Shown here piece after piece: positions 1-64,000 of a DNA stretch of 64,000 bases. Source of the DNA: a virus. Where the stretch lies: positions 1-64,000 of IMG/VR virus record IMGVR_UViG_3300044845_000779, one strand, 5' to 3'. Numbering within the stretch: position 1 is the stretch's first letter; each line of letters opens with the position of its first letter. A program made the position numbers and the translations under genes. Under the pieces are notes generated by a model. The model searched no databases. It saw nothing but the letters and a program-made list of their open reading frames with translations, and was not told the DNA's origin.

Positions 1-210
1 GACGCACCGTGGCTTTCAGACACCACGCACGAGTTGCTGCGCTTTCCGGGCGGCGTGCACGACGACATCGTCGACGCGCTTGCCTGGGCGGTGAATCTGG
101 TGGTCGGAAAGTCCCCGCCACAGAAAAACCCGCCGCAGACGCTTGTTTCGTGGAAGGACCGGATCGATGAACTCATGGTCGGGTATGAAGGCTCGCACAT
201 GGCAGCGTAG
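1..210 (+). CDS. terL: Terminase large subunit, C-terminal end (partial)
   Basis: The reading frame is open from base 1 and stops at 208-210, giving the last 69 residues of a longer protein. The segment FPGGVHDDIVDALAWA matches the C-terminal nuclease domain of phage large terminases, where the paired aspartates of the HDDxxDA motif bind the metal for concatemer cleavage. The following portal, scaffold and capsid genes fit a terminase as the first gene of a head module. The ATPase domain lies outside the window. A proline-rich stretch (KSPPQKNPPQ) links the nuclease to the tail end. Confidence 0.85.
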   Translation, partial: DAPWLSDTTHELLRFPGGVHDDIVDALAWAVNLVVGKSPPQKNPPQTLVSWKDRIDELMVGYEGSHMAA

Positions 211-223
211 GAAGTAGAGAAAG

Positions 224-586
224 ATGGCCGAGTCGATGATTGGCGAGCTTTTCATGCGCTGCCGGCATGCGGCCACCGCCGCCCACGCGCAGCACCTGCT
301 CACCGACAGCTACGCCAAGCACATGGCACTGAACGAGTTCTACGACGGCGTGGTCGAGCGCGCAGACGCGATCGCTGAGGCCTACATCGGCCGCTCGGGC
401 CGCTTTGAGATGCCCGACACCCCCTACACCCCGGCCAAAGACCCGCTTGTCACGCTGCGCGCGCTGCGTGGCTGGGTGGACACGAACCGCGACAAGGTGA
501 GCGACGCGCGCGAGGTGCAGAACCTGATCGACGAGTTGCTCGCCCAGATTGACAGTGCGGTTTACAAAATCCGCTTCCTTGCTTGA
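224..586 (+). CDS. Small conserved phage protein, DUF5856-like
   Basis: A 120-residue, mostly helical protein starting at ATG 224, 13 bases after the terminase stop. The stretches HLLTDSYAKHMALNEFYDG and RADAIAEAYIGRSG resemble the DUF5856 family, which I know from many phages next to terminase or portal genes and which looks like a small helical bundle. Its function is unknown. No signal peptide or membrane segment is seen. Assignment is from recalled family pattern, not a search. Confidence 0.65.
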   Translation: MAESMIGELFMRCRHAATAAHAQHLLTDSYAKHMALNEFYDGVVERADAIAEAYIGRSGRFEMPDTPYTPAKDPLVTLRALRGWVDTNRDKVSDAREVQNLIDELLAQIDSAVYKIRFLA

Positions 587-591
587 CAAAC

Positions 592-912
592 ATGATCCAG
601 ACCCTCGGCCTGATTTCGATTGTTTTTGTGGTGGCTTTCACTTGGTTCCAGGCTACCCGTGGCAACGGCAGCGCTGACGGCACGCCCGTCTCGCGCGGCG
701 GCTGGCAGTCGCCGGCGGCCTCGATGTGGGAGGCGTGGACGAACATCGGGATCGGCTTTTCGGTGAACTACGTGGCCAACCTGCTGCTTTTGCCGCTGGT
801 GGGTCTGGTGCTCACCCACTCGCAGAATTTCTGGTTGGGCTGTGTGTACACCGCGATCTCGGTAGTGCGCCAGTTCGTCATACGGCGGTGCTTCAACGGA
901 GCCCCCCGATGA
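592..912 (+). CDS. Small membrane protein, DUF7220-like
   Basis: A 106-residue protein with an N-terminal hydrophobic helix, then SMWEAWTNIGIGFSVNYVAN followed by two further hydrophobic stretches. The pattern SxxEAxxNxxIGFxV-ANLLxLPLxG and the basic C-terminus RRCFN resemble DUF7220, a small phage membrane family of unknown role. An in-frame TTG at 583 overlaps the previous stop as TTGA and is an alternative start; the ATG at 592 was preferred although neither has a clear ribosome site. The last codons overlap the next gene by 4 bases. It could influence the host membrane or DNA entry; that is speculation. Confidence 0.65.
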   Translation: MIQTLGLISIVFVVAFTWFQATRGNGSADGTPVSRGGWQSPAASMWEAWTNIGIGFSVNYVANLLLLPLVGLVLTHSQNFWLGCVYTAISVVRQFVIRRCFNGAPR

Positions 913-1223
913 ACGCCAAGGGACTGCGCGGCATGGGCACTATCAAGCCCAAGACGGTGTACTTGGCACGCGGCGGCTCTACACCGGCCTGGACGCGGGC
1001 GGCCGGAAAGAACAAGAACGGCGGCTTAAACGAGGCCGGACGCAAGTCCTACGAACGGGCCAACCCAGGCTCGGACCTGAAGGCACCGCAGCCCGAGGGC
1101 GGCTCTCGGCGCGACTCGTTTTGCGCCCGGATGAGCGGCATGAAAAAGAAGCTGACCTCGGCCAAAACCGCGGCAGACCCCAACAGCCGCATCAATAAAT
1201 CCCTACGCGCTTGGAAGTGCTGA
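909..1223 (+). CDS. Small basic conserved phage protein, DUF6321-like
   Basis: A 104-residue basic protein starting at ATG 909, overlapping the preceding stop as ATGA. The core GGLNEAGRKSYERANPGS and PQPEGGSRRDSFCARMSGM is a strongly conserved phage pattern that I recognise as DUF6321; proteins with it occur beside terminase or portal genes in short-tailed phages. Function is unknown; its charge and glycine/serine content suggest nucleic acid contact or a virion-internal role, which is inference only. The same frame is open further upstream, but that part is not needed. Confidence 0.7.
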   Translation: MNAKGLRGMGTIKPKTVYLARGGSTPAWTRAAGKNKNGGLNEAGRKSYERANPGSDLKAPQPEGGSRRDSFCARMSGMKKKLTSAKTAADPNSRINKSLRAWKC

Positions 1224-1225
1224 CC

Positions 1226-1483
1226 ATGCAAAAGAACTGCTGCGACGGTTGCGATCACGACACGCCTGCGGGCTGGTCTAAGGCAAAGCTCGAGGCCTGC
1301 ATCAAGGTCATGCAGTGCGAGGACGCTGTCTCGTTTTGCGTGGACGGCAACTGGATCAAGGCCGCCCCCGGTGACTGGCTGGTGCGCATACCGGCGCTGG
1401 ACATGACGGTGGCGGTGCCGAAAGATAAGTTCGACGCGGCGTTTCGCCTGGACATTGAAGCCGGGGTGCGCCATGCCGATTGA
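1226..1483 (+). CDS. Hypothetical small phage protein with N-terminal cysteines
   Basis: An 85-residue protein starting at ATG 1226, two bases after the previous stop. The N-terminus MQKNCCDGCDHD is cysteine-rich and could bind a metal. The C-terminal half, with APGDWLVRIP and VAVPKDKFDAAF, resembles a short phage domain of the form GDW-V-P then xPxxFExxY that is common in phages but has no assigned role. It overlaps the portal start by 11 bases, so the two are probably co-translated. A start at TTG 1211 is possible but less likely. Confidence 0.6.
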   Translation: MQKNCCDGCDHDTPAGWSKAKLEACIKVMQCEDAVSFCVDGNWIKAAPGDWLVRIPALDMTVAVPKDKFDAAFRLDIEAGVRHAD

Positions 1484-3746
1484 TGCGTCCAAGGCCGGCG
1501 ACCTCTGGCTGCGCTATCAATACATCCGCGACAACGGACACCTCGACTACGTCGCCAAGGCGCGCAAGTGCGAGGACTTTTTCGCCGGCCTGCAGTGGGA
1601 AGCTGCAGACCTGTCGCTGCTCAAGCAGTACAAGCGCCCGGCACTCACCATCAACAAGATCATCTCGACCATCGCCAACGTGCTGGGCGAGCAGATCTTC
1701 AACCGCACCCAGATCGCTTTTCGTCCCGCCAAAGACGGCACCGAGGAGCTGGCCGGCACGCTCACGAAAGTGTTCATGCAGATCAGCGACAACAACCAGC
1801 TCGAGTGGGTGCGCTCGGACGTGTTCGCCGACGGCATCATCGGCTCGCGCGGCTTTTACGACGTGCGCCTGGGGTTTCGCGACAGCCTGGCCGGCGAGAT
1901 CGAGATCTCTCAGCTCAACCCCAAGAACGTGCTGATCGACACGGATGCGGACGAGTACGACCCCGACAAGTGGGGCGATGTGTTCATCACCAAGTGGATG
2001 AGCACCGACCACATCGCCGAGCTGTACAACAAGGCAGACGCCGAGGCGCTCAAGGGGGCCTCCGAGTCGTTCTGGCCCTACGGCTTTGACGGCATCGATC
2101 GCGACCGGGACCGCTTTGGCACGCCGCGCGCCGTGGCCTACAACCAGAGCCCGGCGATGAATCAGAACATGATGCGCCACGTGCGGGTGATCGAGCGCCA
2201 GCACCGCGAGAACCACCGCACCGAGCACTTTGCCAACGTGCGGCTGGGCGACTTGCGCCCCGTGCCCTCGAGTTGGGATCGGGAGCGGATCGCCGCCTAC
2301 ATGGCGGCAAATCCTGATCTGATCGTGATCAAGAAAATGGTGCCCCGCATTCGCTGGACGGTGGTGGCCGACAAGTACGTGCTGCACGACGACTGGAGCC
2401 CGTACAAGCACTTTACGGTGGTGCCGTTCTTCCCGTTTTTCAGGCGCGGGCGCACAGTCGGGCTGGTCGAGAACCTGCTCGGGCCGCAGGAGCTCCTGAA
2501 CAAGGTCTCCAGCCAGGAGCTGCACGTCGTCAACACTTCGGCCAACAGCGGCTGGAAGCTCAAGACCGGCGCGCTAAAGAACATGAACCTGGCCGAGCTC
2601 GAGGCGCGCGGCGCGCAGACCGGCCTGGTGCTGGAGCTGGACGACATCAACAGCGCCGAGAAGATTGCGCCCAACCAGGTCCCGACCGGCCTGGACCGGA
2701 TCTCGTACAAGGCCGAAGAGCACATCAAGACCATCTCGGGCGTCTCGGACTACCGCACCGGCAACGCCCGCGAGGACGTGGCTGCCAAGGCGGTCAAGGC
2801 CAACCAGGCGGCCAGCTCGGCCAACACCGCCAAGGTGATGGACAACTTGTTGCGCACCGACACGATCCTTGCGCGCAACGTGCTCGATCTGGTGCAGGAG
2901 TTCTACACCGAGGAGCGGGTCTTTAACATCGTCTCGGACCGCATGACCAACCAGACCGAGCAGGTGACGGTCAACCAGGTGCAGGAAGACGGCAGTCTGT
3001 TCAACGATCTGACGGTCGGCGAATACGCGGTGGTTGTGACCAACCAGCCCGAGCGCGACACCTTCGAGGACACCCAGTTCGAGCATGCGCTGCAGCTGCG
3101 CACCGAAGCGGGAGTGCAGATCCCCGACAAGTTCCTGATCAAGTCCAGCAAGCTCAAGGACAAGGCCGAGATCGTCAAGGGCATCGAGCAGGCTGAGCAA
3201 GACCCGATGCAGCAGCAGATGCGCGAGCTCGACATGCGCGGCAAGACCGCCGAGGTCTCAAAGATCGAGGCCGAGGTGGCCGAAAAGGTGGCCAATGCGA
3301 ACTTGAAGACCGCCGAGGCCCAGGCCCCCGACAACGGCCAGGCTGAGCTGGCGCTGAGCATGCGCAAGCTCGAGATGGAGCACGAGCTCAATCGCGAAAA
3401 AATGGAGCAGGAGTTTGCACTCCGGCGCGAGCAGATGACAGCCGACATTGAGCTCGCCCGCATGAAGGCCGAGGGCGAGCTTGCCATCAAGCGCGAAGCA
3501 TCCGAAGCGCAGATGGCGATCGCCGCGCAGGCCGCCGAAAAGCAGGCCGAGCTGGCCGACGCGCAAGCTGCCACGCAGTACGCGCAGGCCGCCTCGACCG
3601 CCAAGACCTCAGACGCAAAAACCGCCGCTATCAAATCCAAGCAAGAGATCGGCGAGCGCACCGCCGAGGAAGCGGCCAAAGCCGCCCGCGCGCAAGCCGC
3701 CGACCCCAAAGCCAAACCCAAACCCACCCCCACCCCCACCAAGTAA
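1473..3746 (+). CDS. Portal protein (P22-type)
   Basis: A 757-residue protein with the pattern of P22-type portals, the dodecameric ring at the capsid vertex through which DNA is packaged and ejected. Residues near 55-80 (KRPALTINKIISTIANVLGE) are the recognisable core motif, followed by ISQLNPKNVLIDTDADEYD and YRTGNAREDVAAKAVK typical of the family. From about residue 580 the chain becomes a charged, Ala/Glu/Lys-rich coiled coil, comparable to the long C-terminal barrel of P22 portal, ending in PKPTPTPTK. The start ATG 1473 lies within the end of the preceding gene. Position between terminase and scaffold supports the call. Confidence 0.9.
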   Translation: MPIDASKAGDLWLRYQYIRDNGHLDYVAKARKCEDFFAGLQWEAADLSLLKQYKRPALTINKIISTIANVLGEQIFNRTQIAFRPAKDGTEELAGTLTKVFMQISDNNQLEWVRSDVFADGIIGSRGFYDVRLGFRDSLAGEIEISQLNPKNVLIDTDADEYDPDKWGDVFITKWMSTDHIAELYNKADAEALKGASESFWPYGFDGIDRDRDRFGTPRAVAYNQSPAMNQNMMRHVRVIERQHRENHRTEHFANVRLGDLRPVPSSWDRERIAAYMAANPDLIVIKKMVPRIRWTVVADKYVLHDDWSPYKHFTVVPFFPFFRRGRTVGLVENLLGPQELLNKVSSQELHVVNTSANSGWKLKTGALKNMNLAELEARGAQTGLVLELDDINSAEKIAPNQVPTGLDRISYKAEEHIKTISGVSDYRTGNAREDVAAKAVKANQAASSANTAKVMDNLLRTDTILARNVLDLVQEFYTEERVFNIVSDRMTNQTEQVTVNQVQEDGSLFNDLTVGEYAVVVTNQPERDTFEDTQFEHALQLRTEAGVQIPDKFLIKSSKLKDKAEIVKGIEQAEQDPMQQQMRELDMRGKTAEVSKIEAEVAEKVANANLKTAEAQAPDNGQAELALSMRKLEMEHELNREKMEQEFALRREQMTADIELARMKAEGELAIKREASEAQMAIAAQAAEKQAELADAQAATQYAQAASTAKTSDAKTAAIKSKQEIGERTAEEAAKAARAQAADPKAKPKPTPTPTK

Positions 3747-3757
3747 AGGCCCTGCCA

Positions 3758-4732
3758 ATGCAGATCAAACCGAAGTGGTTCCCCCTGTTCGCCCCCGCTG
3801 GCGAAGAGTCTGCCGCCCTTGACCGGGGCGACAATTTCGTGGCCGACGACGACGAGCTCGACGACGCGCCCTCGGACACCCAACCCAACGACAAGCTAAC
3901 CGACGACGATGTCGATGCGGCCGGCACCCCGGCAAAAGACGCTGACGACGACGGCGAAGGCGAAGGCGAAGGCGGCGAAAAGCCTGCCAAACCCAAGATT
4001 CGCATCCCCAAAGAGCGGCTTGACCAGGAAATCCAGAAGCGACGCAATGCCGAGCAGCGCGCCGCTGAGCGCATCAACGAGCTTGAGCGCGAGCTTGCGA
4101 GCCGCACGAGCAGCGCCGACATCGCGCAGCTTGAGCAAGATGTGGCCGCACTCGACGACCAGTACGACGAAGCGATCGCTGACGGCGAGCGCGGCAAAGC
4201 CAAAGAGATCAAAGCGCAGATCCGCGTGCTTGAGCGCCAGATCCAGCGCGCCGAGACCGGTCTGGCCGCAGCCAACGCCAAGGTGGCGGCGGTGGCCGAG
4301 CTCAAATACGACATGGCGCTGAGCCAGGTCGAGCTCGACTATCCGGCGCTTAACCCGGACAGCGCCGAATTCGATCGCGACGCGACCGCAGAGGTGGCCG
4401 AGCTCATCGACAGCTTCAAGCTCAAGGGCATGGACCCGTCGGCTGCGCTCAGAAAGGCGGTCAAGTACGTGCTGGGCGCCCCCACGAAGGCGGCCGAAGA
4501 CAACCGCAACGTCGAGCGCGACGGACTGCGCGAAGCCAAGGCGAGCGAGGCACGCAGAAAAGCGGCCGACGCTATTGCGCGTACGCCGGCGAACCTGGCC
4601 AAGAGCGGCAAAGACTCTGACACCGCCGGCGGCGCGCTGCCTGACGCTCGCGCCGTGGCCAAGATGAGCCAGGACGAGTTCTCCAAGCTTGACGACACGA
4701 TGAAAGCCCGCCTGCGCGGCGACGACATCTGA
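3758..4732 (+). CDS. Putative scaffolding protein
   Basis: A 324-residue protein lying between portal and capsid, where phage scaffolds usually sit. The first 80 residues are acidic and low-complexity (DDDGEGEGEGGEKPAK), residues about 85-190 are a predicted coiled coil rich in Glu, Arg and Ala, and the C-terminus contains SQDEFSKLDDTMKARLRGDD. This layout matches scaffolds, which are acidic, helical and lost during maturation. No protease domain is visible. Identity rests on position and composition; I see no diagnostic scaffold motif. Confidence 0.65.
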   Translation: MQIKPKWFPLFAPAGEESAALDRGDNFVADDDELDDAPSDTQPNDKLTDDDVDAAGTPAKDADDDGEGEGEGGEKPAKPKIRIPKERLDQEIQKRRNAEQRAAERINELERELASRTSSADIAQLEQDVAALDDQYDEAIADGERGKAKEIKAQIRVLERQIQRAETGLAAANAKVAAVAELKYDMALSQVELDYPALNPDSAEFDRDATAEVAELIDSFKLKGMDPSAALRKAVKYVLGAPTKAAEDNRNVERDGLREAKASEARRKAADAIARTPANLAKSGKDSDTAGGALPDARAVAKMSQDEFSKLDDTMKARLRGDDI

Positions 4733-4777
4733 TTCTCGAGTCTCCTAGGCCAGGCGGCGCTGCCACGTCGCCCGGCA

Positions 4778-4793
4778 TCTCACTGTCTTATTA
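4778..4793 (+). promoter_or_regulatory. TCT octamer repeat site upstream of 4849 gene
   Basis: Within the 116-base gap 4733-4848 two units TCTCACTG and TCTTATTA stand exactly 8 bases apart (TCT at 4778 and 4786). The same arrangement recurs upstream of many genes in this window. No good sigma-70 promoter is visible here. The rest of the gap is GC-rich with no gene. Confidence 0.45.
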
Positions 4794-4848
4794 CCCCATT
4801 ACCCTGCCCGAATGCCCCATTTGCCCAGCCCGCACTTTCGAGGATTCG

Positions 4849-5118
4849 ATGCGCAAGAAGGCCCAGCTTGTACTTATCCGGTGGGTAGACGCAGCGATGA
4901 GCTGCGCGCCGCACTGGCAGCCGGGGCAACGCCCCGAAGCTCCTAAAAAGAAAGGTCTGCACGCCTGCGAGACCGTGGGTTTTTTGGCCCACCTCGACGA
5001 AGAGTGGGCGCAGGTCTACTCCACGCATGCAGAAGGCAACCACGCCCATGTGACGGAGATCCCGCGCGGCATGATCCGCTCGATCACGGTGCTCACCGAA
5101 GGCGAGGCGCTGCCGTGA
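4849..5118 (+). CDS. Hypothetical small phage protein
   Basis: An 89-residue protein beginning [15 protein letters not shown] at ATG 4849 with a purine-rich GAGGATTCG just upstream. It contains a central [18 protein letters not shown] segment and ends in [11 protein letters not shown]. The pattern of an N-terminal beta strand with a W-D pair and a middle VGFL strand is frequent in small phage proteins between scaffold and capsid, but I cannot name a family. It overlaps the next gene by 4 bases (GTGA), so the two are likely coupled. Confidence 0.6.
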
Positions 5119-5513
5119 TCAGAACCTGCTCGAAGTGCAAGACCGACAAACCGCTAAACCGCGAGTTTTTCAGCCCCGATGCAGCCAAGCCCACGGGCTT
5201 TCACTCGTGGTGCAAGGCGTGCCGTGCAGGCCACCGGCGCTACACATCGAACGGCAAATTTCGCCACGCTGTGAGCGACAAACTGCTGGGCGTGCTGCGC
5301 GAATACGTCAAGACCTGCATGATCTGTAAGTCTTCCGAGGCGCTGGTCGTCGATCACGACCACGAAACCGGGCGCGTGCGCGGCATGCTGTGCCAGCACT
5401 GCAACCGAGGGCTTGGCCAGTTCAAGGATTCGCCCGAGATCATCAGGGCCGCCGAGCGCTATTTGAGCGAGAACGACAAGGCCGGACCAGAAGCAAAAAA
5501 AGGCCGCAGCTGA
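5115..5513 (+). CDS. Endonuclease VII-like HNH nuclease
   Basis: A 132-residue protein with start GTG 5115 overlapping the previous stop. It has the zinc-binding cysteines of the recombination endonuclease VII family (CSKC near residue 5, CKAC, CMIC, CQHC) around the catalytic segment [20 protein letters not shown]. In T4, endonuclease VII (gp49) cleaves Holliday junctions and other branched DNA so that replicated DNA can be packaged. A location between scaffold and capsid suits clearing branches during packaging, but free-standing homing HNH genes also invade such places. A role in resolving branches is inferred. Confidence 0.8.
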
Positions 5514-5519
5514 TTATTG

Positions 5520-5560
5520 TTGCGCCCTTGTATCTTAATGTCTTACAATCTGTCTTATCG
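5520..5560 (+). promoter_or_regulatory. Candidate promoter with TCT octamers, before the capsid gene
   Basis: TTGCGC (5520-5525) and TACAAT (5544-5549), 18 bases apart, form a plausible sigma-70 promoter. Overlapping it are TCT units at 5533, 5541, 5549 and 5553, the first three exactly 8 bases apart. The leader 5561-5680 contains a stem ATTCAG/CTGAAT (5563-5568 with 5578-5583) and ends with ATGAGGTCGCACA before the capsid ATG. Strong capsid expression would explain a dedicated promoter. Confidence 0.55.
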
Positions 5561-5680
5561 GTATTCAGCCCGACAGCCTGAATCGAGTCCCGACCTCGGA
5601 AAACGTCGATCTGTTTCGCGCGCCCGACGCGTCATTCGGAAACACATCGTTTTTTTCCATTCATTTTATGAGGTCGCACA

Positions 5681-6793
5681 ATGGCATTGACCAATTTCGC
5701 GAATCTGACCACCGAACAAAAGACCATCTGGTCGATGGATCTGTGGAAGGCCGCCCGCAACTACTCGTTCGTCAACAAGTTCCTGGGCAAAGACACCAAC
5801 TCGCTCATCCAGCACGTCACTGAGCTGAAAAAGTCGGAGAAAGGCGCTCGTGCAGTGATGACCCTGCTCGCCGACCTGACCGGCGACGGCGTCGCGGGCG
5901 ACCGCACGCTGGAAGGCAACGAAGAGGCGCTGCAGACTTCGGATCAAGTGATCCGTATCGACCAGATGCGCCACGCCAACCGCCACGAAGGTCGCATGGC
6001 CGATCAGAAGTCGGTTGTCGAGTTCCGCGGCAACAGCAAAGACGTGCTCGCCTACTGGCTGGCCGACCGCATCGACCAACTCGCGTTTCTCACCCTGTCG
6101 GGCGTGGCTTACAGCCAGCGCAACAACGGCGCGGCGCGCGTGGGTTCGGACTTCCCGTTCCTGGAGTTCGCCGCTGACGTCGCCGCCCCCTCGAACCTGC
6201 GCGTCGCGCGCTGGAACGGCACCACCAAGTCTCTCGTCGTGGGCGGCGCAAGCTCGGCGGTTGCCGCAGCCGACACCCCGATGTGGGAGTGCTTTGTTCA
6301 GCTCAAGGCCTTTGCCAAGGACCAGTACGTCCGTGGCGTCAAGGAAAGCGGTGGCGAGGAGTGCTACCACGCGTTCCTGACCCCGCAGGCCATGGCCAAG
6401 CTCAAGCTGGACGCGACGTACATGCTCAACGTGCGTCACGCAGTCACCCGCGGCAAAGAGAACCCGCTCTTCTCCGGCGACACCGTGAAGATCGACGGGA
6501 TCTACTTCCACGAGTTCCGCCACGTCTACAACACGGCGGGTGCGGCTTCGGGTTCGAAGTTCGGCTCGGGCGGCACGGTTGACGGCTGCCAGGTCCTGTT
6601 CTGCGGTGCGCAGGCGCTCGGTATGGCCGACATCGGCAACCCCGAGTGGGTCGAGAAGGGCTTCGACTACGAGAACCAGCAGGGCATCTCGGTCTCGAAG
6701 ATCGCGGGCTTCATGAAGCCCAAGTTCACCAGCATCTACGCAGGTAACACCGCGCAAGACTTCGGTGTGATCTCTTGCTACGTTGCGCAGTAA
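5681..6793 (+). CDS. Major capsid protein, N4 gp56 family
   Basis: A 370-residue protein matching the N4 gp56-type capsid family (DUF4043). Recognisable segments are ARNYSFVNKFLGKD near residue 30, an Asp-rich loop GDGVAGDRTLEGNEEAL, VIRIDQMRHANRH, and the C-terminal part where GAQALGMADIGNPEWVEKGF and FDYENQQGISVSKIAGFMK occur. Length is normal for the family. Start ATG 5681 follows a GAGG site. It is followed by a small capsid-associated protein and a terminator, as expected for a highly expressed shell protein with HK97-like fold. Confidence 0.9.
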   Translation: MALTNFANLTTEQKTIWSMDLWKAARNYSFVNKFLGKDTNSLIQHVTELKKSEKGARAVMTLLADLTGDGVAGDRTLEGNEEALQTSDQVIRIDQMRHANRHEGRMADQKSVVEFRGNSKDVLAYWLADRIDQLAFLTLSGVAYSQRNNGAARVGSDFPFLEFAADVAAPSNLRVARWNGTTKSLVVGGASSAVAAADTPMWECFVQLKAFAKDQYVRGVKESGGEECYHAFLTPQAMAKLKLDATYMLNVRHAVTRGKENPLFSGDTVKIDGIYFHEFRHVYNTAGAASGSKFGSGGTVDGCQVLFCGAQALGMADIGNPEWVEKGFDYENQQGISVSKIAGFMKPKFTSIYAGNTAQDFGVISCYVAQ

Positions 6794-6831
6794 GCGCGGC
6801 CTGCTGACAACCCACACACGAGGTACATGAA

Positions 6832-7293
6832 ATGCCCCTTCTGAAAATGAATCGCGGCGCACAACGCGTCGTCGAAGGCCAGTTCGAGGCCGCCATCGCT
6901 GACACCATGCGCAACAGCTCTGGTGTCGTCCAGGCGATCAATGCCACCGCCGGTGTATTCGACGTCATCGGGCTGCCGGCTGGCGCCATCGTGCTGCGCG
7001 GCACGCTGGTTGTCGACACGGCGTTCAACACCACCGGCACGGCCACCATCGCCATCGGCGACTCGGCCTCGGCCTCGCGCTACTTGGCCGCAACCAACCT
7101 GAAGGCCGCGGGCGCGACCGCGTTCTTGGCCGCCAGCGCCGGTTACCGTAACAGCGCCGGCCTGCCGGTGCGCATCACGCTGGCCCTGGCCGACGCCGCC
7201 GGCACCGCCGGCTCGTTCCGAATCACGGTCCAGTACATCATCGACGGTCGCGTCGAGGAGATCGCTCGGTCGTACCCGGCCAACCAGCTCTGA
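6832..7293 (+). CDS. Capsid-associated (decoration-like) protein
   Basis: A 153-residue protein directly after the capsid gene, with GAGGTACATGAA before ATG 6832. Its beta-rich sequence includes DVIGLPAGAIVLRGTLVV, TATIAIGDSASASRYL and ITVQYIIDGR, a pattern shared by proteins that accompany N4 gp56-type capsids in many short-tailed phages. A head decoration or stabilising role is inferred from position and length. It could instead be a neck component. A rho-independent terminator follows, so it ends the capsid transcription unit. Confidence 0.6.
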   Translation: MPLLKMNRGAQRVVEGQFEAAIADTMRNSSGVVQAINATAGVFDVIGLPAGAIVLRGTLVVDTAFNTTGTATIAIGDSASASRYLAATNLKAAGATAFLAASAGYRNSAGLPVRITLALADAAGTAGSFRITVQYIIDGRVEEIARSYPANQL

Positions 7294-7307
7294 GCTTGAC
7301 GTAGTGC

Positions 7308-7338
7308 CCCGGGGGCTTTACACCCCCGGGATTTTTTT
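7308..7338 (+). terminator. Rho-independent terminator after capsid genes
   Basis: CCCGGGGG (7308-7315) pairs perfectly with CCCCCGGG (7323-7330) around a 7-base loop and is followed by a run of seven T (7332-7338). It lies 15 bases after the stop of the capsid-associated gene. Confidence 0.9.
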
Positions 7339-7367
7339 AACCGCCACACTTAACTCAGGAGCTGCCA

Positions 7368-7787
7368 ATGCCCCTCATGCAACTGCATCGCAATTTCCGG
7401 CTTGCCACGACCAAGGGCCATTCGGTCCAGTTCGAGGCCAACCAGCCCACCTACGTCCCGCCCACCATTGTGGCCGAGGCGATCGCCATCGGCGCCGAGA
7501 TGGCCGCCGACGACAGCAAGCCCGACATGACTCCTGTTGACGCACCCGCGCCCAACTCAGGCCCGGCTGACGCCGCCGCGCGCGAGGCCGATATCTTGGC
7601 CGCGATCAACGTGCTCGTGCAGCGCAACGACCGCGAGGATTTCACCGGTGGTGGCTTGCCCAAGCTTTACGCCGTAGCCGCTCTGCTGGGCTACAAGACC
7701 GACAGAAAAGAACTCGAGGCCGTCTGGCTCAAGCGCGCAGAAATGATTGTCGCGGGTCTGCTGGGCCCGGACGGCGAGAAAGCGTGA
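7368..7787 (+). CDS. Hypothetical phage head-region protein
   Basis: A 139-residue protein with SD-like AGGAGCTGCC before ATG 7368. The N-terminus MPLMQLHRNFRLATTKGHSV, followed by PTYVPPTIVAEAIAIGAE, is a pattern I recall in proteins next to the capsid of podovirus-like phages: a hydrophobic turn, then PTxVPPxxxxExxxxGA. The C-terminus has a helical REDFTGGGLPKLYAVAALLG segment resembling the basic helix-extension pattern of small head-completion proteins. Function unknown; a neck or capsid accessory role is inferred from position. Confidence 0.55.
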   Translation: MPLMQLHRNFRLATTKGHSVQFEANQPTYVPPTIVAEAIAIGAEMAADDSKPDMTPVDAPAPNSGPADAAAREADILAAINVLVQRNDREDFTGGGLPKLYAVAALLGYKTDRKELEAVWLKRAEMIVAGLLGPDGEKA

Positions 7788-7788
7788 C

Positions 7789-8469
7789 GTGAATTCGTCC
7801 GACCTCTACGATCGGTTTCGCGCGGACGTATTTGATACGCGCCAGCCCTATCTGTGGTCGGACCTCGAGGTCTATTCGTACATGGACGCGGCCCAGAAGC
7901 AGTTCTGCCGGCGCGCCGGTGGGATTCTGGATTCGACCTCGGATCTGACGCAGCTCAGCTTTGCGGCCAACCAGGTCTGGGTAGCTACAAGCCCGTTGAT
8001 CCTGGCGGTTCAGCGCGCGCAGCGCCTGTCAGACTTTCAAAGAGTCGACGTCTTGTCGGTAGAAGAGTTGACGCGCCTGAGCGACGGCAACGACTACGGC
8101 ACGCAGCGGCAGTTCCGTCTGGACAATCAGACCGGCGAAGTCCGCTACGCGATCAACAACCTCGAGGTCGACAAGCTGCGCTTGCTGCGCATTCCGAAGG
8201 CTGCCGACACGATCGCGCTCACCGTATACCGCTTGCCGCTCAAAAGCATCTCGGATGCCGACCAGAAGTTTGAAATTGCCGAGCAGCACCACGAGTATCT
8301 GCTGTGGGGGATGAAGGCGCTGGCCTATCTGAAGCAAGACGCGGAGACGCGCGATGACGGCAAGGCGCAAAGGTTTCAGCAACAATTTTTGGCCTACTGC
8401 GAGCAGGCCCGACAGGAGCGCGAGCGGCGCGAGCACAAACCGCGCTCGATGACCTACGGGGGTATCTGA
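7789..8469 (+). CDS. Head-tail adaptor-like protein (DUF6682-like)
   Basis: A 226-residue protein with GTG start at 7789, one base after the previous stop. MNSSDLYDRFRADVFDT followed by PYLWSDLEVYSYMDAAQKQF is the typical opening of phage adaptor-type proteins (DUF6682), where the W-S-D-x-E-V-x-x-Y-x-x-x-A-Q motif forms the first helical hairpin. The C-terminal half is helical (AEQHHEYLLWGMKALAYLK) and ends in a basic coiled region. Such proteins form a ring under the portal. The overlap with the next ATG (TGATGG) suggests coupling. Confidence 0.7.
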   Translation: MNSSDLYDRFRADVFDTRQPYLWSDLEVYSYMDAAQKQFCRRAGGILDSTSDLTQLSFAANQVWVATSPLILAVQRAQRLSDFQRVDVLSVEELTRLSDGNDYGTQRQFRLDNQTGEVRYAINNLEVDKLRLLRIPKAADTIALTVYRLPLKSISDADQKFEIAEQHHEYLLWGMKALAYLKQDAETRDDGKAQRFQQQFLAYCEQARQERERREHKPRSMTYGGI

Positions 8470-8822
8470 TGGCGGTCTTTAAGGTCAAACTTTCGATCCT
8501 GCAAGGTTCGACGTTTCGCAAGCAGTTCGTCTGGAAGACCGGTAACCCGGCTGTGATCGTGGACCTGACGGGCTACACCGCCCGCATGCAGATCCGCGCG
8601 GAGCTTGGGTCCAGCACGGTGCTCAAGGAGCTCACGACCGCCAACGGCGGCATTACGCTTGGCGGCGCTGCCGGCACGATTGATCTGTTCATTTCGGCGA
8701 CGGACACCGCAGGCTTTGCCTGGGAATCGGGTGTGTATGACATCGAGCTCATCCAGCCCAACGGCGAGGTGCAGCGCAAGATCGAAGGTGCGGTTGTGGT
8801 TTCGCCCGAGGTCACCCGGTGA
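8469..8822 (+). CDS. Small beta-rich virion protein
   Basis: A 117-residue protein of a recurrent phage structural type: a first strand SILQGSTFRKQFVWKTG, then VDLTGYTARMQIR, LTTANGGITLGGAAGTIDL and a terminal strand EGAVVVSPEVTR. The same architecture is found near fibre genes in many phages and looks like a small immunoglobulin-like or baseplate-upper-protein-like fold. The start ATG 8469 overlaps the adaptor stop by one base. It is followed by a collagen-like protein with GTGA overlap, suggesting that both belong to the fibre attachment apparatus. Confidence 0.6.
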   Translation: MAVFKVKLSILQGSTFRKQFVWKTGNPAVIVDLTGYTARMQIRAELGSSTVLKELTTANGGITLGGAAGTIDLFISATDTAGFAWESGVYDIELIQPNGEVQRKIEGAVVVSPEVTR

Positions 8823-9202
8823 GCCAGGAGATTCTGGTTCTGACAGACACGAACACCGAAACACTGGTGCTCGAGGAAGTTCAGCACCTGATTGAGCGGA
8901 TTACACAAGTCGAGGTGCTGGATGCCAACGAGGCGGCGCAGACACTCGAGATTGTGACTGCAGGCCCACAGGGGCCAGCCGGAACCAACGAGGACGACAT
9001 GCCCTACACCAAGCGCATCGATTTCGTGGGCGACACGACCATGTACAAAGGCGAAGCGGACCCGGGCACAGCCGAGTCGGCCGCTAAGTGGCGCATTCAG
9101 CGCCTGACCTTCGTGGGTGACGACGTGACCTACGAGTGGGCCGCAGGCACCGCCGCATTCGACAAAGTCTGGGCCAACCGGGCCGCACTGAGCTACATGT
9201 AA
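8819..9202 (+). CDS. Collagen-motif virion protein
   Basis: A 127-residue protein with GTG start 8819 overlapping the preceding stop (GTGA). The N-terminal half is a strand-rich segment ending in a short collagen-like GPQGPAG. The C-terminal half (KRIDFVGDTTMYKGEADPGT, then WRIQRLTFVGDDVTYEWAAG and FDKVWANRAALSY) is a widespread phage module of the form xYxGxAxPGTxxxxxxWRIxR. It probably caps or links a fibre. The stop TAA shares a base with the next ATG. Confidence 0.65.
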   Translation: MSQEILVLTDTNTETLVLEEVQHLIERITQVEVLDANEAAQTLEIVTAGPQGPAGTNEDDMPYTKRIDFVGDTTMYKGEADPGTAESAAKWRIQRLTFVGDDVTYEWAAGTAAFDKVWANRAALSYM

Positions 9203-11526
9203 TGACGTTTTCGGTCGCCGGCAGCGTTATCACGCAGGCCAACGAGTCTGGCATCGCCATTACTGGGGCGGCCTCGATTGCGGGTGGTGTGCGGTTTACC
9301 TGCACGCAGTCGTATGTGGCGGGCAATGTCGTCCGCATCACAGGCACCACGAGCTATAACGGCAACTGGATGGTGGCTGCCAGAACCGCGACAACCTTCG
9401 ACGTTCTGGAAAGCGCACAGGGCACGGGGATCACGTTCGTTTCGAGTCAGTCTGGCACTGCGGCACGGGGCGATGCAAGCCTCGCGGGGTTGAGCGGCCT
9501 TACTGGCGTGACGACTACGAGTGTGGATGCCTCCAGCGGCTATGTGATTTACCTGCTCGGCGACAACGTCAAGCTGCAAGTCAACGGCACGTTGGTCATC
9601 GGCGGTCTGCGAGAGATCAACTCGACCCTTCTTGGTCACAACGAGCAACTGGTGATCGGTCAAAACGCGATCAGCACGGGTCAGCCGGTCCTTCGCGTTG
9701 GGAGCGGCGGCGTTTTGGTGGTGGGTTGCCGGTACACGAACACCGTCAACTACACCGGGACGACTGCCCCGCAATACACCGACGGGATCTCTCAGCAAGT
9801 CCTGATTTACCAGAAAGGTCAGTACGGGAGAAGCACCGCCGATGGTGACGGGGCGACTAACCCAGCGACTAACCCAGCGCCAGCGACTTGCTTTCTGGCA
9901 ATTTCAAGCGGTGCGCGGTTCGACTGGATCAGCGGGACAATCGATCACTGGGCCGACATGGTTTTTGACAGCGGCTCAACCGTGACCATTGGCTTTGAAG
10001 GGCAGCGAAACAAGCCGGTCACGGACAGCCGTCGCGGTTCGATGGTCATTTGGTTCAAGCCGGGAAGCTCGGTTTCGATCTTCGCCCTCAAGGCAATTGG
10101 TGATCGCGGCATCAATGTGACCAATGTCGCCAACACTGGTCGCGGTCCCACTTTTCAAATGCTGCAAGGCCCGGCGGTATTCAAGGGCTTCGAGGGTTTC
10201 TGGTGGCGCTGTGTCGTGGGCCTCGCGAATGGCACGGGTGTCGGCGGCGCCTTTACCATCGAAGACTACGCGGGTGCTTTGGGAAGTGAGCTTGACATTG
10301 CGAAAGCTGTGCCGGCAGGACAAACGCTGCTCGTCACTTTCAAAAACAGCGCGGTCGGCACGACGATGGTTGTTGTTGATGCCTCCCTAGGAACCGTGCT
10401 GCTGTACGTCACTCAAAAGCTCACCGCTACGGTGAGAACGACCGGCGGCGCGGCAATTCAGGACGCGGTGATTTGGACGATCAGCAATGCCGCCGTGCAA
10501 AGTTTGGGCGTCACCGATGCCAGCGGACAGGTAATGATCGACAACATCGAGACTGGCTTCTCTCCTGACAATCAAGGGAGCGTCACTTTGCGGTTTGCAG
10601 CGGGCGACGTGGCGACCTGGAACGTCCGGGCCTACCAAAGTTTGTCTGCTGTCTATCAGGTCACCATGCGGGGTATCGGTGGCTCGACGGTTGCGCCTGC
10701 GATGGTGAACGACTCTGCTGTCACGCTGAGTCGCTCTGCGGCGGGCGCACTGGCGAGCGTGGCTACGCTGGACAATTTTTACGACGCCGCGAAGTTCTGG
10801 AACGTCAGTAGCGCGAACGTCAATTTCCCGACCGCATCAACTCAAGTCGCCACGGCAGCAGGCGCTACGCTTGATCTGGGCGCGCTGAATGTGGTTGTGG
10901 ATGCGACGGCGGCGAGTGCCTTTGCAGTCAACACCGGCACAAACACGGTCACGATCAAAAGCACGACGCTTGAGGTCGGGTCGAAATTCAGCACCCTAAA
11001 AACGACTGGCACGATTTCCTTTGTCAATGGCGCAGACGCTACCTGTACGCTTCAGGGCATTGTCGTTCGCGGCACTACCGGCGTGTATTCGCCCAAACTC
11101 GAAACCGCCACGATGCGGTTCACTGCTGCGGGCACCTATGACCTTCGCGGCGCGACAATCAGCGGCACCCTGACGCTCACAAACACCAGCGGCGGTGCGG
11201 TGACGGTCCAGCTTCAGCCTGGCGTGACCTTCGTGAACAGCGGACCAAGCATCACGGTGGATAACGCCGTGAGCGCAACGCTCACCATTGACGGCATTGT
11301 TTCCGGCTCGCGCATTTTGATCCGACGCACCGACACGCTTGCGGTGCTGGCCAACGCGGTCACTGGAACGTCTTACGCGTACCCCTATGTTGTATCGGGG
11401 TCTTTGCCTGTCGAGATCGTGTTGCGAAACGCAAGCGGGTCGCCCGCTTATCAGCAGTGGCGCACGACGACGACGCTTGCAGGCGTGAACGCCACCATCA
11501 CCGCCGCGCAACTTTCCGACGAATAA
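9202..11526 (+). CDS. Large fibre/receptor-binding-like protein
   Basis: A 774-residue protein starting at ATG 9202. It is rich in Thr, Ser, Gly, Val and small hydrophobic residues throughout, with alternating beta patterns typical of fibres and beta-helix adhesins. Early residues (GGVRFTCTQSYVAGNVVRIT) form an Ig-like stretch; the middle (SSGYVIYLLGDNVKLQVNGT, VLRVGSGGVLVVG) suggests solenoid rungs; a Big-like domain follows (LTATVRTTGGAAIQDAVI). Base composition from here to about 13 kb looks less GC-rich than neighbouring head genes, which fits exchange of host-range genes. Enzymatic residues are not evident. Confidence 0.6.
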   Translation: MTFSVAGSVITQANESGIAITGAASIAGGVRFTCTQSYVAGNVVRITGTTSYNGNWMVAARTATTFDVLESAQGTGITFVSSQSGTAARGDASLAGLSGLTGVTTTSVDASSGYVIYLLGDNVKLQVNGTLVIGGLREINSTLLGHNEQLVIGQNAISTGQPVLRVGSGGVLVVGCRYTNTVNYTGTTAPQYTDGISQQVLIYQKGQYGRSTADGDGATNPATNPAPATCFLAISSGARFDWISGTIDHWADMVFDSGSTVTIGFEGQRNKPVTDSRRGSMVIWFKPGSSVSIFALKAIGDRGINVTNVANTGRGPTFQMLQGPAVFKGFEGFWWRCVVGLANGTGVGGAFTIEDYAGALGSELDIAKAVPAGQTLLVTFKNSAVGTTMVVVDASLGTVLLYVTQKLTATVRTTGGAAIQDAVIWTISNAAVQSLGVTDASGQVMIDNIETGFSPDNQGSVTLRFAAGDVATWNVRAYQSLSAVYQVTMRGIGGSTVAPAMVNDSAVTLSRSAAGALASVATLDNFYDAAKFWNVSSANVNFPTASTQVATAAGATLDLGALNVVVDATAASAFAVNTGTNTVTIKSTTLEVGSKFSTLKTTGTISFVNGADATCTLQGIVVRGTTGVYSPKLETATMRFTAAGTYDLRGATISGTLTLTNTSGGAVTVQLQPGVTFVNSGPSITVDNAVSATLTIDGIVSGSRILIRRTDTLAVLANAVTGTSYAYPYVVSGSLPVEIVLRNASGSPAYQQWRTTTTLAGVNATITAAQLSDE

Positions 11527-11538
11527 GGAGTTTTTGCC

Positions 11539-12975
11539 ATGCCAATCGCGGCTGACTTTTCAATCTCTGCAACCGGCGACATTCGGCACACCAGCGGCAC
11601 CACCGTTTACACCGTGCTGGAATTGCACGAGTTCCTGCAAGGTTTGTCCGATGATGAGTCGGCGGTCGGCAACGATTTGGTCGCCATCACGACGCCGAAC
11701 CCATCAAAGCTGGACGGCCCGCGAGACGTTGCTGTGGCCTCCCGATTGAACCTGCTGACCGAGGGAGCGGTTGCCTACAATCTCGACGACGACGCAGCCC
11801 AGTACATCAATTTTGGCTCGATCAAGCAGACCGCAGCGGCAGTTCAGTATTCCGGCCTCAAGAGCATTGGCAACATTGTCGCGGCCTCGCCGGTCTACGT
11901 TGTTCAAAGCGGCAACAAGCTGACGAAGTTTTGGGCTGACGGGCACATCCAGATCCTTGTCAAAGTTCGCACGGGCGGCACTCTGATCGACTCGGGCAAT
12001 GTGACCGCGTTCTCGCGCAAGTGGGGTCAGGCTTACTCGCACTTTGATGTGAACTTGTCGGCGGGTGGTGAGAGCAACGCCGCTCTTTCGACGGCGCTTG
12101 ACGATAGCATCGTGCTGTCCGAGGCCGCCGCTGGCGCGCTTTCAGCGAAAGTTGCGATCACGGTTGGCGACACCAATCAAGACCTCGGCAACGGCAACGG
12201 CAGCAAGCTGTACAAGGGAACCATCACTCTGACCGGCGGCGCGACTTTGCAGGAGGCCTATCAATACCTCCAGTACCTTGCACGAGAGAACTCGGCCGCT
12301 ACCGTCAACGGCGTGCCCGGCTGGCGCTACCGCGTGCTGAATGCGGCCTACACTGAGATTCCTATCGCGCCTTTCGGAACCTTTGCGGGCGGCACGTTTT
12401 TCGTCGCTCGGGGCTGGTTCATCACGGGCGTTTTGCCCGCCGAGGCGACACGTTATCGACTGATCGCGCACGACGGCACCCCGCAAGTTCCACCCACACT
12501 GGTAGGGATTGCAGTCGGCAATCTGGTTGCTGGCGACCGGGTGCTTGTGACTCGCGACAACGGGTCTGGCGGCATTCTGAAAGATGAATACACGCCGGTG
12601 GCGGCGTCGATCGGCGCGACCTCGATTCAAGTCGTCGAGTCGATCAAGACCGACACACCGGCGTCGGGCGCTATTCGCATCAAGGGCCTCAGATACACCT
12701 ACTCGTCCTTCAATGCGGGCACAAAGACTTTCAGCGGTCTGTCGCCGGGGCTGGCGAGCAATATCGTCACTGGCGACGATGTGTTCGTTCCGCTCATCGA
12801 CCGGCAGGCGGCTGGCGCGTCCGAGTCGGTGACGTTCATTTTTGCCAACAATTACACTGCTCGCGTGGACGTTCGGCAGGGCTCAGGTGCATCGCCGATC
12901 ATCCCGTTCACCACAGCCTTGAGCGTGACCAGCGCAGGCGCTTCGGTTAACGCCAGCCGCAACAGCGATGTGTAA
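11539..12975 (+). CDS. Virion (fibre/tail) structural protein
   Basis: A 478-residue protein with AAGGAG upstream of ATG 11539. The opening MPIAADFSISATGDIRH, then VYTVLELHEFLQGLSDDESA, is a pattern known from phage tail or fibre proteins with unknown fold. Middle segments such as HIQILVKVRTGGTLIDSG and TITLTGGATLQEAYQYLQYL repeat in homologous arrangements, and the C-terminus is beta-rich. It has no recognisable enzyme motif. It shares the lower GC look of the preceding gene and overlaps the following ATG by one base (TAATG), so these genes form one module. Confidence 0.6.
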   Translation: MPIAADFSISATGDIRHTSGTTVYTVLELHEFLQGLSDDESAVGNDLVAITTPNPSKLDGPRDVAVASRLNLLTEGAVAYNLDDDAAQYINFGSIKQTAAAVQYSGLKSIGNIVAASPVYVVQSGNKLTKFWADGHIQILVKVRTGGTLIDSGNVTAFSRKWGQAYSHFDVNLSAGGESNAALSTALDDSIVLSEAAAGALSAKVAITVGDTNQDLGNGNGSKLYKGTITLTGGATLQEAYQYLQYLARENSAATVNGVPGWRYRVLNAAYTEIPIAPFGTFAGGTFFVARGWFITGVLPAEATRYRLIAHDGTPQVPPTLVGIAVGNLVAGDRVLVTRDNGSGGILKDEYTPVAASIGATSIQVVESIKTDTPASGAIRIKGLRYTYSSFNAGTKTFSGLSPGLASNIVTGDDVFVPLIDRQAAGASESVTFIFANNYTARVDVRQGSGASPIIPFTTALSVTSAGASVNASRNSDV

Positions 12976-13490
12976 TGGCTTTTTACTCAGCCCCGTTCAC
13001 TTTTGACTTTGGCACATCGAAGGTTGATGTCGATGCAGGCTCGGTCGACATCGACTGCGCGACGCTGTACACGGCATGCAAGCTTGCGCAGGCATCTGTT
13101 GAGGGAGTCATTTATGAGCGAATTGCCGCAGGATCAGGACTCAACGAACTCGGACCAGGAGTCCAGGTCGGTCTCACCCTCGAACTTTTGGGGCCGTGGC
13201 AGCTTCGTTTCCCGGCAGGAAACTACGTCGCCCGCGTTGCCGGTGGAAACCTCATCGGAGGCCCCGGTGGAGACCCCATCGCCTACACCGCTGGCGTCCA
13301 GACACTTCTGATCCAGTCGGCGGCTTCGACTGTCGTGACCGCTGGCGGCAGCAGCGGAAGCGCCACACCGACGCAGGTCGCACAGGCTGTCTGGGATCGG
13401 CAGGTCGCGCTGCACGCAGTTAGCGGCAGCTTCGGAAAACTTTTGTCGGGTGTGCTGACTGTCGCTAAATTCTTGGGGCTGACAAAGTGA
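12975..13490 (+). CDS. Virion structural protein, distal fibre module
   Basis: A 171-residue protein starting at ATG 12975. It begins with short beta segments (APFTFDFGTSKVDVDAG), contains a glycine-rich middle (ARVAGGNLIGGPGGDPIAY) and ends with AQAVWDRQVALHAVSGSFG and a hydrophobic VLTVAKFLGLTK. The phrase AVW near the C-terminus recurs in phage tail accessory proteins. The stop overlaps the next gene's GTG by 4 bases. I cannot assign a specific role beyond membership of the fibre module. Confidence 0.55.
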   Translation: MAFYSAPFTFDFGTSKVDVDAGSVDIDCATLYTACKLAQASVEGVIYERIAAGSGLNELGPGVQVGLTLELLGPWQLRFPAGNYVARVAGGNLIGGPGGDPIAYTAGVQTLLIQSAASTVVTAGGSSGSATPTQVAQAVWDRQVALHAVSGSFGKLLSGVLTVAKFLGLTK

Positions 13491-13855
13491 CAACCCAATA
13501 TCTGGTCGTATCCGAGCAGGACCCGATTTACCTGACCGACGTGGCTGTGGGCCCTCAAGGGCCGGCAGGCACCGCGCAGACCGCTGCCGCAGGGCTTGTA
13601 GCCACCGGCGTAAATAGCGCTACCGCCCTGGCGCTGACTGCGGGCTACAACGTGGTGGCGACCACCCCAACGAACTCGGGCGTGAAGCTGCCCAACGTGA
13701 TCGGCGCACCGGTGTGGGTCTACAACGCCGGAGCCAACACGCTCTTGGTCTACCCGCCCTCGGGCACGATCGACGGGCTTAGCTCGCGCACGCTGGCCGC
13801 AGGCAGTCGCGCCAGCTTCGTGCAGATCACATCCGGTGTGTGGTACTTGGTTTGA
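13487..13855 (+). CDS. Short collagen-like virion protein
   Basis: A 122-residue protein with GTG start 13487 overlapping the preceding stop. An N-terminal strand (LVVSEQDPIYLTDVAVG) leads into GPQGPAG, then a beta-rich C-terminal domain with GVKLPNVIGAPVWVYNAGAN and LLVYPPSGTIDGLSS, typical of small trimeric phage tip domains. Its architecture parallels the 127-residue gene at 8819 (strand, GPQGPAG, terminal domain), so the two flank the fibre module on both sides. Confidence 0.6.
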   Translation: MTTQYLVVSEQDPIYLTDVAVGPQGPAGTAQTAAAGLVATGVNSATALALTAGYNVVATTPTNSGVKLPNVIGAPVWVYNAGANTLLVYPPSGTIDGLSSRTLAAGSRASFVQITSGVWYLV

Positions 13856-13863
13856 TCCAAGTA

Positions 13864-13904
13864 TCTAACACTCTCATCATGCTCTATAATCTGTCTGATT
13901 CTCG
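13864..13904 (+). promoter_or_regulatory. Candidate promoter with TCT repeats before 14014 gene
   Basis: A perfect TATAAT (13885-13890) follows TCT units at 13864 and 13872 (8 bases apart) and 13883, and is followed by AATCTGTCTGATTC, which is nearly the same as the sequence after the -10 of the capsid promoter (AATCTGTCTTATC). No clear -35 box stands at the right distance, so an activator may be needed. Confidence 0.55.
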
Positions 13905-13910
13905 GCAGAT

Positions 13911-14013
13911 TGTGGGGCGCAGAATCCGGCCGCGCCCAGCTGCGGTGGCCTCGGTGAGAGGCTGGCAGGCCTCACATAACCGCAGCACCCTTTAAACAGA
14001 ATGCGAGGAATAG
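13911..14013 (+). promoter_or_regulatory. Structured 5' leader with alternative hairpins
   Basis: GAGGC at 13958-13962 can pair either with GCCTC at 13948-13952 or with GCCTC at 13969-13973; the two hairpins exclude each other. An outer stem CTGCGGT (13940-13946) / ACCGCAG (13979-13985) encloses both. GAGGAATAG precedes the ATG at 14014. It is not a tRNA. Attenuation or translation control is inferred. Confidence 0.4.
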
Positions 14014-14421
14014 ATGGCCAATAGCCTGTACGACAAAGCACGCGAGCGGTTTCTTTCCGCGCAGCTGAACTGGTCCACCGACACGATCAAGGCTGTGCTG
14101 GTTGACACTGCGGTTTACACCCCGTCACTGTCCGCGCACGAGTACCTGTCGGACGTTTCCGGCTCGTCGCGGATCGCGACCAGCGGCGCGTTCACCGGCA
14201 AGACCATAGCGGGCGGGGCGGCCGACGCCAACGACGTGACCTTCACTTCGGTGAGCGGCGCATCGATCGAAGCGGTGGTGATCTACAGAGACACCGGGGT
14301 CGAGGGCACAAGCCCACTGATCGCGTACATCGACGTGGCTACCGGCTTGCCGATTACCCCCAACGGTGGCGACATCATCATCACCTGGGACAACGGCACG
14401 AACAAGATCTTCCGGGTGTAA
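14014..14421 (+). CDS. Conserved phage structural protein
   Basis: A 135-residue protein of a very common phage type: MANSLYDKARERFLSAQLNW, then IKAVLVDTAVYTPSLSAHEY, SSRIATSGAFTGKT and AYIDVATGLPITPNGGDI. Members occur in the tail or fibre regions of many short- and long-tailed phages; the fold is probably beta-rich with an N-terminal helix. Exact role is unknown. It follows its own promoter-like site and structured leader, so it starts a new transcription unit. Start ATG 14014 has GAGGAA upstream. Confidence 0.75.
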   Translation: MANSLYDKARERFLSAQLNWSTDTIKAVLVDTAVYTPSLSAHEYLSDVSGSSRIATSGAFTGKTIAGGAADANDVTFTSVSGASIEAVVIYRDTGVEGTSPLIAYIDVATGLPITPNGGDIIITWDNGTNKIFRV

Positions 14422-14427
14422 GCTCCC

Positions 14428-15609
14428 GTGTCCATTCAGGTCTTTCGCTCTGACCAGAGCGGAGCGCCCAGCCTGACCGGGCAGGTAGGCTCGCTCATCA
14501 CGCTTTTTGACGCGTGCCTGGTCAACGGCTACGCGACGATCTCGGTCTCGAGTATCACGCGCGCCTCGGCCACCGCGACGGTGACTACGGCGACTGCTCA
14601 CGGCCTGGCCACAGGCGACTGGGCGCTGATGAGTGGTGCGGCGCAGGCCGCCTACAACATCAAGGCGAAGGTGACGGTGCTGACCGCCACCACCTTTACT
14701 TACACGGTGGCCGGCTCGCCAGCGACTCCTGCGACCGGCACGCTCCTCACGCGCCGCGCCGGCGGCGGTTTCTCCAAGCCATTCAGCGGTACGAACATCG
14801 GGGTATACCGAGCCGACGACGTCGCCGGGCAGCGGCGCTATTTCCAGGTCACTGACGACGGCACCGCAACGAACAGCGATGCCAAAGAAGCGATCCTGCG
14901 CGGCTACGAGACCATGACCGCGGTTAACACTGGCACTGGGCTTTTTCCGACGTCCGCGCAAAGGCCGCAGGGCTATTACATCCAAAAAAGCTCAACCGCC
15001 GACGCGACCGCACGCGCGTGGGTGCTGATCACCGACGGCAACCTGGTCTACTTTTTTGTCAACGCAAATTCCGCAAACAGCACTTCGCCCAACGGCTCGA
15101 GTAACACAAGCGCATGTTTTGGCGACTTCATCTCGTACAAAGCCGGCGACATTTACAACTCGATCACGGCAGCAAATAATGACTCGAACTTTCAGTCTAA
15201 TGGGTCGTACGGGCTTGCTTTTGGCACTCAGAACCCATCTGGCGCCACCACGACAATCATGGTCGCCGCGCGCGATTTTACCGCGTTGGGCGGCGCCGCT
15301 GGCCTAAGACTATATCTTAACCAGCCGTTTTCGAATTGCGTCGGAGGAAGCTCAGCGTTTGCGTTTCCGAACCCGGTCGACAACGGCTATTACATCTGCC
15401 CGCTTGTGCTGGCTGGAGCCAACCACGTGCGCGGGCGTTTGCCCGGGGCGTTCGAACCGGCGCAGGGCCGACAGTTGGGTAATTGGGATCTGGTGACAAA
15501 CGTCCAGGGCTACAGCGGGCGCACTTTCATGCACATGTGGGTGATGAATGGCGGGTCTCAGGGCGCTATTTTGATCGATATCACCGGCACCGCAGACGCT
15601 TGGGACTGA
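14428..15609 (+). CDS. Virion structural protein (tail/fibre region)
   Basis: A 393-residue protein with GTG start 14428, six bases after the previous stop. The N-terminus (MSIQVFRSDQSGAPSLTGQV) is followed by a small beta domain ASATATVTTATAHGLATGDW resembling ubiquitous tail-associated modules that read VTTxxAHGLxTGD. The remainder is beta-rich with ARAWVLITDGNLVYFFVN and YICPLVLAGANHVRGRLPG. The overall pattern recurs in phages adjacent to the 14014-type gene. No enzyme motif is seen; probably part of the particle surface. Confidence 0.6.
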   Translation: MSIQVFRSDQSGAPSLTGQVGSLITLFDACLVNGYATISVSSITRASATATVTTATAHGLATGDWALMSGAAQAAYNIKAKVTVLTATTFTYTVAGSPATPATGTLLTRRAGGGFSKPFSGTNIGVYRADDVAGQRRYFQVTDDGTATNSDAKEAILRGYETMTAVNTGTGLFPTSAQRPQGYYIQKSSTADATARAWVLITDGNLVYFFVNANSANSTSPNGSSNTSACFGDFISYKAGDIYNSITAANNDSNFQSNGSYGLAFGTQNPSGATTTIMVAARDFTALGGAAGLRLYLNQPFSNCVGGSSAFAFPNPVDNGYYICPLVLAGANHVRGRLPGAFEPAQGRQLGNWDLVTNVQGYSGRTFMHMWVMNGGSQGAILIDITGTADAWD

Positions 15610-15612
15610 CCC

Positions 15613-16428
15613 GTGGCAAACCATCGTTATTGGCGACTGGTTTGCCGCCCGACGTCGGACACCGCCGCTTTTGTGGCTGTCACCGATCTGGAATTTCGCA
15701 AGACGGTTGGCGGCTCAAATTCGGCCACCGGCGGCACTGCGATCTCAAGCAATCTGGCAAATCAAGCTCTTGCCTTTGATGGCTCAACGCTTGCGGTCAG
15801 CGCGTGGACCGCCAACGTACAGGCGGTTAGCGGTGGCCTACCTACGGTGGCGTGGATCGGCTACGACTTCGGCGCAGGTAATCCGGCCGACATTCTGGAA
15901 GTCGTCATAAAAGGTCCGACCAACTCGTTATCAGGCAACAGTGACCCCTCCTATCTGCTAAGGAGCGCCACGCTCGAGTGGAGCGACAACGCAAGTCAGT
16001 GGACTGTCGCCAGCTTTTTTGGGCCTATGGCCTGGAACACCACAGGCCAGTCGTACACGTTCTTAACCACCACGACGCAAGCGCGCGCATTCAACAATCG
16101 CGCCGCGCGCTACAACGCCGCGCAAGTCGCGGGCGCAGTTTTTTCTACTGGCGTGCGCGGCCAGCTCAATTACAAATTGCGCCGCACTCCTTACACGGGT
16201 AACTTTCGCGTGGCGGGCTCGACCACAGATAGCGCCGTGCCGGTGTCCAGGCGGGTCGATTTGTACGAACAAGCAAGCGGAATAATCGTCGCACGGCAAC
16301 AAAGTAGCGCTGCCGGTGAGTTCGAGTTTCGCGACATCGCGCCCGGCAAGTACACCGTCATGGGCACTGACACCACCGGCACGCTCAACAGCGTGGTGGC
16401 CGCGCACGTTGACGCCGTAGCGCAGTAA
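15613..16428 (+). CDS. Adhesin-like virion protein: discoidin-like plus carboxypeptidase-regulatory-like domains
   Basis: A 271-residue protein with GTG start 15613. Residues about 1-150 read like an F5/8 type C (discoidin, galactose-binding) domain: MANHRYWRLVCRPTSD, LEFRKTVGGSN, ATLEWSDNASQWTVASFF. Residues about 205-260 (RRVDLYEQASGIIVARQQSS, GEFEFRDIAPGKYTV) match the carboxypeptidase-regulatory-like fold often used as a spacer in adhesins. A surface carbohydrate-binding role is inferred. It follows the 14428 gene with three bases between. Confidence 0.6.
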   Translation: MANHRYWRLVCRPTSDTAAFVAVTDLEFRKTVGGSNSATGGTAISSNLANQALAFDGSTLAVSAWTANVQAVSGGLPTVAWIGYDFGAGNPADILEVVIKGPTNSLSGNSDPSYLLRSATLEWSDNASQWTVASFFGPMAWNTTGQSYTFLTTTTQARAFNNRAARYNAAQVAGAVFSTGVRGQLNYKLRRTPYTGNFRVAGSTTDSAVPVSRRVDLYEQASGIIVARQQSSAAGEFEFRDIAPGKYTVMGTDTTGTLNSVVAAHVDAVAQ

Positions 16429-16444
16429 CACGGGGAGCCGGGCC

Positions 16445-19147
16445 ATGCCCTATACCCCGCCCGCTGGCTCCAATGTAGGGCTGGGATTCGCTCCCGGGCC
16501 GTACACACCGCCCGCCGGCTCCAATGTTCCGCTCGAGTTCGTCTCGGTCGGCGCGACCAACACAATTACCTTTGTCACGGTGGGCAACACGCTCGCCATG
16601 GGTACGCCCACGATCGGGCGCGGCGCGCAGATCGTCAACCTGGCTGGTCAGGGCTTTGACTCGCAGCGCTTTGGCCAGATCCGCTTTGGCTATCCGTTCA
16701 CGCAGTCGCTTGTCGATGTCACGCTGGGCTCGCCACGCAATCTGTATGGCCTGGTCAGGGTCTACGATCCGCTGCAAGAGGTGGACCCAAGCGGCATTGC
16801 GCCCGGCGGGTTTGGAACTGCGGATGTCGGCTTTTACTACCGCTTCGTCTACCCGACCAGTTCTGCGCCACGCAACGCGTACGGCAATGCGTTTGTAGCC
16901 TACAAGCTACGAAGGCTGAACCCACTAGAAATTACCCCCGGTGAGGTCGGCCGCCCCACGGTCGATTTCCGACGCATCAGGCCTGCTGGTATCGACAGCA
17001 TGAACGTCGGACTGCTCGCGGCGCAGAATCGGCGCGCGTACCTGCTGCCTGAAGCGATCCGCTCGACCGCGTTTGTTTCGACGCAGCACGTCGTGCGCTA
17101 CCGGACTTCTTTCATCGCTCTGGCCAACAACGGGATCGCGCCGCCCGATGTCAGCCGCGGTGCGCTAGTGTTCAACAAGAACCGCCGGCTTCAGCATTTC
17201 CAAGACACGCAGTCCTTGGAGTTCGGGCGCGCGGCGATCGCCAACCGCAACCGCGTGCTCGGACCCTCGAGCTGGCGCTCGCACTTTGTCTCTTTCTACT
17301 TGTCGCTTCGGCGAACACCATCGTTCGATCCGGTGGGAATTAACTCTGCCGCCTACGGAACGCCGCGCGTGGAATACCGCATCCGGCGTGTGTACCCAGA
17401 GCCCTGGGTGTCCGAGATCCTCGGCCCCTGGAACCAGGTCTGGAATAGCGCGCGGGTTGTCAGCCCCACCGGTCGCCCGTCTACTGCCGCATACGGCACG
17501 CCGGCGCTTGCCAACCGCAACCGGCGCGTCTACCCGCAGGCGGTCGACTCTTTGGTTGGCCCCAGTGCGGCGCTTGTGGCGTTCAGAATCCGCACGCTCT
17601 CGCAGTTTTTCGGATATGCAAGCCCTGAGTTCGACCGCCCGCAGGCGCAGTACCACGACGTACGCCTGAACCCGTATCCAATCAAACCCACAGGCTTCGA
17701 CTCGTTTGCCCCCGCCGCGCACTACGTCGAGGGCAGGCGCAACATCATCGCGCCTGCGGCGATCTACCTGCGCGACGACGCAGTGTCGATGCCGTACGTG
17801 GTAAACCGCAATCGGTCGCTCGGCCCTTACTACACCGGGGAGACAAGCTACGGCCGCCCCGTCGTCACTTTCCGCATCAGGCGGGTGTATCCCGATGGGT
17901 TCTTCAGTCAGGCAATCGGTAAGCCCGTGGTTGCTGACAGTCGAATCTATGCTTCCATGTCTTCGGCTTCTTCGGGTAGTAATGTAGGAAATCACACAGT
18001 TGCTTATACGAGCATCACTCCTTTCATTACTCGCTATCTGTACGTCGGGCCGTACCGGAAGAATGAGCCCCCGGAGAACCAAGTCGGCCCGCCGGTGTTC
18101 CGCACGAACACGATATTCGCCGAAGGGTGGAGCAGCATGTCGCTTCCGCACCCGACTGTGCGGGCGAACTCGATCCTTGTGCCGACCATTCAGACTGGAC
18201 GCGAGGAGGAGCTGTATTTCGGCATTCCGGCGTTCACCGCTGTGCAGTACCTCGAGCCGACAAGCATTAGTCCGTCAATCCCGAGCCGAGCGCGCCTGTC
18301 GCCCTACACGATCTACGCCGCCTCTACGACCGAGCAGGCCGAGATCAACCACCCGCCGCACAAGTGGCGGATTGTCGATCTCGACACGAAATGGGAGAAC
18401 GGCACTGGATGGCGAGGCAGCGAGGACACGACGGTCATGCTCAAAAACCGGCGCATTTATCCTACCGGCGTAGCACCCGGGCTGACTGCCGACCAGCCGG
18501 GCAAGTTCGGCGTTCCCTTCGTGAGTTTGAAGATCCGCCGGGTGTTTGTGCAGTCGTGGCGTTCTTCGCGCATGGGCCAGCTACACGACATTCCGACCAC
18601 CCCGCGCGTGGTGGAAGTCTACGACCCATTCGAAGGGGAGGGGGTAGGAGAGGACACTGTGGTCGACTTTCCCGCGCCCGGTTCCGACGGTCGCGTGCGC
18701 CCCGTCGGGTTCTCGTCGTCCCTGATCGGAGCGCAGCAGGTGGAGCTGAAACACCGGCGGATCTACCCTTCGTCGGCGGCAATGCCAGATTCTGAGGAGG
18801 TCCCGCCCCCGATCTACGTCGGACCACCGGTGCCGGTCGTCACGAGCGGGGCGTCTTCGATGGAGTTCGGCAATCCCATGGTGGCCTACCGCATCCGCAC
18901 GAGCGCGATGAACGGGTGGGACTCGATGGATTTCGTGACATCCGCCAGTCGAAAAGCCGAGCACATGCGGGTCTACAACAAGACGCAGATCGTGCTGGTC
19001 ACGCCGCCCGCCGCTCAGACAATCTCGGCCCAAGGCTCTGACTATCTGGCGGTCTCATTCTCTACGGTCTATAATCGCAAGAGATTTGTGTCCCCGGACT
19101 GTATCTGCGAAGTGGGTATGCCCGTGCCGAGTATTAGCCGTGCCTGA
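16445..19147 (+). CDS. Repeat-rich virion protein of unknown fold
   Basis: A 900-residue protein with two copies of YTPPAGSNV near the N-terminus (residues 3-11 and about 21-29). From about residue 55 to the end it is built of roughly 28-residue imperfect repeats with the theme [FY]G-x-P-x-V-x-x-R-[IN]R-R-V-[YL]-P-x-G-x-x-S. Examples are YGTPRVEYRIRRVYP, YGRPVVTFRIRRVYPDG and VGPSAALVAFRIR. The repeats look like a solenoid or propeller. No catalytic motif is seen. It is probably an elongated tail or fibre component. Start ATG 16445 has GGGAGCC upstream. Confidence 0.65.
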   Translation: MPYTPPAGSNVGLGFAPGPYTPPAGSNVPLEFVSVGATNTITFVTVGNTLAMGTPTIGRGAQIVNLAGQGFDSQRFGQIRFGYPFTQSLVDVTLGSPRNLYGLVRVYDPLQEVDPSGIAPGGFGTADVGFYYRFVYPTSSAPRNAYGNAFVAYKLRRLNPLEITPGEVGRPTVDFRRIRPAGIDSMNVGLLAAQNRRAYLLPEAIRSTAFVSTQHVVRYRTSFIALANNGIAPPDVSRGALVFNKNRRLQHFQDTQSLEFGRAAIANRNRVLGPSSWRSHFVSFYLSLRRTPSFDPVGINSAAYGTPRVEYRIRRVYPEPWVSEILGPWNQVWNSARVVSPTGRPSTAAYGTPALANRNRRVYPQAVDSLVGPSAALVAFRIRTLSQFFGYASPEFDRPQAQYHDVRLNPYPIKPTGFDSFAPAAHYVEGRRNIIAPAAIYLRDDAVSMPYVVNRNRSLGPYYTGETSYGRPVVTFRIRRVYPDGFFSQAIGKPVVADSRIYASMSSASSGSNVGNHTVAYTSITPFITRYLYVGPYRKNEPPENQVGPPVFRTNTIFAEGWSSMSLPHPTVRANSILVPTIQTGREEELYFGIPAFTAVQYLEPTSISPSIPSRARLSPYTIYAASTTEQAEINHPPHKWRIVDLDTKWENGTGWRGSEDTTVMLKNRRIYPTGVAPGLTADQPGKFGVPFVSLKIRRVFVQSWRSSRMGQLHDIPTTPRVVEVYDPFEGEGVGEDTVVDFPAPGSDGRVRPVGFSSSLIGAQQVELKHRRIYPSSAAMPDSEEVPPPIYVGPPVPVVTSGASSMEFGNPMVAYRIRTSAMNGWDSMDFVTSASRKAEHMRVYNKTQIVLVTPPAAQTISAQGSDYLAVSFSTVYNRKRFVSPDCICEVGMPVPSISRA
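19045..19075 (+). promoter_or_regulatory. Candidate internal promoter with TCT repeats
   Basis: Inside the 3' end of the repeat-protein gene, TCT triplets stand at 19045, 19053, 19061 and 19068 (spacing 8, 8, 7) and run into TATAAT (19070-19075). The shared string TCTATAATC also occurs at the 13885 site. It is about 65 bases before the GTG of the next gene. Confidence 0.45.
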
Positions 19148-20309
19148 AATTAAGCTCACCCCGTTTATCGGGATTGACAACGTCACGCCCGACCCGAACC
19201 GGGCTCAAGGCGCGCTTAGTGACGCGGTCAACACGAACATCGACCTGGCTGGCAACGCCACGCGGCGTGCGGGCTACTCGGTGGCCTCGGCCGGCATCAC
19301 CTCGGTGGGTAAGTCGGCCGCGCTTAACAGGGTGCTGGGAATTTACGCCGGCGCGCTTGTGTGGCTCGATCCCGAGGCGCTGGTGCGCAACGCATTGGGG
19401 CCGGTCGCAGACTCAGAGCTCGAGTATGTGGACGTCAACGACGAGACCGTCGTAGCCGGCCTGAACACGCTGGCTGTCATCCGGGGTGGCTCATTTATGA
19501 GTCTGGGCGTGGAGCAACCCCCGGCTCCCATTTTGGGACTGGCCACGTCCGGCGGGCTGCGCGCGGGTAAGTACGGCGTACTGATCACGTTCGTGGCCGC
19601 CGACGGGGAAGAGTCCGCCGCATCCGAGGCGGTGTTCATGACCGTGGCCGAAGGCGGTGGCATTTCGATCACCGCGCTACCCACGCCGTTTGAGACCAAG
19701 ACCCAGTACGTTCGAGCCTACCGCACCGAGTGCGACGGGGACGTTTTTTACAACGCCGGCCGGGTGACTTCGGGCGGTGTGCTTGGCACAACCACGCTTG
19801 GGCGCGCGGCCGACACCCGCCACATGCGGCGCATGCGCGGTGGACGCTACCTGCGCTACTGGCGCGGCCGGATCGTAGTCGCTCGCGGGCGCACGCTCTA
19901 CATGAGCGAGGCCATGCGCTACGGGCTGCTCGATGAGCGCCACGGCTTCGTCCAGCTGCCCACTCGCATCACGTTTATCCAGCCGGTTGAGGGTGGGATC
20001 TTCGTTGGCCAGACCAACGGCGTGGTGTTTTTGGCCGGCACAACCCCGAAAGATCTGAACGTCGTGCGCACCGGTGCGGGCACCCCTACGCCGGGCACAT
20101 CAACCGAGATCAGCAGCGACGACATGACGGGTGATTTTCTGCAGCAAGGCGCGCAGATGCACGCCGCATGGTGGGGCAACCACGGGTATGCCATCGGCTT
20201 TCCCAATGGTGCCGTGTTTGAGCCGCAGTTTCGGCGGCTTCGTGTTCCGGTCGGCCAACGCGGGGCGTCAGCCGTGCACGAGCGCCGCCTGATTTCCCTT
20301 GTTTCCTGA
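19140..20309 (+). CDS. Virion structural protein, neck/tail type
   Basis: A 389-residue protein starting at GTG 19140, which overlaps the end of the previous gene by 8 bases. The opening MPEIKLTPFIGIDNVTPDPN followed by ALSDAVNTNIDLAGNATRRA resembles a phage family whose members begin with a fixed loop and an R-R-P/A-G turn. The middle WRGRIVVARGRTLYMSEAMR and FVQLPTRITFIQPVEGGIFV look like blades of a beta-propeller. Such proteins accompany podovirus-like fibres. Function in the particle is unknown. Confidence 0.65.
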   Translation: MPEIKLTPFIGIDNVTPDPNRAQGALSDAVNTNIDLAGNATRRAGYSVASAGITSVGKSAALNRVLGIYAGALVWLDPEALVRNALGPVADSELEYVDVNDETVVAGLNTLAVIRGGSFMSLGVEQPPAPILGLATSGGLRAGKYGVLITFVAADGEESAASEAVFMTVAEGGGISITALPTPFETKTQYVRAYRTECDGDVFYNAGRVTSGGVLGTTTLGRAADTRHMRRMRGGRYLRYWRGRIVVARGRTLYMSEAMRYGLLDERHGFVQLPTRITFIQPVEGGIFVGQTNGVVFLAGTTPKDLNVVRTGAGTPTPGTSTEISSDDMTGDFLQQGAQMHAAWWGNHGYAIGFPNGAVFEPQFRRLRVPVGQRGASAVHERRLISLVS

Positions 20310-20338
20310 CTTCCGACTTCCGACATTTGAGGTTTCCA

Positions 20339-20929
20339 ATGGACCAACTGATCAACAAGCACAAGCGCGAGTTCGCAGCCGATCTCGATTCGGGCGACTA
20401 CGAACTGACCGAGGGCGGCCTGCTTTTCCCGCGCAAGTCCGTCATGGCAAAGGGCATGTATTTCCACAGTGTCAATGGCCAGGACGAACAGGAAAGCCCG
20501 AACCTCATCAACGACGAAGGCATCCTGCACTTCCTGAACGTCGTGATGGGTGCCACCGCCAAGATCCCGACCTGGTATCTGGCGCTGTACTCGGGCGCGA
20601 TTTCGCCGGCTGGAAGCTGGACGGCCGCCAATTTCACCGCCAACGCGACCGAGATCACCTCGAACACTGAGGGCTACAGCCAGACCGTGCGCCAGACTTT
20701 TGTGCCGGGCGTGGCAGCCTCGGGCGCAATCGACAACCTCGCCTCGCGCGCGTCGTTCACGATCGCCTGCACGACTTCGATCAACGTCAACGGCGCGGGA
20801 TTGCTGTCGGTGTCGACCAAGGGTGGTACGACCGGCGTGTTGCTGAGCTCGACTCGGTTCGCAACTCAGCGCACGCTGTTCAACGCTGACATCTTCCAGC
20901 TCGGCTACCGCGTGACTCTCACGGGCTAA
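20339..20929 (+). CDS. Virion structural protein
   Basis: A 196-residue protein with GAGGTTTCC before ATG 20339. N-terminal helix MDQLINKHKREFAADLDSG, then VMAKGMYFHSVNGQDE and PTWYLALYSGAISPAGSWTA, and a beta-rich C-terminus ending in FQLGYRVTLTG. The phrase WYLALYSGAxxPxxxWTAAN is shared by phage tail-region proteins known to me only as structural. An in-frame TTG at 20327 is an alternative start but the ATG has better spacing. Upstream bases 20310-20335 contain a short ACTTCCG tandem. Confidence 0.6.
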   Translation: MDQLINKHKREFAADLDSGDYELTEGGLLFPRKSVMAKGMYFHSVNGQDEQESPNLINDEGILHFLNVVMGATAKIPTWYLALYSGAISPAGSWTAANFTANATEITSNTEGYSQTVRQTFVPGVAASGAIDNLASRASFTIACTTSINVNGAGLLSVSTKGGTTGVLLSSTRFATQRTLFNADIFQLGYRVTLTG

Positions 20930-20930
20930 T

Positions 20931-23456
20931 GTGCGGGACTTCGCAGGCTTTGGACTGTCGTCTGAAGGGCCGCTCAACGACGACCTGATTCTTCAGGCGA
21001 AAGAGCTGGCCCATCAGACGCGGTTCGAGGCGCGCGAGCGCGGCATCGAGCAGTACCGCAAGTTTCGCAATCTCGATGACGGCGGCTACATGCACTCGGT
21101 GCTTGTGGGCGAGGTGTTGCGAGTGCACGTCGTGCGGGGCCTGCCTTCGCCGCCCGGGGTCAGTGTCAGCGTCGAGCAGATCCCTGACTTCGGATCGGGC
21201 TGGATCACCAACGGCTTGATCACCTCGTCCACGGTCAACAACGTCGTAAGCTCCGTCATTCAGGAATACACGCCCACGCCGCTTACAACCAAGCGGTTAA
21301 AGATCTCATCCGGGCGGCAGAAAAGCGCGCGTTTTGCCGTTCTGCCAGACAGAATTCTGCGCCAAGACCTGAATGCGCCGAACCCGCGCCTTCAGTACAG
21401 CCAGTACGTGCGGCTGCGCCCCAGCATGTACTCGGGGCTGATGACCAAGGTCGTCCAGGCCATCATGGGCTACGGGCGCGTAACGTCACCGACGGCATTC
21501 AAGCTCGCAAGCATCGCGCAGGGGTTCGTGCCGCCGAAAGGCGAAAAGCCAACTGACACCGAGATCCAAGCTTTCTCGACCGGCGTCACTGTCAAATACG
21601 ACAACCGGTTTTACCGTACTCACGGCGTCGTCAAAGGGGCAGACAACAAGCTGTGGTTGTGCGAGATCGGTACACGCGGCGTGCTGCTGCAGTTGTTGAC
21701 GTACTTCAAAAACACCGACACCGCCAAGTTCAAAAAGCTGTTTGAAGACGGCAAGCTCTCGTACGACACCGAGGCGCTGCAGATCCTCGAAGAGCTTGGT
21801 GGCCTTCCAAACGGCGAAACCTTCCCGTCGGGCGACAACCTTGCCGCGGCCAAGCGCGCAGGGCTCGTGGTCGAGGCGGCGACGCCTGCAGCGGTGATGC
21901 CGTTCTATTCGCTGCAGACCTTTTCGTCTGCGATCGGCTGGGCCTTCAACATGAAAGGCACCGAAGCGCACAACGTCGGTTACGGAACCAACGAGCTCGG
22001 GCTGTATTACAGCGAGCACTGGCAGGCGCAGCTCACGCTCGGCACGCTGATCGCGCCTACGCCCCGCCAGGTTTCGCTCGCCAGCGAGCTGCGCGCGGCA
22101 CTTCTGGGCACCACCGCCGGCCTATCCGCGCAGCGGCTGCGCTATATCTGGAGCAAGACGCCGTACATCTCGGAGTTTGAGCTGATCAAGTTTGTCCGGT
22201 CTGCAGCGTCGGACGCCAACAGGGTGCTCAAACAGCTCGATGAATACCAGGTCACACGCGTCACGTCGGCTGTGGCGACGTTTACCAAAGTCCAGTCTGC
22301 GGTTTTTTACCACCCGGCCAAAAAGAACCGCCCGCCGATCAAGTTCTACGAACCCTTGGTCTCGGGGCTGGTCACACCTGACATGCGCCGTGAGGGCTTT
22401 CAAAACTACAACGGCGTACCAGAAGTGCTCGACGCACCGATGTATGTCTATTTTCTCGGCGACAACATCAAAATGGTCCGCTACTACTGGGACCGAAAAG
22501 TCACTGTCGTCAGTTCAATCGAAAGCGACTTCGAAGAGTGCATGTACGTCGGCAGTTGGTCGCAGGTAGAGCGCAGCGGCGCTCAATCCTCGCTTGCCGG
22601 TTTCTACACCCCAGACCACGACTACCGCCGAGCCTACGCAGCGGTTGAGAAAACCACGCGAGTTACCGGCACACCCGCCGGCAACAACGGGCAGACGGTG
22701 CAGGATGACCCTTCGCAACCGAACCGGGCCGATATCAGCCGCACCTGGTGGTTTCTAGTCAACTCTGTCATCACGCAAGAAGAGAACAAGGTTAGCCGCA
22801 CCGCGGTCATTGTTCCCGAGGGCGCGCGCTCCGGCATTCTTTTTGCTCACGCCGAGATCACCAATGCTGGCTTCATTTCAAACGCCACGGAGGTCAAAGG
22901 CCTTGGCGACCCGTGGTCGTACAGCGCGTGGCGCGACTTTGGCGGCTATTACATGCCGGAAGAGGTAAGAAAAGCGTGCGGCCGTTCAAAGCAGCGCACG
23001 GTTTGGGAGACCCGTTATGTGCCCGGTGCGTGCACTGATTTGGTCGACCAGGGGAGCTGGAAATCAAAGTGCAACCGACTAGGAGAAGGCAGCGGAGGCG
23101 GGCCTAAACCTATCCCGGGCACGTACACGATACTTAAAGACGTCGGCCATCTCGATGTCTATGCAGACTACCCGCCGCAGGGCGGCCCCGCAGAGCGGCT
23201 TGTTTCGCAAGACGCGGAAGGGGTCGATGGGTACTTCCCCTGGGACATCTGGTTCGCTGACTCGCCTGGCGAGTTCGGCGACTACCAACAATGCTTTGCT
23301 ACCTGGAACTGCCTGGGCGATGGCGACGCATTCATTGCACAAAAGGGCCCAAACGGGCGCGACGGAACCCTGGTCAGGGGCAAGCCGTACGACAGCAAGT
23401 TTCTGACTTCGTATCCGACATTCATCGGGGTGGTAAATGGCGACGGTCCTGTGTGA
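20931..23456 (+). CDS. Large virion structural protein
   Basis: An 841-residue protein starting at GTG 20931, one base after the previous stop. It opens with MRDFAGFGLSSEGPLNDD and a charged helix QAKELAHQTRFEARERGIEQ, followed by mixed alpha/beta sequence with many aromatic residues. Segments such as YVYFLGDNIKMVRYYWDRK and ESDFEECMYVGSW suggest an ordered enzyme-like or propeller domain, but no catalytic motif is clear. The last third (GTPAGNNGQTVQDDPSQPN, TRYVPGACTD) is loop-rich. It is probably a tail or internal component. It overlaps the next gene by 20 bases. Confidence 0.6.
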   Translation: MRDFAGFGLSSEGPLNDDLILQAKELAHQTRFEARERGIEQYRKFRNLDDGGYMHSVLVGEVLRVHVVRGLPSPPGVSVSVEQIPDFGSGWITNGLITSSTVNNVVSSVIQEYTPTPLTTKRLKISSGRQKSARFAVLPDRILRQDLNAPNPRLQYSQYVRLRPSMYSGLMTKVVQAIMGYGRVTSPTAFKLASIAQGFVPPKGEKPTDTEIQAFSTGVTVKYDNRFYRTHGVVKGADNKLWLCEIGTRGVLLQLLTYFKNTDTAKFKKLFEDGKLSYDTEALQILEELGGLPNGETFPSGDNLAAAKRAGLVVEAATPAAVMPFYSLQTFSSAIGWAFNMKGTEAHNVGYGTNELGLYYSEHWQAQLTLGTLIAPTPRQVSLASELRAALLGTTAGLSAQRLRYIWSKTPYISEFELIKFVRSAASDANRVLKQLDEYQVTRVTSAVATFTKVQSAVFYHPAKKNRPPIKFYEPLVSGLVTPDMRREGFQNYNGVPEVLDAPMYVYFLGDNIKMVRYYWDRKVTVVSSIESDFEECMYVGSWSQVERSGAQSSLAGFYTPDHDYRRAYAAVEKTTRVTGTPAGNNGQTVQDDPSQPNRADISRTWWFLVNSVITQEENKVSRTAVIVPEGARSGILFAHAEITNAGFISNATEVKGLGDPWSYSAWRDFGGYYMPEEVRKACGRSKQRTVWETRYVPGACTDLVDQGSWKSKCNRLGEGSGGGPKPIPGTYTILKDVGHLDVYADYPPQGGPAERLVSQDAEGVDGYFPWDIWFADSPGEFGDYQQCFATWNCLGDGDAFIAQKGPNGRDGTLVRGKPYDSKFLTSYPTFIGVVNGDGPV

Positions 23457-24618
23457 CGCTGAAAATACAACCGGGGCGTTTACCTCGACCCTGTGGCCGG
23501 CGCTGCGCGTCGATTACGAAGACACCGCATCCGCGCTGCTGAGCGACACAGCCGGCGGGCTCGTCGTCACGCTGGCCGAAACCAGCGCGCTGGTATCCAC
23601 CGTCACTTTTGACCAGGGCCCGGTCGTCACCGAGGTCGGTACGTTCGGCAACGTCCTGTCTTCCGTCGCGACGCTCGCAGTGCTCGTCACTGAAGCGCCC
23701 AGGCTCCTGAGCACGGTCGATGTGGCAGCCTCGGGGGATCTCGCCAGCACCGGTGTAATGGTGTCGACGCTCTTTGATTCGCGCTACACGGTAATCACCG
23801 AGACCCCCGCGCTTGTCAGCACCGTCACCACGTCGACCACGTCGTCCACCACGACGATCGACGAGCGCGGCGCGCTGACCTCTGATGTCACCAATGCCAG
23901 CGTGGGCGACTTGACGGGCACCAGCGCACTTGCGTCGACCGTCACTCCCGTCAACTATCCGGTCGGCACAGTCAACGAGACTCCGGCTGGCGCAAGCACC
24001 GTCTTTCTGGCGGTCGTGGCCGCGCCGGCGCTCCTTGCGTCTGTCAGTCAGATCGTGTCGAGCGTGCCGTCGTACAGCGTCGCCTCGAGCGCACTGGCGC
24101 TGGACGAAGCTGACCTGGAGAGCTTCACGCTACTAGGGGGGGACTACGCCGCAGGCGCCTGGACCTGCAGCACGGACAGCTGGGCGGCCAGCCGCTACGC
24201 GCCGTTTGCGTTCGATTCGATCGTCAGCCTGGCGGGTTATCTGTTTGCGGCAGGCGAGGGCGGGCTTGTGCGCTTCGATGCCGACACCGACGCCGGCGAC
24301 CCGATCGACGCTTCGCTCGACACCGGGCTGGGCCAGTTTGGCCAGCGGCAGCTCAAATTGACCCAGGCGATGTATCTGGGCTATAGCTCTGACACTCCGA
24401 TGACTGTTAGAATGGGAGTGACAGATTCTGGTTCAGAGAGTCAGTACGATTATCTGATGCCAGAGCGGGCAGCGACCGATCTGGTCTCTGGACGGGTTCC
24501 GCTGGGGCGGGGCTTGCGCAGCCGATACATGCGCGTGGTGCTTTCAAACACTTCCGGTGGCGATTTCAGGATTGCTGAAGCCATGTTGGAAGTCGATGTG
24601 TCCACGAGGCGTGTGTAA
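23437..24618 (+). CDS. Beta-repeat virion protein
   Basis: A 393-residue protein starting at ATG 23437 inside the end of the preceding gene. The first 220 residues are low-complexity with repeated ET[SP]ALVSTVT / ERGALTSDVT units of roughly 25-30 residues, giving a strongly periodic Thr/Ser/Val profile. The C-terminal 170 residues are a more ordered beta domain (SRYAPFAFDSIVSLAGYLFA, RQLKLTQAMYLGYSSD). This resembles a fibrous stalk with a globular end. No motif for an enzyme is seen. Its stop is followed directly by the next ATG at 24619. Confidence 0.6.
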   Translation: MATVLCDAENTTGAFTSTLWPALRVDYEDTASALLSDTAGGLVVTLAETSALVSTVTFDQGPVVTEVGTFGNVLSSVATLAVLVTEAPRLLSTVDVAASGDLASTGVMVSTLFDSRYTVITETPALVSTVTTSTTSSTTTIDERGALTSDVTNASVGDLTGTSALASTVTPVNYPVGTVNETPAGASTVFLAVVAAPALLASVSQIVSSVPSYSVASSALALDEADLESFTLLGGDYAAGAWTCSTDSWAASRYAPFAFDSIVSLAGYLFAAGEGGLVRFDADTDAGDPIDASLDTGLGQFGQRQLKLTQAMYLGYSSDTPMTVRMGVTDSGSESQYDYLMPERAATDLVSGRVPLGRGLRSRYMRVVLSNTSGGDFRIAEAMLEVDVSTRRV

Positions 24619-26490
24619 ATGGCTGACGAAACTTACGTCTCACAGATAATCAGCGAGGTTGAGAGCAAGGTCGACCAGGTCTTCAGTCGCGCCGACACTC
24701 TGATCTCGTCGTTTACCTCGGCTGCCAACGCGCTGGCCTCGGTTCCGCTGCCCACGCTCCCGCCGCTACCCACGCTGGCCGACCCGGGCACGAACTACGG
24801 CTCGACGCTGTCGCTGCCTACGCTGCCCAGCGCGCCCTCGGCGCCCTCGATCAACATGAATCTGCCGGCGGTGCCGGCCGCGCCAGACATCACGGACCTG
24901 GACGCGATTATCAGCTCGCTGCCGGCGTTCAACCCGTCGATCACCACGATCGCGATCCCCACAGCGCCGGCTGCGATCGACACGAGCGGCGCGCCCAGCC
25001 GCCCGGGAATCACCACCAGCGTCCCGTTGCCTGTCGCACCTGACCTGAGCGCACCGAGCTTGGGCCCGATGCTGCCGATCACGATCCCGACGTTTACCTT
25101 TCCGACGCTGCCGACTTTCGACACCACCGCGCCCGCGTTCACCGCCACAGCACCTGGCGCAGTCGCCGCCTGGAGCGAGGCGGTCTACGCAAGCGAGGAG
25201 CTTGAAAGCATTCAGGCGCGCGTCGCGCTCATGCTCAACGGCAGTTCGGGCCTGCCGCCTGCGGTAGAAGAGGCGCTCTTTGGGCGGGCCCGCTCGCGTG
25301 ACGACATCGCAGCACTCAAGGCGGTGCAAGACGCCTACGAGACTTTCGCTGGGCGCGGCTTTTCGATGCCGCCCGGCATGCTGGTCAAGCAGGTCAACGC
25401 GACGATCGAGGACAACCAGCTCAAGGCTCAGGCCACGAGCCGCGAGATCTACGTCAACGCCAACAAGATCCTGATCGAGCAGCTCAACACAGCCGTGCAG
25501 CAGGGCATCGCGCTTGAGGGCTTGCTGAGCAACCTGGCGAACAACACGCTTGCGCGACAGTTTGAGATGGAAAAGTTCCGCCTGGAGCAAGCCATCTCGC
25601 TATACAACGCGCAGGTGCAGGAGTTCAACATCCGCAGCCAGGCGTACAGCGTGGCGGCGACCGTCTACCGCACTCGCATCGACGCGGCGCTCTCGGCTGT
25701 GCAGGCCTACAAGGTGCAGGTCGACGCTCAGCAGGCTATCAGCGGCATCAACAACCAGACGGTGCAGATCTTCCAGGCCCAGCTGCAGGCGCTTGCGACG
25801 AGAGCGGACGTCTACAAGACCTCGCTCGAAGCGGTGCAGACGCAGCTCGGCTTTGCCCGCACGCAGATCGACATCTACAAGGCCGACATCGACGCGTACG
25901 CCACGCGCATCAACGCGGACAAGACCCGCTTTGAGGCCTACGACATCCAGGTGCGCGGCGAAGCGTCCAAGGTCGGCATCCTCGAGGCCGAGACCCGCGC
26001 ATTTGCCGCCCGCGTGCAGGCGCAGTCGACCGTGGGCGAGCTGGGCGTAGCCAAAGTGCAGGCGCGCATTGCCGCCGCAGGCCAAGCCACTCAGGTCTAC
26101 GCCTCGCAGGTTCAGGCCGAGCGCGACAAAGCGGCGACGACTGCGCAGTCGTTCAGCGCGCAGGCGCAGATGTTCGTCTCGCAGAGCCAGGCAATCATGG
26201 CGCAGGCGGGCGTGGGCGTGTCGATCAAAGAGCTCGACATCAAGAACACCGAAGCCACGCTGCGCGCAAACATCGCCCGCTACGAGGCCGAGTACAAAAA
26301 GTTCGACGGCGAGGCCACGCGCCAGATCAAGTTGTCCGAGCTGAACATCGGCAGCCTGCGCTCGCTTGCGCAGTATTCCGCCACGCTCGCATCAGGCGCC
26401 ATGAGCGCGGTCAATCTCGGACTGCAAGCCCAGGGCCAGGCCCAGGCGCAGTGGTCCGACTCCACCCAGAAAACTTACTCGTATACCTGA
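24619..26490 (+). CDS. Long coiled-coil virion protein with proline-rich N-terminus
   Basis: A 623-residue protein starting at ATG 24619, directly after the previous stop. After a helical start it has a Pro/Leu/Thr-rich region (residues about 40-180, e.g. PLPTLPPLPTLADPG and TFTFPTLPTFDTTAP). The remaining 430 residues are almost wholly helical and rich in Ala, Gln and charged residues (QLKAQATSREIYVNANKILI, VYRTRIDAALSAVQAYKVQV), suggesting a long coiled coil. Such proteins may span the tail or sit inside the capsid. The role is not established; a tape-measure-like or ejection role is possible. Confidence 0.6.
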   Translation: MADETYVSQIISEVESKVDQVFSRADTLISSFTSAANALASVPLPTLPPLPTLADPGTNYGSTLSLPTLPSAPSAPSINMNLPAVPAAPDITDLDAIISSLPAFNPSITTIAIPTAPAAIDTSGAPSRPGITTSVPLPVAPDLSAPSLGPMLPITIPTFTFPTLPTFDTTAPAFTATAPGAVAAWSEAVYASEELESIQARVALMLNGSSGLPPAVEEALFGRARSRDDIAALKAVQDAYETFAGRGFSMPPGMLVKQVNATIEDNQLKAQATSREIYVNANKILIEQLNTAVQQGIALEGLLSNLANNTLARQFEMEKFRLEQAISLYNAQVQEFNIRSQAYSVAATVYRTRIDAALSAVQAYKVQVDAQQAISGINNQTVQIFQAQLQALATRADVYKTSLEAVQTQLGFARTQIDIYKADIDAYATRINADKTRFEAYDIQVRGEASKVGILEAETRAFAARVQAQSTVGELGVAKVQARIAAAGQATQVYASQVQAERDKAATTAQSFSAQAQMFVSQSQAIMAQAGVGVSIKELDIKNTEATLRANIARYEAEYKKFDGEATRQIKLSELNIGSLRSLAQYSATLASGAMSAVNLGLQAQGQAQAQWSDSTQKTYSYT

Positions 26491-26498
26491 ACCTGACC

Positions 26499-29240
26499 AT
26501 GAATAAATCGCAGATCACGCGTGACTTCGAAGGCAAGATGGCGCTGCGCAAGTACGGCAACGGCGGCATGGTTGAGGGCTACGCCAACGGCGGCATGGTC
26601 AAGGGCGACGACTCCCGGGTCATGAAAATGTCGCTGCGCAAGTACGGCTCCGGCGGCATGGTCCAGGGGTACAACAACGGCGGTGCGGTCGGCATGCTGT
26701 CTCGTCGCGCAAAGGCGATCGACGCCGAGGTCGACAAAGCCGCGCCTCCGGTGTCTGCACCTGCGCCGATGCCCCCGCCGGCACCGACCCCGAAGCCGAA
26801 TGCGCCCAAGCCGATTCGCTTTGCCAACGGCGGCACGCCGATGGGCACCGACACGGTCCCGGCGATGCTTACACCCGAGGAGTACGTGCTGCCGGTCAAG
26901 ACCGCGCGAGCGCTGGGCGGCCCTGAGGTGCTCGACGAGCTGGTGCTGCGCACCAACGGCAAACCGGCCGGCGGCAAGGTCATAGAGGGCGTGCAGAACA
27001 ACGCTCGCGGCGGCACGATTTACGCCGAGAGCGGGGGCAGTATGCCGTCGGGTTCGATGCGTGATCGCAGCCTGTTCGAAAAGCTTCGGGCGCAGAAATT
27101 GATCAACGGCCGAACCGTCGCAGACGTGAAGCTGGATATGGACGCTCTTCGCAGCGCCGCCACACAAGCCAAAGAGACGGCGCTTGCCGCCGAGCAGGCA
27201 AAGGGTTTTGGCAGGCAGGTAAAGATGCCAGTGTTTCAGCCTGCCGCTGCGGCGCTGCAAGAAGGGGCCGAGAACGCGGCCAGAAACGCAGCAGGGTTTG
27301 CCGCCGACGTTAAGTCCCGGCTTGCCGGGCAGTATGCAGGGGTCAGGAGAAACGTCGGCGTCGCCGGCGACGGCATCAAGACAGCCGCGGCCGACGCTGC
27401 CAAGGTAGGCAGAAGCGTGCTTGGCATGGCGGGTAACACCGTATCTGACGCGACGGGCGCCGCGGTCAACGGGTTGCGCAACGCAGGCTCTGCCGTCGTT
27501 GACGGCGGGCGCGCAGTGGGTGACGCCGTAACTGACGCAGTAACCAAAGACACCTCCATCTCGGGCATGGCGCGCACCGATGCGGGCAAAGCAGTCGGAG
27601 ACGCGAAAGCTGCGGCCGACGCGCTGGAGGCGAAGAAAAATGCGCCTAAGTTTTATCAGCCCAGCCCGGGGGTGCGCAAGGTTGGCAGCGCGGCGTTCAG
27701 CGGACTGAAAGGGCTCAGCCTGCCGGTGCTTGGCTTGCAGGCCGCCAGTCAGATGAGTACTCCTACCGAAGACTTTGCCAACAAGTTCAATCAGACCTTT
27801 GGGACAAACGCGCAGGCAGGTGAAGGATTCTTCCGCGACGCTGGGCTGCGCGCGGCGGGTCTTATCTTGGGCAGCGAAAAACCTTCAGCGCCTGTTGCTC
27901 CGGCTGGGCCTCAACCTACCGGCCCGGCGAATGCTACCGGTGTAGCAAACGCGCAAGCTGCGGCCGATGCGGCGGCAAAGCCCACCGATTTCGGAAGCAT
28001 TTTGCGCAGCGCGCCGGCCGCTCCTACGGGCTTCAACACCCCGAAGCTGCCCGCGGACGGGATCTACCGCAACGGCAACTCGTTCTCGGACATCACTGAC
28101 CGCGAAAACGTCATGGCCTCGCAGCGCGCCGCGCGTGCCAAGGAAGCGAGCGACTCGTTTAACGCAAGCGCAGCCCGCACAAGCCAGGCGTACAAGGACA
28201 TCGGCAACCTGCGCGAGCAAGAAGCGCTCAACCGGGCACCGGTGTTGGGCAGCTCGTTTGGCCCGCGCCAGGCATTCTCACGCGGCGGCCCGGTGCTGCC
28301 CAACGCAGAAGACAGCGCGCGGTCGATGAACGAAGGTGCCGCACTGCGGGCCGCATCTAACCCGAACTTCATGCCGTCGGGCGCGCGTCAGGCGCTGATT
28401 GCGAAGCTGAACAACGACGCCTCGATGGCCCGCCAGGAGGGCGCCAACGCGGTCAGCGCGCGTGGCCAGGACCTGAACTACGATCTGGGCCTGCGCCGTG
28501 AAAATACGTCGATGCGCGGTCAGGACTTGCAGATGGCTGCCGAGCAGTTCCGTCGTGAGAACTCCTTGGAGAACGCGCGCATTGCTGCCGAGGCCAGCAA
28601 GTACGGTTCGGACAACAGCGCAGCGGCGAGCCGGTACGCCACCGACGCGAGCGAGCGCAACAACGAGAACACGGTCGGCGCTACCCGCGAGGGCAGCATG
28701 CTTCGCTTGTTGTCGGAACAGGCGCGCCTGGGCTACGACCGCGAGAACCTGCGCGACAAGCGGTTCGTTGACCGCCTTGACCGCTCGTTTATGACGGTGG
28801 ATGAAAACGGCAAGCCCGTGGCCGACCGTGTGCGTCAGAACTTGTTCGAACAATGGGCGACGGCCAACGTCTCGCCCTCGCAGCTGAGCAGCGACCGAGG
28901 TTATGCCGACGCAGTCACTCAGTTCAATCTGGCGGAGCGCATGAACGCGAGGCAGGTAAATAACGCGTTTGGCGGGCGAACCAGCAGCACGCCGATCGAT
29001 ATTGCCGATGTGCGCCCCGCCAGCTATCGCGACGTCGCCAGCGGCGGTCTGACGGTGGCTGATTACTTGCGCTCGAAAACTCCCGGAAGAGACGGGCGAG
29101 TGGTCGTGGACAAGCTCGGGCGCACCGCGCGCTTTACAGACATGATCGGCCCGGACAACGACGCCGCCGCTGCGGCTGAGATCGAGCGCCGTAGACTGGC
29201 AAATTCACAGATCGTCGGCTCCGACGGACTGAGGCGCTAA
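26499..29240 (+). CDS. Large internal-virion-like protein with GGM repeats
   Basis: A 913-residue protein starting at ATG 26499. The N-terminus repeats RKYG[NS]GGMV-[EQ]GY-NGG twice (residues about 12-30 and 45-62). A conserved phage virion motif, FANGGTPMGTDTVPAMLTPE, occurs near residue 110; it is familiar from tape-measure-like and other injected proteins. The remainder is Ala-rich and helical with amphipathic stretches, and contains HGSS-like flexible linkers. Its position before the giant protein, and its size, suggest a protein carried in the particle. No enzyme motif was found. Confidence 0.6.
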   Translation: MNKSQITRDFEGKMALRKYGNGGMVEGYANGGMVKGDDSRVMKMSLRKYGSGGMVQGYNNGGAVGMLSRRAKAIDAEVDKAAPPVSAPAPMPPPAPTPKPNAPKPIRFANGGTPMGTDTVPAMLTPEEYVLPVKTARALGGPEVLDELVLRTNGKPAGGKVIEGVQNNARGGTIYAESGGSMPSGSMRDRSLFEKLRAQKLINGRTVADVKLDMDALRSAATQAKETALAAEQAKGFGRQVKMPVFQPAAAALQEGAENAARNAAGFAADVKSRLAGQYAGVRRNVGVAGDGIKTAAADAAKVGRSVLGMAGNTVSDATGAAVNGLRNAGSAVVDGGRAVGDAVTDAVTKDTSISGMARTDAGKAVGDAKAAADALEAKKNAPKFYQPSPGVRKVGSAAFSGLKGLSLPVLGLQAASQMSTPTEDFANKFNQTFGTNAQAGEGFFRDAGLRAAGLILGSEKPSAPVAPAGPQPTGPANATGVANAQAAADAAAKPTDFGSILRSAPAAPTGFNTPKLPADGIYRNGNSFSDITDRENVMASQRAARAKEASDSFNASAARTSQAYKDIGNLREQEALNRAPVLGSSFGPRQAFSRGGPVLPNAEDSARSMNEGAALRAASNPNFMPSGARQALIAKLNNDASMARQEGANAVSARGQDLNYDLGLRRENTSMRGQDLQMAAEQFRRENSLENARIAAEASKYGSDNSAAASRYATDASERNNENTVGATREGSMLRLLSEQARLGYDRENLRDKRFVDRLDRSFMTVDENGKPVADRVRQNLFEQWATANVSPSQLSSDRGYADAVTQFNLAERMNARQVNNAFGGRTSSTPIDIADVRPASYRDVASGGLTVADYLRSKTPGRDGRVVVDKLGRTARFTDMIGPDNDAAAAAEIERRRLANSQIVGSDGLRR

Positions 29241-29243
29241 GCT

Positions 29244-32200
29244 ATGGCGGGCGTCCTCGACTCGCCGCTGCGCCGCTCACCTTCGGCCGACGTGCTCGGT
29301 GCACCGAGCGACACCGCAGAGCTTGCCAACGCGATCCGGGTAGACCCGAACGCGTCTTTCGAGCGCGGGCTGCGCAGTTCAGCCAGTGGCCTGTCGGCCG
29401 GCGCGTTCGCCGACGAGGCGCTCAAGGCCGAGCAGCGCGGTGACCGCGAGGGGTTCCTGCGCAACAAGGCAATCTTCGAAAGCATGCAGCAAGAAGCGCA
29501 GCAGTTCGCGCCGCGCGTGCAGCGCGTTGAGCAGATCAACGGTCTGCGCGACGCGGGTGACTATGTCGCTGGTGCGCTCGGTCAGGCTGTACCCACAGCG
29601 ATCCCGTCGCTGGCCGGTGGCTTGGCAGGCGGCTTTGTGGGCGGCCCCACTGGCGCAGTGATCGGCGCGAGCATCCCCGGCTACTACATGAATCGTGGCG
29701 AGCAAATTGCCTCGCAGTACCAGGACCCGGCGATCGCAGCGCTTCCTGCCGCTCAGCGCGACCAGGAAGCCACCCGCTACGGCGTGATGGCTGGCGCGCT
29801 TGATGCGCTGGTGCCGGGCTCGGTCGCCTCCCGCCTGCTGCGCCCCACGCTCGGCAACTACGTGCGCAACCTGGGCAAAGAAGCGCTGGTCGAGGGTGCT
29901 ACCGAGGGCGCTCAGACCCTGCTCGGCCAGAACACTCTGGCGCGCCTGAACCCGAACCGGGACGCAAGCGACGACCGCAGCGAGCTGATCAACTCAGTCC
30001 TTGCCGGTGGCATCGGCGGCGCTGGTATGTCGGCAGCCTCGTCTGCGGTGACCGCCGCGCCGCGCGCGCTGCTCTCGGGTGCGGGACGTACGGCTGATGC
30101 AGTTGGCGATGCGGCCGGCGCAGTGGGCGGCGTATTGGGTAGCGCAGCAGATACCGCCAGCACCGCTGGCCGCTCGCTGCTTGACATGTTCAAAAGCAAG
30201 CCGCGCGCACCGATCGATCTTTCCGCCTCGACCGCTGAGGTCGCCGACCAGATCAAGCAGGGCGGTGCGAACCCGATCTCGCTTGATGATCTGGCCGCGT
30301 ACGGCAAAGACGCCGCCGATGACGCCCAGCAGCGAGTGTCGGGCATTTTTGAGCGCCGGGGTGAGAAACCCAGCATGCAGTTTATGGTGGGCGACGACGA
30401 TCGCGACGTTGCTCGCGAGCTGGTAGCCAGCAACATCGACCGTAGCAGGCTTACGAAAGCCAGCGAGTCGCAGTTCGTCGAGGCCATGGGCACGCTGCTT
30501 GCGGCGATGAAAAGCCCCAAAGGTCTTACCGCCGAGGATCTGCACGACCTGGGCAGCTCGGACCTCTTCCTGCACACACGCAACCGCGTGAAGATGCTCG
30601 AGGACGTGGCGCGCGCAGCAAACCTGCCCACCGGCGCACTCACAGAAGTGCGCAGCGCCGAGGCAGACCTGGAAGATCGCAACAGTGCGCTGTACCGCAC
30701 GCTGATGGACAACCCGCGCCTGCAATCCGGCGAAGAGCGCCGCGCCGTCGCGACCATGATCGACATGGTTGCCAACGGCTCGGACGTGGGCCGCCAGCGG
30801 GGCAGGCTGCAGGGCGAAGGACGCGAAGAGCAGATCTACAACGCGCTGTACCAAGCGTTCCCGACGCCGGCGCTTCAAAACAAACTGACCCAACTGCTCG
30901 GGCAATACTCCGAGCGCCGGCGTGCCGCGATGCGCGCCTCGGGCCAGCTTGTAGTTAACGACCCGGGAGAGAACCAGCAAACTGCGGAAATCCGCAACCG
31001 GTTCAACGACAACCCTCTGGGCAACGACGCAACGCGCCAGGAGTACGACGACCCGACGCGCGCAAGCATCAGCGAACGCACGGGCGCCGACGAGTTCATC
31101 TTCGCCGACGACAAGGTCGTCCGCCCGTTTACCAGCGCCGCCAACGTGCGGGCGTTGAAAGCGCAGGGGCGCCTTGGCTCGCGCGCTGCCGGCAACGATC
31201 GTGGCGTCGTGCGCTCGAGCATGCTTGAGCACATGAACGCGCACAACGCGCGCGTGAGCGAGACTGGCAAAGGTACGTTGATCGACCCCGAAAAAGAAGT
31301 CGTGCGCGTTCACAAAGACCTGATCGAGCAGAACGCTATCGATCAAGCGCGGCTTGGCAAAGGCGGCCTGACACCCACCGAGCGCGGCCAACTCAAGCGA
31401 GCCATCGAAGGGCGTGATCTGCTCGGCCAGCGCATCGAAGAAGCGATTGCGCGTCCCAGCCTGGCGGACAAGAAGACCGGCGCGCCGTCGCGCAAAGCGT
31501 GGGAAGCCGCGCTCGAGCTCATGCCGATCTACAAGCGGCAGTCGCCCGACGGGGAGGGCGCGCTTGCGCAGGACGAAGACCTGACCGGCTCTCGATGGGC
31601 CAAGGCCGAGCTCAAAGACACCGACGATACGCGCCTGACTTTCCGCAATGCAACGACGCGCAAGACCTTAAACCTGAACGCAATCAAGTTGCGCAACGCC
31701 TGGAAACAGCGCGAGGTAAAGGGCTCGGTCGAGGACAAAACGTCCGCGCAGTTCGAGCTCGATCGGTTCCACGACGCGGTCGCGAGCGTCATGGGCCGGG
31801 GCTACACGCTAGCGCGCTTGTCGAAGACCGGCACGGTGTTGGGCAAAGCCCAGGAAGACGCGATACAGAATCCAGGTATCCAGAACATCCCCGCGAGCCT
31901 GAACATCGGCAAGTTCAACGGCAAGATGACGACCTACGGCGAGCTGGTCGCCGCGGCTAACGAGGGCAAGAGCAAGCGCCAGGCGCCGCAAGCAGGGCCG
32001 GCGCAAACCGCGCTCGACCGAATCAACTATCAACACGCGAAAAAACACGCAAAAAGCGAAAACCCTCCGAGCATTCCCGCAGGCCGAAAGATAGGCGAGG
32101 TTGCCGGCAAGCAAATGACGTACGGCGAGCTTGTTGCTGCCGCACAAGCCGAAAACGATAAAAGCAAAGCGGACAACAAAGTCCGCTACAACCCGCTTGA

Positions 32201-35200
32201 AGCGGAGATCGAGGACCTTCGGCAAGCGCGGCTCGATGACACGTTGCGGTTTGGGCCGGTGCCTGATTACAAGCCGCTGCCTGAGACAACTAGAGCGGAG
32301 CGCCTTCAGGAAATCGAGGACCACGCAGCGCAAGGCCCAGAAGAACGAGCTGAGGTCTTGGAAGGCCGCGACGAGACGTTGCAGGCTATCCGGGACAGGG
32401 CAAATGTTCTTCGCCGCAAAGTAAGCGACCTGCCGTACCCGCAACGTCAAGCTCGGCGCGAGTACATCGACAAGCGCAGGGACGAACTGCTGGCGGTCTA
32501 CAACCAAATGTTCGACAACATCCGCAATCTCGCTCAGGGCGACGAGCGGGAAGGGCCGATCGACACCAACTTTCAGATGGGCGAGACGCTGCGCGAACAA
32601 GACGCGCCTGGCGTGCGCACGGTTGAGCCGGATACCGGGGAGAGCATCCAGCTTGTGCAAGACACCGCTCGGCCAGGGCAGGTGCCGACGACCAAGCTGA
32701 CTGCAGCCACCCGGCCTGACTTTTCCAACACGCGTCCTGATCAGCGAGAAGAAACGGGCGTTGCTCCCGCCCCAACAGAAAAAGCAGACCGCCCGTCACA
32801 GCTTCAGGTGACTGCGGCAGCAATGAAAAAAAAGGGCGTGTATACAAGCGAACCGATGCCGCTGCCCGACAGGGGCGGCAATCTCAACAAACGCGAGAAC
32901 GACGCCAAGAACCGCGACCTGCGCCTGAGCACACAAGCACCGCTCGACCTGGGTCTGCCCGCAGTCTCAGACAAAGAGCGGGCCGACGCTGCGCGGGCGC
33001 GCGAGGCTGAGCAGGCCAGGCTTGCCGAGGACGACGCACGGCGCAATAAGGAACCCACTGGCGAGCAGCTCGAGCTGGGGCGCGCACGTCCGCCCAAGCA
33101 ACTGCCGGCCGCACCGGTGCGCGAAAAGACCGCCGCACCCATGCCGGCCAAGGTCGAGCCGCGTGCCCGCCCGCCGCGCGAGATTGGCGTCACGGACTTT
33201 CGGGGCAAAGAGCCGGGCAAAGCCGAGATCGACGCGGCCATGACGGCCACCAGCAGCATCAGGCTCGATGTGCCGACCGTGCGCGCCGAGGAGCCGTACC
33301 AGACCCGGATTGCGAACTACCTGAAAGCGAAGGGCTGGACCGAGACTGCGGACAATGCGGGCGTATTCACCGCACCGCGTCAAAAGCGGTCCGCAGGGAC
33401 GACCAAGTTCAGCCTCCTGCAGCCGCAGTCGCCGCTGGTGCAGCCCGACCTGACCGCTGACCAACAAAAAGAGCTCATCGACGGGCTGGTCAAGCGCCTG
33501 GGCAAGAAGGTTGTGGTCAAGATCGAAAAGCTCGCCGGTGGCGTTTCCGGTTCATATGCCAATCAGCGAGAAATTGCTGGTCTCGATGGAATTCAGACGG
33601 TTGCTGCCGATGTCGTGAGCATCGCCATCAACATCGGCATGGACCCGGCGCGCAGCGTGGCGGCGCACGAGGCGCTGCACGGGCTATTCAACCGGCTGCG
33701 CGGTGCGGGCGCATCGAGCTCAAAGCTCTCGTCCGCCGCGATCCTCGAGCGCGTAGCGATGACCCCAGCAGTTCAGAAGCAGCTCAAGGCGCTGCTCGCT
33801 CAATACCCGGCGGCGCTCAACCAGATCGGCCAGCCGGAAGAAGCCGCAGCCTACATGTACCAGTTCTGGAACGCCGGCCAGCTCAAGGTCGTGCCTCCGG
33901 CAGCCCAAGACTGGATGAGCAAGATCCGCGACATGATCCGCAGCGTGCTGAAAGTGGCGACCGAGCAAGAAAAGGCCGCCGCACTCATGGCCGCGTTCGA
34001 CAAAGGAGAGTTTTCCAATCCGGCGACGGTCGACGCGGTGCTGCGCGATCTGCGCGAAAAGACTTTCCGTGAAAAGCTGCAGCAGGGCGAGGTCACCCGT
34101 TATCTGATCGATGCCGCCGACAGTCTTCTCCTGAGCTCGACCGACAGACTGCGCGGAACCAACGTGCCGGCGCTGCGCGATCTGGCGCGCAAGTTCCACG
34201 TCGAGACCGATAACGAAGGTGGCAGGCTTGGCTTTTTGCAGCGACGCGCTCAGCAGCAAAACCAGATGGCAAACCGGCTCAACAAGCTGCTGGTGGGCAA
34301 GTCCGAGACGGTAAAGGCCGACGCGCTGTACGCGCTGCAGACCCAGCAGCCTGCAACGTCGAAAGAAGCGCAGGAGCTGGTCGACGGTCTGCGTGGCTTT
34401 CTTGATAGCTCGCACGACTACTTGACGCGCATGGGCGTGATGACCTTGAGCTACAAGACGAGCAAAGACCAGTACGGAAACAGCGTGGAGGTCCCCGGGT
34501 GGGACCCACTGCGCAAGGTGAAGAACTATTTCCCGCGCGTGTGGGACAGCGAACGGATTCTGGCCAACGAAACAGAGTTCCGCGACCTGTTGACCAAGTA
34601 CCTGCTGGCCGACGGCGTGACCAAGCTGGACGTGGGCGTGATGGTCGACGGCATCGTGCGCTCACTTGTTACCGAAGACACAGTGGGGATGAACGACAAC
34701 GCCGCCTACACGCCGTTCATGGAAGCGTCGAACTCGCGGGCGCTTACCTTCATCAACGCCAAGAACGCCGAGCAGTTCCAAAAGTTCCAGGCGCAAGACC
34801 TCTCGTACATCATGAGCCGGTACATCTTTGCTGCAGCGCACCGCGGCGCGTACGCCAAGATCTTTGGCAACGACGGCGAAGTGATCAGAGAGGCGCTCGA
34901 CGAGGCCGTAAAGCAGGGCGCGTCGGCTAAAGACCTCGACGTTGCGAAGCGAGCCACCTCGGCGCTGCTGGGCACGATGGGCAAGGACCTCGATCCGAAG
35001 CTGCGCACGCTCATGAACGGCATCATCGCCTACGAAAACATCGTGCTGCTGCCGTTCAGTCTGATCAACAACCTGATGGATGCAGTCGGAATCGCTGCAC
35101 GCTCTGGCGATCTGAAAGACTCGTGGGAAGCGCTAAAGACTGGCTTGGCCGGGGTAAAAGCCGCGATCAAAGGCCTGCCCCCTGGTGAGAAAGAAAAGCT

Positions 35201-36059
35201 TGCTGCTGAGATCGGCCTGATCGACGACGAAGTGCTGGCCGGCAGCTACGGGTTCTCGCATGAGGGCCACCACGTGACTGGCTTTGCCAAGAGCGTGCAG
35301 GACCGGTTCTTCAAGCTCAACGGCATGTATGCCTGGAACAAGTCGATGCGCATCGCCGCAATGACGGCGGGCGTGAACTTCATCAAGCAGCGCGCTGTGG
35401 CGGCAGGCAAGGGCGACGAGACCTCGATCCGCATGCTCAGGGAGCTGAACCTCAGCGCAAATGACGTCAAGATCAAGCCCGACGGGAGCCTTGCGCTCAC
35501 CGTGGCCGACGGCCTGACGCCGCAGCAGGCCAACAAGATGCAAGAAGCGATGATGCGCTTCGTTGACGGTGCGGCGATCCGCCCGAATGCCGCGCACCGC
35601 CCGATCTGGGGCAGCGACCCGCGCTTCATGCTGATCTTTCACCTGAAGCAGTTCACCTACAGCTTTCAGAACGTGGTCAAACGCTACGTCGAGAAAGAAG
35701 CCGAGCACGAGAACTACGCACCCACCGCCGCCATGCTGGCCTATGTGCCGGTGGGTCTCACCCTGGGCCTGGCCAAGAGTGTGATCTCAGGGCGGCCGGT
35801 CGACACGACCTTGTCGGGGATGCTGGCCCTGGCGGTCAAGAACGCGACGCTTGGCACCACCACCTTTACGGCTGACGTGTTCACCGACCTTGCGCGCAAC
35901 CAGGTGCCGGGCGCGTCGTTCCTTGGCCCCTCGGCCGGGCACGCTATTCAAGCTGCGCAGACGCTCGCCGGGTCGCCCAATGACTCGGTGGCCGACCTTG
36001 GCCTGCGCTCGGCGCCGCTGGGCCCGGCGCTGCGGGCAACCCTTTTTAGAGGCGCATGA
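29244..36059 (+). CDS. Giant (2271-residue) putative ejection/polyvalent virion protein
   Basis: The largest gene. An N-terminal region has two Gly-rich hydrophobic segments (GQAVPTAIPSLAGGLAGGFV and an Ala/Gly stretch near residue 250) that could insert in a membrane. The centre is charged, Ala/Arg/Glu-rich and disordered-looking (about residues 890-1370). At residues 1475-1479 HEALH, in the context VAAHEALHGLF, matches a zinc-metallopeptidase HExxH. The C-terminal 700 residues (FRDLLTKYLLADGVTKLD, MLIFHLKQFTYSFQNVVKRY) resemble large polyvalent phage proteins ejected with DNA. It ends 4 bases into the endolysin gene (ATGA). Role in ejection is inferred. Confidence 0.65.
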   Translation: MAGVLDSPLRRSPSADVLGAPSDTAELANAIRVDPNASFERGLRSSASGLSAGAFADEALKAEQRGDREGFLRNKAIFESMQQEAQQFAPRVQRVEQINGLRDAGDYVAGALGQAVPTAIPSLAGGLAGGFVGGPTGAVIGASIPGYYMNRGEQIASQYQDPAIAALPAAQRDQEATRYGVMAGALDALVPGSVASRLLRPTLGNYVRNLGKEALVEGATEGAQTLLGQNTLARLNPNRDASDDRSELINSVLAGGIGGAGMSAASSAVTAAPRALLSGAGRTADAVGDAAGAVGGVLGSAADTASTAGRSLLDMFKSKPRAPIDLSASTAEVADQIKQGGANPISLDDLAAYGKDAADDAQQRVSGIFERRGEKPSMQFMVGDDDRDVARELVASNIDRSRLTKASESQFVEAMGTLLAAMKSPKGLTAEDLHDLGSSDLFLHTRNRVKMLEDVARAANLPTGALTEVRSAEADLEDRNSALYRTLMDNPRLQSGEERRAVATMIDMVANGSDVGRQRGRLQGEGREEQIYNALYQAFPTPALQNKLTQLLGQYSERRRAAMRASGQLVVNDPGENQQTAEIRNRFNDNPLGNDATRQEYDDPTRASISERTGADEFIFADDKVVRPFTSAANVRALKAQGRLGSRAAGNDRGVVRSSMLEHMNAHNARVSETGKGTLIDPEKEVVRVHKDLIEQNAIDQARLGKGGLTPTERGQLKRAIEGRDLLGQRIEEAIARPSLADKKTGAPSRKAWEAALELMPIYKRQSPDGEGALAQDEDLTGSRWAKAELKDTDDTRLTFRNATTRKTLNLNAIKLRNAWKQREVKGSVEDKTSAQFELDRFHDAVASVMGRGYTLARLSKTGTVLGKAQEDAIQNPGIQNIPASLNIGKFNGKMTTYGELVAAANEGKSKRQAPQAGPAQTALDRINYQHAKKHAKSENPPSIPAGRKIGEVAGKQMTYGELVAAAQAENDKSKADNKVRYNPLEAEIEDLRQARLDDTLRFGPVPDYKPLPETTRAERLQEIEDHAAQGPEERAEVLEGRDETLQAIRDRANVLRRKVSDLPYPQRQARREYIDKRRDELLAVYNQMFDNIRNLAQGDEREGPIDTNFQMGETLREQDAPGVRTVEPDTGESIQLVQDTARPGQVPTTKLTAATRPDFSNTRPDQREETGVAPAPTEKADRPSQLQVTAAAMKKKGVYTSEPMPLPDRGGNLNKRENDAKNRDLRLSTQAPLDLGLPAVSDKERADAARAREAEQARLAEDDARRNKEPTGEQLELGRARPPKQLPAAPVREKTAAPMPAKVEPRARPPREIGVTDFRGKEPGKAEIDAAMTATSSIRLDVPTVRAEEPYQTRIANYLKAKGWTETADNAGVFTAPRQKRSAGTTKFSLLQPQSPLVQPDLTADQQKELIDGLVKRLGKKVVVKIEKLAGGVSGSYANQREIAGLDGIQTVAADVVSIAINIGMDPARSVAAHEALHGLFNRLRGAGASSSKLSSAAILERVAMTPAVQKQLKALLAQYPAALNQIGQPEEAAAYMYQFWNAGQLKVVPPAAQDWMSKIRDMIRSVLKVATEQEKAAALMAAFDKGEFSNPATVDAVLRDLREKTFREKLQQGEVTRYLIDAADSLLLSSTDRLRGTNVPALRDLARKFHVETDNEGGRLGFLQRRAQQQNQMANRLNKLLVGKSETVKADALYALQTQQPATSKEAQELVDGLRGFLDSSHDYLTRMGVMTLSYKTSKDQYGNSVEVPGWDPLRKVKNYFPRVWDSERILANETEFRDLLTKYLLADGVTKLDVGVMVDGIVRSLVTEDTVGMNDNAAYTPFMEASNSRALTFINAKNAEQFQKFQAQDLSYIMSRYIFAAAHRGAYAKIFGNDGEVIREALDEAVKQGASAKDLDVAKRATSALLGTMGKDLDPKLRTLMNGIIAYENIVLLPFSLINNLMDAVGIAARSGDLKDSWEALKTGLAGVKAAIKGLPPGEKEKLAAEIGLIDDEVLAGSYGFSHEGHHVTGFAKSVQDRFFKLNGMYAWNKSMRIAAMTAGVNFIKQRAVAAGKGDETSIRMLRELNLSANDVKIKPDGSLALTVADGLTPQQANKMQEAMMRFVDGAAIRPNAAHRPIWGSDPRFMLIFHLKQFTYSFQNVVKRYVEKEAEHENYAPTAAMLAYVPVGLTLGLAKSVISGRPVDTTLSGMLALAVKNATLGTTTFTADVFTDLARNQVPGASFLGPSAGHAIQAAQTLAGSPNDSVADLGLRSAPLGPALRATLFRGA

Positions 36060-36574
36060 TGGACCGCAACTTCCAGCTTTCGCTGTTCCGAGTGCTCAAG
36101 CACGAGGGCGGCTATGTCGACCACCCGCGCGACCCAGGAGGCGAGACAAACCTCGGGGTCACTCGCCGGACGTGGGAAAACTGGGTCAAGCGCAAGTGTC
36201 TACCCGGTGAGATGCGCTCGCTCACGCCGTACATGGTGGAGCCCCTGTACAAGAAGAATTACTGGGACGCGGTGCGCGGCGACATCTTACCCTCCGGGGT
36301 GGATCACCTCGTGTTTGACTTTGCGGTCAACGCCGGCCCATCACGGGCAAAGAAGACCCTGCAGGCCGCACTGGGTGTCGATGACGACGGCTTTTTCGGG
36401 CCTAAGACTCTTGCGGCGGTCTTACTGTCTGATGCTACAATGACGGTGCATAAGTTCACAGAGCGTAAGAGAGCGTTTTACCAGTCGCTCCCTACGTTCA
36501 CCACGTTTGGCCGAGGCTGGTTGATCCGCCTTGAGACAGTCAAAACCGAAGCACTGGCGATGACGAAGGACTAA
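36056..36574 (+). CDS. Endolysin, glycoside hydrolase family 108
   Basis: A 172-residue endolysin. The segment HEGGYVDHPRDPGGETNLGV contains the GH108 catalytic glutamate (E17, in the HEGGY motif) and the typical D-P-G-G-x-T-x-x-G-V sequence. A peptidoglycan-binding-type C-terminus follows (LGVDDDGFFGPKTLAAVL). The enzyme cuts the glycan backbone of the cell wall. There is no signal peptide, so a holin or other membrane lesion is needed. It opens the lysis cassette; a second in-frame ATG at 36059 could also be used. Confidence 0.9.
   Translation: MMDRNFQLSLFRVLKHEGGYVDHPRDPGGETNLGVTRRTWENWVKRKCLPGEMRSLTPYMVEPLYKKNYWDAVRGDILPSGVDHLVFDFAVNAGPSRAKKTLQAALGVDDDGFFGPKTLAAVLLSDATMTVHKFTERKRAFYQSLPTFTTFGRGWLIRLETVKTEALAMTKD
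36420..36441 (+). promoter_or_regulatory. Candidate internal promoter with TCT repeats
   Basis: Inside the endolysin gene TCT triplets at 36420 and 36428 (units TCTTACTG, TCTGATGC) lead in 8-base steps to TACAAT (36436-36441). It could drive the small lysis genes that follow. Coding constraint makes this less certain than the intergenic sites. Confidence 0.35.
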
Positions 36575-36577
36575 CCG

Positions 36578-36712
36578 ATGCGTCTTGAACCCTTGATTAT
36601 CTTTTTGCTCGGCTTCTTTTTGCTGGTCGCCTGCGCAAACCCAGCCAACGAGCCGGCGATACCGTCACCCACGGTGCTGGATGTGGTCGGAAAGCCGGAG
36701 ACGGGCAAATGA
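36578..36712 (+). CDS. Small lipoprotein, o-spanin-like
   Basis: A 44-residue protein. MRLEPLIIFLLGFFLLVAC has a hydrophobic signal and a lipobox (L-V-A-C, lipid cysteine at residue 19), after which a 25-residue proline-containing tail remains. Rz1-type outer-membrane spanin subunits have this form: very short, lipidated, proline-bearing, next to the endolysin. A classic Rz partner is not obvious, although the next gene, a coiled-coil protein with one membrane segment, could interact with it. It overlaps the next ATG (ATGA). Confidence 0.65.
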   Translation: MRLEPLIIFLLGFFLLVACANPANEPAIPSPTVLDVVGKPETGK

Positions 36713-36969
36713 ATGACGACCTCGCCCGCATCGAAGCGAAGGTCGACACGCTGTCCGACGCGGTCGTCCGCCTGATTCTGATCGAAGAACGCCAGCAAAA
36801 CCAGGCCGGGCGTATTCAGGAAGTCGAAGCCAAGATCGCGGCCCATGCGTCGGCCTTCACCGCGCTCAACGCCAAGGTCGAAAGCTGGATGAACAAGTTC
36901 CTGGGCGTGGGGCTGGCGCTGGGGGCGGTTTACACCCTCATAAAGCTGGGCGCGGACATTTTGAAATAA
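36709..36969 (+). CDS. Coiled-coil membrane protein of the lysis cassette (DUF7201-like)
   Basis: An 86-residue protein starting at ATG 36709, overlapping the lipoprotein stop. Residues 1-60 form a charged coiled coil (LARIEAKVDTLSDAVVRLIL, AGRIQEVEAKIAAHA) and residues about 64-84 a C-terminal membrane segment (FLGVGLALGAVYTLIKLG). The arrangement matches a phage family often found beside endolysins (DUF7201-like), proposed to be holin-like. An inverted-topology i-spanin role is another option. Both are inference. Confidence 0.6.
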   Translation: MNDDLARIEAKVDTLSDAVVRLILIEERQQNQAGRIQEVEAKIAAHASAFTALNAKVESWMNKFLGVGLALGAVYTLIKLGADILK

Positions 36970-37006
36970 GCAGTAAACAGAGTTATCCCTGGGGGGTTTC
37001 ACCCCG

Positions 37007-37031
37007 AAAAAAAAGAGCCCTCGTGGGGCTC
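37007..37031 (-). terminator. Strong leftward rho-independent terminator
   Basis: GAGCCC (37015-37020) and GGGCTC (37026-37031) form a perfect stem with a 5-base loop, preceded on the + strand by eight A (37007-37014). Read leftward this is a hairpin followed by eight U, a strong terminator. A second GGGG/CCCC hairpin (36993-37005) adjoins it. In the rightward direction no good U-tract follows. Confidence 0.75.
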
Positions 37032-37053
37032 GTCTTTAAAAAAAGGATGCCGA

Positions 37054-37227
37054 ATGAAAGACTATTTTCTCGACCGTTTCAAAGAAGCCAGCACCTGGCG
37101 CGGCATTGTTATTTTCTTGACCGCGATTGGCGTTCCGATCGCGCCGGCGCTGGCCGACACGATCATTGCCGCAGGTCTTGGTATTGCCGGCTTAATCGGA
37201 ATGCTGATCCCTGATCGTCGGGCTTGA
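37054..37227 (+). CDS. Small hydrophobic protein, holin-like
   Basis: A 57-residue protein (ATG 37054, AAAAGGATGCCGA upstream). It starts MKDYFLDRFKEASTWRG and has two hydrophobic segments (IVIFLTAIGVPIAPALADTI and IIAAGLGIAGLIGMLI) ending in PDRRA. The pattern, R-xx-E-xSTWRG followed by two hydrophobic turns, is common among small proteins of phage lysis cassettes. A holin role is likely but not proven. It lies to the right of the leftward terminator and overlaps the leftward gene at 37192 by 36 bases. Confidence 0.65.
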   Translation: MKDYFLDRFKEASTWRGIVIFLTAIGVPIAPALADTIIAAGLGIAGLIGMLIPDRRA

Positions 37228-37437
37228 TTCGCGAAAAGTAAGCCAGTGATCGGGGACGGCGTGAGCCGTGCCTCGATAGAACGGGTCGTCGATGTGCATC
37301 ACCGAATGAACTTCGACGACCCGCACCAAACCTTCAAACTTTGATGTGGCTTTATCGCACGCTTGATCGAGCGTGGACGCCATGACACGTATCTCCTCAA
37401 ATTGAGGTTCGTGTTCTACCGCTACTAAGTAGATCAA
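37192..37437 (-). CDS. Hypothetical protein at the convergence point
   Basis: An 81-residue protein whose best start is TTG 37437 with AAGGGGCGGTC upstream. It opens MIYLVAVEHEPQFEEIRVMA and has a helical ASTLDQACDKATSKFEGLV segment; no membrane or known motif is seen. The 3' end runs 36 bases into the oppositely directed gene ending at 37227. The first in-frame ATG is at residue 19, so a shorter product is possible. It would be the last gene before the leftward terminator. Confidence 0.45.
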   Translation of the reverse strand: MIYLVAVEHEPQFEEIRVMASTLDQACDKATSKFEGLVRVVEVHSVMHIDDPFYRGTAHAVPDHWLTFRESSPTIRDQHSD

Positions 37438-37574
37438 GACCGCCCCTTAAAAAAAAAATGCTTTTTGGCAAAACGCCGGGGGCAAGTGTCTCGCAGCGTG
37501 CTGCTGCAGTGGGCAAAAAAATGCAGGCGGATCATTCGCACGGATTAGTGCGACGAGCTAATTCTGACGAACGG

Positions 37575-37865
37575 TCAAGCTGCAAGCTTGCTTGCCGCTT
37601 GTCGGCTCACTTCGCGCGACATCCCAACCAGCGCCAGCGCTTGCAGTTCAGCGTGAGTTGCTCTGCGCGCAAAAGCAAAGCCGGCGTTGTTGATGTGCCT
37701 GGCTGTGGTGGGCGTGCGCACGTCAGCTTGCAGCATTTCGCGTTCGAAGCTGACCCCAACCAGCGAGTTGTATGAGAAAAGCATTGACAACTGGCCAACG
37801 CAGATTATTTGGCTATTGGCTGAGCTTGCCGTCATCGCCAGGCGGTATATCAAGTTGGTGTCCAT
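37575..37865 (-). CDS. Hypothetical 96-residue protein
   Basis: Starts at ATG 37865 with AGGAAAAGCAC upstream. The sequence begins MDTNLIYRLAMTASSANSQI and has a basic C-terminal half INNAGFAFARRATHAELQAL...SREVSRQAASKLAA. The second half could be a helical DNA-binding segment, but I see no convincing helix-turn-helix. It lies between the att-like dyad and the convergence point. The 137 bases downstream (37438-37574) hold only A- and T-runs and no gene. Confidence 0.5.
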   Translation of the reverse strand: MDTNLIYRLAMTASSANSQIICVGQLSMLFSYNSLVGVSFEREMLQADVRTPTTARHINNAGFAFARRATHAELQALALVGMSREVSRQAASKLAA

Positions 37866-37912
37866 GTGCTTTTCCTGTGCTCTTTTCGTGTCACTCTATG
37901 TTGAATCTTGTC

Positions 37913-38009
37913 AGAGTGTTGTTAGACATGCGGACAAAATGAAAGTGGCCGCTATAGTCGATAGCAGCCACAGGCGGTGAGAAACGGAACGGTCTTACAG
38001 GGTGTTAGA
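37913..38009 (-). promoter_or_regulatory. TCT-type sites flanking the att-like dyad
   Basis: On the minus strand TCTAAC and TCTGAC stand 11 bases apart (37926 and 37915), upstream of the gene starting at 37865. On the plus strand TCTTAC starts at 37993, and on the minus strand TCTAAC again at 38009. The units match those found upstream of other genes here and sit on both sides of the dyad 37945-37971. They could be integrase arm sites rather than transcription sites. Confidence 0.35.
37945..37971. other. Interrupted 27-bp dyad, candidate attP core
   Basis: GTGGCCGCTAT (37945-37955) and ATAGCAGCCAC (37961-37971) are inverted repeats with one mismatch around AGTCG. Inverted 10-11 bp arms around a 5-7 bp spacer are the form of tyrosine-recombinase core sites. 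It lies 170 bp beyond the integrase stop in a gene-poor stretch (37866-38140). An operator is the alternative. Confidence 0.35.
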
Positions 38010-38140
38010 GCGAAACACAAAAAAAATGTCATGCGTACAGAATTCGGGCAGGTAACTGGAAACGCCCAAGGCATGCGGGTCGGCGTTTTGGCTGTGTTTG
38101 TTTTGCGTGTGAGAGAGCACAAAACTAAGTTCCTACGTTT

Positions 38141-39175
38141 TTACAGCTGTATCAGGCCTACGCTTTTCTTGGTGTGGCCAGGCGCCAAGTGCGCATAAAT
38201 CTCGGTCATCAGGATAGTCGAATGGCCCAATAATTCCTGCACTTCGCGTAGGGATACTCCCGCCATGACCAGATGGGAAGCAAAAGTGTGGCGCAAAGAA
38301 TGAAGGTGGATTTCAGGCGGCAGCAGGGCTGCGTCGGCCTGGGCCCGGAACTTGGCAGTCAAGTAGTCCCTCGTCACACGGGGCAAGACGTAGCGCATGC
38401 CGCCAGTCAAAGCCCTGAGTGCATCAAGCGCTTCGCGCGCGCCGTCGTTGAGCGGCACGTCTCGAGACTTGCCCGACTTTGTGCGGGCCGTGGTGCGCGA
38501 GACGATCGAGATGAGCTCGCTTTGCACGTCGCCCCACTGCAGATTGAGAGCCTCAGTGCGGCGCATGCCAGTGTTGACATAGAGCTTCCAGATTGGGGCC
38601 CAATGCGGCTCAAGGGTTTGAGCGTGCAGATAAAGCGCCTCCATATGCGCTTTGGTCGCAAAAGTTGGCTTTACTTTGGCTGCACGCGGCAAATTAGGAA
38701 ACCGCGCAGTCGGTAACGGCGACACTTGGATTTTGCCCCAAGCCACTGCCTTATTGAGCATTGCGCGCAACGTGGCAATTTCGTTATTCGCCGCTGATGC
38801 CGCCACTTGCGTGCCGCGATTCAGCTTCCACATTTCGGCTTGTTGTAGCGGAATCGAATCGATTCGGTATTTGCCCAAACCCGGCACAATGACTTTCCTG
38901 ATTCGCTTTTCTACATCGTAGTGCGTGTCAGGAAAAGCCTGGGAATACCAAACAAGGTATTCCTCGGCAAATTCGGCAAGTGTTGGCGCTGCGGAAATAC
39001 GCAGCCGGTGCATTACCTGCACGTTGCCCGCCAGCTCGAGTTCTTTAGCAAGCCGAAATGTTTCGGCCTGCTTTTCGGACATCACTTTCGTTTTGCCGAG
39101 CGTTTTGCGGTGCTGCTTGCCGGCTTCATGCCACTGGAGAACCCAGGAAGCACTTCTAATACGTACGGTTGCCAT
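38141..39175 (-). CDS. int: Tyrosine integrase
   Basis: A 344-residue phage integrase. The N-terminus is a short arm-type DNA-binding region, residues 60-150 the core-binding domain (TLAEFAEEYLVWYSQAFPDT), and the C-terminus the catalytic domain. The catalytic set is visible: R205 in TGMRRTEALNLQW, K236 in TKSGKSRDVPL, H292 and R295 in HSLRHTFASH, H318 in LLGHS and the nucleophile Y327 in ILMTEIYAHL. It integrates and excises phage DNA at att sites. Start ATG 39175 has GAGGCGC upstream and lies inside the excisionase-like gene. Confidence 0.95.
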   Translation of the reverse strand: MATVRIRSASWVLQWHEAGKQHRKTLGKTKVMSEKQAETFRLAKELELAGNVQVMHRLRISAAPTLAEFAEEYLVWYSQAFPDTHYDVEKRIRKVIVPGLGKYRIDSIPLQQAEMWKLNRGTQVAASAANNEIATLRAMLNKAVAWGKIQVSPLPTARFPNLPRAAKVKPTFATKAHMEALYLHAQTLEPHWAPIWKLYVNTGMRRTEALNLQWGDVQSELISIVSRTTARTKSGKSRDVPLNDGAREALDALRALTGGMRYVLPRVTRDYLTAKFRAQADAALLPPEIHLHSLRHTFASHLVMAGVSLREVQELLGHSTILMTEIYAHLAPGHTKKSVGLIQL

Positions 39176-39345
39176 TGCGCCTCGATCGCTTTGATCAAAT
39201 CAACTCGGCGGTAGACTTTTTTGCCCATGAACCAGCCCGCAACAATGCCGCATGAAATGGCCTTGCTGCGGAACTGGCTGATGCTCACGCAGCAGTAGTG
39301 CGCGGCTTCGGCTTCAGACAAGTAGTCCTTACCTTCGAGACTCAA
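39082..39345 (-). CDS. Excisionase-like DNA-binding protein
   Basis: An 87-residue basic protein directly upstream of, and overlapping by 94 bases, the integrase gene. It begins MSLEGKDYLSEAEAAHYCCV, with a helix-turn-helix of the MerR/excisionase type (SEAEAAHYCCVSISQFRSKA then FMGKKVYRRVDLIKAIEA with a wing-like Y-R-R-V-D). Such proteins bend att DNA and bias the integrase toward excision. The C-terminal tail (SGMKPASSTAKRSAKRK) is lysine-rich. A regulatory role is an alternative. Confidence 0.7.
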   Translation of the reverse strand: MSLEGKDYLSEAEAAHYCCVSISQFRSKAISCGIVAGWFMGKKVYRRVDLIKAIEAQWQPYVLEVLPGFSSGMKPASSTAKRSAKRK

Positions 39346-39772
39346 TCGTGATCCTCAAGCTGGCCAGCTCGATCGTCACGCGTCCTTCGTGCTCGGTGAT
39401 CGTCATTTGCGGCTTGTTGTCTGCGGGAACTGAGGGGCTGATCTTCTTTGGAGTGGGCTCAGGGCGGGCGTCGTAGGCTGCCTGAGCCATGGTCTCGATC
39501 TGGCTGGGTGCCAGATCTCGTTTGGGCTTGACCGTTTTCCAGCCATAGGCCCACTTGGCCTGGCTGCGCGGGGTCTTAGCCGCCGGCTCGCGGTACAGGT
39601 AGCCGCGCCGGTAGAGATTGCCAAGCGCGTCAGAGACGTGATTGGCGTTTTGTGCCACGGCATGGATTGCCGGCACATCGAACAGGTCCACGCATGTGAA
39701 AAGCCCAGGATGGGCCTGCATGTACTGCTCGAGTTGGTAGTAGATGTTGGTGTCTTGTAAGAGCGCGGGCAT
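39329..39772 (-). CDS. Winged-helix-like protein upstream of xis/int
   Basis: A 147-residue protein with start ATG 39772 (GGAG seven bases upstream) chosen over an earlier in-frame start. Residues 8-60 (NIYYQLEQYMQAHPGLFTCV then NHVSDALGNLYRRGYLYREP) read like a winged helix, with a recognition-type helix followed by a Y-R-x-G-Y-L wing. The rest is Pro/Ala-rich and ends in a small beta segment (ITEHEGRVTIELASLRITIE). It overlaps the excisionase gene by 17 bases. It could regulate the integration genes; no CI-like repressor is otherwise visible. Confidence 0.55.
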   Translation of the reverse strand: MPALLQDTNIYYQLEQYMQAHPGLFTCVDLFDVPAIHAVAQNANHVSDALGNLYRRGYLYREPAAKTPRSQAKWAYGWKTVKPKRDLAPSQIETMAQAAYDARPEPTPKKISPSVPADNKPQMTITEHEGRVTIELASLRITIESRR

Positions 39773-39802
39773 GATCAGCTCCGAAAACGGGGCGTACGTG
39801 AG

Positions 39803-39855
39803 AGAGGCCGAGAGTCTAAGAGGCCAGATAGTACGCGTTTTAGGTAGCGTGTGAA
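39803..39855 (-). promoter_or_regulatory. Leftward promoter with TCT octamers
   Basis: Read leftward, TTCACA (39855-39850) and TACTAT (39833-39828), 16 bases apart, form a plausible sigma-70 promoter. Immediately downstream TCT triplets end at 39821, 39813 and 39805 (units TCTTAGAC, TCTCGGCC, TCTCTCAC), exactly 8 bases apart. The ATG at 39772 follows. Confidence 0.55.
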
Positions 39856-39905
39856 TACCGTTTGGCGTGCGGACGACCACGCACGTACAGCTCAAGCAAC
39901 AAAGC

Positions 39906-39921
39906 TGTGATGCTGATCACA
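39906..39921. promoter_or_regulatory. CRP-like palindrome
   Basis: TGTGATGCTGATCACA has the perfect half sites TGTGA and TCACA six bases apart, the form of a CRP/Vfr-type cAMP receptor protein site. It lies about 50 bases upstream of the -35 of the leftward promoter at 39828-39855, a position suited to activation. It could equally bind a phage regulator. Confidence 0.4.
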
Positions 39922-39925
39922 CCCG

Positions 39926-40360
39926 TTAGGATGCGAAAGACTGATTGCGTGAAGTTGGCGAGCTGAAAAGCTTTGGATGTGTAAGACATGGGCTAGGGCC
40001 TGTTTGAGTGCGAATCCAGTCGGCTAGAAATTGGCGCGATCGGACCAGCGGTTGGAAAGATGCTGCAGTAAAGAGGGCTTCCCAGGCTCGGTTCTGAAGC
40101 AGAACGCCGCCTTCTTTGCAGCCCACAATCACTGCGACATTACGGCCCTCTGATAGACGCCCGCGCAGCCAGTTAAGCTGACGTGCGGACAGGTCTATCG
40201 GAAGGTCGGTCGCGCCTCGCACCGGTATCTCAACGAACTTGTATTCGACCCAGAGGTCGGCCTTTCGCCCCGAGTACCACACGTCTGCGGTGCCCGAGCG
40301 AAAGGGGTTGTTGTGCTTCTCGAAATGCACATCACGCAAGTGTTTGTGCACCGAGTTCAT
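39926..40360 (-). CDS. PD-(D/E)XK-type nuclease
   Basis: A 144-residue protein with start ATG 40360, 11 bases after the preceding gene; an earlier in-frame start at 40414 would overlap that gene. The segment GTADVWYSGRKADLWVEYKF gives D26 and E39-x-K41, the metal-binding triad of PD-(D/E)XK nucleases such as VRR-NUC and phage resolvase-like enzymes. LSARQLNWLRGRLSEG and VAVIVGCKEGGVLL follow as the helix-strand expected after the active site. Probably a DNA endonuclease or branch-resolving enzyme; substrate is unknown. Confidence 0.7.
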   Translation of the reverse strand: MNSVHKHLRDVHFEKHNNPFRSGTADVWYSGRKADLWVEYKFVEIPVRGATDLPIDLSARQLNWLRGRLSEGRNVAVIVGCKEGGVLLQNRAWEALFTAASFQPLVRSRQFLADWIRTQTGPSPCLTHPKLFSSPTSRNQSFAS

Positions 40361-40370
40361 GAAGACGGTC

Positions 40371-40904
40371 TCAGGCTTTGAGGACACTCCGCAGCCGTGC
40401 CTGCAGGTCTTCAAGCGTACCGTCGTTGTGGATGACGACGTCGTCTTCGGTAATAGCCACGCCCATCTCGGACGCGTGCCCGTGAACAGGCGGTGCAGCT
40501 GCGCGGCGCAAGTGGATCAGCAGCCCGTTCATCTCGCGGATCATCTGCGCTTCGTTCTCAAAGCGCACGTCGGCCACGATCATGCCGGCGCCGCTGTTCA
40601 GTAGCGTCTGCTTGGCCAGCGTGATCCAGATGTCCTGGTCGATGAGGTTGCGGCCCCACTCGGTGCCAAGCCACTGCATCATTTGACGCGGGCTCTTGCC
40701 GCCAAAGGCTGCGATGGGGCTTTCCTTGTGCTCTTGCCAGTAAGGCTGAGACATGTCGATACGCAGGCCAGCCTTGAGCATGGCCCGGATCGGATCGGCA
40801 AACGAGTAGTGGTAGCCACCCACCAGGCCTGCGATAAGGCTGGCGGTGGTGTCTTTGCCTGAGCGCGCGGGACCGGCGATGCCGATTATTGGAATGCGTG
40901 GCAT
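40371..40904 (-). CDS. Deoxynucleoside monophosphate kinase
   Basis: A 177-residue P-loop kinase. IIGIAGPARSGKDTTASLI holds the Walker A (G11-T19) with the R-S-G-K-D-T form typical of phage dNMP kinases. LID and base-binding regions are suggested by MMQWLGTEWGRNLID and VADVRFENEAQMIREMNG. It converts dNMP to dNDP for DNA synthesis, as T4 gene 1 does. It overlaps the exonuclease gene upstream by 19 bases and precedes the nuclease gene at 39926, forming a nucleotide-metabolism cluster. Confidence 0.85.
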   Translation of the reverse strand: MPRIPIIGIAGPARSGKDTTASLIAGLVGGYHYSFADPIRAMLKAGLRIDMSQPYWQEHKESPIAAFGGKSPRQMMQWLGTEWGRNLIDQDIWITLAKQTLLNSGAGMIVADVRFENEAQMIREMNGLLIHLRRAAAPPVHGHASEMGVAITEDDVVIHNDGTLEDLQARLRSVLKA

Positions 40905-41413
40905 TGCATGATCTCCATCAGCTGGCGGGCCTGAAAGACCGCGTCGTTGAGCGCGTTGTGCTTGAGCTCTTGGCCGAGCTCGAGCTTTTTGTACTGCCCG
41001 TCAAAAAGATTCTTGACCGTGCGGTAGCAGCGTTCGTTGTAAAAGCGCCAGGGCACAGGACCGCCCGCGTCGGTGTAGGCGGTGGCCAGGATCGGCAGAT
41101 CGAACGACGCGCCGTTGGCCCAGGTATGGATGGTCGGTGCGTCGGCGCCAACGAAGATCGTCAGGTCGGCGAGCACATGCGCAAGCGAAGCCTTGTCTGC
41201 GTCGCCAAAGACGCGCTGGGCTTCCTCGCCCTGGCTCAGCCACCACTTGAGTGTTTCGGCTGAAATGTGGCGGTTCTTGAACTGCGGTTGAATCTCGACT
41301 TCTCGATAGAAAGTGTCGACGATGGTAGTTTCGGTGAACTTGCAGGCACCCACGCTGAGAATGACAGCGCGGGGGTCGGTGGACAATGTTTCGAGATCGA
41401 TCATCAAGTGCAT
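40886..41413 (-). CDS. DnaQ-like 3'-5' exonuclease
   Basis: A 175-residue exonuclease of the DEDD type. Motif I is D6-L-E8 in LMIDLETLS, motif II is NGASFDLPIL, and motif III is HNALNDAVFQARQL. The spacing and the F-x-x-H-I-S-A-E-T pattern (NRHISAETLKWWLSQG) match the Rv2179c-like/phage exoribonuclease branch. It may proofread, degrade host nucleic acid, or trim primers. It lies between the SSB-like gene and the dNMP kinase. Start ATG 41413; a second ATG lies at 41404. Confidence 0.85.
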   Translation of the reverse strand: MHLMIDLETLSTDPRAVILSVGACKFTETTIVDTFYREVEIQPQFKNRHISAETLKWWLSQGEEAQRVFGDADKASLAHVLADLTIFVGADAPTIHTWANGASFDLPILATAYTDAGGPVPWRFYNERCYRTVKNLFDGQYKKLELGQELKHNALNDAVFQARQLMEIMQCHAFQ

Positions 41414-41440
41414 GAGACTGGCCTATGAGAGTTGTGGGTG

Positions 41441-41490
41441 CGCTCTAATACTCTGGCAGGTAAGTAAGAGTATTAGAGCGTAAGAGCAGA
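41441..41490. promoter_or_regulatory. Perfect 14-bp inverted repeat with TCT octamers
   Basis: CGCTCTAATACTCT (41441-41454) and AGAGTATTAGAGCG (41467-41480) are perfect inverted repeats around 12 bases. Each arm carries TCT units 8 bases apart (TCT at 41444 and 41452; AGA at 41467, 41475, 41483). It lies between two leftward genes, 28-77 bases upstream of the exonuclease start at 41413. No U-tract follows, so an operator is more likely than a terminator. Confidence 0.6.
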
Positions 41491-41498
41491 GGGCGAGG

Positions 41499-42248
41499 TT
41501 AACGCACCACGCGTGCTGCCGAGCGCCCGCCGCGTGCAGGCATGGTCATGGGCTGGCCACCGCCCAGGCCCGCGTCAGCTTTGGCCTGGAAGGCTGCAGC
41601 GTAGTCGGGCTCGGTCAGCAAGCGCTTGCGTGCTTCGGGCATGCGAGCGACGGCTTCCACCACACGTTCGTTGATTTCGGGAGCACCGAAACGCAGCGAC
41701 GGGTAGTCGACCTTGGGGTCGAAAGCGATGGTTGTAACGACCTTGACGGGCGGGGCCTGGAACTGGCCTGCGATCGAAGCGACGTACGCATCAAACGCTT
41801 TGATGCCGGTGGGCGAGACCGACAGCAGCCAGATTGGCGTGTCAGCTTCGAAGTCCGCGGGCAGCACAGCGATCAAGCGACCGTTCTTGCAGGCTTTGCC
41901 ACGGCCGGCAGAGCCGAACTGGTTTTGCGGGCACGAGGAGCAGCTTTGCGCTTGCTTTTTGGGCGAGCTCTCGCTTGGCACGAGCTCGGACGGGTTGGCG
42001 CCAAGCGCAAAGCAGTCGGGCGGTGCGATCTCGTCTTTGTTGAAGGCACCCTCGTAGAAGAGGTTGCTCGCCACAAAGTCGAGGATGATCGCCTGGAACG
42101 GGCCCGGGTTGGTCGTGCCGTCGGGAAAGCGGAACTGCTTGCTTTGCGTGACCTTGATGCGGTCGCCCGAGGGCTTGGCGATGCGGTTGCTGATGTCAGC
42201 GACCATGTCGGCCAGCTGCTTGTCGATGTTGACGATCTCAGTGCTCAT
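41499..42248 (-). CDS. Putative ssDNA-binding/replication accessory protein
   Basis: A 249-residue protein with AGGATAAAAAGC before ATG 42248. It has the motif CSSCPQNQFGSAGRGKACKN near residue 103, three cysteines that could bind zinc, in a context seen in phage replication-region proteins of unknown function. The N-terminus includes KQFRFPDGTTNPGPFQAIIL; the C-terminal tail is Gly/Arg-rich (GGGQPMTMPARGG). Position between DNA polymerase and exonuclease suggests a single-strand DNA-binding or accessory role. The acidic C-terminal tail expected of an SSB is not present, so this is only a possibility. Confidence 0.5.
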   Translation of the reverse strand: MSTEIVNIDKQLADMVADISNRIAKPSGDRIKVTQSKQFRFPDGTTNPGPFQAIILDFVASNLFYEGAFNKDEIAPPDCFALGANPSELVPSESSPKKQAQSCSSCPQNQFGSAGRGKACKNGRLIAVLPADFEADTPIWLLSVSPTGIKAFDAYVASIAGQFQAPPVKVVTTIAFDPKVDYPSLRFGAPEINERVVEAVARMPEARKRLLTEPDYAAAFQAKADAGLGGGQPMTMPARGGRSAARVVR

Positions 42249-42253
42249 GCTTT

Positions 42254-42661
42254 TTATCCTAGAGTGGTAGTGCGGATGGTCTTTTTGGTGAAGGGGACAA
42301 CGCCGGGGATGACGCCCTTGGTCTCGAACAGCTCACGGCAGCCCGTGACCGAGGGGCGCCGATCGAGAAGGTGGAAGTACTTGTGCCGTGCGATGAAGTC
42401 GTAAAACGCTGCCCAGTCTTGCACTTGGGGCTTGATCGACTCGCTGATCGAAGCGGTTGCCAGGCGGCCGGTGGAGCGCACCACGCCTTGGGCTTCCATC
42501 AGTTCGATCAGGTTGTTGGCGGACGCTTCGATCTGTTTCTCAAGATCTGAGACGACCGTTTCGGCGTCTTTCTTGCGCTCTTTGAGCTTTTGCAGCGCAT
42601 CGATTTGTTCGCCGACGGTGAGCATTCGCGTGTGTGTAGCTGTAGCAGTATCTGCGGGCAT
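42254..42661 (-). CDS. Coiled-coil replication-region protein
   Basis: A 135-residue protein. Residues 15-60 are a coiled coil (EQIDALQKLKERKKDAETVV), then a small ordered domain with ATASISESIKPQVQDWAAFY and HKYFHLLDRRPSV. The latter resembles short phage replication-region proteins I know only by pattern (ATxxxSxxxxPxVxDWxAFYxYI). It may be Gam-like or a helicase/SSB accessory. Start ATG 42661 overlaps the upstream stop (TGATG). Downstream by five bases is the SSB-like gene. Confidence 0.5.
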   Translation of the reverse strand: MPADTATATHTRMLTVGEQIDALQKLKERKKDAETVVSDLEKQIEASANNLIELMEAQGVVRSTGRLATASISESIKPQVQDWAAFYDFIARHKYFHLLDRRPSVTGCRELFETKGVIPGVVPFTKKTIRTTTLG

Positions 42662-43263
42662 CAGAGTTTCTCCGAATTGGGAAAGAGAGTCAACAGATCG
42701 TTTAAGAGAGTGAGAGCCTCGGGTCGAGTTAAGTTGATGGTCTGTCCTGCAACGTCGATTGCGATGGACTCGATGCGGCGCGCACGCACCGTTGATGGAA
42801 AAGGAAAGTCAACTTTAAGGTCATGACACGGCGTGCCGACTATACTGGCCAGGCCCGGCGCCGGTGTGCCGGCCATGTTGCCCAAGCTAGCCGGCAGCAT
42901 TGGGTTTACGGAGAAGTTTGCGGGCGGCTTGATGCGCAGCGGCTTAGTAGCACGCGAGGCGGGTGTCTCACGAGTCTCAGCGCGCCGCTCGTAGACCAAA
43001 CCGAGCTTGCCCACGTTCTCGTGAAAGTAGCGATAGCGCGCGTTATCAAGCGGGTCGTCGTCGATCACACGCGTCACACGCCTGGTAATCCACAGCCGGT
43101 TGCAGATGTTGGATGCGCAGGTTGTGTCAGGAAAGTCCCCGGGCGCGATCTTCACAATTTGCGTCGAAGTAAGCCCGTCACCGCCTGCGGCGTCAAGCAG
43201 CGCCATCATGTACGCGGTCTTAGTCGGGAACTCGTCTGTTTTACTTTGAGTAGTTTCGAGCAT
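42661..43263 (-). CDS. Putative DNA-binding protein of the replication cluster
   Basis: A 200-residue protein, start ATG 43263 (GAAGG upstream), 23 bases inside the end of the polymerase gene; an upstream GTG at 43275 is possible. Residues about 16-70 (KTAYMMALLDAAGGDGLTST then CASNICNRLWITRRVTRVID) look like a winged helix, with a wing RYRYFHENVGK. A Pro/Ala-rich linker follows. The C-terminus has RRIESIAIDVAGQTINLTRP, a small beta segment. It is likely a DNA-binding regulator or replication factor; the family is unknown to me. Confidence 0.5.
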   Translation of the reverse strand: MLETTQSKTDEFPTKTAYMMALLDAAGGDGLTSTQIVKIAPGDFPDTTCASNICNRLWITRRVTRVIDDDPLDNARYRYFHENVGKLGLVYERRAETRETPASRATKPLRIKPPANFSVNPMLPASLGNMAGTPAPGLASIVGTPCHDLKVDFPFPSTVRARRIESIAIDVAGQTINLTRPEALTLLNDLLTLFPNSEKL

Positions 43264-45070
43264 ATTTGCCTTCACAGTTTGTGGGTAGGTCTGGAGCCCA
43301 GGCGGGTGGCTTCTTCATGATGCCAACGCCCCAGGCTATTGCCTCCTCGGCATCCTTTTCGGGCGCGAGGTATACAACCTCGTCGTGCGTCATCATCACG
43401 ACTCGGTATCGTTGTGCGATCGTGTGCATCTGCTCGGCGACTGCGCACCTGGCCAGAGCTTGGACCGCGTTCTCGGTAATCAGGCCGCCGTACACGCCAA
43501 CGCGTGCCTTGCGGTTTATGTACGAGCAGTTGACGTAGCGCCCAGTAAATGCTGAGTGCGTCCCGGCAAGCCCCTCGTAGTGAATTGCCAGGCCCGAGGG
43601 CAGGATCATCTTGTTGCGCTCGAACTTAAGCGCTTTGTAGGCGATCGGTATGCCGGCAATCATGGCGCTGATGAGCGCTTCCATGCGGTCCCACAACTGC
43701 TGTATTTTGTCGTTGGTGTCGCGGTAAATCGAAACGATGCGCTGGCACGCGGGCAGATTCAGGTGGCGCGGGTTGTACTTGTCGGTGGCAAGGGTGTCTT
43801 GCAGCTTTGCCGCACCCATGCCGTAGCCCAAGGCAAGCACGCAGATCTTGCCAAGCTGGCGCTCGTCATCAGTGATGTCGTGCACGGGCTGGTTGAAGAT
43901 CTTCGAGGCCATGACACGGTATATGTCAGGACCTGTGCCCCAGTCGTAGTGGCGAAAGATCTCGAGCTTTTCGTGGTCGTCTGCCAGCCACAGGTTCATG
44001 CGCGCCTCGATCTGGCTTGAGTCGATCACGCACATCACCTGGCCTTCTGGCGCGTGGATAGACTTGCGAAGCTCCCCTTTGGCCGGCAGGTTCTGCATGT
44101 TCATCTTGTTGCCGGCCGACCAGCGCGTGGTGTGCGCACCGCAATACTGCAGCAGCACCGGCAGCTTGTGGCCGTCGCGCGTGGCTTCCAAAAACCTGTT
44201 GGCGCGTGTCTCGCCTATGGTCGACTTGATTGCCAGGCGCGCTTCGACCAGAGCTCGCACTTTGGGGTCGTCGTGTTCTTTGAGCGCCAGGAACTGCTTG
44301 TCTTTCTTGCTGAACGCGTAGATTGCTTTTCCCGGATTTGACGGCGACTGCTTCAGTGGCACCACAACGTCCATTGCTTCTAGCAGCTGTGCAAACTGTT
44401 CGTTTGAGCTCAGCTGCTCGGCGTGCACGCCGGTGCGCAGCACGTGCGCGACTTTGGAACCCACCTCGCGCTCGAGCTCGCGGTCCACGCGTGGTCGGTC
44501 AATCTCGAGCACTGGGACGCAAAACATGGCAAGCGTGATGTCGATCAGATCGAGCTCTGCAATCGGCATCAACGGTTCCATGTGCTTGTAGGCCGCGCGC
44601 ATGAGTTCGACGTCTTGCACGCCGTAGTCAGCCAGGGCCTGCAGCTCTTCGTCTGTCAGATCGCGCTTGCCTTTGGTATCTTCCAAGGCGCCTGCGATCT
44701 TTTTTCCCAAGCGCAGCCGCGCGGCCAGATCGTCCAGGCTGTGGCCGGCTGTGGCGCCGTATAGCGCACGAGACATCAGCATGGTGTCGGCGTAGCGCGC
44801 AGGAACCTTGCCGTAGTGGTGGCTCAGAAGGTGGCCATCAAACGCGGTGTTGTGGCACACAAGCTCGATGTTGTCCCAGTCAAATTCGTCGAGCACCGCT
44901 TGCGCAGACTCGGTCGAGCACCACTGCACTGGCTCGTCGTTTAGCGCCCACTGCAGCATCTGTGTCTTGAACTGCGGGTGGCGGATGTACTCGGACATCG
45001 ACATGCCGGCCGAGCGCAGCGAGTAGTCCTTGGCGTAGTAGGTCTCGAAGTCAAGAAAGAGAAGGTTCAT
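43241..45070 (-). CDS. DNA polymerase, family A with 3'-5' exonuclease
   Basis: A 609-residue DNA polymerase I-like enzyme. The exonuclease domain has D7-F-E9 in FLDFETYYA, HNTAFDGHLL and DYGVQDVELM. The polymerase domain has motif A DSSQIEARMNLWLA (about residue 345), motif B RQLGKICVLALGYGMG (O helix; R, K and Y-G conserved) and motif C MMTHDEVVYL (about residue 560). A 5' nuclease domain is absent, as in phage enzymes. It replicates phage DNA with the helicase-primase at 55838. Start ATG 45070 overlaps the small gene upstream by 4 bases. Confidence 0.95.
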   Translation of the reverse strand: MNLLFLDFETYYAKDYSLRSAGMSMSEYIRHPQFKTQMLQWALNDEPVQWCSTESAQAVLDEFDWDNIELVCHNTAFDGHLLSHHYGKVPARYADTMLMSRALYGATAGHSLDDLAARLRLGKKIAGALEDTKGKRDLTDEELQALADYGVQDVELMRAAYKHMEPLMPIAELDLIDITLAMFCVPVLEIDRPRVDRELEREVGSKVAHVLRTGVHAEQLSSNEQFAQLLEAMDVVVPLKQSPSNPGKAIYAFSKKDKQFLALKEHDDPKVRALVEARLAIKSTIGETRANRFLEATRDGHKLPVLLQYCGAHTTRWSAGNKMNMQNLPAKGELRKSIHAPEGQVMCVIDSSQIEARMNLWLADDHEKLEIFRHYDWGTGPDIYRVMASKIFNQPVHDITDDERQLGKICVLALGYGMGAAKLQDTLATDKYNPRHLNLPACQRIVSIYRDTNDKIQQLWDRMEALISAMIAGIPIAYKALKFERNKMILPSGLAIHYEGLAGTHSAFTGRYVNCSYINRKARVGVYGGLITENAVQALARCAVAEQMHTIAQRYRVVMMTHDEVVYLAPEKDAEEAIAWGVGIMKKPPAWAPDLPTNCEGKYARNYSK

Positions 45071-45303
45071 GGGACGATCTTTACTTTGTGCCCGCGGGCG
45101 GCCAGCGTCATGGCTGCGGATGTCACGTCGACTTTTCTGAGGTAGAAACTGTCTGATTCACCGCCGTACCTGTTTCTTACGGTAGCGACTGTGCCGTTGA
45201 CCCCCGCTTCAAGTTCTAAATACAGCGTGCCGGGGTACTGCTGCTGCAGTAGGTGCAGTTCTTGTGACACGGATTCAGCGTTGTGCCCCATGCGTAAAGT
45301 CAT
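45067..45303 (-). CDS. Small paralogue 3 of a tandem trio
   Basis: A 78-residue protein whose C-terminus, VTSAAMTLAARGHKVKIVP, is clearly related to the ends of the next two genes. It begins MTLRMGHNAESVSQELHLLQ, with a helical region then a short beta part (TLYLELEAGVNGTVATVRNR). Start ATG 45303 overlaps the upstream stop by 4 bases and its stop overlaps the polymerase start. The family is unknown to me. The trio is likely co-translated ahead of the DNA polymerase. Confidence 0.6.
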   Translation of the reverse strand: MTLRMGHNAESVSQELHLLQQQYPGTLYLELEAGVNGTVATVRNRYGGESDSFYLRKVDVTSAAMTLAARGHKVKIVP

Positions 45304-45623
45304 ATCTCAAGCCTCACTTTGCAGCCCAGCGCGGCGAGCTTCATCGCGGCTGTGGCCGGATCAAAGCTTATTTCCATGACGTTGCGGTCGCCGACTCCTC
45401 GAAACCAAGATTCTGATTCGTGTTGAAGCCAAGAAACATAAGAACCATCGCCGGCGCGAGCAAGGCCAAAATGGGTTGCGATCAAAAGCTCGACGTGGCT
45501 GCCCTGCATCTGCTCTCTTGTTTTTATGTACGCTGCAAATACCTTTAGTTGTTCATCAGAATCCATCATTGAGTTGAGGTCCTGCATGAACTGTTTGTGC
45601 AGTGCCGGCAGCGACATGCTCAT
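45300..45623 (-). CDS. Small paralogue 2 of a tandem trio
   Basis: A 107-residue protein with C-terminus ATAAMKLAALGCKVRLEI, nearly the same as in the upstream gene. The body is helical (MSLPALHKQFMQDLNSMMDS, AAYIKTREQMQGSHVELLIA) with a W-x-x-x-x-x-S-W-F motif (SWLQHESESWFRGVG). Start ATG 45623 overlaps the previous stop. At the DNA level its 3' end repeats 21 exact bases of the neighbour (45301-45321 equals 45621-45641). Function unknown. Confidence 0.6.
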   Translation of the reverse strand: MSMSLPALHKQFMQDLNSMMDSDEQLKVFAAYIKTREQMQGSHVELLIATHFGLARAGDGSYVSWLQHESESWFRGVGDRNVMEISFDPATAAMKLAALGCKVRLEI

Positions 45624-45919
45624 ATCTCAAGCCTCACTTTGACGCCAAGCGCGGCAAGCTTCATCGCCACGCTGACAGGTTCGTCTTGGACGGCGGTTAT
45701 GAAACTTGAGGATTGCGTGTCTTGGTCTTCGTCCTTGGCAAACAAGAACTCCAACCTTGTTGCCCGTGGTCGCATCACGCTGTTTTGAACCAAAACGAGT
45801 TCGTGTTCAACTTGAGTTGTCCAGCGCGCAATGGCGACTAGTTGTTCTTTTACCGTCGGAAAATCATCCCTGTGAAGCTTTAAGCGAGTATCTTGTACAG
45901 TAGGCTTGGTAACGGTCAT
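45620..45919 (-). CDS. Small paralogue 1 of a tandem trio
   Basis: A 99-residue protein ending in VSVAMKLAALGVKVRLEI. It begins MTVTKPTVQDTRLKLHRDDF and has helical EQLVAIARWTTQVEHELVLV, then SSSFITAVQDEP, which aligns with the ESDSFY and ESWF segments of its neighbours. ATGA overlap with the helicase gene upstream indicates coupling. It may be a small adaptor of the replication complex, but this is only positional inference. Confidence 0.6.
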   Translation of the reverse strand: MTVTKPTVQDTRLKLHRDDFPTVKEQLVAIARWTTQVEHELVLVQNSVMRPRATRLEFLFAKDEDQDTQSSSFITAVQDEPVSVAMKLAALGVKVRLEI

Positions 45920-47346
45920 GGCAGCGCTTCCTCGGGCACAGGCGCTACCGCAGTAGCTGCGGCAAGTTTGCTCACGGTGAGCAGTGCAAGCAGGTCCGAC
46001 TGGCGCACGTCTTTGACCTGCAAGATCTCAGCCACACCTTCTTCACGCGTGCCGGGCGCGGTCACTACGATCGTCTCAGTGCGCTGGGTCTGGCCTGCAC
46101 GATAGATGCGCCGGTTGCCTTGCAGCCACCACTCCAGGTTGTGCGTGGGGCTGACCCAGATGGTGGACGTACCACGAGTAAGCGTCAGGCCGTGCGCGGC
46201 TGACTTGGGGTGCGCAAGCAGCACACGATAAAAGCCTTTCTGGAAGTATTCAGTGCCCTGCGCGCGCTCTTTGTCGGTGCTCTCGCCATCGATGACTGCA
46301 AATGTGATGCCGCGCGCCTCGAACACCTTGATGAGCTCGTCTTTCTGATGCTTCCACTGGAAGAACACCACGCAGTGCGCACGCGCTTCGATGAGGTCAG
46401 CGACCAGCTCGTAGCGGCCGGTGTCGATTAGGCTGTACTCGCCCTGGGTGTTGTAGACCGCACCCGATGAGATCTGCATGAGCTTGGTTGCAACCGCTGC
46501 GCCGTTGACCGCGTTGATCAGCTCGCCGCTTGGCATCTGAGCGATCGCATGCTCGGTCATGTCTTGGTAGGCCTTGAGCTGCTTGGCGCTCAAGTAGTAG
46601 TTGATCGTCTCAAGATGATTTTCAGGGATCGAGATGCAGTCTTCGAACTTGTGACGGATCGTGATGTCTTCGACAAGCTTGGAAACCACAGTCTGGATGC
46701 CGTCGATCTCGGTCCACTTGACCATCGTAGCGAGTGGGCCGACTTGCTTGGGGGCACACACGTTGGCGCGAAACGAAAAGAAGCTCGAGCCCAAGCGCGC
46801 GCCGTCATCAAGCACTTGGTACTGCGCCCACAAGTCAGTGATGAGGTTTGAGCTTGGCGTGCCGCTCATGAGATGGATGTACTTAAAGTGCTTTTTGATC
46901 TTCTTGAGCGACTTGGAGCGTTGACTTGTGTGGTGCTTGTAGGCCTGCGCTTCGTCAACGACTAGCATGCCGTCCTTGAAGCGCTTGAAGAACGCGGGCT
47001 TTTGCTTGGCAAGCCAGTTCACCGCGTCGGTGTTGGTAATGTAGACGTCGGCGTTTTCAGCGAACGCTTTTTCACGGTTGGTGGCCGTGGCAACCGAGGT
47101 GGTAAGAAGCGGCGCGAACTTTTCGAAGTCGTCTTGCCAGGCGGCGCGCAGCAAGCTCTTGGGCGCAAGCACCAGTGCGCAGCCGGCGTTGTTTAAGCGG
47201 CGGGCGGCGAACGCTTCAATTGCCACGCGTGTCTTACCTGTACCCGGGTCCGAGGCGTCGTAGGTACGCGCGCGGTCTTTCAGGAAGTCGATCGATACAC
47301 GCTGGTGATTAAAGAGCGGCGGTGCGGTTTTCTTGACGCTTTGCAT
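45916..47346 (-). CDS. SNF2/RAD54-like DNA helicase
   Basis: A 476-residue superfamily 2 helicase. Walker A D33-PGTGKT-39 (motif I), VVDEAQAYK (motif II), SGTPSSN (motif III) and GNRRIYRAGQTQRTE (motif VI) are all visible. The LSAKQLKAYQDM and SAAHGLTLTRGTSTIWVSP segments are typical of the second RecA-like lobe in SNF2 phage helicases. It remodels DNA or helps recombination-dependent replication. AAGGAG precedes ATG 47346. It overlaps the previous small gene by 38 bases. Confidence 0.9.
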   Translation of the reverse strand: MQSVKKTAPPLFNHQRVSIDFLKDRARTYDASDPGTGKTRVAIEAFAARRLNNAGCALVLAPKSLLRAAWQDDFEKFAPLLTTSVATATNREKAFAENADVYITNTDAVNWLAKQKPAFFKRFKDGMLVVDEAQAYKHHTSQRSKSLKKIKKHFKYIHLMSGTPSSNLITDLWAQYQVLDDGARLGSSFFSFRANVCAPKQVGPLATMVKWTEIDGIQTVVSKLVEDITIRHKFEDCISIPENHLETINYYLSAKQLKAYQDMTEHAIAQMPSGELINAVNGAAVATKLMQISSGAVYNTQGEYSLIDTGRYELVADLIEARAHCVVFFQWKHQKDELIKVFEARGITFAVIDGESTDKERAQGTEYFQKGFYRVLLAHPKSAAHGLTLTRGTSTIWVSPTHNLEWWLQGNRRIYRAGQTQRTETIVVTAPGTREEGVAEILQVKDVRQSDLLALLTVSKLAAATAVAPVPEEALP

Positions 47347-47557
47347 ATGCTCTCCTTACTTTTAGTTCGGCTTCAATGAGGTGCAGGGCTTCAATTGCCC
47401 AGGCGTAACTAATCGAATCTTTCTCGCCGCGCAGGGCGTAGCGCACTGCGAGGTTTCGTTTGTGCGTGAGCTCAGTTTCAAGTTCTGCCGTGGTGAAAAG
47501 TGCATAACGATGCTTTGCAGTCGACACGAAGTGGGAAAGCAAATTCTTATTGTTCAT
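47309..47557 (-). CDS. Small paralogue D of a tandem array of four
   Basis: An 82-residue protein, start ATG 47557 (an upstream TTG at 47593 is possible). The core TAELETELTHKRNLAVRYAL and RGEKDSISYAWAIEALHLIE aligns without gaps over about 49 residues with the next three genes upstream. The shared pattern is L-x3-L/I-x2-K/H-x-K/R, then ALRG-x-K-[DN]-S-x-x-Y, then a helix ending E-[LI]-x-x-R-[RK]. Helical hairpin likely. Family unknown. It lies just before the SNF2-like helicase, which it overlaps. Confidence 0.65.
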   Translation of the reverse strand: MNNKNLLSHFVSTAKHRYALFTTAELETELTHKRNLAVRYALRGEKDSISYAWAIEALHLIEAELKVRRAYAKRQENRTAAL

Positions 47558-47882
47558 TTTCTTTGTGAGCAATGAGATTAAAAATACGGTCAAAGGACTC
47601 GTTCTTTTTGCAGCCGCCCATGCACTTGAGAATCTTTGCGTTGTTCAGCTTTCGTTTTTCCAGATGCGATTTGAGCTTGGCGATTGCTCGCACGCTGTTG
47701 TAGTACGGCAGCGTGTGTTTCACGTCGTGTAAAGCCAGGATCGTTGCGCGCTTGGTGTGCCACGCAAGCCCTTTTTCAAGGTGCTTGTCGCTGCAGCTTG
47801 CAAGCCAGATCGAACTGGGCGACGGGTTTTCGCCGAGGTTACTTAGCATCTGGAACAGCGTCTTTTCGTTTGGCGATTTCAT
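47547..47882 (-). CDS. Small paralogue C of a tandem array of four
   Basis: A 111-residue protein with start ATG 47882, 44 bases inside the upstream gene. Its core CSDKHLEKGLAWHTKRATIL and ALHDVKHTLPYYNSVRAIAK aligns with the core of the gene starting at 48349 (CSDEHL...HTKRA). It also has an N-terminal extension (MKSPNEKTLFQMLSNLGENP) and a C-terminal tail CMGGCKKNESFDR with two cysteines. Function unknown. The conservation of HTKRA-x3-AL in two copies suggests a common binding site. Confidence 0.65.
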   Translation of the reverse strand: MKSPNEKTLFQMLSNLGENPSPSSIWLASCSDKHLEKGLAWHTKRATILALHDVKHTLPYYNSVRAIAKLKSHLEKRKLNNAKILKCMGGCKKNESFDRIFNLIAHKENEQ

Positions 47883-48099
47883 CGTCGATGCTCTTGAGCA
47901 TTATTTTTGCAAACTCGTACGTAAATGAGTTTTTGTTGCCTCTGAGCGCGGCAACAGTCATTATTTTGACGTTCTTTTTGCGCAAGACCTGAAGCACTTC
48001 GTCGTCTTGAAGTTGCATTGCACCTTGGTAATTCGGTTCATGGTCGAGCGATTCAAAAGTGCGGCGCATCTTTTCTTGTTTGTCGTCTTCAGTGGTCAT
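47839..48099 (-). CDS. Small paralogue B of a tandem array of four
   Basis: An 86-residue protein, start ATG 48099 overlapping the upstream gene. The core DDEVLQVLRKKNVKIMTVAA followed by LRGNKNSFTYEFAKIMLKSI aligns with paralogue D (ALRG[EN]K[DN]S) and, more weakly, with A and C. The N-terminus is acidic (MTTEDDKQEKMRRTFESLD). No cysteine or membrane segment is present. It is one of two ALRG-type members; the two types alternate along the array (A and C share CSD-HL; B and D share ALRG). Confidence 0.65.
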   Translation of the reverse strand: MTTEDDKQEKMRRTFESLDHEPNYQGAMQLQDDEVLQVLRKKNVKIMTVAALRGNKNSFTYEFAKIMLKSIDDEIAKRKDAVPDAK

Positions 48100-48349
48100 G
48101 GGTTTGAGAAGATCTTTGGTTGAGTTCTGCGTCTATCTTCCCGACTAAGTCGGCTGCAGAGCTACACGCCCTCCAGGTTTTGCGTTCTTCCAATTCAAAT
48201 TGGCATCTTTTAGCCGCAAAGTTCGCTTCTTTACAGTGAAAGCTATTTTTTCCGTGGACTAATGCAGCTGCTACTGCTCGCTTGGTATGAAAGCGAATAG
48301 CGGCTACAAGGTGCTCATCACTGCAGGTTTTCCACCAAGGAGTGTTCAT
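48089..48349 (-). CDS. Small paralogue A of a tandem array of four
   Basis: An 86-residue protein with GAGGGTGCA before ATG 48349, so it opens the array. The core CSDEHLVAAIRFHTKRAVAA and ALVHGKNSFHCKEANFAAKR is the best match to paralogue C in its first half and to B/D in the KNSF part. A second part (WRACSSAADLVGKIDAELNQ) follows. The family resembles nothing I know. A helical bundle binding a protein or nucleic acid partner is a guess. Confidence 0.65.
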   Translation of the reverse strand: MNTPWWKTCSDEHLVAAIRFHTKRAVAAALVHGKNSFHCKEANFAAKRCQFELEERKTWRACSSAADLVGKIDAELNQRSSQTHDH

Positions 48350-48374
48350 TGCACCCTCGTATCAATGTGTTGGT

Positions 48375-48402
48375 GCCCGGGGCATACCAAAGCCCCCGGG
48401 GC
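48375..48402. other. GC-rich hairpin in the 186-base gap before the array
   Basis: The gap 48350-48535 contains no gene. It includes GCCCGGGGC (48375-48383) and GCCCCCGGGGC (48392-48402), which can form a very stable hairpin in either direction but lack a U-tract. Similar CCCGGGGGC hairpins occur at 7308 and 63638. Confidence 0.4.
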
Positions 48403-48535
48403 TAACCTGTTCGTGGTTTCTACGGTGTGCGCCAACCCGAAGGAGGTCCCATGGAGGATTGAACAAGCGCGCACACTGCCGGGGTTACTTGCCACTGGCC
48501 GGCTGGGCATTTGAGGAGAAGGAGAGCCTCAAACC

Positions 48536-49282
48536 TTAAACTTGGGCGATTGGAATTGATTTCTTGTACGGGTTGTGCGGCGCTACTACGCCCACTTCGC
48601 AGTGGCCGGTGGCGTTCGGGGCATACGGGCACCACTTGCAGTTGAAGATACTGGGCCGGGCCACGAACTCAGTCTCGCTTGTCATCTTCTCGCCGCGTGC
48701 GTCATACCGCTCTCGATACCGCTCGATGTCAGCGCGCGTGAACTCAAAGCTCGTCATGTCGTTCTGGTCGGTGTACCAGAGCTCGGCGGTGATGATTTCC
48801 ATGCTCGGAAAGCGATCCATGGTTGCGATCGCATAGAGCTGGGTCTGCTCAGCGTGCTTGACCTCGTTACCGGCTTTCTTGCCGGTCTTATAGTCAATCA
48901 CGACTGCCTGAGTGTCAGATAGCCGCACCATGGCATCGAGCTTGACCCGGCACCACACCGTGCGGTCCATCCACCCCACTGGCATCCAGTCGCGGTTTAT
49001 TCCCCATTCGCCTTCGAGGGAGACTTGGCCGCTGGCGTACAAAGAGCGCAGATTTTCGAACTCGTCTTTGAAGTCTTTGAGTTCGGTAATGAGCTCGATG
49101 CCGCCTTTGACGAAGAGTTCTGCCGCTTCGTGGATGCGGGTTCCGCGATCGTTGGGGTGTTCAGTTTTGCCCGCAGGTAACGGGCGCTCTGGTTCAGGAA
49201 TACGGTCGACATAAGCAATCTTTGCCCGCAGCGGGCATTGTTCGAAGGTGGTGAGACGGGAGTACGACCAGGCTTTGATCAT
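48536..49282 (-). CDS. RecB/Cas4-like PD-(D/E)XK nuclease with Fe-S cysteines
   Basis: A 248-residue nuclease with start ATG 49282 (a longer frame extends upstream but lacks a ribosome site). IKAWSYSRLTTFEQCPLRAK holds C16 of the CPL motif, VVIDYKTGKKAG is the D-x-K catalytic core, and FNCKWCPYAPNATGHCEVG holds the three C-terminal cysteines of an iron-sulfur cluster. This is the AddB/Cas4-type exonuclease arrangement. It likely processes DNA ends in recombination with the SNF2-like helicase. No CRISPR array or other cas gene is present, so it is not a CRISPR component here. Confidence 0.85.
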   Translation of the reverse strand: MIKAWSYSRLTTFEQCPLRAKIAYVDRIPEPERPLPAGKTEHPNDRGTRIHEAAELFVKGGIELITELKDFKDEFENLRSLYASGQVSLEGEWGINRDWMPVGWMDRTVWCRVKLDAMVRLSDTQAVVIDYKTGKKAGNEVKHAEQTQLYAIATMDRFPSMEIITAELWYTDQNDMTSFEFTRADIERYRERYDARGEKMTSETEFVARPSIFNCKWCPYAPNATGHCEVGVVAPHNPYKKSIPIAQV

Positions 49283-49327
49283 GTGAGCGTGCTCTTCGTT
49301 TTGAAGGCTCTCATTCTCACACAAATC

Positions 49328-49353
49328 AGACAGAGTGTCGGTAGACTTTAAGA
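49328..49353 (-). promoter_or_regulatory. TCT repeat site upstream of the nuclease gene
   Basis: Read leftward, TCT triplets end at 49351, 49343, 49332 and 49328 (spacing 8, 11, 4) with units TCTTAAAG, TCTACCGA, TCTG, TCTGATTT. The 8-11 pattern and the TCTGTCTGATT string match the site at 13864-13904. It overlaps the stop of the upstream gene and precedes ATG 49282. Confidence 0.5.
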
Positions 49354-50181
49354 CTCTTGGGGCGAAAAATCGACCTGATAAGTCACTGCACCCATTGATA
49401 GCCGAAGCTGCTCTTTGTTCCTGTCGCGCTCGAGCCACCATTGCAAATACTCCGGTTGAGACATGCGGCGACGATGGCCGTATTGTCCATCGCGCTGTGC
49501 AAATGCGGCCAGCTTTGCAAAGTCTTGATTGGTCTCCAACGGCATGCAAATTTTGCGGCTTGCGTAATACGCATCACTCCACTCTTCAGGCGTGCGCATA
49601 TTCGGTTTTGGCAGATCGGCAAGCGCACCCATGTGCGCGCGAAACAGCGTGTCAGCTTTAATTTTTTCAAACCGTTCGCGGTATTCGCGCCGCTTGTCTT
49701 TGTCCCACACTCGCACGGGTACACGATCGACTGAACCCGCGATGTGACCGTGCTTGGGGTGCCAGATAAAGCGCATAGCACCAGGCGCTACAAGCTTGTA
49801 AGGCGTGCCATCCTGGTCAACCCAACCATAGCGGGTGTAGACCCAGCCAAGTTGTGCTTTTGAGGTGTTGCGCGAAAATTCCCAGCCGTTAGCCAAATCA
49901 CCCAGCAAACGGACAAACGACGGACTGGCGCAAGCTCCTGCTGGCGGCTTGAAATCAACACTGCCATCTCTGCGCACTATTGCAAGGGGAGGGTGCGGCG
50001 GACGTGTACCTGATTTGCGGTATGTGTACCAATCAGGGTAGATGTACAAATCGTCGACGTTGCTGATGCCCGGCCAAAGCACAAGCGAGTTGTGGCCCAC
50101 GCCGCGCATGTTGCGAAACAACTTTCCAGTGCGGCGGGAATCGAAAAAATCTTCAAGTTTTCGAAAGCTGAGATTTGACAT
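49348..50181 (-). CDS. Hypothetical protein, 277 residues
   Basis: Start ATG 50181 was chosen because the upstream frame lacks a ribosome site and overlaps the hairpin at 50211. The protein begins MSNLSFRKLEDFFDSRRTGK and has GVGHNSLVLWPGISNVDDLY near residue 30, then a basic, aromatic-rich body (YPDWYTYRKSGTRPPHPPL, YRERFEKIKADTLFRAHMG). It has no recognised domain, signal peptide or membrane segment. The high Arg/Trp/Tyr content suggests a nucleic-acid-binding or enzymatic protein. Its stop overlaps the TCT repeat site. Confidence 0.6.
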   Translation of the reverse strand: MSNLSFRKLEDFFDSRRTGKLFRNMRGVGHNSLVLWPGISNVDDLYIYPDWYTYRKSGTRPPHPPLAIVRRDGSVDFKPPAGACASPSFVRLLGDLANGWEFSRNTSKAQLGWVYTRYGWVDQDGTPYKLVAPGAMRFIWHPKHGHIAGSVDRVPVRVWDKDKRREYRERFEKIKADTLFRAHMGALADLPKPNMRTPEEWSDAYYASRKICMPLETNQDFAKLAAFAQRDGQYGHRRRMSQPEYLQWWLERDRNKEQLRLSMGAVTYQVDFSPQES

Positions 50182-50210
50182 AGTTTCGGTCAATAAGCGT
50201 TGTCGATCGA

Positions 50211-50230
50211 TCAGGAGCACTAGCTCCTGA
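50211..50230. other. Perfect 8-bp inverted repeat between genes
   Basis: TCAGGAGC (50211-50218) and GCTCCTGA (50223-50230) form a perfect stem with loop ACTA, located seven bases past the 50238 gene and 30 bases before the 49348-50181 gene start. No U-tract follows. It could be an RNA processing or regulatory hairpin; its role is unclear. Confidence 0.4.
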
Positions 50231-50237
50231 AACCTGT

Positions 50238-50450
50238 TCACGAGGAAGGTGCGCCAAACAGCAAGTAGCCGACGTAGCTGTAGATGCACACGATGACGCA
50301 CCACAGGATCAACACGTCGTTTGGCCAGCGTTGCAGCGGCGCGTCATCGTCGGGGTGAAACTCAGCGTAGGGCCCAAAAGCCTCTTTGACCGTACGCTTG
50401 GTGGTGGCGTAGGGCACATCGAACTGAGGAATGTCTTTGGTGTTTTGCAT
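50238..50450 (-). CDS. Small membrane protein
   Basis: A 70-residue protein starting at ATG 50450. The first 45 residues are soluble (MQNTKDIPQFDVPYATTKRT, EFHPDDDAPLQRWPND); the C-terminal 22 residues are a strong membrane segment (VLILWCVIVCIYSYVGYLLF). One TM with the N-terminus in the cytoplasm is likely. Function unknown; such proteins in early regions may act on the host envelope or in superinfection exclusion, but there is no direct evidence. The TCT site at 50476 is 26 bases upstream. Confidence 0.6.
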   Translation of the reverse strand: MQNTKDIPQFDVPYATTKRTVKEAFGPYAEFHPDDDAPLQRWPNDVLILWCVIVCIYSYVGYLLFGAPSS

Positions 50451-50475
50451 GGGTGTTTCTTGTCAGGTGGTTGTG

Positions 50476-50494
50476 AGAACGCAAGAGTATCAGA
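50476..50494 (-). promoter_or_regulatory. TCT octamer repeat site
   Basis: Read leftward, TCT triplets end at 50492, 50484 and 50476, exactly 8 bases apart (units TCTGATAC, TCTTGCGT, TCTCACAA). It lies between the stop of the 50490 gene and ATG 50450. Confidence 0.5.
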
Positions 50495-50684
50495 GTGCGG
50501 GATCTGATTTTGCTCTGTGCGCGTCGATTTTGTGCCGTTCTTCCAAGGCGTAAATCACAGAGTCGACGTGCGCGATCAGTGCTTGAAAGGCCAGCGCTAC
50601 CTCTTCCGGGGTTTGAGCTGCGCGGTAGTTCATTGCGAGCAGTTTGGTGGTGTTGCGGTGTCCGGCAAGCAATTCACTGGGCAT
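50490..50684 (-). CDS. Small hypothetical helical protein
   Basis: A 64-residue protein with start ATG 50684 (GGAAATCGACC upstream). It reads as two helices (SELLAGHRNTTKLLAMNYRA, EEVALAFQALIAHVDSVIYA) and ends in a basic tail. It overlaps the preceding gene by 11 bases. The longer open frame above it is an antisense/overlap artefact. No family is recognised. Confidence 0.5.
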   Translation of the reverse strand: MPSELLAGHRNTTKLLAMNYRAAQTPEEVALAFQALIAHVDSVIYALEERHKIDAHRAKSDPAL

Positions 50685-51045
50685 GGTCGATTTCCATAGA
50701 AGGCGGATAGGGTTGGCGGGGCACCCAGCTGGCGGCAAAGTCGCACCGCCCCACAATTGCAGGAGTGCCGTTGACAGCAGCGTCGACTTTTTGCTCGAAG
50801 GTGTAGCTTTCAGACGGGTCGGCAGCGATGTAGCTAAATGACGTCGCTTGCAGCTCGAGGTTGTCTTCGCACGCCGAATTGCCGTTGCGCTTTTTGCGAA
50901 TGAGATAGTGCTCAAGCAAAAAGCGTAGGTGGTTTTGCAGCGCCTTGGAGCTCAAGTTCAGCTCTTTACACAGCTCGGCCGCGGTTCTCCACTCGTGCTG
51001 CATGGCTGCGTAGACCCGTTCCTTCTGGTAGTAGTCACGCGCCAT
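50674..51045 (-). CDS. Winged-helix-like regulator
   Basis: A 123-residue protein whose ATG 51045 overlaps the upstream stop (TGATG). Residues 1-60 read as a winged helix: YYQKERVYAAMQHEWRTAAE, LCKELNLSSKALQNHLRFLL, EHYLIRKKRNGNSACEDN, with a recognition helix in SSKALQNHLRFL. The C-terminal half is less structured. It may regulate transcription of the operon carrying the metallopeptidase/VWA gene, to which it is coupled. No ligand domain is seen. Confidence 0.6.
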   Translation of the reverse strand: MARDYYQKERVYAAMQHEWRTAAELCKELNLSSKALQNHLRFLLEHYLIRKKRNGNSACEDNLELQATSFSYIAADPSESYTFEQKVDAAVNGTPAIVGRCDFAASWVPRQPYPPSMEIDHAQ

Positions 51046-52211
51046 CAGTACAGATCCAGCTTCACGGTCTCGCCGTTTGGTGCCACCACGTCGGTGGACA
51101 TAGCCCACAGAAGCGGGAACTCGTCAGCCACGTGGTCGGGCGGAAAAGTGCCGTAGCCGTCGGTGAGATACACGATGCAGTGCGGGTCGATGTCGTTCTC
51201 ACTGATCCAGTCCCACAGCGGTCGGAAGTCGGTGCCCCCACCCCCCTTGAGCTCCATGAGCGGGGCTTCAACGTCATCGCCTGGCTCGAACTCGTGCACC
51301 GCAGCGACTTCGGCGTCGATGTCGACCACATACAGTTTGGGCGGCGAGAGCTCGCGAAAGATCGAGACGATCTCGGCCATGAACTGCGCGTTGCAGTCCG
51401 GGTCGCAGTAAATCGAGCCTGAGGTGTCGCGTGCGACCACCATGGGGCCCATCTTTTCGCCAGCGGGGGAGGGCAGGTAGATACCCATGCCGATGAATCT
51501 GCGGTTGACCTTGGCCCAGCTGTCGGTGGTGGGCGCTTTGTAAGTGGCAAAGCGGCGCAGCACGTTCTTCCAGTTGACGACTGGCTCGAGGATCTTGTCG
51601 ATCAACGATTCGATGCCGGCCGGCAGCTTGCCTGCTTGGCGCGCGGCAGTTGCAGCTTGCGCGAGAGCTTGCTTCCACTCGCTTTCGGCGCGTTTTTGAA
51701 CCGCCTCTTGCGACTGCGTGCCGTCGTTGGGCATGTCGCGAACTTCGCCCCAGCCGCCTGCGCCGTAGATGTCACCGTCGTCATCGTCGTCACCGTCTCC
51801 ACCTGGGCCGTCACCCTTAGGCAGCAGGGTGTAGATCTGGTCTGCGCTCATGCCGGCGTATTGAGGGTCGAGTAGCGCACCAGCAGGCAGCTTGTACCTT
51901 TTCGGATCGATAAGCTGGTTCAGTGCGTAGTCGCAAGCCATGTTCCAGCGCTTGGGGTTGCGCCCGTTGCGGCGGGTGTGGTGCAAGAGCGCTGGGTGCA
52001 GCAGCTCGTGCACAAGCAAGCCCTTGCGTTCCTCGGCGGTGAGCTTTTTGACGAAGTCGGGGTTGTAGCCGATCGTCACGCCGTTGATCCAGGCAGTGGG
52101 TTGCGTTGTATCTTCGACCACGCGCAGGCGCAGGCAAAGTGAACCGAAGAAGGGGTCCGACATGACCAGCTCGGTTCGGGCTTTGGTCATGACGTTGATG
52201 TCTTTACGCAT
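51045..52211 (-). CDS. Metallopeptidase-like / VWA-domain protein (DUF2201-like)
   Basis: A 388-residue protein with start ATG 52211 (AAGGA upstream). Residues 65-100 hold a zinc HELLH motif (H68-E69-L-L-H72) with a downstream ligand candidate D94 in MACDYALNQL. The C-terminal third is a von Willebrand A fold with the MIDAS residues D262-T-S-G-S266 in VARDTSGSIYC, T327 in GGGGTDFRP and D351 in LTDGYG. This combination matches DUF2201-type proteins, which partner MoxR/CobS-type AAA+ ATPases. Here the AAA+ gene lies two genes upstream. Whether the metal site is a peptidase is untested. Confidence 0.8.
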   Translation of the reverse strand: MRKDINVMTKARTELVMSDPFFGSLCLRLRVVEDTTQPTAWINGVTIGYNPDFVKKLTAEERKGLLVHELLHPALLHHTRRNGRNPKRWNMACDYALNQLIDPKRYKLPAGALLDPQYAGMSADQIYTLLPKGDGPGGDGDDDDDGDIYGAGGWGEVRDMPNDGTQSQEAVQKRAESEWKQALAQAATAARQAGKLPAGIESLIDKILEPVVNWKNVLRRFATYKAPTTDSWAKVNRRFIGMGIYLPSPAGEKMGPMVVARDTSGSIYCDPDCNAQFMAEIVSIFRELSPPKLYVVDIDAEVAAVHEFEPGDDVEAPLMELKGGGGTDFRPLWDWISENDIDPHCIVYLTDGYGTFPPDHVADEFPLLWAMSTDVVAPNGETVKLDLY

Positions 52212-52242
52212 AAAAAGATCCTTCTGGATTGTCAGATTCGAG

Positions 52243-52731
52243 TCAGTTGTCGAACGCGAACACCACGCGATAGGCATCGAGTGGGTGCGCGTCATCGGGA
52301 CGTTCTTCGCGGTCGAACATAAAAGGCAAAGGGCCCAACAGACCTGCAGCTTCTTCAACGTCCATCTCTTCGCCGCGCAATGCGCGCTTGACTGCAGCAA
52401 CGCGATCGTCGATTCCTCGCCACTTGTTCACAAACGTCATCGCGGACATGTAGCTGTGCGAGTGAAGATCGCTGTATCCAAGCCGAAGTCGGGCCATAGG
52501 GCTTGCGTCCTCAGGCATGCCCAAGGGCTCTGGGCCGTCACCGCGCACGCCTGCGAGGCTTGCGAAAAACGCGTAGTTCCGGTTAGTGACTTTCCAGAAC
52601 ATGGTTTCGCGCGATGACACATGCGTTGTCCGATCCAATGCAACTGTCGGAAACGCCGAGTAGCTGTTGATACCCATCCATTGCCCGTCGTCGAGCTGGT
52701 ACTCGAGCACTACGTGAATATCGCAGCCCAT
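52243..52731 (-). CDS. Conserved MGCDIH-type protein
   Basis: A 162-residue protein with an excellent ribosome site (GGAGGAAAA) before ATG 52731. It opens MGCDIHVVLEYQLDDGQWMG, the signature of a widespread phage and bacterial family of unknown role, and contains the family blocks RNYAFFASLAGVRGDG and YSDLHSHSYMSA. Histidines and the D-x-H-S-H string could bind metal. It sits between the AAA+ gene and its VWA partner, so it may take part in the same complex. Longer in-frame starts upstream lack a ribosome site. Confidence 0.7.
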   Translation of the reverse strand: MGCDIHVVLEYQLDDGQWMGINSYSAFPTVALDRTTHVSSRETMFWKVTNRNYAFFASLAGVRGDGPEPLGMPEDASPMARLRLGYSDLHSHSYMSAMTFVNKWRGIDDRVAAVKRALRGEEMDVEEAAGLLGPLPFMFDREERPDDAHPLDAYRVVFAFDN

Positions 52732-52774
52732 TTTTCCTCCGAATTTATAGTGTTGGGTTCCCAGCAGTCGCGGT

Positions 52775-53389
52775 TCAGACCGCATCTTTGAGCATCGTGG
52801 CCTTGATCAGACTCGTCTTCATCTCGCTGTTGAAGATCTCAGACAAGTCTTGCTTTACCGTCTGCGTGGCTTCTCGCCGGCTGTAGACCTTGTGAAACCG
52901 TTCGCGAATGTCGTCGGGTACGAGATCGAGAACCGTGGGCCAGAGCTCGTGCACCTGCTGCAAGCTGGTAGCGGCTTCAAGCAACTTTTGCACTTTGCGC
53001 TGCAGTTCATCGCGTTCGGAAAAGAGCGCGTCGCGTTTAAGGCCGAACTCTTTGAGCGCCGCCACGCACGGAATATCAGTGCGCTTTTCCAAGTCCGACC
53101 AGCGCCCGTGTGAAAGCCAGTCCAATGGGACCGCTTGGCGGTGAAACTTTATGGTGCTGTAAAAGCCAAACAAGTTTATGTTCAGCTCGTTTCTGCGGTT
53201 CAAAAACCCGGGCGGGACTTGATTCAAGATTTGTTTGGTAGCGGATGAGACAAGTGCATCGACGATTTGTTGTCCATCAAAAGCGGCCGTAGCCGCTTTT
53301 TCGTTTTGGTCAATGCGCAGAGTAAAAAGCTCGTAGGCTTTGCTTTTGATGTGCTGTCGCAGGGCGCCAGTGAGTTTGACGTAGGCCAT
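52775..53389 (-). CDS. Hypothetical protein of the AAA+/VWA operon
   Basis: A 204-residue protein starting at ATG 53389. The N-terminus AYVKLTGALRQHIKSKAYEL and a long helical region with coiled-coil character (ERDELQRKVQKLLEAATSLQ) are visible; the C-terminus is helical. The opening weakly resembles Nmad5-like proteins of phages, but I do not rely on it. It lies between the AAA+ ATPase and the MGCDIH protein; the TCT site E is just upstream of it. Confidence 0.55.
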   Translation of the reverse strand: MAYVKLTGALRQHIKSKAYELFTLRIDQNEKAATAAFDGQQIVDALVSSATKQILNQVPPGFLNRRNELNINLFGFYSTIKFHRQAVPLDWLSHGRWSDLEKRTDIPCVAALKEFGLKRDALFSERDELQRKVQKLLEAATSLQQVHELWPTVLDLVPDDIRERFHKVYSRREATQTVKQDLSEIFNSEMKTSLIKATMLKDAV

Positions 53390-53422
53390 ATGAGATTGAT
53401 GTCCTTTTCGTGGTGAGTGACG

Positions 53423-53441
53423 AGAGAGTAAGACAGTAAGA
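53423..53441 (-). promoter_or_regulatory. TCT octamer repeat site
   Basis: Read leftward, TCT triplets end at 53441/53439, 53431 and 53423 at 8-base spacing (units TCTTACTG, TCTTACTC, TCTCGTCA). TTGACT lies upstream (53460-53455) and could serve as a -35 box. ATG 53389 follows. Confidence 0.5.
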
Positions 53442-53456
53442 GACTGGGGTCAAAAG

Positions 53457-54476
53457 TCAAAGCATGACGTCAGCGTGCTTATTGGCCCAGGCGTCAAAGG
53501 CGTTGAGACTTGTGATGCTGGGCGTGCGAGCCAGGCATTCCTTGACGCACATGACGTTGAACTCGGTCGGAATCCGATCGAGGTACTGCGTGATGCGCTC
53601 GAAGTTGTCTTCAGTAGCACGCGCAGCCAGTGCGCTGGAAGTGGCGTACAGCGTGGAGGGTTCCTCGGGCACGTTGGCTTTCTTGGGATCGATCAAGAGC
53701 GCGTCGATGTTGGGCATGGAGCGCGAGTGTTTGCGAAAGCCTGCAAAGAGCGCACCGACCGATTCGCCGACTGCCGAGGCGTACATGTCGTACTCGATGT
53801 GAGCCGGCAGGTTTGAGCTGATGAGGCGGTTCAGGTAGGAATAGGTGCGCGGCGTGGCAAAGCCAAGCGCGTCCTTGAGCTTGCCAGCGTTGTCTTTGCC
53901 ACGCGCGCCGTCGGTGTCCAGCTCGTTGAGCAAGTGCGGGTGCTGGCGAACGAAGCCGATGATGTCGGAGTGGATGCCGTTTGTGTAGCACCACTGGCAG
54001 AAGTCGTCGAGGTGAACCTCGTACTCCAGATGCAGGAAGCGGTTGCGAAGCGGCGCCGGCATGGCGGTGATCGTTGCGCGGTCCTGCACGCGGTTGCCAG
54101 CTGCGCCGATGCGCCAGGCGTCGGGCAGTACATAGTCACCCAGGCGGCGGTCGAGAATGAGCTGATAGGCCGCAGCCATGGTGCGCGCGTCACCGGCGTT
54201 GATCTCGTCCAAGAACAAGATGCCGGCCGAGCCGTCGTCCACAGGCAAGAAGCTCGGAGCGTTGAAGTAGGTGGTCTGCTGCTCGACGGTGGGCACACCG
54301 CGCAGGTCGACCGCGTCGAGCTGGCTGATGCGCACGTCGATGAGCTTCATCTTGTTGCGTTCGGCGGCTTGGCGCACGTTGTCGGACTTGCCCACACCGG
54401 GCGGGCCCCAGATCATGAAGGGCAGGTTGGCATTGATGGCGACGTCAAGAGCGTCAGCGATTTCGGCAGGGCGCAT
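53457..54476 (-). CDS. MoxR/CobS-like AAA+ ATPase
   Basis: A 339-residue AAA+ ATPase. Walker A is G24-PPGVGKS-31, Walker B is LFLDE (D90-E91), sensor 1 lies near GAAGNRVQDRATI, and an arginine finger is likely in PAPLRNRFLHLEYE. Its form, with a short N-terminus and a helical lid, matches the MoxR/CobS group, which works with VWA-domain partners such as the protein at 51045. Such pairs remodel or activate client complexes. The ribosome site is weak. It is the first gene of the operon that runs to 51045. Confidence 0.85.
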   Translation of the reverse strand: MRPAEIADALDVAINANLPFMIWGPPGVGKSDNVRQAAERNKMKLIDVRISQLDAVDLRGVPTVEQQTTYFNAPSFLPVDDGSAGILFLDEINAGDARTMAAAYQLILDRRLGDYVLPDAWRIGAAGNRVQDRATITAMPAPLRNRFLHLEYEVHLDDFCQWCYTNGIHSDIIGFVRQHPHLLNELDTDGARGKDNAGKLKDALGFATPRTYSYLNRLISSNLPAHIEYDMYASAVGESVGALFAGFRKHSRSMPNIDALLIDPKKANVPEEPSTLYATSSALAARATEDNFERITQYLDRIPTEFNVMCVKECLARTPSITSLNAFDAWANKHADVML

Positions 54477-54521
54477 GGTTCAGATTCCAATGGTTGAGGT
54501 GGTTGAAGCAGTTGGGGGGGA

Positions 54522-54710
54522 TTAAGTGGGTGAGGTGGGTGAAGTGGGTGAAGTGGTTGAGGTGGATTGCGCATCGAGGTCAATGCGGGGTGCAGAGCCC
54601 GAATCCGGCATGGGCATGGGCATGGTGGAGCGGCGCATCAGAAAGAGCGAACGTGCCGACTGCGCGATGGACAGGCCTGCGGCCAGGCTTACAAGGATGT
54701 TGATGAACAT
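54522..54710 (-). CDS. Small membrane protein with SPT repeat tail
   Basis: A 62-residue protein (ATG 54710, AAGGACCCCTC upstream). It begins MFINILVSLAAGLSIAQSAR, a single hydrophobic segment, then a charged and Met/Pro-rich middle (STMPMPMPDSGS), and ends in STSTTSPTSPTSPT. The tail is coded by an almost perfect 9-base tandem repeat. It may be a small membrane anchor; tail length probably varies between relatives by slippage. It overlaps the next gene by 22 bases. Confidence 0.6.
   Translation of the reverse strand: MFINILVSLAAGLSIAQSARSLFLMRRSTMPMPMPDSGSAPRIDLDAQSTSTTSPTSPTSPT
54526..54570 (+). repeat. 9-base tandem repeat coding the SPT tail
   Basis: Units GTGGGTGAG, GTGGGTGAA, GTGGGTGAA and GTGGTTGAG (54526-54561) are followed by a partial copy GTGG (54562). 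The frame is preserved in the 54522-54710 gene, where it codes repeated Ser-Pro-Thr. Confidence 0.75.
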
Positions 54711-55054
54711 GAGGGGTCCTTATCAATGAAGTGCATCATCTGAGAGTTCACTGCGTTGTTAATCATGCGTTGCAGGGTCTTGTACTGAGCCATATGCAGG
54801 CTCGAAATGATTGCCTGGTCGCCGATGTAAAACTCGGTGACGTTGATTGATCCGTTGTTTGATGCGTTGCTTGCACCAGGTTGCGATGTGTTGGCCACAC
54901 CCACAATCAAGCAAAGCCCCACGACCAGTTCAGGGTCGATCTTGTTGAGGGTTTCGAGCGTGTGGGCAAAAGCCGCTGCGGGCGGCATGTTTTTGTCGTT
55001 GATGTCGCCTTCGTTGTTTGGTTCGGAAGAAGGTGAATCGGGGGTGTCAGTCAT
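54689..55054 (-). CDS. Hypothetical protein, 121 residues
   Basis: Starts at ATG 55054 (AAGGAGACCT upstream) overlapping the previous stop. The N-terminus is acidic and disordered (MTDTPDSPSSEPNNEGDIND); residues 40-65 are hydrophobic (ELVVGLCLIVGVANTSQPG), then INVTEFYIGDQAIISSLHMA. A weak membrane or core strand is possible. Homology is not evident. It is linked by short overlaps with the small genes on both sides. Confidence 0.55.
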   Translation of the reverse strand: MTDTPDSPSSEPNNEGDINDKNMPPAAAFAHTLETLNKIDPELVVGLCLIVGVANTSQPGASNASNNGSINVTEFYIGDQAIISSLHMAQYKTLQRMINNAVNSQMMHFIDKDPSCSSTSL

Positions 55055-55194
55055 AGGTCTCCTTGATGACAAAACGGTGCGGGTTCGAACGGCGCTGGTT
55101 CAGGCGCAGGTTCGGGTTTGGGTTTGCGCCAGCGAACTGGTTTTTTGAGCCGCCCGAACGGCCAGGTCGGGTCGTCTTTGAACGGCCAGGTCAT
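55051..55194 (-). CDS. Small Pro-rich protein
   Basis: A 47-residue protein. ATG 55194 overlaps the stop of the 29-codon gene (ATGA); an in-frame ATG at 55209 would add five residues. The sequence starts MTWPFKDDPTWPFGRLKKPV and contains an EPAP repeat (KPEPAPEPAPFEPAPF) before CHQGDL. Short overlaps link 55277, this gene, and the 54689 gene. A spacer or periplasmic role is a guess. Confidence 0.45.
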   Translation of the reverse strand: MTWPFKDDPTWPFGRLKKPVRWRKPKPEPAPEPAPFEPAPFCHQGDL

Positions 55195-55280
55195 TCGGGG
55201 CACACCCATGTAGCCACGCGCAGCAGTTGTGAGGCGTAGCGAATAAGCAGCCACGTGATGCGGCGGCGAATGTGGATCAC
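55191..55280 (-). CDS. Very small coupled protein, 29 residues
   Basis: GTG 55280 overlaps the stop of the beta-helix gene (GTGA), and its stop overlaps the ATG at 55194 (ATGA). It reads MIHIRRRITWLLIRYASQLL then RVATWVCPE, basic and hydrophobic, perhaps amphipathic or a weak membrane helix. The tight overlaps on both sides support it despite the size. It is too short to judge by homology. Confidence 0.35.
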   Translation of the reverse strand: MIHIRRRITWLLIRYASQLLRVATWVCPE

Positions 55281-55819
55281 GGTTTGACCCCGAAGTTGAA
55301 AGCAATGAGCTGGCAAAATAGGCGGTACTGCGCAAGCGCCTCGGCGTTCCAAGCGTGAGTCTTTTCGATGATTTCGGAAAACTCGTGCACGGTGCCGCTG
55401 AAGCATCCGCAGTTAACCCGTACACCGATCTTTGAGTCGATGTGTGCGGTCGTGAACCGACCGGATGATTTGGCGGGGCCCAAGATCAAGTAGTCGGATG
55501 CGGACTTGATGACTGCATCCCCACCGATAACGGCATTGCTATCGATACAGGCGCCACCAGACACTCGGGCGTTTCCCTCTATGCGGGCAAAACCCCTTAC
55601 ACGAGCGAAGTCACATACCTGAGCGGTATCGGTGACGTAAGCGTTGCCATACACCCACGCGCCCCCATATACCTTGGCGTCACCGGAAACCACAGCTCTT
55701 CCAAAAACATTGGCGTGGCCGTATATGTAGGCTCGGCCTTTTGCTATTGCGTTACCAAATACGGTCGCATTCTTGGCTACTCGGGCTTTGTCTAAGATGT
55801 TTGCTGCGGGCTGTACCAT
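55277..55819 (-). CDS. Left-handed beta-helix (hexapeptide-repeat) protein
   Basis: A 180-residue protein with AAGGAGTCTCAA before ATG 55819. The first 110 residues are hexapeptide-like repeats (KARVAKNATVFGNAIAKGRA, YGHANVFGRAVVSGDAKVY, GNARVSGGACIDSNAV) forming a left-handed beta-helix of about 16 rungs. The C-terminus (SGRFTTAHIDSKIGVRVNCG, HEFSEIIEKTHAWNAEALAQ) is a separate cap. Similar proteins occur in early regions of phages with unknown function. Acetyltransferase activity is possible but no catalytic His is evident. Confidence 0.7.
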   Translation of the reverse strand: MVQPAANILDKARVAKNATVFGNAIAKGRAYIYGHANVFGRAVVSGDAKVYGGAWVYGNAYVTDTAQVCDFARVRGFARIEGNARVSGGACIDSNAVIGGDAVIKSASDYLILGPAKSSGRFTTAHIDSKIGVRVNCGCFSGTVHEFSEIIEKTHAWNAEALAQYRLFCQLIAFNFGVKP

Positions 55820-55837
55820 TTGAGACTCCTTGTCGTT

Positions 55838-58183
55838 TTATTTGAGGTCTTTCTGCGCTTGGGCGAGCCACCCTGACTGGTCCGGGTCGCTCAGATTCCA
55901 GCTAGGCTCGATTTCGATGCCGGTGACTTTCTTGTTCTGGCTGCTCGACCAGATAGCTTTCAGGCGCAGCTTGTGGTGGCCGAGGTACTTGGTGAACTTG
56001 TTGGGTGCGACCGGGATGTTCTCGCCGACCAGGTATCTGAATAGCGTGTGCAGGTCGTCGCGCGAGATCTTTGTGACGCCGTCGATCACGAATGAGCGGA
56101 TCAGGTCTCGATAAGCCAGAGTGAGCGCGTCGCGTGCGTTGACGGTGAAGGTGTTGTTCGATACCACCGGTGCGTTGGTGGGTAGCTGCTCGACAAACCA
56201 TTCCAGGTTGCCGCGCATCAGAGCTTGGGAAACCTCGTCCGCGGCTTGCGTGGAAGTGTCGATCAGGTCTTGCCGCGCGCGTGTGTGCAGGGCAGTCCGG
56301 GCGCGGGTCTCGTCTACGACGAGAGTCATCCAATAGCGGTACAGGTCGGGGACTTCCGCATCGAGCGTGTCCAACCATTGCTGACTTGGTACAGGCAGTC
56401 GTTTGGTCTGGTAGTCGCCCACATTGAACCGTCGGTCGTCACTTGGGACGTCCACCGGGTCGTGCATGTTGGAGGCGAAGATGAAGTTCGAGTAGTTGCG
56501 AACGCGCCGCGACTCGGAGTACATCGCGCGTGAGCTGATGTTGGGCTCGACCATGATGTTCTTGATCTTGGCCATGAGCATGCCGCCCTTGCGCGCGCTC
56601 GAGGTCTGGATCTCGTCCACGAAGACGATGAAGCGGTTTTCCATGTCAGCGGTGAAGTTTTCTTCGAGCTGCTCCATGCGCTTGACGGTCATCAGGTTTT
56701 CGAAGATCGGCAGCAGCACGCGGTTAACCAGCAGGCCTTTGCCTGTGCCCTGCACGCCGTGCCAGACCCATCCGGTGTAGGTGAGCTCGAGCCGTTGGCA
56801 GATGTAAGCCATCCAGTTGTGGAAGTGCTCGACGATCTCGGGCGTGTCGCCCAGCACGTTGGTGATGAGTTCTTGGCAGGTGGGTGGGGGCTCGTCGACT
56901 TGTACATAGTCCATCAACATGATTTTGGAAGGCGAGAAGGTGTTCACCACCCCGGTCTTGAAGTTGATGCGTGCGGGCTCATGCGGCATGAACTCCATGC
57001 GCATGTCAGGCACTGCATCGTTGAGCTCCAGGCCATAGCGTTTAGCGAAGTCCATGACCTGCGCGCGGCTGTTGGTGCGCTTGAGGTCGAGCTCGTCGAC
57101 TGCTTCGTCGTAGTAGCCGGTGAAGTAGCTCGAGGTGTTGAAGTCGCGAAAGGCGAGGTAGATCTTCTGGCTGTCAACGGCAGCGGTCTGTTGCAGCGAG
57201 CGGTAGTAGTCGGGTAGCAGCTCTTCGGTGCGGTAGTTGGGCTCGGATTTGAAGTTGAAGATGAACTCGGCGTTGTCCACTGGGTGGTAGTAGGCCCAGG
57301 AGTCGCCGTCGTTCAGGTTCAGGTACACGAATCCACGTTCTTCTTTGATGCCGGAGACGTACGCGTCGTCAGGCTTGTGCAGGTATTCCACGCCGGCCTT
57401 GATCTTGTACAGGCTTGCCCGGCGCTTGGGCACGTTGGCGGCCACGCGCAGCTCGTTCACGCGTGCGTCGATCAGTGGGCGCAGGGTGAGCGCGCTGGGT
57501 ACGGCCGGCGGCAGGGTGAAGGTCTCGGCTTGTTTTTGTACGTACGCGATGCGCACACCGGCGTACGGGTCGGTGATGTTGGTAAGCACCGGTGGGGCGA
57601 TGTAGATCAGTTTGTCGTTTTGGCACACCGAGACGTCCACCGGCCAGGTGGGTGAGTTCAGGGTTTTGGTGAGCGTCATGGCTGCGCGCAGGATGGGCGT
57701 GGCCAGGTTGAGGTTTTGCAGGTAGAGCTTGAGCTTGGCCGGCACTGTGGGCGTGTCCAGCAGGCAGAAGATGTGGGCCCGAAGCCCGGACTTGGTCGGG
57801 TCGATGCCGGCAGAGGCTGACCACTGCAAGACGTACGAGAGGTATCCCAGGCCGATTGCGGCCATGAAGTCGTCAGGGCTTGAGAAGGGTGCACCGTCCA
57901 GGTCGAACACCAGCAGGCAAGTCGGGGCGTTGGGGTCAGTTGAGCCTGCCCGTGATTCGTCGTGCAGGGCGCGCGAGGGGTTGCCTTTGAGCAGGCACAT
58001 GCCGGCGTTGCCTGCGGCGGTCAGCGCCTTGGCCAGGTCGGGCAAGGTGGCGACAGTCACGGTGGTGCTGGTGAAGGCCCAAGCACGGGGGTAGGAGGTC
58101 GAGGTCAGGGCGCCGGTTGCAGCGTCGCGTGTGAAGGACTTGGAAAGCGGGCCGTCGGATGAGGCGAGGAAGGTCAGTTCCAT
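55838..58183 (-). CDS. Helicase-primase, SF3/D5-like
   Basis: A 781-residue protein, start ATG 58183 (an upstream TTG is the edge of the frame). The N-terminal 330 residues include LLVFDLDGAPFSS and AGIDPTKSGLRAHIFCLLDT, typical of the primase-like domain of phage helicase-primases. The C-terminus has Walker A GVQGTGKG (about residue 470), Walker B FIVFVDEIQ (about 515) and SNFIFASNMHDPVDVPSDDR, the marks of a superfamily 3 / DUF5906-type helicase. It primes and unwinds at the origin, working with the family A polymerase. The AT-rich, hairpin-bearing stretch upstream (58230-58522) is a good origin candidate. Confidence 0.85.
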   Translation of the reverse strand: MELTFLASSDGPLSKSFTRDAATGALTSTSYPRAWAFTSTTVTVATLPDLAKALTAAGNAGMCLLKGNPSRALHDESRAGSTDPNAPTCLLVFDLDGAPFSSPDDFMAAIGLGYLSYVLQWSASAGIDPTKSGLRAHIFCLLDTPTVPAKLKLYLQNLNLATPILRAAMTLTKTLNSPTWPVDVSVCQNDKLIYIAPPVLTNITDPYAGVRIAYVQKQAETFTLPPAVPSALTLRPLIDARVNELRVAANVPKRRASLYKIKAGVEYLHKPDDAYVSGIKEERGFVYLNLNDGDSWAYYHPVDNAEFIFNFKSEPNYRTEELLPDYYRSLQQTAAVDSQKIYLAFRDFNTSSYFTGYYDEAVDELDLKRTNSRAQVMDFAKRYGLELNDAVPDMRMEFMPHEPARINFKTGVVNTFSPSKIMLMDYVQVDEPPPTCQELITNVLGDTPEIVEHFHNWMAYICQRLELTYTGWVWHGVQGTGKGLLVNRVLLPIFENLMTVKRMEQLEENFTADMENRFIVFVDEIQTSSARKGGMLMAKIKNIMVEPNISSRAMYSESRRVRNYSNFIFASNMHDPVDVPSDDRRFNVGDYQTKRLPVPSQQWLDTLDAEVPDLYRYWMTLVVDETRARTALHTRARQDLIDTSTQAADEVSQALMRGNLEWFVEQLPTNAPVVSNNTFTVNARDALTLAYRDLIRSFVIDGVTKISRDDLHTLFRYLVGENIPVAPNKFTKYLGHHKLRLKAIWSSSQNKKVTGIEIEPSWNLSDPDQSGWLAQAQKDLK

Positions 58184-58206
58184 GATTGGACCCAAGGTTG
58201 GGGATC

Positions 58207-58229
58207 AGAGTGTAAGACAGATTGACAGA
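58207..58229 (-). promoter_or_regulatory. TCT octamer repeat site before the primase-helicase
   Basis: Read leftward, TCT triplets end at 58227, 58219, 58215 and 58207 (spacing 8, 4, 8) in GTCTGTCAA, TCTG, TCTTACAC, TCTGATCC. The core AATCTGTCTTAC matches the capsid promoter site at 5547-5557 almost exactly. ATG 58183 follows. Confidence 0.6.
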
Positions 58230-58522
58230 CTGAAAAGCGAGCAAACGTCGCAAGTTTGTGTCAGTCGAAGGCAGTACGAGGGCAGGGCAGGCGGACAGGC
58301 GAGCAGGCGGCTCATCCGAAAGGATTAAAATTCATTCCGGTTTTGCAAAAGTGGAAGGAAAGTCGAAGGCTTGAAAGCCCCTAGGCAAGCCACTCTTCGA
58401 CTTCTTCTACTTATTAGGGCATGCATATATATGTATTAATGAGTGTTAGGGGGGTAACATTTCAAACTTAGAGCTTTTGGAAATCGGTCCGAAGGGTCGA
58501 AGTGGAAGGAAGTCACTGCCCG
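58230..58522. other. Non-coding AT-rich region with hairpin, candidate origin
   Basis: A gene-free stretch upstream of the helicase-primase. GTCGAA-GGCTTG (58362-58373) pairs with CAAGCC (58386-58391) and TTCGAC (58396-58401), leaving an asymmetric bulge. An AT-rich segment (GCATGCATATATATGTATTA) follows at about 58420-58440. AGTGGAAGGAAAGTC and AGTGGAAGGAAGTC lie about 150 bases apart on its flanks, and GTCACTGCCC is repeated in tandem at 58512-58531. Origins are often beside the primase, but this is inference. Confidence 0.35.
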
Positions 58523-59227
58523 TCACTGCCCGTCCCTGGCCTGCACCGGCTCAGCCACCGGCTCGGCCTGCTTTGCGGTCTTTTCTCTTGCAACTTCCCA
58601 CGCTAGCTTTGCAAGCGGCTTGGCGTCCATTTGCCCTGCCGCGAATGCACTATGAAAACCGTGGTTATCCCACCAATCTTCAAACGATTGAAAGTGCCAC
58701 GCCACCGGCTCGGCCTGCTGGAGTGCGGCGCGGAGTGCGGTGATCGTCGCGTCCTGAATCTTTAGCACGGACATCAATCGCTCGACCTCGCCGCCCATCG
58801 GCTCGGCCACCGGCTCAACCACCGGCTCGGCCTGCTGGGGTGCGGTTGTTGAGTAGAGAGGTAGCCAATAGGTAGCGTCCCAATCAGACCCTTTGGGGCT
58901 GTTAGTTTCTCGTCGCAATAGCCCTGTCTCTTTGTGCATCCACGCCACCGGCTCGGCCTGCTCTTTGTAAATGCTCGCCGGGTCAATTCGCTTGTCGCCT
59001 TGCATAATCCCAAGGCCCAACGCGAGTACGTCCTCAAATGTTTGAACCACCGGCTCGGCAATCCGATTCTCAATCTCTCTCCAATACTTCATTGCTGCAT
59101 CTCGACCCTTGAACCAAGTTTTGACCCGCCAGTCGCCTACCCCGTAAGGGCACACTGCGTCGCCGTCGCTGGCGCTGCGCTGCCCTTCTTGGTACACGCG
59201 CATTCTTTCTGCTGCATCTGGACTCAT
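58523..59227 (-). CDS. RMF-like domain fused to EPV-repeat protein
   Basis: A 234-residue protein with ATG 59227 overlapping the upstream stop (ATGA). Residues 8-45 (MRVYQEGQRSASDGDAVCPY then RVKTWFKGRDAA) match the pattern of ribosome modulation factor: a helix, C-P-Y, then W-x-x-G-x-x-A-x. The rest is built of variable segments separated by [Q]AEPV or AEPVA (eight copies), including the segments QAEPVAWMHKETGLLRRE and LPLYSTTAPQQAEPVVEPVA. The N-terminal half may bind ribosome or RNA; the repeat half is of unknown role. Confidence 0.6.
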   Translation of the reverse strand: MSPDAAERMRVYQEGQRSASDGDAVCPYGVGDWRVKTWFKGRDAAMKYWREIENRIAEPVVQTFEDVLALGLGIMQGDKRIDPASIYKEQAEPVAWMHKETGLLRRETNSPKGSDWDATYWLPLYSTTAPQQAEPVVEPVAEPMGGEVERLMSVLKIQDATITALRAALQQAEPVAWHFQSFEDWWDNHGFHSAFAAGQMDAKPLAKLAWEVAREKTAKQAEPVAEPVQARDGQ

Positions 59228-59994
59228 TTGTTTTCTCCTTTCACCGGCTCGGCCTGCTCTTTGTCAACTTTCGGTGCTGACTTTGTCAACGCTTTGTCAA
59301 CCGGCTCGGGCTGCGGGGGTGGGCGTGTGTAGAGCACACGCTCTTGGTATGGCCCGCCCCCGTCTTCGTGGTCGGCGTGTCCGTCATACCATTCCGCGCA
59401 ATGCCGCTTGCGGAACTGCACAACCGGCTCGGCCTGCTGCTTCAGCCAATTAATCTCGACGAGACACACATCCAACTTGCTTAGCTCGGCTTCTGCGGCA
59501 TCAAAAAACGGCTCGGCATCAAGCCAATCCTCCCCTGTCATTGCTAAAGAACAGAAGATCCGCAGTCGCTCCAGCGCATTGCCAGTGTAAGTCTCGACGT
59601 CTTCAGCGATCTCGTTGTAGCGGGTCAGTGCAGACACCGGCTCGGCCTGCTCTTTGTCAACTTTCGGTGCTGACTTTGTCAACGCTTTGTCAACCGGCTC
59701 GGGCTGCTGCGGATCCACGTAATCCCACACCCAGTCAACCCACGCCACTGGCTCGGCCTGCTTCCTCTTGCAATAACCGCGACAGTCACACGACTCATGC
59801 CCGCACGACACCGGCTCGGCCTGCACCGGCTCGGCCTGCTGGGGTGTGACCAGCCCAAGACGTAAAGCCTGCCGCAGAACTTCTTCTACATCACGAGCGC
59901 CGATGCCGCGCCAGACCTCGCATTTATCACCAACGCGCTCGGCTACCGTTTGCAGCCTTTCTTCTGGGAAATTGGCCTGCACCGGCTCGGCCTG
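58538..59994 (-). repeat. Dispersed GCCGAGCCGGT-type repeats coding AEPV
   Basis: At least 15 copies of a 14-17 base sequence (on the + strand ACCGGCTCGGCCTGC or close variants) are scattered irregularly through two neighbouring genes, always in the same reading frame so that they code Q-A-E-P-V. Spacing varies from 0 to about 170 bases. One pair forms a perfect 73-bp direct duplication (59242-59314 and 59635-59707). Confidence 0.85.
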
Positions 59995-60216
59995 TCGCTG
60001 GGAAAGAGCGACGACCTGCTTTGGCGCAGCGCGAAGTGCTGCTTCAAGCAAAGGACGAATTGGCTCGCGGCATGCCATATCGTCGTGCGCGAGATACGCT
60101 GCATTGACCATCTCATCAGTGATTTGCTCGGGCCAGAGCGGTATCGGCGTTGGCCGTTGCAGCATCCAGTACTCAAGTTCAAGGCATCTGAAGTAGTTCA
60201 AACTGTCGGCTCTCAT
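59224..60216 (-). CDS. EPV-repeat protein with cysteine cluster
   Basis: A 330-residue protein starting at ATG 60216, which overlaps the upstream stop (ATGA). The first 75 residues are an ordered helical domain (SLNYFRCLELEYWMLQRPTP, ITDEMVNAAYLAHDDMA). After that come variable segments joined by AEPV or PEPV (nine copies). One segment, CGHESCDCRGYC, has four cysteines and a histidine, a potential zinc site. The VDKALTKSAPKVDKEQAEPV unit is present twice, from the 73-bp duplication. Function unknown. Confidence 0.6.
   Translation of the reverse strand: MRADSLNYFRCLELEYWMLQRPTPIPLWPEQITDEMVNAAYLAHDDMACREPIRPLLEAALRAAPKQVVALSQRQAEPVQANFPEERLQTVAERVGDKCEVWRGIGARDVEEVLRQALRLGLVTPQQAEPVQAEPVSCGHESCDCRGYCKRKQAEPVAWVDWVWDYVDPQQPEPVDKALTKSAPKVDKEQAEPVSALTRYNEIAEDVETYTGNALERLRIFCSLAMTGEDWLDAEPFFDAAEAELSKLDVCLVEINWLKQQAEPVVQFRKRHCAEWYDGHADHEDGGGPYQERVLYTRPPPQPEPVDKALTKSAPKVDKEQAEPVKGENK
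59242..59314. repeat. Perfect 73-bp direct repeat, copy 1 (copy 2 at 59635-59707)
   Basis: All 73 bases of 59242-59314 recur at 59635-59707, 393 bases apart, in the same reading frame of the same gene. The flanking bases differ. The unit begins and ends in the 14-17 base AEPV repeat, suggesting duplication by recombination between those short repeats. Confidence 0.9.
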
Positions 60217-60344
60217 TGCGGTATCTCGATAAGTGTGGGTTTGCACTCGCGTTTCACGGCAAAATCTTCAACAAAATCAGCAGCGACGTAGATCACAAAC
60301 GCGAACAGCAGCAGAAAATATGAAATGTTGTCGATGATTCTCAT
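60213..60344 (-). CDS. Small membrane protein, 43 residues
   Basis: ATG 60344 overlaps the upstream stop (ATGA) and the TGA overlaps ATG 60216 (ATGA). It reads MRIIDNISYFLLLFAFVIYV then AADFVEDFAVKRECKP, one membrane segment with a charged C-terminus. The exact overlap on both sides indicates translational coupling and supports a real gene. Role unknown; perhaps it anchors or couples the EPV-repeat protein encoded next. Confidence 0.55.
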   Translation of the reverse strand: MRIIDNISYFLLLFAFVIYVAADFVEDFAVKRECKPTLIEIPQ

Positions 60345-61003
60345 AGCTTAATCACTTGTTCAGCCTGCTTGGCGTTTCTCTCCCGCAATCTTTCTTCGAC
60401 CAGCAACGCAACGTCCGCTGCGTATTGCCCGTACGGGGCCAGCTCGTCCATGTCTGCGTTGTCCAGCCCAACCCACGCCACTGGCTTGTCCTGTTCTTTG
60501 TAAACTTCCGGCTGGCTGGTTGTTAACCTATCGGCCACAGGAACAGGCTGTTCCAGTACGTGTGCAGCCATTGACAGGGCTTCAATGTCGGTGGCGTCCC
60601 ATTCACCATCAAATTTGGCGATAAGTTGGCGCAGTTGTTGCGCCACCGCTGCCGCTCGCAGGTCAGTTTGTTGTGGCTTGTTTGCGGCTTCGATTTGGTC
60701 GATTCTGGCCGCGGCGCGGATGACGGTTTGAGTGCAGTTATCGCCCCAGGCGAGCCATTGAAATCTGTTAGTGACGACTGCGCCTACAGCCCAGCCGTTT
60801 GTGCTTGGTTTACCCGTAACTGTCATGGTGTGCTTTGCTATCAAACGCTGCGCTTTGAGGTCATCTGCTTCGTTTTGCTGCCAGCGCGACAGAGCGGTTT
60901 CTAGTTTGATAATCATGGCTGTGCGCCCCCCGATGCTTGCGTGGCGCAAGTCGTCTTTGATCCACTTCAGCACGTCTAGGGCGGCTTGCTCGAGTTCGGT
61001 CAT
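60341..61003 (-). CDS. Hypothetical protein with PVAW module
   Basis: A 220-residue protein, start ATG 61003 overlapping the upstream stop (ATGA). Residues 1-100 are helical (MTELEQAALDVLKWIKDDLR, HASIGGRTAMIIKLETALSR). Near the C-terminus is YKEQDKPVAWVGLDNADMDE, clearly related to the EQAEPVAWM modules of the next two genes downstream. The C-terminus ends AKQAEQVIKL. It is the first of three adjacent genes that share this module, and thus the probable source or recipient of shuffling. Function unknown. Confidence 0.55.
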   Translation of the reverse strand: MTELEQAALDVLKWIKDDLRHASIGGRTAMIIKLETALSRWQQNEADDLKAQRLIAKHTMTVTGKPSTNGWAVGAVVTNRFQWLAWGDNCTQTVIRAAARIDQIEAANKPQQTDLRAAAVAQQLRQLIAKFDGEWDATDIEALSMAAHVLEQPVPVADRLTTSQPEVYKEQDKPVAWVGLDNADMDELAPYGQYAADVALLVEERLRERNAKQAEQVIKL

Positions 61004-61389
61004 GCTGGCTCTCCGCTGTCTGTTGATTTCATGGCTGCGCGCGCGATGTCTGAGATCGATCGGCGCAAAGCGGTGGCAGTCATCTCGTCCAGTGCGCGGC
61101 TGTTGCACTTGCCGGGCCCAGTGGTGCCGTATTCAGCCAGCAGCGCAATTTGCTTGAGTGCTTGCTCTTGCGCTTCCACAGGCTGCTTGGTGTACACCTT
61201 GTCGCCTTTTTTGAGCTCGCTTGATCTGAACCCCACCATGTCACCGATCTTGGTTGTGATGGTGTATTCCGCTGTGGTGTGGATGTGCTGGGCCCAGGCG
61301 GCCAGTTGTGCGCGCAGCTCATCGCGTTGGGCGAGTACGCATTCAGGCCTTGTGCAGTAATAACTGCAGCTGTGAATTGAGGTTGTCAT
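61000..61389 (-). CDS. Hypothetical protein, 129 residues
   Basis: Starts at ATG 61389 and overlaps the next gene by ATGA. The opening MTTSIHSCSYYCTRPECVLA has three cysteines in CxxxC-x4-C, with RDELRAQLAAWAQHIHTTAE following. A short ordered part (YTITTKIGDMVGFRSSELKK) and a helical C-terminus come next. The N-terminal cysteine cluster could bind zinc. No family is recognised. Confidence 0.5.
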   Translation of the reverse strand: MTTSIHSCSYYCTRPECVLAQRDELRAQLAAWAQHIHTTAEYTITTKIGDMVGFRSSELKKGDKVYTKQPVEAQEQALKQIALLAEYGTTGPGKCNSRALDEMTATALRRSISDIARAAMKSTDSGEPA

Positions 61390-61391
61390 TT

Positions 61392-61526
61392 TTATCTATC
61401 CATCCATTTGCCGATGGCCATGCCGAGAATAAGGCCCACGATAAACACAATGACGTTTTCAATTTTCATTGTGTTAAAGACCTTGGTGTATTCCATGCAC
61501 AGGCTTGGTATAAAGCTCATATTCAT
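61392..61526 (-). CDS. Small membrane protein
   Basis: The reading frame from ATG 61526 gives 44 residues; a later ATG at 61469 would give 25. The C-terminal half MKIENVIVFIVGLILGMAIG is a strong membrane segment ending KWMDR. Homology is not visible. It ends two bases before ATG 61389 of the next gene, with which it is probably co-translated. The TCT site I lies 62-94 bases upstream. Confidence 0.4.
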   Translation of the reverse strand: MNMSFIPSLCMEYTKVFNTMKIENVIVFIVGLILGMAIGKWMDR

Positions 61527-61553
61527 TTTCAGGTGTCCCACTGTGATCGCCCC

Positions 61554-61569
61554 CCGCCTGATAAGGCGG
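61554..61569. other. Short hairpin between TCT site and small membrane gene
   Basis: CCGCCT (61554-61559) and AGGCGG (61564-61569) form a stem with loop GATA. No U-tract follows in either direction. Its role is unclear. Confidence 0.3.
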
Positions 61570-61587
61570 CGCACGCTCCGACCGTTG

Positions 61588-61620
61588 AGAGTCAGAGCGT
61601 GCGACTGTGAGAGCGTTAGA
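61588..61620 (-). promoter_or_regulatory. TCT octamer repeat site
   Basis: Read leftward, TCT triplets end at 61618, 61610, 61594 and 61588, with TCG at 61602 filling the 8-base lattice (units TCTAACGC, TCTCACAG, TCGCACGC, TCTGAC, TCTC). It straddles the stop of the gene 61616-62626 and precedes the small membrane gene. Confidence 0.5.
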
Positions 61621-62626
61621 CCAGATCGTCAAGCAAATCGGCCGCAGTTGCGGTCGAATTCACCTTTGCGACACCATTGCCGCGGGCGTACGCCCGTTGC
61701 TGCGCTTGCTTGGCATCAGCCAGCACGCCCCTGACCGTCAAGATCTTGGGCTGGTTCAGCCAGTCCTTTGCTTGCATTGCCACCGCATGCAGCGCAGTCG
61801 AGGCACTGATGGCGTCTTCGACCGACATCATCCGATTGGTAAGCAGCTTGGCCGATTTGGCCAGGAGCTTGTCGTGGATGCGTTCAGCAATGCTGAGCTG
61901 TGCGCCGATGGAGAGCGCTACAAAGTCGTCAACGGTGTGGCCGGTGTTGAAGCTGTTGGCTTCGGCCAGAACGTCTTTGGCGGTTTCGCTCCACTTGCTC
62001 GCCGCGGCTTTTGCTTTTGCTTGCGCGTCAGCGACCGCCGTTCTGTACTGGTCCGGGAACCGAGACTTGACGATGTCCAGGCGCGACTTGTCGTCGGTCG
62101 ACAACTGACCTCGGATGTCAGACCAGAAGTCGAGCAGCCCTTTGAGCGACATCGGCAACGAGTACGCGTACGCGGGGTCGGTGGACCCTTCATACAGTGC
62201 GATGCTGCCGTTTGGCACGTCGCGGCACTCGTGCAGCTGGTCATAGAGCGAGTTTCTGATGCCGTCGCAGATGTTGGCCTCCTCGGCGTCGTTGACGCGC
62301 GGTTCGTGCCCGCTTGCGTCTGTGAGGTAGGCCTTGATCGCCTCGCCACGAGTGGCTTCGTCTTGCTCATTGCGCTCATCGAGCGTGGAGCCCGATTCGC
62401 TTGCGCGCTTTTGTGCGTTGATGTGCTTGACCAGGCTCCACATCACTGAATTGGTGAGCGCGTTGCAGCTGATCTTGATCACCTCGACGCGAGTCTCAGT
62501 GTCGGACGGTGCGTCCATCAAATGCGTCAAGAAGTTTGTCGAGAAACTGACCGCGGGTGTGGCGGTGGTTTCGGTTTCGAAGTTCATGGCGGCCATGGTG
62601 CCGGTCGGGATGCGATGCGTTTTCAT
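61616..62626 (-). CDS. Hypothetical early-region protein, 336 residues
   Basis: Starts at ATG 62626 with AAGGATCACTCATA upstream. The sequence begins MKTHRIPTGTMAAMNFETET; residues about 45-75 and 200-320 are helical (ETRVEVIKISCNALTNSVMW, AQAKAKAAASKWSETAKDVL). It has no recognised domain or membrane segment. It is the longest unassigned early gene in the window. Ala-rich C-terminal helices suggest an oligomer. Confidence 0.6.
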   Translation of the reverse strand: MKTHRIPTGTMAAMNFETETTATPAVSFSTNFLTHLMDAPSDTETRVEVIKISCNALTNSVMWSLVKHINAQKRASESGSTLDERNEQDEATRGEAIKAYLTDASGHEPRVNDAEEANICDGIRNSLYDQLHECRDVPNGSIALYEGSTDPAYAYSLPMSLKGLLDFWSDIRGQLSTDDKSRLDIVKSRFPDQYRTAVADAQAKAKAAASKWSETAKDVLAEANSFNTGHTVDDFVALSIGAQLSIAERIHDKLLAKSAKLLTNRMMSVEDAISASTALHAVAMQAKDWLNQPKILTVRGVLADAKQAQQRAYARGNGVAKVNSTATAADLLDDLV

Positions 62627-62663
62627 ATGAGTGATCCTTGAAGTTTTGAGATTTGAGATTGGT

Positions 62664-62849
62664 TTAGCGAATGTTGCGCAGGTTGCGCACGTGCACGAAC
62701 AGGTAAAGCACTTCTGAGTCGGACAGACCCTCCTTCATTAAGCGGTCTCGGTTCTCTTGCAAGAGTTCGAGCCGCAGTTCCGGCGTAAGCAAGTCCATGG
62801 GCTCACGAGCGCCGTGCTCGTTGAACCCATACTCGTCGTCACGAGTCAT
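62664..62849 (-). CDS. Small hypothetical protein, 61 residues
   Basis: Starts at ATG 62849 (AGGAGAAAACC upstream). MTRDDEYGFNEHGAREPMDL is acidic, followed by helices (ELRLELLQENRDRLMKEGLS, SEVLYLFVHVRNLRNIR). The pattern of two helices is like small phage early regulators, but there is no clear match. The upstream open frame lacks a ribosome site. Confidence 0.5.
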   Translation of the reverse strand: MTRDDEYGFNEHGAREPMDLLTPELRLELLQENRDRLMKEGLSDSEVLYLFVHVRNLRNIR

Positions 62850-62931
62850 GGTTTTCTCCTGAAAAGCGGCTAACCAACATGGCCAGCCGTACAAGACAGC
62901 CTGGCCGCCTGGGCGCCAGCACAGGCTTTAA

Positions 62932-63105
62932 CTATTGGTAGATGCCCGCTACGAGAGCGACATCCCATTGATCGAACAGGCGTTGCACTCGTTCGATCGA
63001 GACACCAGTGCGCTGAGCAGTAGCGGAGCTGGTAAGTCCGCTGTGCCAGCAATGCTTGATTGCGTTTTCGATCGCGATTGCGACCGGGTCTTTGAATGTG
63101 TTCAT
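62932..63105 (-). CDS. Small helix-turn-helix protein, 57 residues
   Basis: Starts at ATG 63105 (AAGGAACACC upstream). MNTFKDPVAIAIENAIKHCW is followed by LTSSATAQRTGVSIERVQRL, a helix-turn-helix of the homeodomain/resolvase type, then FDQWDVALVAGIYQ. It is a likely DNA-binding regulator. The opposite strand also has an open frame here, but ribosome site and HTH favour this one. Confidence 0.6.
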   Translation of the reverse strand: MNTFKDPVAIAIENAIKHCWHSGLTSSATAQRTGVSIERVQRLFDQWDVALVAGIYQ

Positions 63106-63118
63106 GGGGGGGTGTTCC

Positions 63119-63397
63119 TTATTTGAGGTAGTTGATGACTCCCGGGTAATAGGTGCGCCCGTCGATATAACCGACGAGCCATTTGGCTGCGGTGGTCATG
63201 CCTGATAAGAGCAGACCAGCAACTGCAGCGGCCATTACGCCGCTGAACGTCCCCCAATGGAGGACGTATCCTGCGACTGCGCCTGCCAAGTCGAGCCATA
63301 AGCCGTATTTGAGCAAGCGCAAGAGTGTGATGCGGGGCAGCTTCCAGAATAGGAAAGCAAACCCGCAAAAGATAATGATCCCTGATTCGATGATCAT
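63119..63397 (-). CDS. Membrane protein, three or four segments
   Basis: A 92-residue protein with hydrophobic stretches MIIESGIIIFCGFAFLFWKL, YGLWLDLAGAVAGYVLHWGT and FSGVMAAAVAGLLLSGMTTA. A short loop with charged residues and an amphipathic C-terminus (AAKWLVGYIDGRTYYPGVI) complete it. The pattern is known in phage early regions without a role. It overlaps the next gene upstream by 4 bases. It could be involved in superinfection exclusion; there is no evidence. Confidence 0.6.
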   Translation of the reverse strand: MIIESGIIIFCGFAFLFWKLPRITLLRLLKYGLWLDLAGAVAGYVLHWGTFSGVMAAAVAGLLLSGMTTAAKWLVGYIDGRTYYPGVINYLK

Positions 63398-63570
63398 TCT
63401 CCGAGCTCCATCATTTTGTGTGGGCGTGGATCAACGTGCAGCGTTTGGATGGTGGCCGCGTGGTCGGCGGGGGTGCGACATATCAGCCAATCGGCTGCTC
63501 GCAGAACGCAAACGAAGTGATCGCGGTGATAGGTTTCACCGTCGTACCATTCAACGAGATAAATGTTCAT
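63394..63570 (-). CDS. Small hypothetical protein, 58 residues
   Basis: Starts at ATG 63570 and reads MNIYLVEWYDGETYHRDHFV, then CVLRAADWLICRTPADHAAT and a basic HVDPRPHKMMELGE. The opening strand V-E-W-Y-D resembles small phage proteins with an EWYDG turn. It overlaps the membrane protein gene by ATGA. No domain is recognised. Confidence 0.5.
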   Translation of the reverse strand: MNIYLVEWYDGETYHRDHFVCVLRAADWLICRTPADHAATIQTLHVDPRPHKMMELGE

Positions 63571-63601
63571 TTTGTGTGCTTTCGCTGTTTGTTCATGGGG
63601 T

Positions 63602-63671
63602 CCCACCGTTGGCGGGTGGGATTGATAAGACGCAGGTAACCCGGGGGCTATACATCGCCCCCATTTGGGTT
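63602..63671. other. Two GC-rich hairpins between early genes
   Basis: CCCACC/GGTGGG (63602-63607 with 63615-63620) and a longer stem AACCC-GGGGGC/GCCCCC-GGGTT (63638-63648 with 63657-63671, with ATTT bulged). No U-tract in either direction. They may be a termination, attenuation or processing structure between the genes at 63688 and 63394. Confidence 0.4.
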
Positions 63672-63687
63672 GAGTGGATTGACTGGT

Positions 63688-63990
63688 TTATCGCTTTTGC
63701 ATGAGGTCGATGACCTCGCTGATTGCGACCGCAAGCCCGATGATCAGGCTGTATTTCGCCGTGGTTTTGGCCGCGTTGATCGCACCCGGGTGCTTTTCCG
63801 CGTACTCCTTGATGCCCATGAGCATCGGTTTGTCGTCGATGACGATTCCGACTTTGGCGGGGCCGGCGGCGGGGGTGTTTGATGTGGCGTCGTTCATGGT
63901 GGTTTGGGTCTCTTTGTCAAAGGGTTTGAGTTTTGCGGGCGTGTCGCTGCGAAGTTCGCCGCGAAGTTCGATGTGTTCGATGATGTCCAT
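63688..63990 (-). CDS. Small membrane protein, 100 residues
   Basis: Starts at ATG 63990 (weak ribosome site; an in-frame ATG at residue 32 is an alternative). The N-terminal half is hydrophilic (MDIIEHIELRGELRSDTPAK, PFDKETQTTMNDATSNTPAA). The C-terminal half is AKVGIVIDDKPMLMGIKEYA and a membrane-like YSLIIGLAVAISEVIDLM. This is the first gene seen of the leftward series in the window; its promoter is outside. Confidence 0.55.
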   Translation of the reverse strand: MDIIEHIELRGELRSDTPAKLKPFDKETQTTMNDATSNTPAAGPAKVGIVIDDKPMLMGIKEYAEKHPGAINAAKTTAKYSLIIGLAVAISEVIDLMQKR

Positions 63991-64000
63991 GGTGTAACTC

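Follow-up and report, generated by a model that had tools for sequence, protein, structure and literature searches.

A translated 15-bp repeat as a likely joint for the exchange of protein cassettes among phages

Why do two neighboring genes of an uncultured bacterial virus contain the same short sequence many times over, always in the same reading frame? The question is raised by the window analyzed here, a stretch of 64,000 nucleotides comprising bases 1 to 64000 of a 68,260-base virus record. A sequence-only reading had counted about 17 copies of [QAP]EP[VM] in two adjacent, coupled genes, noted a related PVAW module in a third gene, and suggested a possible system for diversifying early proteins. 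Judging from sequence comparisons, this sequence seems to act as a natural joint where pieces of viral proteins are separated, exchanged, and put together again without loss of frame. The explanation that best accounts for the evidence overall, and that is probably correct, is that these genes are in-frame cassette arrays exchanged at QAEPV joints, with a pool of cassettes common to unrelated phages.

The two repeat-bearing (array) genes and two further genes discussed below are as follows.

59224-60216, minus strand: array gene 2, 330 aa from the ATG at 60216 (the open reading frame list gives a GTG start at 60246)
58523-59227, minus strand: array gene 1, 234 aa
60341-61108, minus strand: third gene, with a degenerate PVAW joint (KEQDKPVAW) and a B-like segment at 60479-60556
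61000-61389, minus strand: fourth gene, N terminus SIHSCSYYCTRPECVLAQRDEL

Array genes 1 and 2 share an ATGA overlap on the minus strand (59224-59227), so that "coupled" is a reasonable description, and are located directly upstream of a primase-helicase gene (55838-58195; DUF5906, phrog_24712). The earlier count holds exactly: there are 17 EP[VM] copies, 9 in gene 2 and 8 in gene 1, all of them in codon phase and in direct orientation, and the PVAW module is present in the third gene. In gene 2, the N-terminal segment MRADSLNYFRCLE is followed by QANFPEE..., cassettes D (SCGHESC), G (WVWDYV), B (DKALT), and S (SALTRYN), the segment VQFRKRH...LYTRPPPQ, a second B, and the tail KGENK. Gene 1 consists of a weakly Rmf/CrpP-like N terminus, VQTFEDV..., AWMHKETG...LYSTTAPQQ, cassette T (GGEVERL), AWHFQSFEDWW..., and a tail. 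The repeat copies and named cassettes are arranged as follows.

59980-59994, minus strand: repeat copy, exact match to CAGGCCGAGCCGGTG
59824-59838, minus strand: repeat copy, exact
59809-59823, minus strand: repeat copy, exact, abutting the previous one
59758-59808, minus strand: cassette D (SCGHESCDCRGYCKRKQ), common core with DNA 100% identical in phage fragments L154 and L164
59746-59760, minus strand: repeat copy, 1 mismatch
59704-59745, minus strand: cassette G (AWVDWVWDYVDPQQ), core 97% identical in L154
59692-59706, minus strand: repeat copy reading PEPV, 2 mismatches
59647-59691, minus strand: cassette B, copy 1 (DKALTKSAPKVDKEQ), present also in L154, L063, L126, and L182/L183
59635-59649, minus strand: repeat copy, exact
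59434-59634, minus strand: cassette S (SALTRYN...WLKQQ), core 95% identical in L154, predicted helical hairpin
59422-59436, minus strand: repeat copy, 1 mismatch
59299-59313, minus strand: repeat copy reading PEPV, 2 mismatches
59254-59298, minus strand: cassette B, copy 2
59242-59256, minus strand: repeat copy, exact
59048-59059, minus strand: repeat copy, AEPV core
58946-58960, minus strand: repeat copy, exact
58796-58834, minus strand: three repeat copies end to end (QAEPV-VEPV-AEPM)
58715-58795, minus strand: cassette T (GGEVERLMSVL...), found in L154 in one gene with B, S, G, and D
58703-58717, minus strand: repeat copy, exact
58544-58570, minus strand: two repeat copies end to end (QAEPV-AEPV)

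The B-like segment of the third gene is 62% identical to the duplicated cassette B and perhaps represents an older copy without the DNA sequence of the joint. The fourth gene has no joint after its N-terminal segment; in L063 and L149, genes that do have a joint begin with this segment as their N-terminal cassette.

The repeat is confined to this locus. The 15-mer CAGGCCGAGCCGGTG is found in 9 exact and 2 one-mismatch copies, all in gene orientation and all within positions 58556 to 59994; elsewhere in the whole 68,260-base record, there is no copy with up to 1 mismatch. Allowing up to 3 mismatches, the window contains 28 matches, compared with 4.6 expected and no more than 11 in any of 100 shuffles, and genes 1 and 2 contain no out-of-phase copy with up to 2 mismatches. 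Codon choice within the window joints is nearly fixed, with CAG in 13 of 13 cases, GCC in 12 of 13, GAG in 16 of 16, CCG in 15 of 16, and GTG in 13 of 16, whereas the other genes of this phage use GCC, GAG, and CCG in 38%, 60%, and 46% of cases, respectively. The naive product of the five codon P values, for the window only, is about 1e-16. The joint codons are thus too uniform to be explained by codon usage, which argues that the repeat is conserved as DNA. When all arrays are pooled, GCC is found in 48 of 50 joints compared with 28% outside them, a count biased by the fact that the arrays outside the window were found through a 16-mer of the repeat's DNA; only the codon test in the window is free of this search bias.

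This uniformity bears on an account in which QAEPV is kept for the protein, as a flexible hinge or a docking peptide, with the segments brought together by illegitimate recombination and in-frame selection and the DNA likeness reflecting codon preference. Such an account draws on the position of the linker between segments that resemble small domains, on the wide recurrence of PVAW and similar protein motifs with varied neighbors, and on the standing of illegitimate recombination as the usual account of phage mosaicism (PMC3029335). However, the linker codons are near-invariant, unlike the codons for these residues at other places in the array genes, and the breakpoints described below fall on the repeat itself. 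We therefore consider this account unlikely. In another reading, the repeats are protein-binding sites, such as replication iterons or operators, embedded in coding sequence, their in-frame spacing being a by-product; in its favor, many direct copies are packed into a short stretch that immediately precedes the primase-helicase gene. This reading is opposed by the irregular spacing (15 to 213 bp, with 1 to 10 copies per array gene), by the single codon phase shared by every copy with up to 2 mismatches in the 19 genes examined, which a binding site does not require, and by the absence of the repeats from relatives with the same primase, and we leave it a very slight probability.

The reading of the repeat as an exchange joint can be followed into other phages. 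The 16-mer scan yielded at least 120 stretches, and in 103 of the 134 matches listed, no open frame on the same strand is longer than the one that reads QAEPV. Among these listed matches, multi-cassette arrays are found chiefly in L154 and L164 and then in L189, L126, L063, and L182/L183; all of the compared arrays lie on metagenome contig fragments. The cassettes of the window recur in unrelated phage fragments with about 85 to 100% DNA identity, in other orders and in other genes. Thus, window gene 2 has the arrangement D-G-B-S-x-B, with T in gene 1, and a single gene of L154 has the arrangement H-B-S-T-G-D, where H is the WHLSGYGME cassette (T and S were split by eye, as automatic clustering had lumped them with other helical N termini). 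The earlier reading would have fallen had the order and number of segments been constant in all relatives; the opposite is found, which favors shuffling. In its core DNA, cassette D of the window is 100% identical to its L154 counterpart, G 97%, S 95%, T 91%, and B 86%; this divergence of 0 to 14% differs per cassette and indicates that the cassettes have separate histories. Outside the cassettes, L154 and the window show no DNA similarity. The dN/dS ratio of the cassettes in this pair is about 0.48, reflecting only mild protein-level constraint. In several of these phages, short tandem repeats reading GYGDGYG or RLRLRR are found between or beside the array genes (in L154 near 5479-5553, in L164 around 4400-4660, in L126 at 3116-3458, and in L183 near the array).

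Other cassettes display the same mobility. Cassette E is found in four contexts (genes L154a, L164a, and L164b and fragment L189), cassette H in L154 gene b and L164 gene a with a 100% identical core, and cassette I in L164a and L126b, and a 466-bp block that includes E, J, and K and extends to the gene end is 99.6% identical between L164b and L189. The H core and E-J-K are 100% identical, compared with 84 to 94% for neighboring genes of the same contigs (about 90% for genes near the 466-bp block of L164 and L189); these cassettes are therefore younger than their flanks. Long intact blocks such as E-J-K, together with the further early genes shared around the arrays of L154, L164, and L189, might suggest that exchange operates on whole blocks at the scale of genes, that differences inside the blocks go back to duplications and deletions of long ago, and that the repeats have no continuing part in it. 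This is very unlikely, given that single cassettes such as H and D are common to phages at 97 to 100% identity with differing neighbors on one or both sides and that cassette ages differ.

If cassettes are joined at the repeats, the edges of similarity should fall there, and they do. After merging, 45 of the 54 alignment ends are located within 9 bp of a repeat, whereas random positions give a mean of 14.5 such ends (standard deviation, 3.2; maximum, 26 in 3,000 draws); the alignment ends are partly dependent on one another. Without merging, 66% of the ends are within 6 bp of a repeat, compared with 21%. Inside the window, cassette B and its flanking joints are duplicated over 73 bp with 100% identity, with repeats at both bounds. 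Most likely, portable domains of early proteins are joined at this repeat by recombination over short homology. Since every sequence involved is a metagenome contig, wrong joins made at the repeats during assembly would be another source of permuted arrays, an extremely improbable one: such arrays are found in contigs from several separate metagenomes, two of these contigs (L182 and L183) agree at 99.8% over 2.3 kb, and the repeats are far below usual read lengths.

The scan for cassette D gave matches in L154 and L164 only. A scan of genome contigs for the DKALT cassette gave none, and neither did a scan for two QQAEPV joints 40 to 70 bp apart. DNA and protein searches of the array genes against annotated phages and plasmids produced no match, the related-locus search from gene 2 gave no confirmed relative, and the one from the L154 array gene returned only loci already found.

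The arrays are not a family trait of the window phage. Its primase-helicase is about 39% identical to those of Pseudomonas phages KPP25 and phiR18 and 49% identical to that of its nearest uncultured relative, L009, and none of the 44 records with the same primase contains an array (two contain one single near-match each). In L009, the genes on both sides are syntenic with those of the window, yet only about 0.8 kb separates them, compared with about 3.4 kb in the window. The absence from these relatives and the shorter gap identify the arrays as an acquired accessory block, most likely obtained from the pool of unrelated phages. What the earlier reading took for a property of this phage is a common pool of cassettes that, for the most part, circulates in other phages. 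The window also encodes a tyrosine integrase (38141-39175; phrog_1, E = 7.5e-60), about 19 kb from the array; this phage with KPP25-like replication genes may be temperate.

In the proposed mechanism, short coding segments of about 15 to 75 aa are linked by the 15-bp in-frame linker CAG GCC GAG CCG GTG (QAEPV), and any two linker copies could recombine, within a gene, between neighboring genes, or between co-infecting phages or prophages, so that whole cassettes would be deleted, duplicated, or exchanged. Because all linker copies share codon phase and orientation, such exchange keeps the reading frame. The cassette pool is common to unrelated, probably temperate phages. Short-homology annealing is the presumed enzymatic route, and we infer both the continuing exchange and the direction of transfer. 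Genes recognized by sequence as encoding an ERF-type annealing protein and a YqaJ-like exonuclease are found near the arrays in fragments with enough flank, including L154 and L126, and the ERF assignment is backed by tblastn matches to annotated ERF genes. Searches of the window record for ERF gave no match; a predicted phage exonuclease is encoded at 48536-49549 (phrog_69). Compared with the RecA pathway, Erf and its exonuclease are far better at recombining both identical and diverged sequences, and Rad52-like phage annealing proteins, Erf included, act much more readily on short or diverged stretches (PMC3945230). Deletions between short direct repeats arise without RecA (PMC5426353). The minimal efficient pairing lengths quoted are 23 to 27 bp for Red-beta and 31 to 34 bp for RecA (PMC3945230), and the joint has 15 bp, or up to about 24 bp with shared neighbors. 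Being below or at the lower edge of these lengths, single joints would recombine rarely, and exchange may be slow; joints that stand side by side, such as QAEPVQAEPV, may play a part here.

Of the diversification idea, one part therefore stands: between phages, cassettes are gained, lost, duplicated, and reordered, with boundaries at the repeats and no loss of frame. A dedicated, programmed, or ongoing system does not follow, with joints of only 15 to 24 bp and no dedicated recombinase found. A bolder version, in which the 15-bp QAEPV sequence serves as an exchange standard across unrelated phages, any phage can acquire small protein domains from any other by annealing at the joint, and new chains of accessory early proteins are continuously produced within populations, is put forward tentatively and is on balance somewhat doubtful.

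Searches of the arrays against Pfam, PHROG, and NCBIfam show no family that fits. Residues 1 to 56 of gene 1 (59060-59227) give a weak match to the Rmf/CrpP fold (NF041887; E = 0.0023, 17.3 bits with a cutoff of 40); if this resemblance is real, one cassette might be a ribosome-modulation-factor-like domain. A PDB sequence search with gene 1 returned chance-level matches only. Single-sequence AlphaFold models are of poor quality (mean pLDDT, 43 and 50), and in the gene 2 model only the S cassette exceeds 70 (block means of about 60 to 84 over residues 191 to 270, with the rest below 50); the fold predicted for it is a helical hairpin. Most array genes of the other phages start with a common LEKAARQAL...ALRAAL segment, which the N terminus of window gene 2 does not resemble; helices are predicted there with low confidence. 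Many single-joint proteins have the form helix-QAEPVAW...PLYTAPP and belong to no Pfam family. The array products are probably accessory early proteins, with an N-terminal helical segment and exchangeable domains, comparable to lambda Ea22. They would have an early or host-modulating role; early expression is no more than suggested by their location ahead of the primase-helicase gene. If exchange is frequent, it would be a natural route to new combinations of accessory early proteins and would help account for the many small phage early proteins that have no family.

How the arrays relate to known systems can be judged from several comparisons. Shufflons also have short repeats between interchangeable coding segments, with inverted sites and an adjacent recombinase. 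In contrast, the array repeats are all direct and translated, with no inversion, and no recombinase is recognized beside the array, the integrase being distant; a site-specific shufflon was rejected on these grounds. Protein fragments are exchanged between distant phages in an ongoing process (PMC10684548, Nat Commun 2023). That survey of domain shuffling stresses receptor-binding proteins, endolysins, and replication proteins, and a search of its text turned up no mention of linkers, whereas the arrays concern unannotated proteins with a visible DNA joint. A literature search in which few subscription journals were covered found no description of such a joint.

The nearest comparison is with mosaic early accessory proteins. 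Ea22 combines an N-terminal helical part with exchangeable C-terminal domains, among them the "portable domain" DUF551 (PMC10834534). Lambda Ea22 and the variants of it in Stx phages (Ead/Ea22, IPR025153; DUF551, PF04448) may have in common with the arrays a helical N terminus followed by exchangeable domains. Neither Ead/Ea22 nor DUF551 gives a match to window genes 1 and 2, L154b, L164a, L164b, or L189. In unrelated phages (L093, 2623-3447; L127, 7145-7513), DUF551 comes after the very same QAEPV joint, and the arrays can for this reason be regarded as a chain version of such proteins. They differ from Ea22 in having many cassettes and up to nine joints per gene, a joint conserved as DNA, and cassettes permuted inside the chain, whereas Ea22 swaps only at the C terminus.

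In the classical boundary-sequence model, the conserved sequences lie between genes, whereas the boundary in the arrays lies inside genes, is coding and in frame, and is many times repeated. That model places homologous recombination in the short conserved sequences that separate modules (PMC3029335), and here the breakpoints coincide with the repeat and the repeat is conserved as DNA. Phage mosaicism is usually put down to illegitimate recombination because joints are invisible at most boundaries. The array joint can be seen, is translated in frame, and is present in many copies, and it thereby opens the boundary-sequence model to tests on individual protein domains.
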